DNA of 37,410 bases from Rhodospirillales bacterium (GTDB lineage Bacteria > Pseudomonadota > Alphaproteobacteria > Rhodospirillales > JANQFP01): NCBI GenBank assembly GCA_028277795.1, contig JANQFP010000152.1, forward strand, positions 1-37,410. Direction: 5' to 3'. A model generated the notes under the pieces. It was given only the letters and a program-made list of their open reading frames with translations. It was not told where the DNA came from and searched no databases. Below are positions 1-37,410 of this stretch, piece by piece (positions within the stretch are counted from its first letter, which is position 1; each line of letters opens with the position of its first letter). The position numbers were made by a program, and so were the translations under genes.

Positions 1-110
1 TTTTCGGCCCGCTCCTGGCGGGGCGGCCGCCGGGACGCGACGCAGACCGTGGCGGATGTGAGAAATGCGGGCTAGTCGGTTTCGCCCCACCGGAACAGCG
101 CCACCCAACC

Positions 111-1007
111 CTATTTCCGCACGCTGACGAACAAGGGCGGTGGCAATTGCCCCGACGACAGGGCCGCGTCATAGCGTTCGGCGTAGGACGTGGACGTCCT
201 GCGGTCGTGCTCGTCAAGGAAGTACCGTGCGAGGTCGTAGGACCGGTACACGTCGTGCAGGATGGTCGCGGCCCTGAGGAGCTGGGCGTCGTCGAGGGCC
301 ATGAGATCGGAGAAGTCACGCACGAAGACGGCATCGGCCCACAACACCTGACTGAACGGCGCGCTCGCTGGCCTGACCCGGACCGGCCGGAGCGCCCGCC
401 CGGCCAAATCGATGAGTTTGTGGAGAACGAATCCCTTGGAGCGAAGATAGACCTGGACATCACCGAACAGGGGCTGTCCCTCATACAGCGGAACGAACTC
501 CACCTCGCATTCAATGATGACGGAATTCGCCACCGTTCTCGGCCCATTTAGCAATACATCGAGCTCCGTCCCTTGGACGTCTATTTTTATCAGGTCCGGT
601 TGTTCCACGTTTTCCAAGTCATCCAATCGGATTGTGTCGACTTCTATTTCCTCTTCAACGGAGAAGCCGCCGGCGCCCTGTTTGGTGCTCATGTCGCTGA
701 ATGCGTCGATGTACTTGGAATCCGGCCGCCGCAGGGAGGATGCGCTCGGGGCTCGGGTCACGTGGAGTGTGGCCCGGGCGCCGTCGCCGAGGGCCACGTT
801 CAGGTACGTGTAGGGACCGGAGCGCAACGAAAGCCTTTCGAATTCCTCCCGCCGCGGTTCGAAGCCGACCACGTCGGCCAACCCGTTGGCGACCAGGGGC
901 GCGTAGCGGTCCCGCCCCTCCTCCATGGCGCCGATATCCATGATCCGGATTCGGGGAAGGTCCGCTCCCAGGATCGCCTTGAGCGAAGGCAGGGTCAGAC
1001 GCGCCAT
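111..1007 (-). CDS. FkbM family SAM-dependent methyltransferase
   Basis: Predicted class I methyltransferase of the FkbM family, 298 residues. These enzymes usually O-methylate sugars or small metabolites; the substrate here cannot be told. The SAM site is visible as DIGAMEEG (residues 24-31) and GFEP (48-51), followed by the FkbM hallmark IKIDVQGTELDVL (140-152). I start it at ATG 1007. The frame is open for 45 more codons upstream, but that stretch (Arg/Ala-rich, with CWIW) does not look like part of the fold. The coding sequence has several AT-rich patches (for example around 540-660), unlike the strongly GC-biased neighbours, so it may have been acquired by transfer. It stands alone, divergent from the Nudix gene. 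Confidence 0.85.
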   Translation of the reverse strand: MARLTLPSLKAILGADLPRIRIMDIGAMEEGRDRYAPLVANGLADVVGFEPRREEFERLSLRSGPYTYLNVALGDGARATLHVTRAPSASSLRRPDSKYIDAFSDMSTKQGAGGFSVEEEIEVDTIRLDDLENVEQPDLIKIDVQGTELDVLLNGPRTVANSVIIECEVEFVPLYEGQPLFGDVQVYLRSKGFVLHKLIDLAGRALRPVRVRPASAPFSQVLWADAVFVRDFSDLMALDDAQLLRAATILHDVYRSYDLARYFLDEHDRRTSTSYAERYDAALSSGQLPPPLFVSVRK

Positions 1008-1231
1008 GGACCAAATCCAACAACCACCGAGGTCAGGCCGCGGGCACCGCGAAGCGGACGCCTCCGGCCCGGCGGTCCCCAGGTCAATCTCCGCTATCGG
1101 GAAAGCGATATCAATCGCTCGCTCCGCCCGCCTCGCGGACACGCGTGCGGGCCGGGCGAAACCGGTTGATCGGCGACCGCCGGTCGGCGAGAAAGGCGCG
1201 CCCTCCTCATGACCGACCCGGCGAGGCCCCC

Positions 1232-1870
1232 ATGACCGACGACGACGTGGAGATCATCGAAAAAACGACCGAGTTTGACGGCTACGTGCGCCTCGACCGC
1301 TACCGGCTCCGGCACCGCCTGTTCGAGGGCGGCTGGACCGGCACGGTGACCCGCGAGGTGCTGGAGCGCGGCCACGCGGTGGTCGTGCTCCCCTACGACG
1401 CCGACCTGGATGCCATCGTCTGCATCGAGCAGTTCCGCATCGGCGCATTGACCGCCAAGCAGTCGGGGCTGTTCGGCGACGGCTTCTCGCCGTGGCTGGT
1501 GGAGGTGGTGGCCGGCATCATCGAGGACGGCGAGGACCCGGAAGACGTGGCCCGTCGCGAAGCCCTGGAGGAATCGGGATGTCAGGTCCACGAGCTGATC
1601 CCCGTCGGCCACTACATCGCCACACCCGGCGTGTGTTCGGAGTCGGTGTTCATCTACTGCGGCCGGGTCGACGCGTCGGGCGCCGGCGGCGTCCACGGCA
1701 TCAGGCATGAGCACGAGGACATCCGCGTCTTCGTCGTCCCCGTGGCCGAGGCGTTCGAATGGCTGGAGGCGCGCGCGGTCACCAACGCCATGACCCTGAT
1801 TGCGCTGCAGTGGTTGAAGATCAACCACGAGGACCTACGTGCCAAATGGCGTTCCCGCGCCGCCCCTTGA
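1232..1870 (+). CDS. nudF: Nudix hydrolase, ADP-ribose pyrophosphatase type
   Basis: Predicted to hydrolyse ADP-ribose or a related nucleoside diphosphate sugar to AMP and a sugar phosphate, in the cytosol. The 212-residue protein carries a complete Nudix box at residues 95-117: G95, E101, R109-E110, E113-E114 and G116 all fit GX5EX7REUXEEXGU. The TPG motif about 16 residues after the box is the usual mark of the ADP-ribose pyrophosphatase subgroup. The start is ATG 1232; an in-frame extension to 1145 exists but reads as low-complexity Arg-rich sequence. It lies 47 bp ahead of cysK on the same strand, although a possible cysK control site sits in that gap, so joint transcription is uncertain. 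Substrate preference within the subgroup is inferred. Confidence 0.88.
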   Translation: MTDDDVEIIEKTTEFDGYVRLDRYRLRHRLFEGGWTGTVTREVLERGHAVVVLPYDADLDAIVCIEQFRIGALTAKQSGLFGDGFSPWLVEVVAGIIEDGEDPEDVARREALEESGCQVHELIPVGHYIATPGVCSESVFIYCGRVDASGAGGVHGIRHEHEDIRVFVVPVAEAFEWLEARAVTNAMTLIALQWLKINHEDLRAKWRSRAAP

Positions 1871-1888
1871 ACGCCGGGGCCTCGTGTA

Positions 1889-1902
1889 TTAGAATTTCCT
1901 AA
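1889..1902. promoter_or_regulatory. Partial palindrome TTAG-N6-CTAA ahead of cysK
   Basis: TTAGAATTTCCTAA is an AT-rich inverted repeat with perfect 4-bp outer arms, in the 47-bp gap between the Nudix gene and cysK and immediately before the cysK ribosome binding site. Sulfur genes in many bacteria are controlled by Rrf2/CymR-type or LysR-type regulators, but no regulator gene is nearby. Operator function is a guess. Confidence 0.25.
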
Positions 1903-1917
1903 AGAAAGGCGGTTGCC

Positions 1918-2940
1918 GTGTCCTTCCGAGCCACCACCATGGACGTTCGCGACGGGTTCATCGACACCATCGGCCGCACGCCCATGATCCGCCTGCGCCG
2001 GGCCTCCGAGGCCACAGGCTGCACCATCCTGGGCAAGGCGGAGTTCCTCAACCCCGGCGGCTCGGTCAAGGACCGGGCGGCCCTGTTCATCGTGCTGGAC
2101 GCCGAGGAGCGCGGCACCCTGAAGCCGGGCGGCGTCATCGTCGAAGGCACCGCCGGCAACACCGGCATCGGGCTGGCCCTGGTCGGCAACGCCCGCGGCT
2201 ACCGGACCGTCATCGTCATCCCCGAGACCCAGAGCCAGGAGAAGAAGGATACCCTCAGGCTGTGCGGCGCCGACGTGCGCGAAGTGCCGGCCGTGCCCTA
2301 CAAGGACCCCGGCAACTACGTGCACGTCTCCGAGCGTCTGGCCGCCGAGCTCAACGAGAGCGAGCCCAACGGCGCCATTTGGGCCCAGCAGTTCGACAAC
2401 GTGGCCAACCGCCACGGCCATTACGTGACCACCGGCCCCGAGATCTGGGAGCAGACCGGCGGCACCGTGGACGGCTTCATCTGCGCCGTCGGCACCGGCG
2501 GCACCCTGGCCGGCGTCGGCATGGCGCTCAAGGAGCGCAGGCCCGACGTGGTCATCGCCCTGGCCGACCCCATGGGGGCGGCCCTGTACAACCACTACAA
2601 GCACGGCGAGCTGAAGGCCGAGGGCACCTCCATCACCGAAGGCATCGGCCAGGGGCGGGTGACCCGCAACCTGGAGGGCGCCCCCGTGGACGATGCCTTC
2701 CAGATTCCCGATGACGAGGCCCTGCCGGTGGTGTTCGACCTGATCAAGGAAGAAGGCCTGTGCCTGGGCGGCTCGTCCGGCATCAACGTGGCCGGCGCCA
2801 TCCGGCTGGCCCGGCAGATGGGGCCCGGGCACACCATCGTCACCGTGTTGTGCGATTTCGGCACCCGCTACCAGAGCAAGATGTTCAACCCCGATTTCCT
2901 GCGCCAGAACGGGCTGCCGGTGCCCGATTGGCTGACCTAG
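1918..2940 (+). CDS. cysK: Cysteine synthase (O-acetylserine sulfhydrylase family)
   Basis: PLP enzyme that makes cysteine from O-acetylserine and sulfide, 340 residues. NPGGSVKDRAA (45-55) contains the Schiff-base lysine K51. EGTAGNTGIG (76-85) is the substrate-binding loop, and GGSSGIN near the C terminus is the phosphate-binding loop. I choose GTG 1918 because AAAGGCGG lies 6 nt upstream; ATG 1939 (residue 8) has no Shine-Dalgarno. The tail GTRYQSKMFNPDF is typical of a group related to both O-acetylserine sulfhydrylase and cystathionine beta-synthase-like enzymes, so use of homocysteine cannot be excluded. It heads a run of four sulfur genes; the next starts 9 nt downstream. Confidence 0.92.
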   Translation: MSFRATTMDVRDGFIDTIGRTPMIRLRRASEATGCTILGKAEFLNPGGSVKDRAALFIVLDAEERGTLKPGGVIVEGTAGNTGIGLALVGNARGYRTVIVIPETQSQEKKDTLRLCGADVREVPAVPYKDPGNYVHVSERLAAELNESEPNGAIWAQQFDNVANRHGHYVTTGPEIWEQTGGTVDGFICAVGTGGTLAGVGMALKERRPDVVIALADPMGAALYNHYKHGELKAEGTSITEGIGQGRVTRNLEGAPVDDAFQIPDDEALPVVFDLIKEEGLCLGGSSGINVAGAIRLARQMGPGHTIVTVLCDFGTRYQSKMFNPDFLRQNGLPVPDWLT

Positions 2941-2949
2941 GAAGGACCC

Positions 2950-3807
2950 GTGGAGCCCGTGAACCCGCACGCCCTGGTCGACACGCAGTGGCTCCACGAC
3001 CATCTGGACGACGACGGCGTGCGTGTGGTCGACGCCACCTTCTTCCTGCCCAACTCGGACCGCGACGCCGGCGCCGAGTTCGCCGCCCGCCACATCCCCG
3101 GCGCCGTGTTCTTCGACATCGACGCGGTGTGCGACCCCGCCACCGACCTGCCCCACATGCTGTCCAGCCCGGACGTCTTTGCCGCCCAGGTCGGCGCCCT
3201 CGGCCTGGGCAGCGGCCACCGCATCGTCGCCTACGATTGCTTCGCCGGCGTCTCCGGCGCCATGCGCGTCTGGTGGACCTTCCGGGCCTTCGGCTACGAC
3301 AACGTGGCCGTGCTCGACGGCGGCCTCGACCGCTGGATCGCCGAGGGACGGCCGCTGACCGGCGACGTGACCGAGGTCCGCCCGGCCACCTTCGACGCCG
3401 GCTGGCGTCCCGAACTGGTGCGCACCTTCGATCAGGTCCGCGCCACCGTCGACAACGGCGACGAGCAGGTGGTGGACATGCGCCGCCTCGGGCGGTTCCT
3501 CGGGGACGATCCGGAACCGCGGGAATGCCGGCGGTTCGGCCATGTCCCCGGCAGCGTCAACGTGCCCTTCGTGGACCTCATGGAGCCGGTGAACCCCGTC
3601 TCCCTGCGGCCGGGGATCGAGATCAAGGCGACGTTCGAGCGGGCCGGGGTAGACTTGACCCGGCCCATCGTCACCTTGTGCGGCTCGGGCGTGAACGCCG
3701 CCGTCGGCGCCTTCGCGCTCTACCTGCTGGGCATCGAGGGGGTCGCCGTCTACGACGGCTCGTGGGCCGAATGGGGCAACCGCGACGACGCGCCTATAGA
3801 GCGCTAG
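2950..3807 (+). CDS. Sulfurtransferase, thiosulfate/3-mercaptopyruvate type (copy 1)
   Basis: Two-domain rhodanese, 285 residues, that would transfer sulfane sulfur from 3-mercaptopyruvate or thiosulfate to a thiol acceptor. The inactive N-terminal domain covers roughly residues 10-130 and the catalytic one 160-280. The active-site loop CGSGVN begins at C244 and is closer to mercaptopyruvate sulfurtransferases (CGSGVT) than to classical rhodanese (CRKGVT); the Asn in place of Thr is unusual. The start is GTG 2950 with GGAAGG just upstream. It aligns without any gap over its full length with the next gene, so the two arose by tandem duplication. Donor specificity is not decided by sequence alone. 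Confidence 0.9.
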   Translation: MEPVNPHALVDTQWLHDHLDDDGVRVVDATFFLPNSDRDAGAEFAARHIPGAVFFDIDAVCDPATDLPHMLSSPDVFAAQVGALGLGSGHRIVAYDCFAGVSGAMRVWWTFRAFGYDNVAVLDGGLDRWIAEGRPLTGDVTEVRPATFDAGWRPELVRTFDQVRATVDNGDEQVVDMRRLGRFLGDDPEPRECRRFGHVPGSVNVPFVDLMEPVNPVSLRPGIEIKATFERAGVDLTRPIVTLCGSGVNAAVGAFALYLLGIEGVAVYDGSWAEWGNRDDAPIER

Positions 3808-3838
3808 GCGGAGCCCGTTGGGGAGAGGAACGGAGACC

Positions 3839-4696
3839 ATGACGTACGCCAACGAAGACGCCCTGATAAGCCCCGAGTGGCTGCGCGCGCACCTGGACGA
3901 CCCGGGCCTGCGCATCGTCGATGCCACCGCGTTCCTGCCCGGCTCCGAGCGTGACGCCTACGAGGAATACACCTACCGCCACATCCCCGGCGCCGTGTAC
4001 TTCGACATCGACGACATCAGCGACGGCGACACCCTGCTGCCCCACATGCTCCCCGGCCCGGACAAGTTCGCCCGTGCCGTCGGCGCGCTCGGCATCGGCA
4101 ACGACCATCGGGTGGTGGTCTACGACTGCAACGGCGGCTATAGCGCCGCGGCCCGCGTGTGGTGGATGTTCCGGGTCTTCGGCCACGACCGGGTGAGCGT
4201 ACTCGACGGCGGCCTGCCGGGCTGGACCAGGTCCCGCAACCCGGTGGTGCCCGGCGAGGAAACCCTGACGCCGTGCACGTTCACGGCCCGCATGAACCCG
4301 GACCTGGTGCGGGACCTGGACGACATGATGGCCAACCTGGAGACCCGTCGCGAGCAGGTGGTGGACGCCCGCAACGCCAAGCGCTTCGCCGGCATCGAGC
4401 CCGAACCCCGCCCCAACCGGCGCAACGGCCACATCCCCGGTGCCGTCAACGTGCCGTTCTTCGACCTGATGGTGCCGCGCCGGAACTTCAGCTTCCGGCC
4501 GGCCGACGAGATGATCGAGGTGTTCGCCAAGGCCGGCATCGACCTGGGCGAGCCCATCGTGGTGACCTGCGGCTCCGGCGTCACCACCGGCGTTGTCGCC
4601 CTGGCCTTGCACCTGCTCGGCCACGAGGACGCCGCCGTCTACGACGGTTCGTGGGCCGAATGGGGCAACCACGAGCACGCCCCCGTCGAGACCTGA
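3839..4696 (+). CDS. Sulfurtransferase, thiosulfate/3-mercaptopyruvate type (copy 2)
   Basis: Second two-domain rhodanese, also 285 residues and colinear with copy 1. Shared landmarks fall at the same residue numbers: the RHIPGAV motif at 48-54, VLDGGL at 121-126 and the catalytic cysteine C244. Its loop is CGSGVTT, the canonical mercaptopyruvate sulfurtransferase form, unlike the CGSGVN of copy 1, so the copies may differ in donor or acceptor. The start is ATG 3839, preceded by GAGAGGAACGGAG; a TTG at 3818 in the same frame is less likely. The gap to copy 1 is 31 bp, consistent with one transcript. Confidence 0.9.
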   Translation: MTYANEDALISPEWLRAHLDDPGLRIVDATAFLPGSERDAYEEYTYRHIPGAVYFDIDDISDGDTLLPHMLPGPDKFARAVGALGIGNDHRVVVYDCNGGYSAAARVWWMFRVFGHDRVSVLDGGLPGWTRSRNPVVPGEETLTPCTFTARMNPDLVRDLDDMMANLETRREQVVDARNAKRFAGIEPEPRPNRRNGHIPGAVNVPFFDLMVPRRNFSFRPADEMIEVFAKAGIDLGEPIVVTCGSGVTTGVVALALHLLGHEDAAVYDGSWAEWGNHEHAPVET

Positions 4697-4752
4697 CCGG
4701 CCGCGGCGCCCCCCGCCGCCGCCCGCGTTGACCGCATCCCGTCTCTGCGTCC

Positions 4753-5961
4753 ATGCTGAAGGCCATGGACGAGTCGAAACCGCCGCAACGACCGGTGAAG
4801 AAATCGACACGCCTGCTCTATGCGGGGCGGCGGCCGGAGGACCAGCACGGGGTCGTCAACCCGCCGGTCTACCACGCCTCCACCGTCACCTTCCCCACGG
4901 TGGCCGAGCTGGAGGCGGCGCAACGCGACAGACTGAACCGGGTCTACTACGGGCGCTTCGGCACGCCGACCAGCTTCGCTTTCGAGGACGCGGTTGCCGA
5001 GTTGGAGGGCGGCGACCGCGCCGTGTCCCTGCCCTCGGGGCTGGCCGCCATCACCTGCGCCCTGCTCGCCTTCCTCAAGGCCGGCGACCACCTGCTGATT
5101 ACCGACAGCGCCTACTTCCCCACGCGCAAGTTCTGCGACACCCTGCTCGCCGGCCTGGGCGTCGAGACCACTTACTACGACCCCACCGTCGGCGGCGCCA
5201 TCGCCGGCCTGATGCGCCCCGAGACCCGGGTGGTGTTCGTGGAGTCGCCGGGCTCGCTGACCTTCGAGGTCCAGGACGTGCCGGCCATCGCCGCGGCGGC
5301 CCACGATCACGGCGCCGTCGTCATCATGGACAACACCTGGAGCGCCGGCCTTTACTTCCAGCCCTTCGCCCACGGGATCGACGTCTCCATCCAGGCGGCC
5401 ACTAAGTTCATCGTCGGCCACTCCGACGCCATGCTGGGGACCGTCACCACCACCAACGACCTGTTCGAGACCGTCAAATGGACCGCCGTCGGGCTCGGCA
5501 TCTGCGCCGGGCCCGACGACTGCTACCTGGGCCTGCGCGGCCTGCGCAGCCTCACCGCCCGCCTCGCCCGGCACCAGGAGACGGGCCTCGCCCTGGCCCG
5601 CTGGCTGGAGCAGCGTCCGGAGGTGGAGACGGTCCTCCATCCGGCCCTGCCCTCGTTCCCGGGGTACGATCTGTGGAAACGGGATTTCACCGGCGCCCCA
5701 GGGCTTTTCGGGTTTGTGTTGACACCTTGCTCGAAAGACTCCGTGGCCGCCATGCTGGACGGGCTGGCCTTGTTTGCCATGGGGTTCAGCTGGGGCGGTT
5801 ACGAGAGCCTGATCCTGCCCACCGAGCCGGGGAAGAGCCGCACCGCCGTGCCCTGGCCCCATGCGGGTCCGTGCCTGCGTATCCACGCCGGGCTCGAGGA
5901 TGCCGACGATTTGATCGCCGATTTGGAGGCGGGATTCCGGCGCCTGGAGGCGGCACGATAA
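4753..5961 (+). CDS. metC: Cystathionine beta-lyase (Cys/Met metabolism PLP enzyme)
   Basis: Cleaves cystathionine to homocysteine, pyruvate and ammonia; such enzymes can also release H2S from cysteine. The protein has 402 residues. The PLP lysine is K218 in ATKFIVGHSDAMLG, with D193 in MDNTWSAG as the pyridine-nitrogen aspartate and YYGRFGTPT (65-73) as the neighbouring-subunit phosphate site. FSWGGYESLILP near the C terminus is typical of MetC rather than MetB or cystathionine gamma-lyase. The start may be ATG 4753 or ATG 4765; a GAAGG lies close before the latter. It is the last of the four sulfur genes, 56 bp after the sulfurtransferase pair. Confidence 0.9.
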   Translation: MLKAMDESKPPQRPVKKSTRLLYAGRRPEDQHGVVNPPVYHASTVTFPTVAELEAAQRDRLNRVYYGRFGTPTSFAFEDAVAELEGGDRAVSLPSGLAAITCALLAFLKAGDHLLITDSAYFPTRKFCDTLLAGLGVETTYYDPTVGGAIAGLMRPETRVVFVESPGSLTFEVQDVPAIAAAAHDHGAVVIMDNTWSAGLYFQPFAHGIDVSIQAATKFIVGHSDAMLGTVTTTNDLFETVKWTAVGLGICAGPDDCYLGLRGLRSLTARLARHQETGLALARWLEQRPEVETVLHPALPSFPGYDLWKRDFTGAPGLFGFVLTPCSKDSVAAMLDGLALFAMGFSWGGYESLILPTEPGKSRTAVPWPHAGPCLRIHAGLEDADDLIADLEAGFRRLEAAR

Positions 5962-5970
5962 TCGATTCAA

Positions 5971-6011
5971 GGTTAATTTTTTATGTTCACAGTTCAACTT
6001 TTGGTTAATTT
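5971..6011. repeat. Two GGTTAATTT direct repeats 32 bp apart
   Basis: GGTTAATTT occurs at 5971-5979 and 6003-6011, about three helical turns apart, in an AT-rich island just after metC in otherwise GC-rich DNA. The second copy runs into TTAATTTCTGTTAA. It may be a regulator site or promoter upstream element for the small membrane peptide gene; nothing proves it. Confidence 0.35.
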
Positions 6012-6136
6012 CTGTTAAGTTGAGCCCCTGCGGACCAGGACGGTCCCTTTCATGGTGTTGCCTCCACGTCCGACCATCGACCGTGTCGAGACACGCCTCC
6101 ATTTGCCCGATAACCACGTTCCGGGAAGAAACAACA

Positions 6137-6286
6137 ATGCGCCCATCATCCACGGTTCCCATCGGCGCCGTCGTTCTCGCCGTATTGGCGTTCGCTCTCA
6201 ACCTCGCCGTCTGGATCCACGAGCCGCTGCAGACCGCGCTCTTCGGACAGCCATTGCAGACAGCCTTCGCCGGCCAGCCCTTCTGA
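6137..6286 (+). CDS. 49-residue single-helix membrane peptide with 9-residue repeats
   Basis: Small gene that I do not recognise. ATG 6137 follows GGGAAGAA at good spacing. The peptide has a short polar start (MRPSSTVP), one hydrophobic helix (about residues 8-26) and a tail built of the unit PLQTALFGQ (30-38), PLQTAFAGQ (39-47) and a final PF. The tail units are a 27-bp tandem repeat in DNA with codon differences, so selection on the peptide is plausible. Topology is probably N-in with the repeat tail outside the membrane, by inference. It stands alone between metC and the duplicated LuxR genes, downstream of an AT-rich region. A longer reading from 6020 in the same frame has no ribosome binding site. 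Confidence 0.55.
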   Translation: MRPSSTVPIGAVVLAVLAFALNLAVWIHEPLQTALFGQPLQTAFAGQPF

Positions 6287-6340
6287 CCACCGCGGCCGGG
6301 CGAGCCGTCGGCGATTCCCGACGCTCCGAGCCGGTTCCTG

Positions 6341-6369
6341 TGGTTGAAGGTTCATAAGAGGAGTATAAT
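6341..6369 (+). promoter_or_regulatory. Candidate promoter (TATAAT -10) for the LuxR pair
   Basis: A perfect TATAAT lies at 6364-6369 in GAGTATAATACG, 58 bp before the first LuxR start. The -35 at 17-bp spacing (TGGTTG, 6341-6346) is poor; TTGAAG at 6344 would leave only 14 bp. Likely a housekeeping-type promoter that needs an activator. Confidence 0.4.
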
Positions 6370-6378
6370 ACGAGACGC

Positions 6379-6397
6379 GCATGCCTCCGCGGCATGC
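6379..6397. promoter_or_regulatory. 7-bp-arm inverted repeat in the LuxR leader
   Basis: GCATGCC (6379-6385), spacer TCCGC, GGCATGC (6391-6397) is a perfect 19-bp dyad. It lies about 10 bp after the TATAAT and 30 bp before the start codon, where a repressor or autoregulator would act. It differs from the palindromes ahead of the PEP-CTERM gene. Confidence 0.4.
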
Positions 6398-6427
6398 CGG
6401 TGATTTGCGTCGCCATGAGGGGGAAGG

Positions 6428-7588
6428 ATGGCCGCGCGGTTTACCGAGCAGGGATTCCAGGACACCGTTGACACCGTTCACGCGGCGGCCATCGACGCGG
6501 CACGGTGGCCGGATGCGATGGAAGGCATCCGGGGGTTTTTCGCCGGCGCCGCCGTGGTCATCTTCTCCAGCGATGCCGGGACCTGGGACGTCCTCGACAT
6601 CATGTCGGTGGGCACGGCGGACAACGCCCTGGACGAATACCGGGCCCATTACTGGCGCGAAGACCCCAAGCTCACCTTCACCCGGCGGAACCCCGGCCTG
6701 CCGCTCTACCATGATTTCCAATGCATGACCGAGGCGGAGATGGACCGCAACGGCTTCTACCGCTGGCAGGACCGCGTCGGCGGTCTCCGCTATTGCTTCG
6801 GCGCCTCGGCCCCCATCGACCGCGACGCCGCCGGACAGTTCGCGGTCCATTGGTCGCGCAGCCACGGCCCGCCCCAGCGGGACGAGGCGGACATGTTCGT
6901 CCGCTGCGCCGCGCATGTGCAGGCGGCCATGGCTGCCAACCGGCGGCTGGCCCATCTCCCGTGGCGCGACGAGGCGGCCTGGTCGGCCCTCGACGTCCTG
7001 CCGCAGGGGCTCCTGGTCCTCGATGCCGAGCGGCGGGTGCTGGCCGCCAACCGGATGGCCGAGACCATCCTGGCCGCGGGTGACGGACTCATTGTCGACG
7101 ACGGCGTCCTGTGCGCCGCGCGGGCTGCCGAAGATCGAGAGTTGCAGCACCATCTCGGCCGGGCCGTCGGCACATCGTCCACGGTCACCCTGGCCGGCGG
7201 CGTGGTGGCCCTGCCGCGCCCGTCTGGTGCGCGACCCTACGGACTCCTGATCACGCCATTCGTCGGACCGCGTCCCCGGTTCGCCAGCCGGCAACCGGCG
7301 GTCATCGTCACGGTCACCGACCCCGAGCGCGAGGTGGAGCCGTCTGCCGACATGCTCCGGCGCCTGTTCGGGCTGACCCCTACCGAGGCGGCGCTGGCGG
7401 CGCTCCTGGCCAGCGGGCGCAGCGTCGACGAAGTGGCCGACGAACTGGCGATGGCCAAGGCCACCGCACGGGTCCACCTGCGCAGCATCTTCAAGAAGAT
7501 GCGGGTCAACAGGCAAAGCGAGCTGGTCAAGCTGGTCCTCGATTCCCCGGCCCGGACGGGCACGCCACAGGGCCGAGAGGGCGAGTGA
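6428..7588 (+). CDS. LuxR/GerE-type HTH regulator (tandem copy 1)
   Basis: Transcription regulator of 386 residues. The C-terminal 65 residues form the LuxR-type winged HTH (LTPTEAALAALLASG through VHLRSIFKKMRVNRQSELVKLVL, about 316-376). The N-terminal 190 residues look like a sensory domain not matching the acyl-homoserine-lactone type. A PAS-like segment follows (AWSALDVLPQGLLVLDAERRVLAANRMAE, about 188-220). The start ATG 6428 has GGGGGAAGG directly upstream. The signal is unknown. The stop TGA shares a base with the ATG of the next gene (TGATG), so the two copies are translated together. Confidence 0.85.
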   Translation: MAARFTEQGFQDTVDTVHAAAIDAARWPDAMEGIRGFFAGAAVVIFSSDAGTWDVLDIMSVGTADNALDEYRAHYWREDPKLTFTRRNPGLPLYHDFQCMTEAEMDRNGFYRWQDRVGGLRYCFGASAPIDRDAAGQFAVHWSRSHGPPQRDEADMFVRCAAHVQAAMAANRRLAHLPWRDEAAWSALDVLPQGLLVLDAERRVLAANRMAETILAAGDGLIVDDGVLCAARAAEDRELQHHLGRAVGTSSTVTLAGGVVALPRPSGARPYGLLITPFVGPRPRFASRQPAVIVTVTDPEREVEPSADMLRRLFGLTPTEAALAALLASGRSVDEVADELAMAKATARVHLRSIFKKMRVNRQSELVKLVLDSPARTGTPQGREGE

Positions 7589-8739
7589 TGGCGGCGCGGT
7601 TTACCGAGCAGGGATTCCAGGACACCGTCGAGATCATCCACGCGGCGGCCATCGACGCGGCCCGGTGGCCCGACGCGCTGGAGGGCATCCGCGGCTTCTT
7701 CGCCGGCACTGCCGTCGTCGCCTTCGCCTCCGAGGCCGGGACCGGGACCCTGCTCGACATCGCCTCCGTCGGCACGGCCGACGACGCCGACGACGAATAC
7801 CGGGCCCACTACTGGCGCGAGGACCCCAAGCTGGCCTTCGCTCGCACCCACCCCGGCCTGCCCCTCTACCACGACTTCCAGTGCATGACCGAGTCCGAGA
7901 TGGACCGCAACGGCTTCTACCGCTGGCAGGAGCGGGTCGGCGGTCTGCGCTATTGCTTCGGCGTCTCGGCGCCCGTCGACCGCGAGGCCTTCGGGCAGTT
8001 CGCCGTCCACTGGTCGCGCGGCCACGGCCCGCCCCAGCGGGACGAGGCGGACATGTTCATCCGCTGCGCCGCCCACGTGCAGGCCGCCATGGCCGTCAAC
8101 CGGCGGCTGGCCCATCTTGCGTGGCGCGACGAGGCGGGCTGGTCGGCCCTCGACCTGCTGCCGCGGGGCCTATTGGTGCTGGATGCGGACGGGCGGGTGC
8201 TGGCCGCCAACCGGGCCGCCGAGGCCATCCTCGCGGCGGGCGACGGGCTCACCGTCGAGGACGGCGCCCTGCGCGCCGGCCGCGCCGCCGAAGACCAGGC
8301 CCTCCAACGTCACCTCGGCCGCGCCGCCGGCGCTTCGGCCGCAGTGGCCCCGACGGGCGGAGCCCTGGCCCTGCCGCGTCCGTCCGGAGCGCGGCCCTAT
8401 GGCCTGCTGGTCACGCCGTTCGCCGGTCGGCGTCCGCGGTTCATCAGCCGACCCCCGGCCGTCATCGTCACCGTCACCGACCCCGAGCACGAGGCGGAGC
8501 CGTCGGCCGACGTGCTCCGGCGCCTGTTCGGCCTTACCCCGACCGAGGCCGAGTTGGCGGCGCGCCTGGCCACCGGACGCGGGCTCGACTCGGTGGCCGA
8601 CGAGATGGCCATCACCAAAGGGACGGCGCGGGTCCACCTGCGCAACATCTTCAAGAAGACCCGGGTCAATCGGCAAAGCGAGCTGATCAAACTGGTCCTC
8701 GATTCCCCGGCCCGGATGGGACCGACCGGCGACGCGTAG
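7588..8739 (+). CDS. LuxR/GerE-type HTH regulator (tandem copy 2)
   Basis: Paralogue of the preceding gene, 383 residues, with the same domain order: unknown sensory domain, PAS-like segment and C-terminal LuxR HTH (LTPTEAELAARLATG through VNRQSELIKLVLDSP). The first 20 nt are nearly identical to copy 1 and long nucleotide blocks match throughout, which indicates a recent duplication or gene conversion. Most substitutions lie in the sensory region (IFSSDAGTWDVLDIM against AFASEAGTGTLLDIA) while the HTH is largely conserved. This suggests different inputs acting on the same DNA site, possibly as a heterodimer; that is inference. Next downstream on the same strand is the PEP-CTERM gene, after 394 bp of regulatory sequence. 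Confidence 0.85.
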   Translation: MAARFTEQGFQDTVEIIHAAAIDAARWPDALEGIRGFFAGTAVVAFASEAGTGTLLDIASVGTADDADDEYRAHYWREDPKLAFARTHPGLPLYHDFQCMTESEMDRNGFYRWQERVGGLRYCFGVSAPVDREAFGQFAVHWSRGHGPPQRDEADMFIRCAAHVQAAMAVNRRLAHLAWRDEAGWSALDLLPRGLLVLDADGRVLAANRAAEAILAAGDGLTVEDGALRAGRAAEDQALQRHLGRAAGASAAVAPTGGALALPRPSGARPYGLLVTPFAGRRPRFISRPPAVIVTVTDPEHEAEPSADVLRRLFGLTPTEAELAARLATGRGLDSVADEMAITKGTARVHLRNIFKKTRVNRQSELIKLVLDSPARMGPTGDA

Positions 8740-8805
8740 CGGGGCCGGCGGACCGACGGCGGCAGTCCCCACAGGCCGTTGGGCGAAAAGGGACATCGTC
8801 CCGCT

Positions 8806-8839
8806 CCTACCCCATTTGAGGTAGTCGGGCTGGTTGACG
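8806..8839. repeat. Palindromic direct repeat, copy 1
   Basis: A 34-bp unit that matches copy 2 at 31 of 34 positions. Its core CTACCCCATTTGAGGTAG (8807-8824) is itself a dyad with 14 of 18 positions symmetric, as expected for a dimeric regulator. CGTTG sits 29 bp before both copies, so the duplicated segment may be longer (about 111 bp). Confidence 0.7.
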
Positions 8840-8916
8840 GCCGTCGCCTCTGATTCATCCGCGCCGACGGCGTGCGCCGCGGCAACGCGTTGATAAGAAA
8901 GAAAACGCGCCAATCC

Positions 8917-8950
8917 CCTACGCCATTTGAGGTAGTCGGGTCGGTTGACG
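8917..8950. repeat. Palindromic direct repeat, copy 2
   Basis: Second 34-bp unit, core CTACGCCATTTGAGGTAG at 8918-8935. The core centre lies about 134 bp upstream of the start expected from the sigma-54 promoter, and that of copy 1 about 245 bp upstream. These are normal distances for activator sites of sigma-54 promoters. Confidence 0.7.
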
Positions 8951-9013
8951 TCATTCGCGCCCCGGTTCCGTTGCCGACCCCCGCACCCGTCACCAAAGCG
9001 CATAACCTCTTGA

Positions 9014-9026
9014 GTTGCAATGCAAC
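9014..9026. promoter_or_regulatory. Perfect 13-bp palindrome GTTGCA-A-TGCAAC
   Basis: The dyad ends 7 bp before the -24 element of the sigma-54 promoter. It could be a repressor or accessory protein site; nothing identifies the protein. Confidence 0.35.
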
Positions 9027-9033
9027 CTTTGGG

Positions 9034-9049
9034 TTGGCCCGCATATTGC
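9034..9049 (+). promoter_or_regulatory. Sigma-54 promoter (-24/-12) of the PEP-CTERM gene
   Basis: TTGGCCCGCATATTGC carries the invariant GG (9036-9037) and GC (9048-9049) exactly 10 bp apart, close to the RpoN consensus TGGCACG-N4-TTGC. Transcription would start near 9060, giving a leader of about 75 nt before ATG 9134. PEP-CTERM genes are known to be preceded by sigma-54 promoters in other species, which supports this call. Confidence 0.7.
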
Positions 9050-9133
9050 TTTCAGGGCGGTAAGAGGTTCCGGGTTCGTCCCGTCCCGCCGGATCGCCGT
9101 GCGCTCCGGCCGCACGAAACGGAGGTAATGATC

Positions 9134-10414
9134 ATGGCCGCCACGAAAGCACGCACCGTTGCCATCACCGGGGGACCGGTCTGGCCGAGCTGGGGACCGT
9201 CGGTGCGGGCCGCGGCGGCGGCCACCGCGGTCGCGGCCCTGACCGTGTTCGGGCTGCCCGAGGCCGTGGCCGCGCCCCTCGGCCACGATACGCCCCTCGA
9301 CTGGCACGGCGCTTCGTCGCAGGTGCGGGTACACGATTTCCGGCCCGAGGATCCGGCCAATCCGGAAATCGGAAGCGGCGTCACGCCGTTCGCCACCGAT
9401 GCCGAGCTGCACCCTCCCGCCCCCAATGCCGACACCGAGGTCCAGGCCTACCCCGACGTCACGCTGCCGGTGCCGGCCGTCCCGCCGGGCCTGGAAGACA
9501 CCTTCGTCGGCGGAATGAAGGCCAGGGCCGCCCCTTGGGACCTGGGGGGATTCGTCGGCACCGAGTCCATTCCGTCGCACTTCAACGACCGCGAATCCAT
9601 CGCTCCGGACGCCAACGGCAACTACTTCCCCGAGGTCGAGTTGGCCACCAACGCCTTCTTCCGGGACGAGCTGTTCTTCGAGACCGTCGACGGACAGCCG
9701 GCCAAGTTCGAGTTCGACCTAAACGTCTCGGTGACCATGGAGGTGGTCACCGGCCTCCCGGAGGACGCCTTGTTCAGCGGTGATCCGGCAGACCTGATTC
9801 CCTTCGTCAACGAGGACGGCGGCGTGAGCGGCGCCCGGTTCGAGATGGTCCTGCTGGGCCCCACGGAGAACTTCCTCGATCCCCCGAACAACATCATCCG
9901 GGAATTCTTGCGCCTGGACAGCTTCGGCTTCGAGATCCGGGAGAAGGACGACGAGGATCTGGGGGCCACAGTGCTGGAAGGCGTGCGCAAGGACGGCGAC
10001 GTCGAGACGGAAGTGCCCCTGGCTCTCGATTTCTCGTCGGACCCGGACTTCCCGTTGGACGGCGTGGTCGCCCGGATCACATTCGACGACACCATCACGC
10101 TCTCCACCGACGCCATCCTGGGCCCCGACGGCCTGGTCCGCAGCGGCACCTACCTGCCCCTGTCGCTGACCTCCTTTGGCGAGGCCGCCGATGGCCTCGT
10201 GGACTACTTCGGGTCCATCGACCTGGACGACGTCCGGGTGGTCGACGAGAACGGTATCGAGCTGGACCCGGACGACTATACCCTGCTGAGCCAGAACGAC
10301 GTCTTCGAGCCCTTCAACAACGAAGCCCCCGCTTCGGATGTCCCGGAGCCGGGCACCCTGGCATTGCTCGCGTTCGGCCTCGCCGGGCTGGGCTTCGCCC
10401 GCCGCCGGGTCTGA
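9134..10414 (+). CDS. PEP-CTERM sorting domain protein
   Basis: Exported protein of 426 residues with an N-terminal signal peptide (hydrophobic run about 26-40, probable cleavage after AVA near 47). The C-terminal PEP-CTERM signal reads VPEPGTLALL, a hydrophobic helix, then ARRRV at the very end. Such signals are processed by exosortase and route proteins to the envelope or exopolysaccharide matrix; no exosortase gene is in the window. The middle 350 residues are acidic, rich in Asp, Glu, Pro and beta-type sequence, with no domain I recognise. ATG 9134 is chosen because GGAGGT lies 7 nt upstream; ATG 9128 would be only 1 nt from it. Only 16 bp separate it from the convergent znuB. Confidence 0.88.
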   Translation: MAATKARTVAITGGPVWPSWGPSVRAAAAATAVAALTVFGLPEAVAAPLGHDTPLDWHGASSQVRVHDFRPEDPANPEIGSGVTPFATDAELHPPAPNADTEVQAYPDVTLPVPAVPPGLEDTFVGGMKARAAPWDLGGFVGTESIPSHFNDRESIAPDANGNYFPEVELATNAFFRDELFFETVDGQPAKFEFDLNVSVTMEVVTGLPEDALFSGDPADLIPFVNEDGGVSGARFEMVLLGPTENFLDPPNNIIREFLRLDSFGFEIREKDDEDLGATVLEGVRKDGDVETEVPLALDFSSDPDFPLDGVVARITFDDTITLSTDAILGPDGLVRSGTYLPLSLTSFGEAADGLVDYFGSIDLDDVRVVDENGIELDPDDYTLLSQNDVFEPFNNEAPASDVPEPGTLALLAFGLAGLGFARRRV

Positions 10415-10430
10415 GCCGCTCCCTCAGCCG

Positions 10431-11222
10431 TCATGCCGGCGCCCGACCGGGCCACAGGGCGCTGACGGCAAACAGGGCCGCCGCAGCCACCACGATGGAC
10501 GGGCCGGCCGGGGTGTCCCAGGCCAGCGAGCCGGCTAATCCTCCGGCCACCGACAGGCAGCCGGCCACGGCCGCCAGCAGCGCCATGCGCTCGGGCGTGG
10601 GCGAGAAACGCCGCGCCGCCGCCGCCGGGATGACCAGCAGCGACACCACAAGCAGGACCCCCACCACCTTGATAGCCAGGGCCACGACGACGGCCAGCAG
10701 CAGCATCAGGGCGGTGTTGACGGTGCGCACCGGAACCCCCTCCACCATCGCCAGCTCCGCGTGCACGGTGACCGCCAGCAGCGGCCGCCACAGGGCGGCC
10801 AGCGCGGCCAGCACCACGACCCCGCCGGCCATCACCCACATGACGTCGGCCGGGGTCACGGCCAGGATGTCGCCGAACAGATAGGACATCAGGTCGACGC
10901 GGACCGTGGTCAGGAAGGCCATGACGACCAGCCCCAGGGCCAGGGTGGCATGGGCGAGGATCCCCAAGAGGGTGTCGCCGCCCAGCCGCAGCCGCCCCTC
11001 CATGGCGACCAGCATCAGGGCCACGGCGACACAGACGGCGACCACGCCGACCGTCGTATCGAGGCCCAACAGCAGCCCCGCCGCCACGCCGAGCAGGGCC
11101 GAATGACCGAGGGTGCCGCCGAAGAAGGCCATGCGCCGCCACACCACGAACACGCCCAGTGGCCCGGCGACCGCGGCGACGCCAAGGCCGCACAGGACGG
11201 CGCGTACCAGGAAGTCATCCAT
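10431..11222 (-). CDS. znuB: Zinc ABC transporter permease ZnuB
   Basis: Inner-membrane permease of the high-affinity zinc importer, 263 residues, of the ABC-3 family. It is almost entirely hydrophobic helices. [23 protein letters not shown] (about 25-47) is the family signature, and [22 protein letters not shown] lies in the second half. The start overlaps the end of znuC by 8 bp, so translation is probably coupled. It is the last gene of the zur-znuC-znuB transcript. Confidence 0.93.
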
Positions 11223-12018
11223 CGCCGGCCGCCTCCCTGCGGTCGCCCGGCTGGGGCAGAGGGACCACGTGGCCGTCGAGGGCGTGGCGGTGGTCGTGGT
11301 GGTGGTGGTAGACGGCGAGGGACGACGCCACCTGGCTCCCGAACAGGCCGACGAAGGCCGGGTCGCGGCTCACCGACTCGGGATGGCCGGCGCAGCACAC
11401 GTGGGTGTTGAGGCAGACCACGTGGTCGGTGGCAGCCATCACCAGGTGGAGGTCGTGGGACACCATCAGGACGCCGCAGCCGCGGCGCTCGCGGATACCG
11501 GCGATGAGGCGGTAGAGCTCGGCCTGGCCGGCCACGTCCACCCCCTGCACCGGCTCGTCGAGGACCAGCAGGTCGGGATCGCGCAGCAGGGCCCGCGCCA
11601 GCATCACCCGCTGCGCCTCGCCGCCCGACACCGACTGGAAGGGCGCGTCGAGCACGTGGCCCGCCCCCACCTCGCCCAGGACCTCATCGAGGCGTTGTCG
11701 ATCGTTCCGGCCGTGGAGCCCCAGATCCAGGAACCGCCGCACCGTCAACGGCAGGGCCGGGTCCACGTGCAACCGCTGCGGCATGTAGCCGATACGGAGC
11801 CTGGGCTCCAGGGAGACCGCGCCCGCGTCCGGGCGCAGCAGGCCCAACAGGACCCGCACCAGCGTCGTCTTGCCGGAGCCGTTGGGCCCGATCAAAGTAA
11901 CCACCTCGTTGCCGCGCACCTCGACGCCCACGTTGTCGAGAACCAAGCGGCCGCCCAGACGCACCCGAACGTGCTCGGCGCTGGCGAGGACTTTGCCATC
12001 GTGCCGGTGTGATGCCAT
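11215..12018 (-). CDS. znuC: Zinc ABC transporter ATPase ZnuC
   Basis: Cytoplasmic ATPase of the zinc importer, 267 residues. Walker [10 protein letters not shown] is at 44-52, the ABC signature [15 protein letters not shown] at 130-144 and Walker B LLVLDEP at 150-156. The C-terminal tail is His-rich ([14 protein letters not shown]), as in other ZnuC proteins, and may sense or buffer zinc. I start at ATG 12018, 7 bp after the zur stop; a longer frame to 12108 would lie inside zur. Confidence 0.93.
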
Positions 12019-12025
12019 GGCGCCC

Positions 12026-12550
12026 CTACTCCGGATCGGCGCCGATCTGGCAACGCCGGCAGAGACCAACCGCCTCCACCGCATGGCGGTGGGCCAGGAA
12101 ACCGGCATCGGCGGTGATGCGGTCCATGGTGTCGGCGAGGCGGGGATCGGCGATCTCCGCGGCTTCGCCGCAGGCCCGGCAGATCAGGAGCTGGCTGACG
12201 TGGGACTCACCCGGATGGGCGCAGCCGACGAAAGCGTTGAGGCTCTCGATGCGGTGCACCAACCCCTGCGCCACCAGGAACTCCACGGCACGGTAGACGG
12301 TGGGTGGCGCCGCCCCCGGCCGCTCGCCGCGCAGTGCCTCGAGGATCTGGTAGGCACCCAGCGGCTTGTGGCTGCCCCAGATCAGTTCCAGCACCCGACG
12401 GCGCAGCCCGGTCAGGCGTACGCTTCGGGCCGCACACAGGTCCTCGGCGCGGCTCAGGGCGGCGTCCACGCAGCGGCGGTGGTCGTGCCCGCGCGCCAGG
12501 AACCCGGTGCCCCGGTGAGTCGTCTGTTTCGGTGCGCGCGTGGGACTCAT
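12026..12550 (-). CDS. zur: Zinc uptake regulator Zur (Fur family)
   Basis: Zinc-responsive repressor of 174 residues. The winged-helix DNA-binding half includes [25 protein letters not shown] and [22 protein letters not shown]. Zinc ligands are seen in AHPGESH, CRAC and the C-terminal CRRC. With Zn(II) bound it should repress znuABC. ATG 12550 is chosen because the 72-codon upstream extension would cross the Zur palindrome and read into znuA. zur leads the zur-znuC-znuB unit, so it probably represses itself. Confidence 0.92.
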
Positions 12551-12565
12551 GACTGTGAACCACTC

Positions 12566-12593
12566 TTGACCTGGAAATGTTATATTATAACAT
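12566..12593 (+). promoter_or_regulatory. znuA promoter overlapped by the Zur site
   Basis: TTGACC (12566-12571), 16-bp spacer, TAACAT (12588-12593). The -10 falls inside the Zur palindrome, so bound Zur would block RNA polymerase. Start expected near 12600. Confidence 0.55.
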
Positions 12594-12594
12594 T
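12576..12594. promoter_or_regulatory. Zur box (perfect 19-bp palindrome)
   Basis: AATGTTATATTATAACATT is a perfect dyad around T12585, of the GTTATA-N-TATAAC type known for proteobacterial Zur. It stands between the divergent zur and znuA genes and can control both. Confidence 0.9.
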
Positions 12595-12629
12595 CCGCCC
12601 GCTGCCAACGCCTTCCATGGAGCCTGCCC

Positions 12630-13601
12630 ATGCCGCCACGTCTGTCGCGTACCTGTCTCGCCCTCGTGACCGCTGCCGGCCTTGCGGCGACGGCCGGCCC
12701 GGCCGTGGCCGCCCCTGACGTGGTCGCCACCATCCCGCCCGTGCATTCCCTGGTCGCCGGGGTCATGCAGGGGGTCGGGGAGCCGGCCCTGCTGGTCCCC
12801 GGCGGCGCGTCGCCTCACACCTACGCCCTGCGACCGTCCGACGCCAAGCGCTTGGCCGAGGCCGAGGTGGTGTTCTGGATCGGCCATTCGCTGGAGACGT
12901 TCCTCGAGAAGCCGCTGGAATCCCTGGCCGGTCGAGCCCGCACCGTGGCCCTGCTGGAGGCCGAGGGCGTGCACGCCCTGCCCTTCCGCGAAACCGGTCC
13001 GTGGGAGGGCCACGAACACGGGCACGAAGACCACGATGAGCACGAGGACCATGAGGCGGGCGAGCACCACGAGGAGCACGAGGGTGCCGACCCCCACACC
13101 TGGCTCGACCCGCGCACCGCCGCCGACATGGTGGTGGCCATCATGGCCACCCTGAGCGCCGTCGACCCCGCCCATGCCGAGACCTACCGTCGCAACGGCG
13201 CGGCCCTGGGCCGGCGGCTGGCGGCCCTCGATCGGGAACTCGACGTCGCGTTGACCCCAGTCCGCGCCATCCCCTTCGTCGTCTTCCACGACGCCTACCA
13301 GTACATGGAGCGCGCCTACGGGCTGCGCGCCGTGGGCTCGGTCAGCGTCAGTCCGGAGCGGGCGCCGGGCGCCCGGCGGCTAGGCGAGCTGAAGGACAAG
13401 ATCCGCTCTTTGAGCGCCGCCTGCGTGTTCCGCGAGCCCCAGTTCGCGCCCAAGCTGGCGGAGACCGTGATCGAGGGGACGGGGGCGCGGATCGCCGTCC
13501 TCGACCCCCTCGGCGCCGGCCTCGCTCCGGGACCGGACCTCTATTTCGCCCTCATGCGGCGCAACGCCGAGGCCCTGGTGGCGTGCCTGGGCGGCGGTTG
13601 A
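12630..13601 (+). CDS. znuA: Zinc ABC transporter periplasmic binding protein ZnuA
   Basis: Periplasmic zinc-binding protein (cluster A-I), 323 residues, that delivers Zn(II) to ZnuB. It has a signal peptide ending near AVAA (28). Likely ligands are H63 (SPHTY), H156 (DPHTWLD), the His of VVFHDAY and an acidic residue in VLDPLG. A His/Glu/Asp-rich loop spans about 128-150, typical of ZnuA and thought to collect zinc. It is transcribed away from zur under the Zur palindrome and is followed after 56 bp by hisI and the COG0523 gene. Confidence 0.93.
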   Translation: MPPRLSRTCLALVTAAGLAATAGPAVAAPDVVATIPPVHSLVAGVMQGVGEPALLVPGGASPHTYALRPSDAKRLAEAEVVFWIGHSLETFLEKPLESLAGRARTVALLEAEGVHALPFRETGPWEGHEHGHEDHDEHEDHEAGEHHEEHEGADPHTWLDPRTAADMVVAIMATLSAVDPAHAETYRRNGAALGRRLAALDRELDVALTPVRAIPFVVFHDAYQYMERAYGLRAVGSVSVSPERAPGARRLGELKDKIRSLSAACVFREPQFAPKLAETVIEGTGARIAVLDPLGAGLAPGPDLYFALMRRNAEALVACLGGG

Positions 13602-13657
13602 CAGGAGCGGCGCCAAGGCCGTTGTATGGACGTCCGCAACGCGACGGAGACCCCGAC

Positions 13658-14059
13658 ATGACCGATCTCAGCGCCGCCGCCCCGGCGGTGACCGATGCCT
13701 TGAAGTACACCGGCGACGGCCTGGTCCCGGCCATCGCCCAGCAGCACGACAGCGGCGAGGTGCTGATGATGGCGTGGATGAACCGGGAGTCCATCGCCGA
13801 GACCCTGCGCACCGGCGTCGTCTGCTACTGGTCGCGCTCGCGGGGCAAGCTGTGGCGCAAGGGGGAGACCTCGGGCCAGGTGCAGACCCTGGTCGACTTC
13901 CGCTGGGATTGCGACGGTGACACCCTGCTGCTTCTGGTGGACCAGAAGGGCGTGGCCTGCCACACCGGCCGCCACAACTGCTTCTTCAACGCCATCCGCG
14001 ACGGCGCCCCCGCCGTCATCGCCGACGTGGAGATCGACCCGGCGGACCTCTACGGGTGA
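13658..14059 (+). CDS. hisI: Phosphoribosyl-AMP cyclohydrolase HisI
   Basis: Opens the purine ring of phosphoribosyl-AMP, the third step of histidine synthesis; 133 residues. It is a zinc enzyme, and the zinc ligands (C85 in DCDGD, C101 and C108 in CHTGRHNC) and the Mg-binding aspartates (84, 86, 88) are all present, so it should be active and zinc-dependent. It is not in a his operon but behind znuA, and its stop overlaps the start of a COG0523 metallochaperone (GTGA). Second copies of zinc enzymes are known in Zur regulons. Whether this is the only hisI of the genome cannot be seen here. ATG 13658 is chosen; the frame extends back to 13583 with no matching sequence. Confidence 0.92.
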
Positions 14060-15159
14060 GCGACGACCGGGACCTGCGGGCGGAGGCCGCCGCGGCGATC
14101 CCGGTGACCGTCCTCACCGGTTTCCTGGGCAGCGGCAAGACCACGCTCCTGAACCGCCTGCTCGCCCATCCCGGCATGGACGAGACGGCGGTCCTGATCA
14201 ACGAGTTCGGCGAGATAGGCCTGGACCACCTGCTGGTCCGCCGCATCGACGAGTCGGTGGTCCTGCTCAACGCCGGCTGCCTGTGCTGCACCGTGCGCGG
14301 CGACCTGGTGGACTCGCTGCGCGACCTGTTCCTCAAGCGGGTCAAGGGCGAGGTGCCCGAGTTCCGGCGGGTGGCCATCGAGACGACGGGCCTGGCCGAC
14401 CCGGCGCCAGTCATCCATACCCTGATGACCGACCCCCTGATCGGCGCGCGATACCGCCTCGACGGCATCGTCACCACCGTGGACGCGGTGCACGGGGCGG
14501 GCCAACTCGACGACCACCCGGAATCGGTCAAGCAGGCCGCGGTGGCCGACCGCCTCGTGCTCACCAAGACCGACCTGGCCGACGGCGCGCGGATCGCCGA
14601 CCTGCGGGATCGTCTGCATCACCTCAACCCGGCGGCGCCGGTGATCGTGGCCGACCACGGGGACGTGGCGCCCGACGCCATCCTGGACTCGGCCCTCTTC
14701 AACCCCCGCACCAAGACACCGCAGGTGCAGGACTGGCTGCGCGCCGAGGCCTACGAAGCCCCCCACGAGGGGCACGACCATGGGCACGGGCACGACCACG
14801 ACCATCTCGACCGCAACCGCCACGACGACCGTATCGCCGCCTTCTGCCTGACCCTCGACGAACCGGTGCCGTGGCAGGGTTTCGTCATCTGGCTGGAAAT
14901 GCTGCTGGCCACGCGCGGCGAGAACGTGCTGCGCGTCAAAGGCATCCTCAACGTCGCGGACGAGGACCGGCCGGTCGCCGTGCACGGCGTCCAGCACGTG
15001 TTCCACCCCCCCGTCGCCCTGCCCGACTGGCCCGGGCCCGACCGCCGGTCGCAGATCGTTCTGATCACCCGCGACCTGGGCCGGGACGCCGTCGAGGCGA
15101 CCCTCAAGGCGTTCCTCGGCGCCGCCGCCGAGGGGCCGCCGGTCACGCCCGAGCGGTGA
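14056..15159 (+). CDS. COG0523 (CobW/ZNG1-type) GTPase metallochaperone
   Basis: G3E-family P-loop GTPase, 367 residues. The Walker A motif GFLGSGKTT is at 22-30, the metal-binding CLCC at 75-78, ETTGLADP follows and TKTDL gives guanine specificity. A His/Asp-rich stretch ([14 protein letters not shown], about 237-250) precedes the C-terminal CobW_C domain. In a zinc locus the likely role is transfer of zinc to client enzymes under starvation, as for ZNG1 or ZigA; a cobalamin role is unlikely since no cob gene is near. The GTG start overlaps the hisI stop by 4 nt. The 3' end overlaps the convergent esterase gene by 17 bp. Confidence 0.9.
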
Positions 15160-16279
15160 CGCGGCGGCGGCCAAACAGCACCAGAGCGGCCAACCCGAAC
15201 ACGAAGACCGCCAAGCTGGCCGGCTCGGGGATGGCGGCGGTGGCCAGCGCGGTCTCGGCAATCTGCCCGTGCACCGCGGCGCTCGGGTGCTGCTCGTCGT
15301 AGAACGCCCGCGCGGGGCCCGTGGGGTCGCAGGGCGTGAACAGAGGATGCGAGATATCGGAAAACGGGGTGCCCGGCAGGCAGCCGGCGGCCGGCCCCGG
15401 GGTGCTGTACTCGGCATCATGGGCTGCCAATTCGTGGGCCAGGGCGTGAACGTCCGGCATGTAGAAGTTGGCCTCCGGCAGCGAGTGGTGGAGGCTCATC
15501 AGGGCGCCCAGCAGGAGAGCGTTGTGGGCGTCCGTCAGTCCGGTCATGATCCCTGCAAGTCCGGGAGGGCCCAAGGCATCCAGTTCCGCGACGAGCGGGA
15601 CCATGCCCAGGTCCGGCAGGTTGGGGATCACGAACTCGCGGGCACCGAGATCGTGGAGCTCCTCGATGGTGGCGACGATATTGCCGACCGTAACGCTCGG
15701 GTCGGGGGCCGGGACCCCGGTCGAGGGGTCGAGAACACCCAGCAGGTAGTCGTTGGCGCCGGAGTAGATCGAAAACAGGGTGGTGGACGAGGCGACGCCC
15801 GGAATCGATCCGACCGCGCTCTTGAACAAGTCCACCTGGCTCGTCGGCACGCCGCTCAGGCCGGGCAAGGGCAGTAATCCGAAGCCCGCCGGGTCGGTGA
15901 GCAGGCCGGGGACGGGTGCCGGCACCGGCCCGGGTGTGAGATTGCCGAAGGAGCTGGCGCCGCCGAAGGAGAAGTTCAGGCTGGCCGGCGGGGCCGGTGG
16001 AGGGCCGGCAAGGATCGGGGTGATCGCTGCGGCGGGCATGCTCCCGGTCAACTGGTCGATCCAGTTCGGCCCGTCGGAGAACTGCCCGGGTGCATAGACG
16101 GCCGGAGGCGGTATCGTGCCGCCGCTCAGGGCGAAGACGTTGCCGCTGTCGGACAGGCTGTCCCCGAAGGCGTAAACCGTGGTGTATGTGTTGGGCAATG
16201 CCCACGCCGGTGTGACCGGCGCCATCAGGACGCCGACGGCCATCACGGCCCCGACGATCATCGAGATCCCTCGTTTCAT
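15143..16279 (-). CDS. SGNH/GDSL esterase-like protein with PEP-CTERM signal
   Basis: Exported hydrolase of 378 residues. A signal peptide ends at AWA (27). Block [11 protein letters not shown] holds the nucleophile Ser41, block III GANDYL follows in the middle, and block V YDEQHPS has the Asp and His of the triad, so it should be an active ester or lipid hydrolase. The C terminus is a PEP-CTERM signal ([10 protein letters not shown], hydrophobic helix, GRRRV). The start is ATG 16279 after GGGGGAAATAGG. It lies opposite the COG0523 gene, with overlapping 3' ends. A sigma-54 type promoter lies 160 bp upstream. The physiological ester is unknown. Confidence 0.88.
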
Positions 16280-16721
16280 CCTATTTCCCCCTGCCTGGTG
16301 GCCGGTTCCCGTCCGACCAATGCCCGATGACGTTCCATTCATAGACGGGACGTGACCGTCCCTGAAGACCGATCTCGAGGCGCCGCGAAAAGCCTATGTC
16401 CCCGATTCCCACGGCGCCACCTGCGATCAGCGGATTTACAAGCAAAAATTGCGCCACCGTCAACGTTTCTTTGCGTGCCAAGGCGTTGGCCCAGGGGACC
16501 GGGCCATGCCGGCAGCCGAACTGTCAAGAATCCCGACGCTGGCCAGCCTTTCCGATGGTCAGGAATGACCGACTCCCGCCACCGATTCGCCATCGTGGCG
16601 CCGCCGGCGCGCCGAACGCCTAGCCAAAAACACCGCGAGTTGATCTAAAATGCCCCCTCGGGCCCCGGCGCGGCGGGCCCCTCGACGTGGCCGTGACCGA
16701 TCAGGGGACCCCGGACCCGCC
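16280..16721. other. 442-bp divergent intergenic region
   Basis: No credible gene on either strand; the short open frames here are Arg-rich and lack ribosome binding sites. It holds a sigma-54 type promoter for the esterase (minus strand). TAAAAT at 16646-16651 is a possible -10 for the response regulator (plus strand), without a clear -35. Confidence 0.5.
16442..16456 (-). promoter_or_regulatory. Sigma-54 promoter (-24/-12) of the PEP-CTERM esterase
   Basis: On the minus strand the sequence reads TGGCGCAATTTTTGC. GG and GC are exactly 10 bp apart, and the -12 flank TTTGCTT fits RpoN sites. Expected start is near 16431, leaving a leader of about 150 nt. The same promoter class precedes the other PEP-CTERM gene in this window. 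Confidence 0.6.
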
Positions 16722-17252
16722 ATGGACCTACCGGCCTTCAACCTGGAAGATGTCAGCTTCCTGATCGTCGACGACAACCCGAACATGCGGGTTATCGTCA
16801 AGCGGACCCTGCGCGCCCTCGGCGCCCGCCACATGGAGGAGGCGGCCAACGGTGCCGACGCCCTAGCCGTTCTGGCTGCCTCGCCGGTGGATATCGTCAT
16901 CGTCGACTGGGAGATGACGCCGGTGGACGGCATCGAGTTCACCCGGTCCGTGCGCACCAGCCCCGAAAGCCCCAATCCCTACTTGCCCGTCATCATGCTC
17001 AGCGGGCACACCGAGATGGTGCGCGTCACCCGGGCGCGGGACGCCGGCATCACCGAGTTCCTGGCCAAGCCGGTGTCCGCCACCCGTCTCTACACCCGCA
17101 TCGTCAGCGTCATCCAGCGCCCGCGCCCCTTCGTCCGCACGCCGACCTACTTCGGTCCCGACCGGAGGCGGCAGGACGACCCGCGCTACCGCGGCCCCGA
17201 CCGGCGCGAGGCCGGCAATGAACAGGAAAACGAACAGAAGGATGCCGGCTGA
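16722..17252 (+). CDS. CheY-like response regulator with GPDRR tail
   Basis: Single receiver domain of 176 residues. The acidic pocket is in LIVDDNP, the phosphorylated Asp in IVDWEMTPVDG, the Ser/Thr switch in MLSGHTE and the lysine in FLAKPVSATRL, so it should be phosphorylatable. There is no output domain. The C-terminal tail has two copies of a short motif (FGPDRRRQDDPRY and RGPDRRE) followed by a Glu/Gln/Asn-rich end. Such tails recur in alphaproteobacterial signalling proteins, with unknown role. No histidine kinase is adjacent. The start is ATG 16722, with only weak Shine-Dalgarno support (AGGGGACC). Confidence 0.87.
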   Translation: MDLPAFNLEDVSFLIVDDNPNMRVIVKRTLRALGARHMEEAANGADALAVLAASPVDIVIVDWEMTPVDGIEFTRSVRTSPESPNPYLPVIMLSGHTEMVRVTRARDAGITEFLAKPVSATRLYTRIVSVIQRPRPFVRTPTYFGPDRRRQDDPRYRGPDRREAGNEQENEQKDAG

Positions 17253-17338
17253 AGGGGATCTCGTACCGCCGCGCCAATGAAATGACCCTCCGGGCCATCT
17301 CATGCGGAGGCGGTGGCGCTCAACGCCGCGCGGGCTTT

Positions 17339-17385
17339 CCGGCGCGCCATCACGGCGCTTCGCGAGTCGTTCGAAGGCGCGCCGG
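17339..17385. terminator. Long hairpin between convergent genes
   Basis: CCGGCGCGCC (17339-17348) and GGCGCGCCGG (17376-17385) are perfect 10-bp arms with a 27-bp loop, ending 2 bp before the PilZ stop codon. There is no T-run on either side, so it is at best a non-canonical bidirectional terminator. Confidence 0.4.
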
Positions 17386-17386
17386 T

Positions 17387-17731
17387 TCAGCCTTCCCGCA
17401 GCACCTGCATCTTGCGTTCCATGAGCGATCGCAGGACGTTGTAGGCCCGCTCGTCGATGTCGAGGAAGCTGACCACGAGCTGCCCGGAATCGCCGCGCAC
17501 CACCCGCGAACGAACCTCGACGTCGGTCAGGTCGTCCCGTTCGCCGCCGATGGCGGTAATGGTCAACAGGGAGCCGGCCGACAAGGTGCCGTCGTAACCA
17601 TTGATCAGGATGCCGCCCATGCTCCACGACACGCTGTCGTAGGTGCGGTCGCCGACGGCAACGTAGATGGCCGGCTCGCGCACCCGCGGGTGCCGCCGCC
17701 GTTCCCGGTCCGATTTCGCCGCGCCTCTCAC
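17387..17731 (-). CDS. PilZ domain protein
   Basis: Small PilZ protein, a family that usually binds cyclic di-GMP. RERRRHPRVRE near the N terminus supplies the RxxxR element. The second motif, normally (D/N)xSxxG, reads SWSMGG, with Ser in place of Asp/Asn, so binding may be weakened. I choose GTG 17731 (114 residues, after GGGGAG), which fits a single PilZ domain. The frame is open to ATG 17914 and beyond, but that extension would cross the ModE-like dyad of the mod operon. It converges on the response regulator and diverges from modA. Confidence 0.7.
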   Translation of the reverse strand: MRGAAKSDRERRRHPRVREPAIYVAVGDRTYDSVSWSMGGILINGYDGTLSAGSLLTITAIGGERDDLTDVEVRSRVVRGDSGQLVVSFLDIDERAYNVLRSLMERKMQVLREG

Positions 17732-17880
17732 CGTCTCCCCGTCTCCCTGGCCCTGCACCGCCGCATCGGTGAACGGCGACAGTACCGAGTCACCGCGAAC
17801 CCCGTCAAAGAATTCCCGACCGCCGGCGCCCGGTCCCCAATGCCTCCGATCGGCGGCCGTGGGCCGTGCGGTTGCCGCTG

Positions 17881-17904
17881 CGTTATATTTCGTAGTATAT
17901 AACG
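17881..17904. promoter_or_regulatory. ModE-like operator ahead of modA
   Basis: CGTTATAT (17881-17888) and ATATAACG (17897-17904) are perfect 8-bp inverted arms with an 8-bp spacer. This closely resembles the molybdate regulator ModE site (CGTTATATA-N-TATATAACG). It ends 25 bp before the modA start codon. No modE gene is in the window. Confidence 0.75.
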
Positions 17905-17928
17905 GTGACGCCATCGGGGGGACCGCGC

Positions 17929-18732
17929 ATGGGCCGACATCGCCACCGCCGGGACCGTTCGCGCCGCGCCGGCCGGCGGTTCGCTTCCGTCGTCGCCGCA
18001 TGTCTGACGTTCGGGTCGGCAACCGCACACGCCGAGGTGCTGGTCTTTGCCGCCGCCAGCACCGCCATCGCCGTGGAGGAGGCCGCCGCCCTGTTCGCCG
18101 CCCGCGGACTGGGCACCGCGCGCGCCGCCTTCGCCGCCTCCTCGACCCTGGCCAAACAGATCGCCGCCGGTGCGCCGGCCGACGTCTATCTGGCCGCCGA
18201 CCCGCGATGGGCCGACTACCTGGAGGCGCGCGGCGCCATCGAGCCGGCCACGCGGCGGGTTCTGGTCGGCAACCGTCTCATCCTCGTCGTCCCCGCCGAC
18301 AGCAGCCTGACGGTCGACATCGGCCCCGGCATCGACCTGGCCGGCCCCCTCGGCGCCGGCCGGATGGCCATGGGCGATCCAAACCACGTGCCGGCGGGCA
18401 TGTACGGCAAGGCGGCCCTGGAGCGTCTCGGCGCCTGGCCCCAGGTGTCCCGGCGCATCGCCGCCATGCCCGACGTGCGCGCCGCCCTCACCATGGTCGA
18501 GCGGGGCGAGGCCGCCGCCGGCATCGTCTATGCCACCGACGCCGCCGTCAGCGGGCGGGTCCGGGTGGCCGGGGTCTTCCCCGCCGACAGCCATCCGCCC
18601 ATCGCCTACGTGGTCGCCGTGGTCGCCGGCCGCGCCCGGCCGGAGGTGATGGCGTTCATGGAGTTCCTGGGCTCGCCCGCGGCCACCGACCTGTTCGCCC
18701 GCCACGGGTTCGCCGCCGTGGACCGCCGCTAG
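17929..18732 (+). CDS. modA: Molybdate ABC transporter binding protein ModA
   Basis: Periplasmic molybdate/tungstate-binding protein of 267 residues. An Arg-rich n-region and a signal peptide end near AHA (about 30). The mature start EVLVFAAASTAIAVEEAA, the STLAKQIAAGAPADVYLAAD segment and AGIVYATDA are family marks; the oxyanion is held by Ser and backbone groups in these loops. ATG 17929 is used; a GTG at 17905 in frame would overlap the end of the ModE-like dyad. modB follows after 6 bp. Confidence 0.9.
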   Translation: MGRHRHRRDRSRRAGRRFASVVAACLTFGSATAHAEVLVFAAASTAIAVEEAAALFAARGLGTARAAFAASSTLAKQIAAGAPADVYLAADPRWADYLEARGAIEPATRRVLVGNRLILVVPADSSLTVDIGPGIDLAGPLGAGRMAMGDPNHVPAGMYGKAALERLGAWPQVSRRIAAMPDVRAALTMVERGEAAAGIVYATDAAVSGRVRVAGVFPADSHPPIAYVVAVVAGRARPEVMAFMEFLGSPAATDLFARHGFAAVDRR

Positions 18733-18738
18733 CGCACC

Positions 18739-19431
18739 ATGTGGAGCCTGACCCCCCTGGAGGCCGAGGCCCTGGCCCTGAGTCTGCGGGTGGCCGTGGC
18801 GGCGGTCATCTTCAGCCTGCCCTTCGGGGTGCTGGTCGCCTGGCTGCTGGCCCGCCGCCGCTTTCCCGGCCGCAGCCTGCTCAACGGCGTGGTCCATCTG
18901 CCCCTGATCCTGCCGCCGGTGGTGGTCGGCTACCTGCTGCTGGTGCTGCTGGGGCGGCGCGGCCCCCTCGGCGCCTGGCTCTACGACGTCTTCGGCGTCA
19001 CCGTCGCCTTCACCTGGAAGGGGGCGGCGGTGGCCGCGGCGGTGATGGCCTTTCCCCTCATGGTGCGGGCCATCCGCCTGTCCCTGGAGGCGGTGGACCG
19101 GCGCCTGGAGCAGGCGGCCCGGACCCTCGGCGCCGGGCCGGTGCGGGTGTTCGTCACCGTCACCCTGCCGTTGTGCGCGCCCGGCATCCTCACCGGCACC
19201 ATCCTCGCCTTCGCCCGCAGCTTGGGCGAGTTCGGCGCCACCATCACCTTCGTCTCCAACATCCCCGGCGAGACCCGCACCCTGCCGCTGGCCCTGTTTT
19301 CGCTGGTTCAGACGCCGGGCGGCGAGGCCGGGGCGGCGCGCTTGGTGATCATCTCCGTCGTGCTGGCCATGGCGGCGCTGGTGGCCTCGGAGCTGCTGGC
19401 CCGGCGCATCGCCGCCCGCCTGGAGGGCTGA
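18739..19431 (+). CDS. modB: Molybdate ABC transporter permease ModB
   Basis: Inner-membrane permease of 230 residues with about five to six helices. The ATPase-coupling EAA loop is EQAARTLGAGPVRVFVTVTLPLCAPGILTG, and the region RSLGEFGATITFVSNIPGETRTLPLALFS is typical of ModB. The spacing to modA (6 bp) and modC (4 bp) shows one operon. Confidence 0.93.
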   Translation: MWSLTPLEAEALALSLRVAVAAVIFSLPFGVLVAWLLARRRFPGRSLLNGVVHLPLILPPVVVGYLLLVLLGRRGPLGAWLYDVFGVTVAFTWKGAAVAAAVMAFPLMVRAIRLSLEAVDRRLEQAARTLGAGPVRVFVTVTLPLCAPGILTGTILAFARSLGEFGATITFVSNIPGETRTLPLALFSLVQTPGGEAGAARLVIISVVLAMAALVASELLARRIAARLEG

Positions 19432-19435
19432 GCCC

Positions 19436-20551
19436 ATGCTCGCCGTCGACGTGCGCCGCCGTTTCGGGGACTTCCGCCTCGACGCCCGCTTCGAGGCCGA
19501 GGGGGGCGTGACCGCCCTGTTCGGGCGCTCGGGATCGGGCAAGACGACGCTGGTCAACCTCCTGGCCGGCCTCGACCGGCCCGACGACGGGCGCATCGCC
19601 GTGGACGGCACCGTGCTGTTCGACGCCGCCGGCGGCATCGACCTGCCGCCGGAGCACCGGCGCCTCGGCTACGTGTTCCAGGAGGGACGGCTGTTTCCCC
19701 ACCTCAGCGTCCGCGGCAACCTGACCTTCGGCATGCGCCGTGTGCGGCCCGCCGACCGCCACCAGGACTTCGACCAGGTGGTCCGGCTGCTCGACCTGGA
19801 GCCCCTGCTCGACCGCCGTCCGCGCAGTTTGTCCGGCGGCGAGAAGCAGCGGGTGGCCATCGGCCGCGCTCTGCTGGCCAGCCCGCGCCTGCTGCTCATG
19901 GACGAGCCGCTGGCCTCCCTCGACGCGCCGCGCAAGAACGAGATCCTGCCCTTCATCGAGCGCCTGCGGGACGTGCTGCGGCTGCCCGTGGTCTACGTCA
20001 GCCATGCCGTGGACGAGGTGGTGCGCCTGGCCGACACCCTGGTGCTGCTGTCCGACGGCCGCACGGTGGCCGCGGGCGGCGTCGAGGACATCATGAGCCG
20101 GCTGGACCTGCGCCCCCTCACCGGCCGCTACGAGGCCGGCGCCGTGCTCACCGCGACGGTGGCCGGCGAGGACCGGGCGTTCGACCTCACCGAGCTGGCG
20201 TTCGCCGGCCACCGCCTGCTGGTGCCGCGGCTCGGCCTGCCGGAGGGAACCCGCCTGCGGGTGCGGGTGCGGGCTCGCGACGTGGCCCTGAGCCTGAGCC
20301 GCCCCACCGGCACCAGCGTGCTCAACGTGTTCCCCGGCGTGGTGCGCGAGATCGAGACCGGCCCGGGACCACAGGTGGACGTCCTGCTGGACGTGGGGCA
20401 GCCGCTGATCGCCCGCATCACGCGGCGCTCCCTTGCCGAATTGAACCTGGCCCCGGGCCGGCCCGTGTTCGCCCTGCTCAAGGCGGTGGCCGTGGACCGC
20501 CACAGCCTGGGGCATGGCGGCGGCCCCCCGTCGCGGCCCGACGCGCGGTGA
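19436..20551 (+). CDS. modC: Molybdate ABC transporter ATPase ModC
   Basis: ATPase of the molybdate importer, 371 residues. Walker A is GRSGSGKTT (30-38), the signature is LSGGEKQRVAIGRALL, Walker B is LLLMDEP, and the switch His is in YVSHAVDE. The C-terminal part from about residue 290 (TGTSVLNVFPGVV) is a Mop/TOBE molybdate-binding domain, which in ModC regulates transport. This is the full-length form of the family. Confidence 0.93.
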   Translation: MLAVDVRRRFGDFRLDARFEAEGGVTALFGRSGSGKTTLVNLLAGLDRPDDGRIAVDGTVLFDAAGGIDLPPEHRRLGYVFQEGRLFPHLSVRGNLTFGMRRVRPADRHQDFDQVVRLLDLEPLLDRRPRSLSGGEKQRVAIGRALLASPRLLLMDEPLASLDAPRKNEILPFIERLRDVLRLPVVYVSHAVDEVVRLADTLVLLSDGRTVAAGGVEDIMSRLDLRPLTGRYEAGAVLTATVAGEDRAFDLTELAFAGHRLLVPRLGLPEGTRLRVRVRARDVALSLSRPTGTSVLNVFPGVVREIETGPGPQVDVLLDVGQPLIARITRRSLAELNLAPGRPVFALLKAVAVDRHSLGHGGGPPSRPDAR

Positions 20552-20815
20552 CGCCCCGGCGACACAAAGGCTTATGCTGACTCCCTGACCCGTCGACGCC
20601 GCGCCGGCCGCCGGAAGGCGCGGGCCGCCTAACACCCGGAGGTTTTTGCGGGCTTTCCTCGCACCGCGGATTGGGCTAAGTTTTCAGGGTCCGCGTGCGG
20701 GGGCGCAAGGCAGGGGCGCACAGTCTTCGGAGTCCGGCCGCAGCCGGGCTTATCCGAGTACCGACGGGCCCTGGGGAGGGCGGCCGTCGGCGAGATTCGG
20801 CCGAGGGGGTCGGTT

Positions 20816-21406
20816 GTGAAGATTTTGTCCCTGTTGTTCGCGCGCGAGGCCGCGCCGCGCCAAGCTGCCAAGACCGCCGAACCGGTGAGACCGGAACCGC
20901 CCCGGCCCGACGCCGCAGCCCGCGCGGAGCCCGCCAGGCCCGATACCTCCCGACCCGAGGCGGTGATCATCTCCACCTCGCAGGTTCAACCCGGCGTGCC
21001 GGCGCCGCCGGATCCGAAACCGGCCGTGGCCCCCATCGAGCCGGTCGGCCCCCTACGCCGCACCGCCCTTCAGGAGCTCACCGCCGGCTACGACGTGCGG
21101 TCCCTGCCACCGCGCCGGATGCCCGACCTGGGCTACGACCTCTACGTGGCCGGCGTGCTGTCGGACGAGGAGTACGCCATGCTGGCGTTCCAGCCCGAGC
21201 TCCATCCCGACTACGACAAGACCACCGGCGTGCTCACCGGCGAGCGGGCCGATCCGGACCGCCCCCGCGACCTGATCGCCGTGTGGGAGGACCGCCTCGC
21301 GTTCGAGCAAGAGCACAACGGCGACGACCAGGACGTAGTGGCGCGCACCCAGCGCATCCTCGGTGTGCTGAAAAGCATCGAGAACCCCGTCGACCTGCTG
21401 GTTTGA
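20816..21406 (+). CDS. Unrecognised protein with Pro-rich N terminus
   Basis: Not recognised. 196 residues from GTG 20816, which follows GAGGGGGT. Residues about 10-75 are low-complexity Pro/Ala/Glu/Arg, probably disordered. From about 80 on it looks folded: LRRTALQELTAGYDVRSLPPRRMPDLGYDLYVAG, then VLSDEEYAMLAFQPELHPDYD and a C-terminal helix with VARTQRILGVLKSIENPVD. There is no signal peptide, membrane helix or metal motif. The regular helical second half and standard codon use argue for a real gene. It lies 264 bp after modC and may be separate from that operon. Confidence 0.6.
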   Translation: MKILSLLFAREAAPRQAAKTAEPVRPEPPRPDAAARAEPARPDTSRPEAVIISTSQVQPGVPAPPDPKPAVAPIEPVGPLRRTALQELTAGYDVRSLPPRRMPDLGYDLYVAGVLSDEEYAMLAFQPELHPDYDKTTGVLTGERADPDRPRDLIAVWEDRLAFEQEHNGDDQDVVARTQRILGVLKSIENPVDLLV

Positions 21407-21442
21407 GGCCTTGTCCGGGCCCGCCGAGGGTTGCCGGAAACC

Positions 21443-21470
21443 TTGACTTTCCGCCGAATTGACCTATCAT
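21443..21470 (+). promoter_or_regulatory. Sigma-70 type promoter
   Basis: TTGACT (21443-21448), 16-bp spacer, TATCAT (21465-21470), in an AT-rich stretch. Transcription would start near 21477, about 65 nt before the ATG at 21542. Confidence 0.6.
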
Positions 21471-21541
21471 TAACCATGTATACGTCTATCAAGGTGCAGT
21501 GCGTGCGTTGATGGGCGTGTCGGGTTGGGTAAATTTGGTTC

Positions 21542-21955
21542 ATGGCACAGGTTGCCAAAGCAGGCCCGGTCCCCGCGCCGGCGGCTGCCAGCCGCATCCC
21601 GGCAGGCACCCGCAACGTCGCGACCGTGGAGCGCACGCCGGTCGAGGAGCTGAGCGCCAAGGTCGGCGTGGCGTTCAACGATTCGGCGTTCCTCTTCCAG
21701 GGATACGAAGGCCGCCTGTCCGGCGACAAGCAGCACCGGCCGACGACGCCCCGGCCGGCCCTGTTCGAGTCCGCCACCCAGACCTTCGCCGCCGTGTTCG
21801 AGGTGGACGGGGCCGGCGCCAGCACCGTGGACGCCGTGCGGCCGCGGACCTCGGCCAGCCTGCTGTCGAAGGCCATCAACACCTACGAGACCAACGCCAA
21901 GGTGGTGAGTGGCGCCCTGGTGGCGCGCGGCAGCTCGGTCAGCTTCGCGCTCTGA
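21542..21955 (+). CDS. Unrecognised 137-residue protein
   Basis: Not recognised. It has an Ala/Pro-rich start, a middle stretch FNDSAFLFQGYEGRLSGDKQHRP, then FESATQTFAAVFEV, and a C-terminal segment LLSKAINTYETNAKVVSGAL ending in SVSFAL. There is no signal peptide or membrane helix. The gene is well delimited, with a promoter upstream and an intrinsic terminator directly downstream, so it is a monocistronic unit. The ribosome binding site is weak. The C-terminal helix with an IxxYE pattern resembles short helices in envelope or flagellum-linked small proteins, but this is too weak for a function. Confidence 0.6.
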   Translation: MAQVAKAGPVPAPAAASRIPAGTRNVATVERTPVEELSAKVGVAFNDSAFLFQGYEGRLSGDKQHRPTTPRPALFESATQTFAAVFEVDGAGASTVDAVRPRTSASLLSKAINTYETNAKVVSGALVARGSSVSFAL

Positions 21956-21979
21956 ACGCACGCCTGAGCGGTCCGTGGG

Positions 21980-22001
21980 AGCGCCCATCGGGCGCTTTTT
22001 T
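21980..22001 (+). terminator. Intrinsic terminator
   Basis: AGCGCCC, loop ATC, GGGCGCT, then a run of six T (21996-22001, its first T closing the stem). It lies 25 bp after the 137-residue gene. The stem could also act on the convergent NifU-like gene, but without a T-run in that direction. Confidence 0.88.
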
Positions 22002-22026
22002 CATGGGCTGTCGGCAGTCCCGCCGT

Positions 22027-22473
22027 TCACCGGCGCCGGTTGGCCTGCTCGAGGGCCTCCAGCAGGGCCTCGAAGGGCAGCAGCACGCAGTCGTGGCGGC
22101 TCCTGTGGGGGCGCACCGCCACGAACGCCTCCAGGTCGGCCCACGCGCCGCCTGGGGCTGGTCCCTCCGCCGCGAGCATGTGGAACAACTCCGTATACAC
22201 CTGGCCCAGGTCCTCCGCCGACCGGCCCACCGCGGCGGCGCCGATGACGCTCGCCACCGCCTCGCAGAGGATGCAGCCGCGGACCCGGTGGGCCAGCGCC
22301 GTCACCGCCCCGTCGCGGACGGTGACGTCCACGCTGACGTGGTCCGCGCAGTAGGGGTTGTCGGCCGACGCGGTGCCGTGGGGACGGTCGAGACGGCCGC
22401 GGCCGGTGCCGGCATCCGACAGGGCCAGGATGCGCTCGTTGTAGCGCATGTCCTCGTGCCGCTGGTCGCTCAC
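22027..22473 (-). CDS. NifU/IscU-like iron-sulfur cluster scaffold protein
   Basis: 148-residue member of the NifU N-terminal/IscU/SufU family, which assembles [2Fe-2S] clusters. The three conserved cysteine positions are present: C42 (NPYCADH), C67 or C70 (GCILCEA) and C129 (RHDCVLLPFEAL). The GTG start overlaps the stop of the cytidylyltransferase gene (GTGA), so it belongs to the Cox-like operon as its last gene. It may supply the two clusters of the CoxS-type subunit; no other isc or suf gene is near. A start at ATG 22449 is possible but less well placed. Confidence 0.82.
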   Translation of the reverse strand: MSDQRHEDMRYNERILALSDAGTGRGRLDRPHGTASADNPYCADHVSVDVTVRDGAVTALAHRVRGCILCEAVASVIGAAAVGRSAEDLGQVYTELFHMLAAEGPAPGGAWADLEAFVAVRPHRSRHDCVLLPFEALLEALEQANRRR

Positions 22474-23069
22474 CCCGCCCCCTCCAGGTCGCCCGGCGCG
22501 TCCACGTCGAAGACCACCGAATCGTCGTCCCAGTCGACCACCACCACCGCATCGCCGGCCGCGGACACCACGTCGCGGGCGCCCCGGTCGCCCGCGATGG
22601 CCGCGGCGCCGGCGAACAGGCTCCGCGCCAGCAGCACCGGATTGCCGCGCCGCCCCCGGTAAGCGGGAACGCAGGCGGCGGTGCCGCCGGCCGGGTCGAA
22701 CGCCGCCAGCAAACGGTCGATGACGGCCGTCGTCAAGCGCGGCATGTCGGCCAGGCAGACGACGACGCCGTCGGCATCGGCCGGCAACGCCGCGAGGCCG
22801 CACCTGAGGGACGTGCTCATGCCGTCCGCATAGGCCGGGTTGTCGATGAACCCCACCGGGCGCCCGGCCAGGGCCCGGCGCACGGCGTCGCCGTCGAACC
22901 CGGTGACCACCAGGACCGGATCGGCCTGCGACGCCAGGGCTGCATCGACGACGCGGGCGACCAGCGGCACGCCATCCACCGGCAGGGTCAGCTTGTTGAC
23001 CCCGGCCATGCGCCGGGACTGGCCGGCGGCGAGGACGATGGCGGCCACCGCGGGGCGACGGGAGCTCAC
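22470..23069 (-). CDS. MobA/MocA-like molybdenum cofactor nucleotidyltransferase
   Basis: 199-residue NTP transferase. VLAAGQSRRMAGVNKL (12-27) is the nucleotide-binding signature and VVCLADMPRL the metal-binding centre. The subgroup with NKL fits MocA, which makes the CMP form (MCD) of the cofactor used by CO-dehydrogenase/xanthine dehydrogenase type enzymes; GMP transfer by MobA is the alternative. The GTG start overlaps the stop of the XdhC-like gene (GTGA). Context within a molybdenum hydroxylase operon supports cofactor maturation. Confidence 0.85.
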   Translation of the reverse strand: MSSRRPAVAAIVLAAGQSRRMAGVNKLTLPVDGVPLVARVVDAALASQADPVLVVTGFDGDAVRRALAGRPVGFIDNPAYADGMSTSLRCGLAALPADADGVVVCLADMPRLTTAVIDRLLAAFDPAGGTAACVPAYRGRRGNPVLLARSLFAGAAAIAGDRGARDVVSAAGDAVVVVDWDDDSVVFDVDAPGDLEGAG

Positions 23070-24064
23070 CCCGGCTCCCGGCCGTAGCGCGCGGCGACCG
23101 CCTGGGCGAGGATGGCCACCGCGATCTCGGGCGCCTTGCGCCCGCCCAGGTCGAGGCCCACCGGGCCGCGGATGCGGGCCAGGTCCGCGTCGGCGAAGCC
23201 GCGCGCGCGCAGGCGGTCGAGGCGCCGCGCGTGGGTGCGCCGGCTGCCCAGGGCGCCGATGTAGAACGCCGGCGAGCGCATGGCCGCCTCCAGGGCCACG
23301 TCGTCGACCTTGGGGTCGTGGACCAGGGTGACCACGGCGCTCCGCGAGTCCAGGTCGGTGAGCACCTCGTCGGGCCAGGCCGTGGCCAGGGTGACGCCGG
23401 GAAAGCGCTGTTCGGTCGCGAAGGCGCGGCGCGGATCGACGACGGTAACCCGGAACCCGGCCAGGGTCGCCATGGGCGCCAGGGTCTGGGCCACATGCAC
23501 GGCACCGATGACGAACAGCCTGAGCGGCGGGTTGAAGACGTTGACCCACACCGCGCCGGCCTCGGTCTCGAGGGTGGTTCCCCGGTCCTCGTGCAACGCG
23601 CGGCGCACCTGGGCCAGGGCGTCGTCGTCGAGGGCCAGGTCGCCGCTGGCACCCGCTTCGCTGACAAGAGCGGAATGGCCGCTGTCCAGGTGGGTGGCCA
23701 GGGCCACCGGCCGGTCCGTCACCAGGGTCCGCAAGAGGTCGGGCTTGTCGGCCTTCTCCAGCAGCACCCGCATCTCGCCGCCGCAGGCCAGGCCGGCCTG
23801 CCAGGCACTCTCGTCGGTGACCCCGAAGTCCATGAGCTTGACCCCGCCCTCGGCGATCACGTCGAGGGCCTCGCGCACCACCGCCCCTTCGATGCAGCCG
23901 CCGGACACGGAGCCGACGAAGGCGCCGTCGTCGGCCGCCGCCAGCAGGCTCCCCGGTGGCCGCGGCGACGACCCCCAGGTGCCGACCACCGTGGCCAGGG
24001 CCACGCCGCGGCCGGCGGCCAGCCACTCGGCCGCCTGTTCCAGCACCTGGTCGCGCTCGCTCAT
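23066..24064 (-). CDS. XdhC/CoxI family maturation factor
   Basis: 332-residue protein that in this family binds and sulfurates molybdenum cofactor before insertion into the large subunit. The N-terminal XdhC_CoxI domain has ALATVVGTWGSSPRPPGS and the glycine-rich GSVSGGCIEGAV, with further conserved residues in ACGGEMRVL. The C-terminal Rossmann domain has LFVIGAVHVAQTLAPMATLAGFRVTVVDPR and YIGALGSRRTHARR. The start overlaps the FAD-subunit stop by 4 nt (ATGA). Confidence 0.9.
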   Translation of the reverse strand: MSERDQVLEQAAEWLAAGRGVALATVVGTWGSSPRPPGSLLAAADDGAFVGSVSGGCIEGAVVREALDVIAEGGVKLMDFGVTDESAWQAGLACGGEMRVLLEKADKPDLLRTLVTDRPVALATHLDSGHSALVSEAGASGDLALDDDALAQVRRALHEDRGTTLETEAGAVWVNVFNPPLRLFVIGAVHVAQTLAPMATLAGFRVTVVDPRRAFATEQRFPGVTLATAWPDEVLTDLDSRSAVVTLVHDPKVDDVALEAAMRSPAFYIGALGSRRTHARRLDRLRARGFADADLARIRGPVGLDLGGRKAPEIAVAILAQAVAARYGREPG

Positions 24065-24861
24065 GACGGCGCCGCTCCCGCGACCGCCCGACGCGCCATG
24101 ACCGCCACCAGATGGGCCCGGTAGGCGGCGCTGGCGTGGTGGTCGTGGTTGAGGCCGTCGGCTGCCAACGCGAGGCCGGCCAGGCGGCCGGCATCGAAGC
24201 CGCCGGACAGCGCCTCCTCCCATTCGGTCAGGCGGAAGACGCAGGGCCCGGCCCCGGTCACCGCCAGCCGCGGCCCGCCCGCCGTCTCGGCGGCGAACAC
24301 GGCTGCCAGGGGGAAGCCCGAGGCGGGCGCCGGCACGCGGGCATAGCCGGCCCGGCGCGGCACCGGGAAGACGATCCGGGCGATGATCTCGCCGGTCTCC
24401 AGGGCGGTCTCGAACAGGCCGGTGAAGAAATCGTCGGCGGCGATGGCGCGGCGGTCCGTGTGCACCGTGGCCCCCAAGCCCAGCACCGCCGCCGGCCAAT
24501 CGGCTGCCGGGTCGCTGTTGGCGAGCGAGCCGCCGATGGTGCCGCGGTTGCGCACCTGCGGATCGCCGATGGCGCCGGCCAGGCCCGCCAGGGCCGGGAT
24601 GTGCTCACGGACCAACGCATCGTTGGCAACGATGCCGTGGGGAGTCATGGCGCCGACCACGATCTCGCGGCGATCGCCGCTGATGCCGACGAGGCCGTCG
24701 ATGCCGGCCAGATCGATGAGGTCCGACGGGGCGTCCAGGCGCAGCCGCAGCACCGGCACCAGGGTCTGACCGCCGGCCAGGTAGCGGGGATCGTCGCCGG
24801 CGGCGAACAACTCGGCGGCCGCCGTCAGGCTGTCCGGCCGGTGGTAGCGGAGGCCGGTCAT
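24061..24861 (-). CDS. coxM: FAD-binding subunit of CO-dehydrogenase type Mo hydroxylase (CoxM-like)
   Basis: Medium subunit of 266 residues that carries FAD and passes electrons to the acceptor. The flavin motifs are AGGQTLVPVLRLRL (29-42) and TIGGSLANSDPAAD; the C-terminal CODH FAD domain follows. The specific substrate of the holoenzyme depends on the large subunit, which is absent here, so the name CoxM is by family only. The start overlaps the stop of the FeS subunit by 4 nt (ATGA). Confidence 0.88.
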   Translation of the reverse strand: MTGLRYHRPDSLTAAAELFAAGDDPRYLAGGQTLVPVLRLRLDAPSDLIDLAGIDGLVGISGDRREIVVGAMTPHGIVANDALVREHIPALAGLAGAIGDPQVRNRGTIGGSLANSDPAADWPAAVLGLGATVHTDRRAIAADDFFTGLFETALETGEIIARIVFPVPRRAGYARVPAPASGFPLAAVFAAETAGGPRLAVTGAGPCVFRLTEWEEALSGGFDAGRLAGLALAADGLNHDHHASAAYRAHLVAVMARRAVAGAAPS

Positions 24862-25343
24862 GGGCCCTGCCCATCGCGGCCGAGGTCGGCTGCTGCGGCG
24901 CGCACCGCGGCGACGATGTTGTGGTAGCCGGTGCAGCGGCACAGGTTGCCGTCGAGGCCGCGGCGGATGTCCTCGTCCGACGGCGCCGGGTGGCGCCGCA
25001 GCAGCTCGCGGGCCGCCATCACCATGCCGGGGGTGCAGAAACCGCATTGCAGACCGTGGTGCTCGCGGAAGGCCGCCTGCACCGGGTCCAGGGCGTCGGG
25101 GTCGCCCAGCCCCTCGATGGTGGTGACGGACGCGCCCTCGGCCTGCACGGCCAGCACCGTGCACGCCTTCACCGCCCGGCCGTCCAACTCCACCGTGCAG
25201 GCGCCGCAGTGGCCGGTCTCGCAGCCCACATGGGTGCCGGTCAGGCCCAGGTGCTCGCGCAGCAGGTCGACCAGCAGGACGGCGGCGTCGACCGCGGCGT
25301 GGACCGGCGCGCCGTTGACGGTGAGGCGGATGTCGACGGTCAT
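24858..25343 (-). CDS. coxS: [2Fe-2S] subunit of CO-dehydrogenase type Mo hydroxylase (CoxS-like)
   Basis: Small subunit of 161 residues with two [2Fe-2S] clusters. The plant-ferredoxin type domain has C41, C46, C49 and C61 (CETGHCGAC...C); the helical domain has C100, C103, C135 and C137 (CGFC...CRC). All eight ligands are present. It transfers electrons from the molybdenum site to FAD. It starts 9 bp after the coxG stop. Confidence 0.92.
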   Translation of the reverse strand: MTVDIRLTVNGAPVHAAVDAAVLLVDLLREHLGLTGTHVGCETGHCGACTVELDGRAVKACTVLAVQAEGASVTTIEGLGDPDALDPVQAAFREHHGLQCGFCTPGMVMAARELLRRHPAPSDEDIRRGLDGNLCRCTGYHNIVAAVRAAAADLGRDGQGP

Positions 25344-25352
25344 GTCACCGGC

Positions 25353-25919
25353 TCACAGTCCGAACACCAGCCACAGCACGCCGACGGCGCCGATCAGTCC
25401 GGCGGCCCACACCGGCGGGGCGAGGCCGCCCCCGGCCGTCGCCCCGGCCATGGCGGTGCCGGGTGGCGCCGGCGACTCCGCGGCGGGCGCCACGGCATCG
25501 GCGAAGGCCGCGAAGAAGTCATCGGCCAGCTTGCGGGCCGCGCCGTCGATGAGCCGCGCCCCCACCTGTGCCAGGCGGCCGCCCACCTGGGCGGTGGCCG
25601 TGTAGTCGACGGTCGTCCCGGCGCCGTCCTCGGTGAGGGTCACGGACGCCTCGCCGCGGGCGAACCCGGCGGCCCCTCGGCCTTCACCGGCGAGCCGGCA
25701 GTGCCGCGGCCGGTCGGCATCGGACAGGGTCACCGTGCCCTGCAGGGCCGCCTTGACCGGCCCCACCCTGGTCTCCACCCGAGCGGCGAAGGCCGTGTCC
25801 GAGGTCCGTTCCAGCGCCGTGCACCCGGGCACGCAGGCGCGCAGCACCTCGGGGTCGTTGAGGGCCTGCCACACCGCGTCGCGGGGTGCCGGGATCCGTC
25901 GTTGGCCGGTCAGGTTCAT
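25353..25919 (-). CDS. coxG: CoxG-like SRPBCC protein with C-terminal membrane anchor
   Basis: 188-residue carbon monoxide dehydrogenase subunit G family protein. The START/SRPBCC fold begins MNLTGQRRIPAPRDAVWQALNDPEVLRACVPGC. A Pro/Ala linker (about 145-165) and a C-terminal hydrophobic helix (VWAAGLIGAVGVLWLVFGL) follow. CoxG is thought to hold the enzyme at the membrane or donate to the quinone pool. ATG 25919 is chosen; the upstream extension to 25982 has no family match. It is the first gene of the operon; the promoter must lie in 25920-26153, shared with the divergent ATP-grasp gene. Confidence 0.87.
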   Translation of the reverse strand: MNLTGQRRIPAPRDAVWQALNDPEVLRACVPGCTALERTSDTAFAARVETRVGPVKAALQGTVTLSDADRPRHCRLAGEGRGAAGFARGEASVTLTEDGAGTTVDYTATAQVGGRLAQVGARLIDGAARKLADDFFAAFADAVAPAAESPAPPGTAMAGATAGGGLAPPVWAAGLIGAVGVLWLVFGL

Positions 25920-26153
25920 GGGCACCGCTCCTCTAGCGGACAGTAGGGGCGGCACAGGCGCCACGCAAGGACAGGAGGCCACCGCGCCCCACCGATATGC
26001 CTATTTATTGGGCGGTGATATGGTGCTGATTACAAATTAGGCAGATACAGCAGGCCCCAATCGCCCGAACCCCGCGGATTGCCTGGCTTCCGGGACTGGC
26101 ATGACCGTTGCTTAGGTATCCGGTCTTGGTGGTCATAGCCGGACTCTCCCGCG

Positions 26154-27593
26154 ATGAACCTGCCCCAGCCGGAACCGGGCCGTCCCGAACCGTTCAATGA
26201 GATGCGCGCGCCGGACGGCGGCGTGCGCGAGGCCTATCGGGCCTACGCCGCGTGGCTGGCCGACCGGTCCACCGACCTGCTTCAGCACAAGAGCCGCCAG
26301 GCCGACCTCATCTTCCGGCGCCTGGGAATCACCTTCAGCGTCTACGCCGAAGACTCTGATACCGAACGACAAATCCCCTTCGACATCATCCCCCGCATCC
26401 TCGACGCCGAGGAATGGCGACTGCTGTCCGAGGGCGTGTGCCAGCGGGTGCGCGCCATCAACGCCTTCCTCCACGACGTCTACCACGACCAGGACATCCT
26501 GCGCGCCGGCCGCATCCCCGCCTCCCTGGTCCTCACCAACCAGGCCTTCCGCCCCGAGATGCTGGGCCTGGCGCTGCCGCGGGCGGTGTACGCCCACGTG
26601 GCCGGCATCGACGTGGTGCGGGTGGCGGAACGGGAGTTCTACGTCCTCGAGGACAACGTGCGCACGCCGTCCGGGGTCTCCTACATGCTGGAGAACCGCG
26701 AGACCATGATGCGCCTGTTTCCGGAGCTGTTCGCCGACAGCGCGGTGGCCCCGGTCAACCACTACCCGGAGATGCTGCTCGACGCTCTGGTGGCCACGGC
26801 GCCGCCCGGCGCCGCCGACCCTACCGTCGTCGTGCTCACCCCCGGCCAGTACAACAGCGCCTATTTCGAGCACGTGTTCCTGGCCCACGAGATGGGCGTC
26901 GAGCTGGTGGAGGGCCAGGATCTGTTCGTCGAGGACGACCGGGTGTTCATGCGCACCACGGAGGGTCCGCGGCGGGTCGACGTCATCTACCGCCGGGTCG
27001 ACGACGCCTTCATCGACCCGCTGACCTTCGAGCCCGGCTCCTGCCTCGGGGTCCCCGGGCTGGTCGCCGCCTACCGCAACGGGCGGGTCGCCCTGGCCAA
27101 CGCCCTGGGCACCGGCATCGCCGACGACAAGGCCATCTACGTCTACGTCCCCGAGATGGTGCGCTTCTACCTGGGCCAGGAGCCGATCCTGAAGAACGTG
27201 CCGACCTACCAGCTCCGCGACACCGAGGAGCGGGCCTACGTTCTCGACCACCTGGAGGAGCTGGTGGTCAAGGAGGTCCACGGCTCCGGCGGCCACGGCA
27301 TGCTGGTCGGCCCGGCCAGCACCGGCGACGAGTGCCGCGCCTTCCGCGAGCGCATCCTGGCCGCGCCCGACGACTTCGTCGCCCAGCCGACGCTCAGCCT
27401 GTCCACCTGCCCCACCTTCGTCGACCGGGGGGTGGCACCGCGGCACGTGGACCTCAGGCCCTTCGTGCTGTCGGGCGAGACCACCACCGTCGTCCCCGGC
27501 GGGCTCACCCGCGTCGCCCTGCGCGAGGGCTCCCTGGTGGTCAACTCGTCCCAGGGCGGCGGCACCAAGGACACCTGGGTCTTGGAGGACTGA
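26154..27593 (+). CDS. Circularly permuted type 2 ATP-grasp protein
   Basis: 479-residue member of the DUF404/DUF407 family (COG2308), a predicted ATP-dependent carboxylate-amine ligase that forms peptide-like bonds on an unknown substrate. Recognisable segments are EMRAPDGGVREAYRAYAAWL at the start, FVLEDNVRTPSGVSYMLENR-like sequence, and the permuted ATP site with K373 in KEVHGSGGHGMLVG. RHVDLRPFVL and NSSQGGGTKDTWVL complete the C-terminal end. The alpha-E gene follows after 4 bp. The start ATG 26154 lacks a good ribosome binding site, but conservation begins close after it. Confidence 0.9.
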   Translation: MNLPQPEPGRPEPFNEMRAPDGGVREAYRAYAAWLADRSTDLLQHKSRQADLIFRRLGITFSVYAEDSDTERQIPFDIIPRILDAEEWRLLSEGVCQRVRAINAFLHDVYHDQDILRAGRIPASLVLTNQAFRPEMLGLALPRAVYAHVAGIDVVRVAEREFYVLEDNVRTPSGVSYMLENRETMMRLFPELFADSAVAPVNHYPEMLLDALVATAPPGAADPTVVVLTPGQYNSAYFEHVFLAHEMGVELVEGQDLFVEDDRVFMRTTEGPRRVDVIYRRVDDAFIDPLTFEPGSCLGVPGLVAAYRNGRVALANALGTGIADDKAIYVYVPEMVRFYLGQEPILKNVPTYQLRDTEERAYVLDHLEELVVKEVHGSGGHGMLVGPASTGDECRAFRERILAAPDDFVAQPTLSLSTCPTFVDRGVAPRHVDLRPFVLSGETTTVVPGGLTRVALREGSLVVNSSQGGGTKDTWVLED

Positions 27594-27597
27594 CGCC

Positions 27598-28533
27598 ATG
27601 CTCGGCAGAACCGCCAACAACGTCTACTGGATGGCCCGCTACTTCGAGCGGGCCGAGAACGTCGCCCGCCTCCTCGAGGCGTCCTACAACATGTCCCTGC
27701 TGCCGTCGGTCAATGGCAAGGTGCCCAAGGAATGGGAGGCGCCGCTGGGGATGACCGGCAGCCGGCAGCGCTTCGTCGAGCGCTTCGGCGACATCACGTC
27801 GGCCGGGGTCATCGAGTTCATGGCCCTGAGCGCCGACAACGAGGGCAGCATCGCCCACAGCATCGGCCGCGCCCGCGACAACGCCCGGGCCACCCGCTCG
27901 GAGCTGCCGCTGGAGCTGTGGCAGGGCATCAACCAGACCTGGATCGACCTCCAGGACATGTCCTATCCGCGCCTCGTGGACCAGGGCTTCGCCGAGTTCT
28001 TCGAGTGGGTGAAGGAGCGCTCCCACCTGTTCCGCGGCATGATCTACGGCACCATGCGGCGCGGTGACGCCTTCATGTTCGCCCGCCTCGGCACCTTCGT
28101 CGAGCGGGCCGACAACACGGCGCGGGTGCTCGCCGCCAAGTGGAACATGCTGACGCCGCTGGGCCCGCGGGTGGTCGCCGCCGAGGACTACTACCGGTGG
28201 GGCGCCCTGCTGCGCTCGTTCAGCGCCTTCAAGGCCTACCGGGAGATCTACCGGGGCAACATCGAGCCGCGGCGGGTGGCCGAGATGCTGATCCTGCGCG
28301 ACGACATGCCGCGCTCGCTGCACGCCTGCTACGACGAGCTGTGCGCCATCTCCCGGGACCTGCGGCGCGACGGCGTCTGCGCCCGCCTGGCCAAGGAGAC
28401 CCGCGGCCGCATCCGCGCCAGCCCCATCGACGTGGTGCTGCGCTCGGGCCTGCACCGCTACCTCTACGAATTCCTGGGGCGCAACAACCGGTTCAGCAAC
28501 CTGATCGAAAAAGACTTCATGATGGTGCCATGA
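27598..28533 (+). CDS. Alpha-E domain protein
   Basis: 311-residue, mostly helical protein of the DUF403/COG2307 family. The N terminus LGRTANNVYWMARYFERAENVARLLEA is diagnostic. The molecular role is unknown; the family almost always travels with the permuted ATP-grasp protein, and in some bacteria the two are fused. It is therefore a likely partner or substrate carrier. It is tightly packed between the ATP-grasp gene (4 bp) and the transglutaminase gene (10 bp). Confidence 0.9.
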   Translation: MLGRTANNVYWMARYFERAENVARLLEASYNMSLLPSVNGKVPKEWEAPLGMTGSRQRFVERFGDITSAGVIEFMALSADNEGSIAHSIGRARDNARATRSELPLELWQGINQTWIDLQDMSYPRLVDQGFAEFFEWVKERSHLFRGMIYGTMRRGDAFMFARLGTFVERADNTARVLAAKWNMLTPLGPRVVAAEDYYRWGALLRSFSAFKAYREIYRGNIEPRRVAEMLILRDDMPRSLHACYDELCAISRDLRRDGVCARLAKETRGRIRASPIDVVLRSGLHRYLYEFLGRNNRFSNLIEKDFMMVP

Positions 28534-28543
28534 GGCCGTCCCC

Positions 28544-29353
28544 ATGAGGCTGACCATCGAGCACGAGACCCACTACCGTTTCGACGAGCCGGCCAACCAC
28601 AGCATCCAGTACCTGCGGCTCACGCCCCGGTTCGATGCCTGCCAGTCGACGGTGTCGTGGACGGTGACCACGCCGGGCAAGCTGACCCCGTGGACCGACG
28701 GCTTCGGCAACCACGCCCACGTGTCGGTGCAGGAAGGCCCCCACGACGAGGTGCCGGTGGTGGTGCGGGGCGTGGTCGAGACCATTGATACCTCCGGCGT
28801 GCTGGCCGAGGACGACGGGCTGCCCCCGCCCATGTTCCTGCGCCAGACCGAGACCACCCGGGTGGAGCCTGGCATCGCCGCCTTCGCCGCCCCCTTCCAC
28901 GAGCGCCTGGCCGACGAGGGGGGCATCGCCGCCCTGCACGGCCTGATGGCGGCCCTCAACGAGGCGGTGGCCTACCGCCCCGGCCACACCGACGTCAGCA
29001 CCCGGGCCGCCGACGCCCTGGCCCGCGGCGCCGGCGTGTGCCAGGACCACACCCACCTGTTCATCGCCTGCTGCCTTGATCTGGGGGTGCCGGCCCGCTA
29101 CGTGAGCGGCTACGTGCTGGTGCGCGGCGACGGCGAGCAGCACCTGGCCAGCCACGCCTGGGCCGAGGCCCACGTGGAGGGCCTGGGCTGGATCTCCTTC
29201 GACGTGTCCAACGGCCAGTCGGCCACCGACGCCTACGTGCGCCTGGCCGTGGCCCACGACTACGCCGGCGCCTGCCCGGTACGCGGGGTGCGCAAGGGGG
29301 GCGGCACCGAGGCCCTCACGGTGCGCGTCCAGGTGGGCCAGGCGCAGGCCTGA
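28544..29353 (+). CDS. Transglutaminase-like cysteine peptidase family protein
   Basis: 269 residues. The N-terminal beta domain (RLTIEHETHYRFDEPANHSIQYLRLTPR) is the bacterial transglutaminase N domain. The catalytic core has C166 (GVCQDHTHLFI), H204 (SHAWAEAHV) and D220 (SFDVSN), the full triad. It should act as a peptidase or amide hydrolase in the cytosol, since no signal peptide is present. In this gene set it is predicted to cut or process the product of the ATP-grasp enzyme. Confidence 0.9.
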   Translation: MRLTIEHETHYRFDEPANHSIQYLRLTPRFDACQSTVSWTVTTPGKLTPWTDGFGNHAHVSVQEGPHDEVPVVVRGVVETIDTSGVLAEDDGLPPPMFLRQTETTRVEPGIAAFAAPFHERLADEGGIAALHGLMAALNEAVAYRPGHTDVSTRAADALARGAGVCQDHTHLFIACCLDLGVPARYVSGYVLVRGDGEQHLASHAWAEAHVEGLGWISFDVSNGQSATDAYVRLAVAHDYAGACPVRGVRKGGGTEALTVRVQVGQAQA

Positions 29354-29377
29354 CGGCACGGTGCAGGGGACGACGCC

Positions 29378-30121
29378 ATGACCTATTGCCTTGGCATGCT
29401 GCTGCACGAGGGCTTGGTGTTCGCCTCCGACTCGCGCACCAGCGCCGGCGTCGACAGCGTGTCCCAGTTCCGCAAGATGTTCGTCACCGAGGCGCCCGGC
29501 GAGCGGCTCATCGTCGCGCTGACGGCCGGCAACCTGGCCGTCACCCAGGAGGTGATCACCGTGATCGACCGGGCCGCCGCCGCCGGTGAGGACGAGGGCA
29601 ACGTGCTCTTGGCCGACTCCATGTTCACGGTGGCCCGCATCTTCGGCTCGGCGCTGCGCGACGTGCACAACCGGGACCGCCCCCACCTGATGGCCCACGG
29701 CGCCGACGTCAACGCGTCGCTGATCGTCGGCGGCCAGATCGCCGGCGAACGGCCGCGGCTGTTTCACATCTACGCCGCCGGCAATTTCATCGAGGCGGGC
29801 GACGAGACCTGCTACTTCCAGATCGGCGAGACCAAGTACGGCAAGCCCATCCTGGAGCGCGTGGTGACCCCCGCGCTGCGCCTGATCCCGGCCGCCAAGT
29901 GCGCGCTGGTGTCCTTCGACTCCACCATCAAGGCCAACCTGTCCGTGGCCCCGCCCATCGACCTGCTGATCTACGAACGCGACCGGCTGCGGGTGCTGAC
30001 CCGGCAGCGGATCGACGACGGCGACGCCTACTTCAACGCCCTCCGCGGCTACTGGGGCGAGGGCCTGCGCGCCCTGTTCGCCGACGCCCCGGACCCGGAC
30101 TGGAAGAGCGGCATCACCTGA
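29378..30121 (+). CDS. Anbu, proteasome-type Ntn peptidase
   Basis: 247-residue member of the ancestral beta-subunit family (COG3484), related to HslV and proteasome beta subunits. After removal of Met the N-terminal Thr would be the nucleophile. Counting it as T1, D17 (ASDSRTSAG) and K32 (FRKMF) stand where the proteasome active site requires them. Anbu particles form open helical or ring assemblies without a known unfoldase; the substrate is unknown. It is the fourth gene of the ATP-grasp/alpha-E/transglutaminase set, 24 bp after the transglutaminase. Confidence 0.92.
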   Translation: MTYCLGMLLHEGLVFASDSRTSAGVDSVSQFRKMFVTEAPGERLIVALTAGNLAVTQEVITVIDRAAAAGEDEGNVLLADSMFTVARIFGSALRDVHNRDRPHLMAHGADVNASLIVGGQIAGERPRLFHIYAAGNFIEAGDETCYFQIGETKYGKPILERVVTPALRLIPAAKCALVSFDSTIKANLSVAPPIDLLIYERDRLRVLTRQRIDDGDAYFNALRGYWGEGLRALFADAPDPDWKSGIT

Positions 30122-30148
30122 ATGCCAACCGCTCCGGCGAATGCCGCA

Positions 30149-30179
30149 ACCGCCCTGAAACATTGACCCTTCGGGCGGT
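30149..30179. terminator. Inverted repeat after anbu
   Basis: ACCGCCC (30149-30155) and GGGCGGT (30173-30179) can form a 7-bp GC stem with a 17-nt loop, followed by GGTTTGTT. It is a weak candidate terminator. It also overlaps TTGACC (30163-30168), a possible -35 for the next gene. Confidence 0.35.
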
Positions 30180-30261
30180 GGTTTGTTATCCATGGATGGG
30201 TCGCCATACCACCGGATCGGCAGCGGGATCGTCGGGGGCCGCCGCCCGGGAACCGGATGCC

Positions 30262-30792
30262 ATGCCCGCCGCCGTCAAGTCCGCCTTCGACATCGCCTTC
30301 TGGTTCGCCGACACGGCGTTGGCCGACAACGAGTACCTGCAGCCCCAGAAGCTGCAGCGGCTGCTGTTCCTGGCCCAGGGGTACTATGCCGTCGCCACGG
30401 CGGGGACCAAGATGATGCCGGCGGTGTTCGTGGCCGACGAAATGGGCCCGATGGAGCCCAACGTCTACGCCGCCTTCTCCCGCGGCCGCCCCGACATCGA
30501 CGTGGAGCTGTTCCTGCCGCCCGAGGTGGACGCCTTCCTGCAGGGCGTGTGGCGCCGCTTCGGCCATCACTCGGTCGAGCACCTGACCCGGATCACCAAG
30601 CAGACGGAGGCCTATCGCCAGGCCTTCCGCCGCGGCAAGGGCGAGGAGATCCCGCTGCACGCCATGCGCATTTCCTTCGCCCGAGCGCGCTCGTCCCCCA
30701 CCGTGCAGCAGGTGGTCAAGCCCAAGGTCATGCGCACCCAGAGCGGCCGGCCGGTGACGGTCAAGGCCTGGGTCCCGGGCACCAAGAAATAG
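30262..30792 (+). CDS. Panacea/SocA-type (DUF4065) domain protein
   Basis: 176 residues. The segment LQPQKLQRLLFLAQGYYAVATAG (26-48), then PAVFVADEMGPMEPNVYAAF, matches the Panacea/DUF4065 pattern (KLLYFAQ...GP..P.VY). This domain is known from antitoxins such as Caulobacter SocA, where it acts as a proteolytic adaptor, and from GepA-like proteins. The C-terminal 60 residues are basic (KPKVMRTQSGRPVTVKAW). No toxin-like gene lies on either side: anbu is 140 bp upstream and 424 bp of non-coding DNA follow. ATG 30262 is preferred; ATG 30196 would add a Gly/Ser/Ala stretch. Confidence 0.75.
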   Translation: MPAAVKSAFDIAFWFADTALADNEYLQPQKLQRLLFLAQGYYAVATAGTKMMPAVFVADEMGPMEPNVYAAFSRGRPDIDVELFLPPEVDAFLQGVWRRFGHHSVEHLTRITKQTEAYRQAFRRGKGEEIPLHAMRISFARARSSPTVQQVVKPKVMRTQSGRPVTVKAWVPGTKK

Positions 30793-31216
30793 CGTCCGGC
30801 GGACGAATCGGGGTTCGGTTTTGCCGCTGCGAAAAGGCGGTCCAAGAATTCGGCCCCTTACGGACCGGCCACGTTGGGCGCGGCCGCACCGGCGCCGCCA
30901 GGGGCCAACCCGATCCACCCTGTCGCGACGGCGCCGGCGCATTTACCGAGCGGTTTCAATGGGTAATGGACGCCGGCTCGGGGCGGCACCGGCCCGAATT
31001 CGCGTGTAAAATTTCATCAAGACTTCTCTGTATACGGGTGTTTTCGTCTCCGGTTTTGGTTCCGTTTGACATGGTTTTACTCGTCAATGATTTATTAGCA
31101 GGTGATCCGCTACTCAGTCGTGGTGTGCATAAGGCTCAACTTTTCTTTTGTATTTTTTCCGCGGCCACCTCCCTGACCACCGGCCGTGGGGCCTGACCAA
31201 GAGATCGATCGGGGGA
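30793..31216. other. 424-bp intergenic region with AT-rich promoter zone
   Basis: No gene is evident. The first 215 bp are GC-rich and featureless. From about 31008 the sequence becomes AT-rich and contains TTGACA (31066-31071) followed by several TTTATTA-like stretches, so the promoter of the DUF2336 gene is probably here; I cannot fix its -10. Confidence 0.45.
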
Positions 31217-32347
31217 ATGGCAGGAGGGATCGACAAGGAATACCTCTTCCGGCTGGCGCGGGAGAAATCGGAGGCCGGGCGGTCGGCGTTGGCCGCCACC
31301 GTCTCCGACCTCTTCGAACGCCGGGGCGACGTGCTGACCGATCGCGAACGCGCCCTGATGTTCGACATCCTGCACAAGGTCATCCACGACGTGGAGATGT
31401 CGGTGCGCCGCGCCCTCGGCGAACGCCTGGCGACCCTGCCCGACGCGCCCCACGACCTGATCCGGGTCCTTGCCAACGACCGCATCGAGGTCGCCTACCC
31501 CGTGCTCACCCAGAGCGAGGTGCTGCACGACGAGGACCTGATCGAGGTCATCCGCAACCGCACCCTCGAACACCAGCTCGCCATCGCCATCCGCCAGACG
31601 GTCAGCGAGGCGGTGTCCGACGCCCTGGTGGCGACCGGCCACGAGAACGTCATCCGCACCCTGTTGGAAAACCAGAACGCCCAGATCTCCCATGGCACCC
31701 TGGAGTTCCTGGTCGAGGAGTCGAAACGGGTCGACACTTTCCAGGAACCCATCCTGCACCGCCGCGACCTGGAGCCGGAGCTGGCCAAGCGCATGTACTT
31801 CTGGGTATCGGCCGCCCTGCGCCAGCACATCGTGGACAACTTCCCCATGGACGAGGCGGTCGTCGACGACCTCCTGGAGCAGGCCGCGTTCGACGAACTG
31901 AAGCGGACCATTTCCCAGAGCGGCCAACCCAAGGCGACGGAGCTGGCGCGGCGGCTCGACCACGCCGGCATGGTGAGCCCCGACATCCTGGTCAGCGCCC
32001 TGCGCGACGGCGAGGTGACCCTGTTCCTCGGCATGTTCTGCCACCTGACGGGGCTGCGCCACACCCTGGCCATGCGCATCCTGTTCGAGCCTGGCGGCGA
32101 GGGCCTGGCCATCGCCTGCAAGGCCATCGGACTCGATGCAGACACCTTCTCCGAGATCTACAACATCAGCCGCCGCTCGCGGCCGGCCAGCCCCGATACC
32201 CTGCGCAGCGAGACGCGCAAGGTGATGACCCTGTACGAACACATGAACCGCGAGTCGGCCGACGAGGTGCTGCGCAAATGGCGCCGCGACGCCGATTACC
32301 TGGCGGCCATCCGCGACCTCGAGCTGGGCACCAAGGACGATGGGTAG
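31217..32347 (+). CDS. DUF2336 domain protein
   Basis: 376-residue, largely alpha-helical protein of the DUF2336 family, common in Alphaproteobacteria and without known biochemical function. Repeated helical pairs such as DRERALMFDILHKVIHDVEMSVRRALGERL and PHDLIRVLANDRIEVAYPVL give it a HEAT-like look. ATG 31217 has GGGGGA just before. The 3' end overlaps the next gene by 8 bp, so the two are probably translated together and may form one signalling pair. Confidence 0.85.
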   Translation: MAGGIDKEYLFRLAREKSEAGRSALAATVSDLFERRGDVLTDRERALMFDILHKVIHDVEMSVRRALGERLATLPDAPHDLIRVLANDRIEVAYPVLTQSEVLHDEDLIEVIRNRTLEHQLAIAIRQTVSEAVSDALVATGHENVIRTLLENQNAQISHGTLEFLVEESKRVDTFQEPILHRRDLEPELAKRMYFWVSAALRQHIVDNFPMDEAVVDDLLEQAAFDELKRTISQSGQPKATELARRLDHAGMVSPDILVSALRDGEVTLFLGMFCHLTGLRHTLAMRILFEPGGEGLAIACKAIGLDADTFSEIYNISRRSRPASPDTLRSETRKVMTLYEHMNRESADEVLRKWRRDADYLAAIRDLELGTKDDG

Positions 32348-34502
32348 CGGGCACACACCGGGTGGCGGCGACGACGGACCGCCGCCGGCCCGCAAGCCCC
32401 CGGGCGGCGACGCTCCCATGGCCCGTGCCGCCGAGGCGGAGCGGCGGCTCGAGGACATCACCCGCCTGGTCTCCGACTGGATCTGGGAATGCGATGCCGA
32501 GTTCCGGCTGACCTTCGTCTCCCAGCGGGTGTCCGAGGTTCTGGGCGTGCACCCCATGGAGATGATCGGCCAGCGCCTCAGCGACCGGGGCCAGTTCCTG
32601 TCGCCGGAGGGCAACCCGATCTCGCTCGACTGGCACCAGCCGTTCCGCGATTGCCACTACGAGACCGTGGATCGCAGCGGCGCCAAGCGCCTGTTCCTGA
32701 TCAACGGACTGCCCTTCTACGATCCCACGTCGGGCCGTTTCAAAGGGGTCCGCGGCACGGCCGAGGACATCACCCAGCGCCGGCAGACCGAGGAGATGCT
32801 GGTCCGCCTGTCGCGGGCGGTCGAGCAAAGCCCTGCCCTGGTGGTGATCACCGATACGGACGGCGTCATCCAATACGTCAACCCGAAGTTCGTCGAGGTG
32901 ACCGGCTACACGGCGCGCGAGGCCATCGGCAGCCGACCCAGCATCCTCAAGTCGGGCCTCACCCCGACGGAGACCTACCAGGACCTGTGGGCGACCATCA
33001 CCGCCGGCAACGAATGGCACGGCGAGGTCTACAACCGCAAGAAGGACGGCGACTACTTCTGGGTGTCGGTCTCCATCTCGCCCATCCGCGCCCCCGACGA
33101 CACCGTGACCCACTTCGTCGGCGTCAGCGAGGACATCACCGCGCGCAAGTTCTACGAGGAGCGCATCCTGCGCCAGGAGTACTACGACGCCCTCACCGAG
33201 CTGCCCAACCGGACCCTGTTCTTCGACCGTCTGGGCCGGGCGCTGACCCGGGCGCGCCGCGACGACCACGAGTTGGCGCTGATGATCATCAACCTGGACC
33301 GCTTCAAGTTCGTCAACGACACCCTGGGCCACGAGGCCGGCGACCAGTTGCTGCGCGAGGCGGCGCGGCGCCTTTCCGCCATCATCGGGTCCACGGACTC
33401 CATCGCCCGCCTGGGCGGCGACGAGTTCACCATCACGCTGTCCAACCCCGGGGGGCGCTACCAGACCACCGAGGTGGTGTCCGAGATTCTGAGCGCCTTC
33501 GGCCGTCCATTCCGGGTCGCCGACACCGACGTCCACGTCTACGGCAGCGTCGGCATCGCCTTGTTCCCCGAGGACGGCGAGGACCAGTACAGCCTGCTCA
33601 AGAACGCCGACACCGCTATGCAGCAGGCCAAGGAGCGCGGCGGCAACACGTATCAGTTCATCACCCAGGACATGAACGCGCGGGCCGCCGAGTACCTGAC
33701 CCTCGGCAACGACCTGCGGTTCGCCCTGGAGCGGGACCAGTTGGAGGTCTTCTATCAGCCGGTGGTCGACATCCGCTCCGGGTCCGTGGTGGGGGCCGAG
33801 GCGCTGCTGCGCTGGCGCCATCCGGCGGCCGGGCTGATCGGGCCCAAGAAGTTCGTCCCCCTGGCCGAGGAGAGCGGCCTGATCGAGCCCATCGGCGAGT
33901 GGCTGCTGCACGTGGCCTGTCAGCAGAACCGGGAGTGGCGCGATCACAACCTGCCGCCGATCCGGGTGGCGGTCAACGTGTCCAGCCGCCAGTTCCGGCG
34001 CGGCCGGCTGGAGAAGGCGGTGGTCCAGGCCCTGGAGGACGCGGCCCTGGCCCCCACCCACCTCGGCATCGAGATCACCGAGAGCGCCTTCATCGAGGAC
34101 CTGGACGAGACCAACGCCATTCTCATGGAGTTGAGCCAGCTCGGCGTGGTCATTTCGGTGGACGACTTCGGCACCGGCTATTCGTCGCTGGGCTACCTCA
34201 AGCGGCTGCACCCGTCGACCTTGAAGATCGACCGCTCGTTCATCCACGACGTCACCACCAACCCGGACGCGGTGGCCATCACCGAGGCCATCATCGGCAT
34301 GGCCCACAGCCTCCAGATGACGGTCATCGCCGAGGGTGTCGAGACCTCCGATCAGCTCGAGTTCCTGCGCGGCAAGGGATGCCAGATGATGCAGGGCTTC
34401 CTGTTCAGCCCACCGCTGCTGGCCCGCGACTTCACCGAGCTGCTGCGCGAAGGCCGCCGTCTCGACACCGGCCCCGATCTGTTTTCGTTCGATCGCAATT
34501 AA
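32340..34502 (+). CDS. PAS-PAS-GGDEF-EAL cyclic di-GMP enzyme
   Basis: 720-residue cytosolic signalling protein; no membrane helix. The order is a Gly/Pro-rich start, PAS 1 (about 37-148), PAS 2 (158-272), GGDEF (280-440) and EAL (455-705). The cyclase motif RLGGDEF is intact at 357-363; the inhibitory RxxD site is not (STDS). EAL residues are intact: E487 (EALLRW), the Asn of VNVSSRQF, the Glu of ITESAF, VDDFGTGYSSL, LKIDRSF, AEGVET and QGFLFS. Both synthesis and hydrolysis of cyclic di-GMP are therefore possible, switched by the PAS domains. It ends 12 bp from the convergent antiporter gene. Confidence 0.93.
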   Translation: MGSGHTPGGGDDGPPPARKPPGGDAPMARAAEAERRLEDITRLVSDWIWECDAEFRLTFVSQRVSEVLGVHPMEMIGQRLSDRGQFLSPEGNPISLDWHQPFRDCHYETVDRSGAKRLFLINGLPFYDPTSGRFKGVRGTAEDITQRRQTEEMLVRLSRAVEQSPALVVITDTDGVIQYVNPKFVEVTGYTAREAIGSRPSILKSGLTPTETYQDLWATITAGNEWHGEVYNRKKDGDYFWVSVSISPIRAPDDTVTHFVGVSEDITARKFYEERILRQEYYDALTELPNRTLFFDRLGRALTRARRDDHELALMIINLDRFKFVNDTLGHEAGDQLLREAARRLSAIIGSTDSIARLGGDEFTITLSNPGGRYQTTEVVSEILSAFGRPFRVADTDVHVYGSVGIALFPEDGEDQYSLLKNADTAMQQAKERGGNTYQFITQDMNARAAEYLTLGNDLRFALERDQLEVFYQPVVDIRSGSVVGAEALLRWRHPAAGLIGPKKFVPLAEESGLIEPIGEWLLHVACQQNREWRDHNLPPIRVAVNVSSRQFRRGRLEKAVVQALEDAALAPTHLGIEITESAFIEDLDETNAILMELSQLGVVISVDDFGTGYSSLGYLKRLHPSTLKIDRSFIHDVTTNPDAVAITEAIIGMAHSLQMTVIAEGVETSDQLEFLRGKGCQMMQGFLFSPPLLARDFTELLREGRRLDTGPDLFSFDRN

Positions 34503-34514
34503 CGGGTCTGGCTG

Positions 34515-36212
34515 TCAGACCAGGAAGTAGAGCACCAGGTAGACGGCCAGCAGGACCACCACCCACATCACCATGTTGCCGGCGTGGATGGTGCGTGCCA
34601 GCACCCCTTCCGGTCCGTGGTGGCGAAAGACGCCCGCGATGGCATGGCGCACCAGGGCCACGGCGCTGCGGCGGAATCCCCGGTCCAGGGGCGCGAACGC
34701 GGCGACGAAGGCGGACACCAGGGCCGGCAGCCCCTTGCGGTAGGTGACGTCGAAATCCAGGTTGGTGGAGCGCAGCTCCGGCGGGTAGAGCCCGGTGAGC
34801 TGGAGCCAGGTGAAGGCCAGGGCCGAGAACATCAGGAGCTGGAGCTGGGTGATGACGTGGGCGGTCGTATAGGGCGCGAAGTCCACCGGGAACGGCAGGA
34901 TGTCGTAGAGCGGCTTGGGATAGACCCCGATGGCGATGCACAGGAAGGCCGTGATGCCCATGGCCAGCAGCATGTTCCACGGCGCCTCGCGCACCCGGAT
35001 GCCGCTGTCGTGGGCGAAGAAGGCGAAGAACGGGATCTTGATGCCCGAGTGGTGGAACACGCCGGCCGAGGCGAACAGAAGCACCAGCCAGGTGATGACG
35101 TAGCCCTCCTCCGCCGCCGCGGTGATGATCAGCGCCTTGCTGATGAAGCCGCTGAACAGCGGGAAGGCGGAGATGGAGGCGGCGCCGACGATGCAGAAGC
35201 CGGCCGTCCACGGCATGGACTTGTAGAGGCCCCCCAACTCCGAGCCCTTGATGGTGCCGGCGCGGAACAGCACCGCGCCCATGGACATGAACAGGAGCGC
35301 CTTGTAGAGGATGTGGCTGAAGGCATGGGCGACGCTGCCGTTGATCGCCATCTCGGTGCCGATGCCGATGCCGCACACCATGAAGCCGAGCTGGTTGTTG
35401 AGGCTGTAGGCCAGCACCCGGCGCAGGTCGTTCTCGATGACCGCATAGAAGATGGGGAACGCGGTCATGGTGGCGCCGATCCAGATCAGCATCTCCGTGC
35501 CCGCGTAGCCGCGGGCGAGCGAGTACACCGCCAGCTTGGTGGTGAAGGCGCTCAGCCACACGGTGCCGCCGACGGTGGCCTCCGGGTAGGCGTCCTGCAG
35601 CCAGTTGTGCAGCAGCGGGAAGGCGCATTTGATGCCGAAGGCGATGAAGATCAGCGTGGTGCCGGGGCTGACCACGCCCAGGTGGTCGAAGGCGAGCGAG
35701 CCGGTGTCGGCCACGTGCAGGATGGCCCCGGCCAGCAGGATGACGCCCGAGCCCACCTGGATAATCAGGTACCGCATGCCGGCGCGGTAGGCGCGGTCGG
35801 TGCCCCGGGCCCAGATCAGGAACACCGACGAGATGGCGGTGATCTCCCAGAACACGAACAGCGTGATCAGGTCGCCCGCGAACACGGCGCCGATGGCGCT
35901 GCCGGAATAGACCAGCGCCGACACCTGCTGCACCGGGTCGTCGTCCTGCAGGGCATAGAGAACGCTCAGGAACGCGGCCATGAAGAAGATGGTGCCGAAC
36001 ACCCGCGACAGCGCATCGATGCGCACCGTCTCCAGGGTGTAGCCGAGGAACGCCATCTGGCCGTAGACCCCGGCATCGACGCTCCACAGGTAGGCCAAGC
36101 CGAGGACCGGCAGCAGCAGCATGTAGGCGATGCGCACCGGCCCGCGGAGGAACGGCACGGCGGCCGCGCCGAGCATCAGGACGAGGCCGGGGCTGACGAC
36201 GCTACTCATCAT
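34515..36212 (-). CDS. NuoL/M/N-MrpD family proton antiporter subunit
   Basis: 565-residue polytopic membrane protein of the proton-conducting antiporter family (complex I NuoL/M/N, Mrp MrpA/D, energy-converting hydrogenases). Key charged residues inside helices are present: E123 (FVFWEITAISS), K195 with a nearby His (GIKCAFPLLHNWLQDAYPEA), and the later HAFSHILYKALLFMSMG. About 13-15 helices. Together with the partial subunit upstream it points to an Mrp-type Na+/H+ antiporter or complex I-like assembly; the exact complex cannot be named from this window. The start overlaps the 90-residue gene by 11 bp. Confidence 0.85.
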   Translation of the reverse strand: MMSSVVSPGLVLMLGAAAVPFLRGPVRIAYMLLLPVLGLAYLWSVDAGVYGQMAFLGYTLETVRIDALSRVFGTIFFMAAFLSVLYALQDDDPVQQVSALVYSGSAIGAVFAGDLITLFVFWEITAISSVFLIWARGTDRAYRAGMRYLIIQVGSGVILLAGAILHVADTGSLAFDHLGVVSPGTTLIFIAFGIKCAFPLLHNWLQDAYPEATVGGTVWLSAFTTKLAVYSLARGYAGTEMLIWIGATMTAFPIFYAVIENDLRRVLAYSLNNQLGFMVCGIGIGTEMAINGSVAHAFSHILYKALLFMSMGAVLFRAGTIKGSELGGLYKSMPWTAGFCIVGAASISAFPLFSGFISKALIITAAAEEGYVITWLVLLFASAGVFHHSGIKIPFFAFFAHDSGIRVREAPWNMLLAMGITAFLCIAIGVYPKPLYDILPFPVDFAPYTTAHVITQLQLLMFSALAFTWLQLTGLYPPELRSTNLDFDVTYRKGLPALVSAFVAAFAPLDRGFRRSAVALVRHAIAGVFRHHGPEGVLARTIHAGNMVMWVVVLLAVYLVLYFLV

Positions 36213-36474
36213 CGTCGTAGTAGTCCTCGGGCCGCATCAGGATGGTACGCAGCCACTTGGCCCCCAGCACCAGGCCGACGCAGACCACGAACCCGTAGAT
36301 GCCGTAGAAGCCGAACCACTCCTCGACCGCGTAGTGGGCGTGCTTGTGGTAGAAGGCATCGGCCACGAACAGGGCGGCGCAAATCGCGACCAGGATCCAC
36401 ACCACCTTGGAGACGTTCTCGGTGCGGTCCAGCCAGCGGGGCTTCTCGCCCTTGGGCGGCGGCCGGTGGGTCAT
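36202..36474 (-). CDS. Small two-helix membrane protein in antiporter operon
   Basis: 90 residues, not recognised. It has a basic Pro-rich start (MTHRPPPKGEKPRW), helix 1 about 22-41 (SKVVWILVAICAALFVADAF), a loop with HKHAH, helix 2 about 55-73 (GFYGIYGFVVCVGLVLGAKW) and a strongly acidic end (EDYYDDDE). The start ATG overlaps the upstream antiporter stop by 4 nt (ATGA) and its end overlaps the next subunit by 11 bp, so it is translated with both. It is likely a structural or accessory subunit of the complex. Confidence 0.75.
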   Translation of the reverse strand: MTHRPPPKGEKPRWLDRTENVSKVVWILVAICAALFVADAFYHKHAHYAVEEWFGFYGIYGFVVCVGLVLGAKWLRTILMRPEDYYDDDE

Positions 36475-37410
36475 GGCGCGCCTCCGGCCAGCGGCAGCAG
36501 GAACCGGTGCAAGTCGTCGGCATAGAAGAACAGGACCAGGCAGCCGAGTGACGTCACCGCAAGCGCCGCCACACAGAAGAGCGGCGCCTCCTGGATGCGG
36601 CCCGACCCGTGGCCGTGCCCCGCCTCCTCGCCGTGGTCGTGGCCCGGGTTGCCGCCGGCCGGCGCCGGCAGGAAGCCGCGGATTGCCACCGGCATCAGGT
36701 AGGCGATGTTCAGCAGCGACGAGATCATGAGCACGGCGATGAAGATGGTCTGTTCCGTGTCGGCGGCGGCCAGCGCCAGTTGCCACTTGCTCCACGTCCC
36801 GCCCATGGGCGGCAGGCCGATGACGCTCAGCGACCCGATGAAGAAGGCGGCGAAGGTGAGCGGCATGCGGCGGCCGAGGCCCCGCATCTCGCTGATCTCG
36901 GTCTTGTGGCTGGCGACCAGGATGGCGCCGGCGGCGAAGAACAGGGTGATCTTGCCGAAGGCGTGCATGGCGATGTGCATGGCGCCGCCGATGACGCCGA
37001 CCCCGGTCGCCAGCATGCCGCCGAGGACCACGTAGGAGAGTTGGCTGACGGTGGAGTACGCCAGCCGCGCCTTGAGGTTGTCCTTGGTCATGGCGACCAG
37101 GGAGGCGAGCAGGATGGTGGCCGCTGCCACGTAGGCCAGCCAGCCGCTGGCCCCCGTGTCCGCCAGCAGGTCGACGCCGAACACGTAGACCGTGACCTTG
37201 AGCACCGTGAACACGCCGGCCTTGACGACGGCGACCGCGTGCAGCAGCGCGCTCACCGGTGTGGGCGCCACCATGGCCGCCGGCAGCCAGCGGTGGAAGG
37301 GCATCAAGGCCGCCTTGCCGATGCCGTAGATGTAGAGCGCGAACAGGACCCCGATCATCAGCGGCGACGCCTTGCCGGCCAGGATGCCGCCGTCGCGGAA
37401 GTCCAGGGTG
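36471..37410 (-). CDS. NuoL/M/N-MrpD family antiporter subunit (5' end outside window)
   Basis: Partial gene. The frame is open through the right edge (TLDFRDGGILAGKASPLM before the first internal Met at 37358), so the true start lies beyond 37410. The visible 312 residues contain the diagnostic IGKAALMPFHRWLPAAMVAPTPVSALLHAVAVVKAGVF, the lysine helix MHAFGKITLFFAAGAIL and LSVIGLPPMGG. This is closest to MrpA/MrpD and NuoL. A His-rich cytosolic or periplasmic loop (GHDHGEEAGHGHGSGR) near the C terminus is unusual for the family. It is followed by the 90-residue gene. Confidence 0.88.
   Translation of the reverse strand, partial: TLDFRDGGILAGKASPLMIGVLFALYIYGIGKAALMPFHRWLPAAMVAPTPVSALLHAVAVVKAGVFTVLKVTVYVFGVDLLADTGASGWLAYVAAATILLASLVAMTKDNLKARLAYSTVSQLSYVVLGGMLATGVGVIGGAMHIAMHAFGKITLFFAAGAILVASHKTEISEMRGLGRRMPLTFAAFFIGSLSVIGLPPMGGTWSKWQLALAAADTEQTIFIAVLMISSLLNIAYLMPVAIRGFLPAPAGGNPGHDHGEEAGHGHGSGRIQEAPLFCVAALAVTSLGCLVLFFYADDLHRFLLPLAGGAP

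Follow-up and report, generated by a model that had tools for sequence, protein, structure and literature searches.

Two candidate composite sites, each a 7-2-7 dyad joined to a PrsR-type box, upstream of a sigma-54 promoter of a PEP-CTERM gene

The locus and its repeated unit

The window, that is, the whole stretch of 37,410 nt analysed here (contig JANQFP010000152.1 of the Rhodospirillales assembly GCA_028277795.1), contains a tandem pair of LuxR-type genes followed by a gene for a PEP-CTERM protein. Two copies of a 34-bp unit (8806-8839 and 8917-8950), identical at 31/34 positions and 111 bp apart from start to start, are located after the second LuxR gene, which stops at 8739, and before the PEP-CTERM gene, which starts at 9134. 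The features of the region are the following.

6428..7588, plus strand: LuxR-type regulator 1, with a weak PAS-like region and a GerE helix-turn-helix (HTH)
7585..8739, plus strand: LuxR-type regulator 2, 80% identical to regulator 1, which it overlaps
8753..8950, unstranded: a 111-bp module that may have been duplicated in tandem long ago; CCGACGGCG and CGTTG recur in register, with flank identity at lag 111
8807..8824, unstranded: distal dyad CTACCCCATTTGAGGTAG, TACCCCA-TT-TGAGGTA, 0 mismatches to TACYYM-N4-KRRGTA, the best site in the window
8823..8839, plus strand: putative distal PrsR box AGTCGGGCTGGTTGACG, 2nd of 74,788 window positions by weight matrix and in the top 4e-5 with the other-genome matrix
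8918..8935, unstranded: proximal dyad CTACGCCATTTGAGGTAG, 1 mismatch to TACYYM-N4-KRRGTA
8934..8950, plus strand: putative proximal PrsR box AGTCGGGTCGGTTGACG, separated by 84 nt from the sigma-54 element that follows it and by an interval of 111 bp from its distal counterpart
9035..9050, plus strand: sigma-54 promoter TGGCCCGCATATTGCT, with the -24 GG at 9036-9037 and the -12 GC at 9048-9049; start expected near 9061
9134..10414, plus strand: gene of a PEP-CTERM protein of 426 aa (PF07589 over the cut-off), the regulated gene

A preliminary description of this DNA had reported a 34-bp unit with an 18-bp core occurring twice with 31/34 identity, and CGTTG before each copy. Both observations are borne out: the coordinates 8777-8950 are right, and CGTTG stands 5' of both copies, in register. 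The core, CTAC[C/G]CCATTTGAGGTAG, is found at 8807-8824 and 8918-8935; with up to 3 mismatches it has no third match in the window (0.02 expected by chance) and no further copy in the 4.38-Mb genome (253 contigs), where genome-wide statements are based on pattern and family searches. Since the genome holds just two copies of the core, identity as a dispersed repeat, a case that the same description had raised, was rejected. The claim that the dyad alone was conserved proved instead to be wrong. The unit is composed of two joined sites, a dyad in its 5' half and a box in its 3' half: 17/18 dyad positions are kept between the copies, and the adjoining 16 bp on the 3' side, a second recognisable site, are kept at 14/16, two of the three differences between the copies falling in the variable N5 spacer of the box.

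As for the origin of the pair, the flank at 8740-8805 is identical to the sequence at +111 in 32/66 positions, where other positions give 19.7 +- 3.7 (p about 0.001 for lag 111); the 36 bp downstream of the unit show no match at lag 111 (12/36). These comparisons lend modest support to a tandem duplication of a 111-bp segment, and the identity of the unit (31/34) against that of its flank (32/66) was counted as a sign of selection on the unit.

PrsR-type boxes, the sigma-54 promoter and arrays of about 111 bp

The last 16 bp of the unit, GTCGGG(CT/TC)GGTTGACG, recall motif 1 of Haft 2006, described in the motif section of that paper as a 17-nt motif that ends in TTTACA, is sometimes repeated and is attributed to the activator PrsR, at a mean distance of 62.8 nt (range 32-92) from the sigma-54 motif (PMC1569441). 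The window has the same organization as the motif 1/motif 2 and PrsK-PrsR system described there: a 17-nt TTTACA-like box, then a sigma-54 element, before a PEP-CTERM gene, within a long intergenic region in which the box repeats at times, and in a genome encoding both PrsR (676 bits, family cut-off 503) and, beside it, PrsK (709 bits, cut-off 300). Unlike in that system, the TGTCGG-N5-TTTACA-like letters are matched weakly (TTGACG for TTTACA), the spacer of 84 nt is long in comparison with the mean of 62.8 nt, although within the maximum of 92, and an 18-bp dyad directly adjoins each box; a fixed period of about 111 bp is absent from the motif section of that paper (PMC1569441).

The window boxes are weak, with 9/12 conserved letters matching and 3/12 off consensus, and, when all letters are given equal weight, matches of such strength are not rare: simple arithmetic gives about 29 of them for 37 kb. 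A weight matrix places the two copies 2nd and 4th among the 74,788 window positions, the first rank being taken by the promoter of the second PEP-CTERM gene in the window. An independent matrix, trained on 173 boxes all coming from other genomes, puts the distal copy in the top 4.0e-5 and the proximal copy in the top 6.7e-5 of window positions (Markov P 1.3e-5 and 2.8e-5, respectively). Furthermore, GTCGG-N5-TTTACA-like boxes precede the sigma-54 elements of 7 other PEP-CTERM promoters of this genome (e.g. GTCGGAAATCTTTACA, GTCGGCCGCCTTTACA and GTCGGCATTTTTGACA), and the pattern of a box followed after 55-85 nt by a sigma-54 element has 7 matches in this genome, window site included, and 27 in the relative G113; the reversed pattern, used as a control, gave 0 matches in both. 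The two window copies are very probably PrsR boxes. A canonical PrsR box with its sigma-54 promoter is also present on the minus strand of the window (16442-16537), before the second PEP-CTERM gene, which lies on the same strand and has its C-terminal motif at 15161-15235.

With the promoter at 9035-9050 and transcription expected to start near 9061, the dyads are centred at about -134 and -245, the distances originally given. The spacer between box and sigma-54 element was surveyed in a collection of 84,980 species (at least 81 promoters; a larger collected set agrees). Among the matches listed for Proteobacteria (loci L170-L249) it falls into three peaks, 60-65, 72-78 and 83-85 nt (also delimited as 60-65, 72-76 and 83-87 nt), which are stepped by about one helical turn and therefore argue for a face-of-helix constraint; the 84 nt of the window are within the third peak. 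A further palindrome, GTTGCAATGCAAC, occupies positions 9014-9026, 8 bp upstream of the -24 element, and is possibly another operator.

The distance between the two boxes also recurs elsewhere. In G113, 25/26 promoters have a second box at 102-114 bp and 22/26 a third one at 209-223 bp, to which have to be added a single box outside these distances and a single one in opposite orientation; in this relative, most sigma-54 promoters of PEP-CTERM type are preceded by three-box arrays whose period is about 111 bp (loci L129-L156, e.g. L132, L142 and L156). In other genomes of the order a second box at 103-113 bp is found in 5/18 promoters, and contig C245 of the genome under study has one at 109 bp. 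Altogether, 38 arrays were collected by searching distances of 95-130 bp, 30 of them at 109-114, 4 at 102-104 and 3 at 122-123 bp, counts that are not independent events as many array promoters come from one genome. The window pair, with its second box 111 bp upstream, falls in the range of these arrays (about 102-123 bp). Repeated boxes are less frequent in the broad set (6 at 111-123 bp, namely 111-112 and 122-123, and 11 at 127-197 bp), and outside Alphaproteobacteria they are less regularly spaced. A strict array pattern searched phylum-wide matched this genome only, a scarcity probably explained by most sampled genomes having no PEP-CTERM/PrsR system.

About 111 bp is the usual period of PrsR arrays in this order, and no paper reporting it was found in the open-access literature. 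The sequence around paired boxes is no more alike within promoters than between promoters, and the interval is therefore not explained by recent duplication. A tandem duplication of about 111 bp in the window, as initially suggested, remains compatible with the flank identity but is not required for the interval, since the latter recurs between PrsR boxes in promoters with unlike flanks.

Sites of sigma-54 activators are usually described as spaced by tens of bases or loosely, and we know of no structural ruler, such as a regular looping or wrapping of enhancer DNA, for other sigma-54 activators. The PrsR array has instead a general architecture, in which two to three boxes stand at intervals of about 111 bp and the near box is phase-locked to the sigma-54 promoter by helical turns. 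A fixed interval kept over hundreds of base pairs calls for a structural cause. The 111 bp correspond to 10.6 helical turns, a value that was counted against the model. This array is a more general result than the composite site of the window; for the latter, the repeat has been identified and one promoter tied to the well-defined PrsR/PEP-CTERM regulon.

The dyad and its candidate binder

The 5' half of the unit is arranged as a 7-2-7 inverted repeat, TACCCCATTTGAGGTA. Sites of this form, two inverted heptamers with 2 bp between them, are typical of NarL-type response regulators; the half-sites of the dyad are TACCCCA and TACCTCA, and its left half equals the TACCCC of an engineered NarL site, TACCCCTAAAGGGGTA (PMC4549865). 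Unlike NarL-type sites, the dyad adjoins the box of a sigma-54 activator. Scored against TACYYM-N4-KRRGTA, the two dyads rank above all other window sites (Markov expectation 0.000 with 0 mismatches and 0.5 with up to 1), and their outer 12 positions fit a 7-2-7 site. The heptamer consensus used for the scoring is TACYYM, with a seventh base that is T in NarL heptamers; this position was left free in the test and was found to be A instead. Palindromy alone is modestly unusual (at least 7/9 pairs, P 1.3e-3 per position). No conserved 5' element was detected in about 170 other collected box promoters, the information profile being about 0 upstream of -1, and the symmetric dyad with up to 2 mismatches occurs in four further places of the genome, fewer than the control. 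From its form, the dyad is a candidate operator for a regulator of the LuxR/NarL family (GerE domain).

On circumstantial grounds, the best candidate for its binder is the adjacent tandem LuxR/GerE pair. When aligned to the DNA-bound NarL domain (1je8), the recognition helix of regulator 1 (aTARVHLRsifKKM) resembles that of NarL (sTVKVHVKhmlKKM), and Lys-Val-x-x-Lys of NarL is aligned to Arg-Val-x-x-Arg in the pair; those residues are said to have been found by Maris et al. 2002 to contact bases in NarL. The two proteins differ from NarL in their weak PAS-like region and in having no receiver-domain match. They are GerE-domain regulators in a PEP-CTERM context like EpsA (TIGR03020), a LuxR-type regulator tied to XrtB/PEP-CTERM systems; membership in that family was rejected, with 17.8 bits for regulator 1 and 14.2 for regulator 2 (cut-off 170), the match being confined to the HTH. 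No dyad site was found upstream of the gene of regulator 1 itself, and LuxR relatives in G006, G049, G113 and G012 are in no case beside PEP-CTERM genes. No close relative of the pair was found in the GTDB collection and no orthologs of the PEP-CTERM protein were found, its matches elsewhere being almost confined to the C-terminal sorting motif, and phylogenetic footprinting was thus impossible.

A proposed composite enhancer, its alternatives and related loci

The explanation that we favour, and which as a whole we regard as moderately probable, is that two composite modules, each a PrsR box with a 7-2-7 LuxR-type site, form the enhancer of the sigma-54-dependent PEP-CTERM gene. Each module would consist of an inverted repeat for a dimer of LuxR/NarL type (GerE domain), followed directly by a PrsR box. 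PrsR, phosphorylated by PrsK, would bind both boxes, arranged with the array period of about 111 bp and with a spacer of 84 nt that gives the near box an allowed helical phase, and would contact the sigma-54 RNA polymerase through DNA looping, leading to expression of the PEP-CTERM gene. The LuxR pair would probably bind the adjoining dyads and either aid PrsR on its weak boxes or block it. Computed support covers the box with its spacer and array period, the presence of PrsR and PrsK in the genome, and a dyad that is unique and of 7-2-7 form. The occupancy by PrsR, the identity of the dyad binder and the sign of its effect are inferred. If the model is true, the joined site would add to the PEP-CTERM regulon a second input that is specific to this one gene; we know of no report of a LuxR-type input of this kind. 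Much more tentatively, and with doubts prevailing, a LuxR-type dimer and PrsR might sit side by side on each module, in repeats of about 111 bp implying a structural ruler.

The preliminary description had read the repeat as sites for protein binding that precede a sigma-54 promoter of a PEP-CTERM gene, and the presence of a PrsR-type box and of a 7-2-7 site supports this reading. It had also offered a sigma-54 activator or the LuxR pair as the binder; each of them fits, but they do not appear to be alternatives, the sequence suiting both at once.

The unit might be nothing else than a duplicated PrsR-box module, in which the dyad is a passenger or an extended contact of PrsR and a second regulator has no part. 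The similarity of the flanks at lag 111 (32/66, p about 0.001) and a period that suits PrsR arrays agree with this, and palindromy alone is weak evidence for a further operator; however, 17/18 dyad positions have been kept while the flanks diverged to 48%, none of the approximately 170 other box promoters has a conserved 5' element, and the outer 12 dyad positions fit the 7-2-7 form, so we consider such a module rather improbable. It is unlikely, too, that the binder of the dyad is a different response regulator with a GerE domain, NarL-like or another two-component regulator encoded elsewhere, rather than the neighbouring pair: the genome has many receiver-domain proteins and NarL-type response regulators typically use sites of 7-2-7 form (PMC4549865), but the LuxR genes directly adjoin the dyads, and the genome has no other good copy of the core, which favours a dedicated local regulator over a global one. 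The idea that the element closes the LuxR operon as an RNA hairpin, terminator or attenuator was rejected as very improbable. A 5-bp stem is possible in the 18-mer taken alone (-4.5 kcal/mol, z -3.2), yet in their context the copies fold differently and no better than shuffled sequences (z -0.4 and -0.8), neither is followed by a T-run, and the predicted loop is conserved in sequence.

Beside the composite enhancer proposed for the window, a third LuxR relative of this genome (contig C105, 37% identical) lies upstream of PEP-CTERM genes that have a sigma-54 promoter. In this locus (L094:2178-2373) two box-like sites stand 102 bp apart; the near one is degenerate, lies 62 nt before a perfect sigma-54 element and has on its 5' side a dyad, GGTACGTTTGTACC, centred 8.5 bp before it, an offset that matches that of the window dyad. 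The recognition helix of the C105 regulator differs (TARNALQ), as does its dyad; identity with the window dyad was rejected because the sequences differ, and the locus is kept as a weak parallel. Near the end of the same contig, short repeats rich in AATTCCGG are found (L094:4195-4290). Finally, in an alphaproteobacterial MAG (L226:4443-5549), a LuxR-type gene of this kind is directly preceded by a sigma-54 element and by PrsR boxes inverted back to back, an arrangement suggesting that in another alphaproteobacterium a LuxR regulator itself is part of the PrsR regulon.
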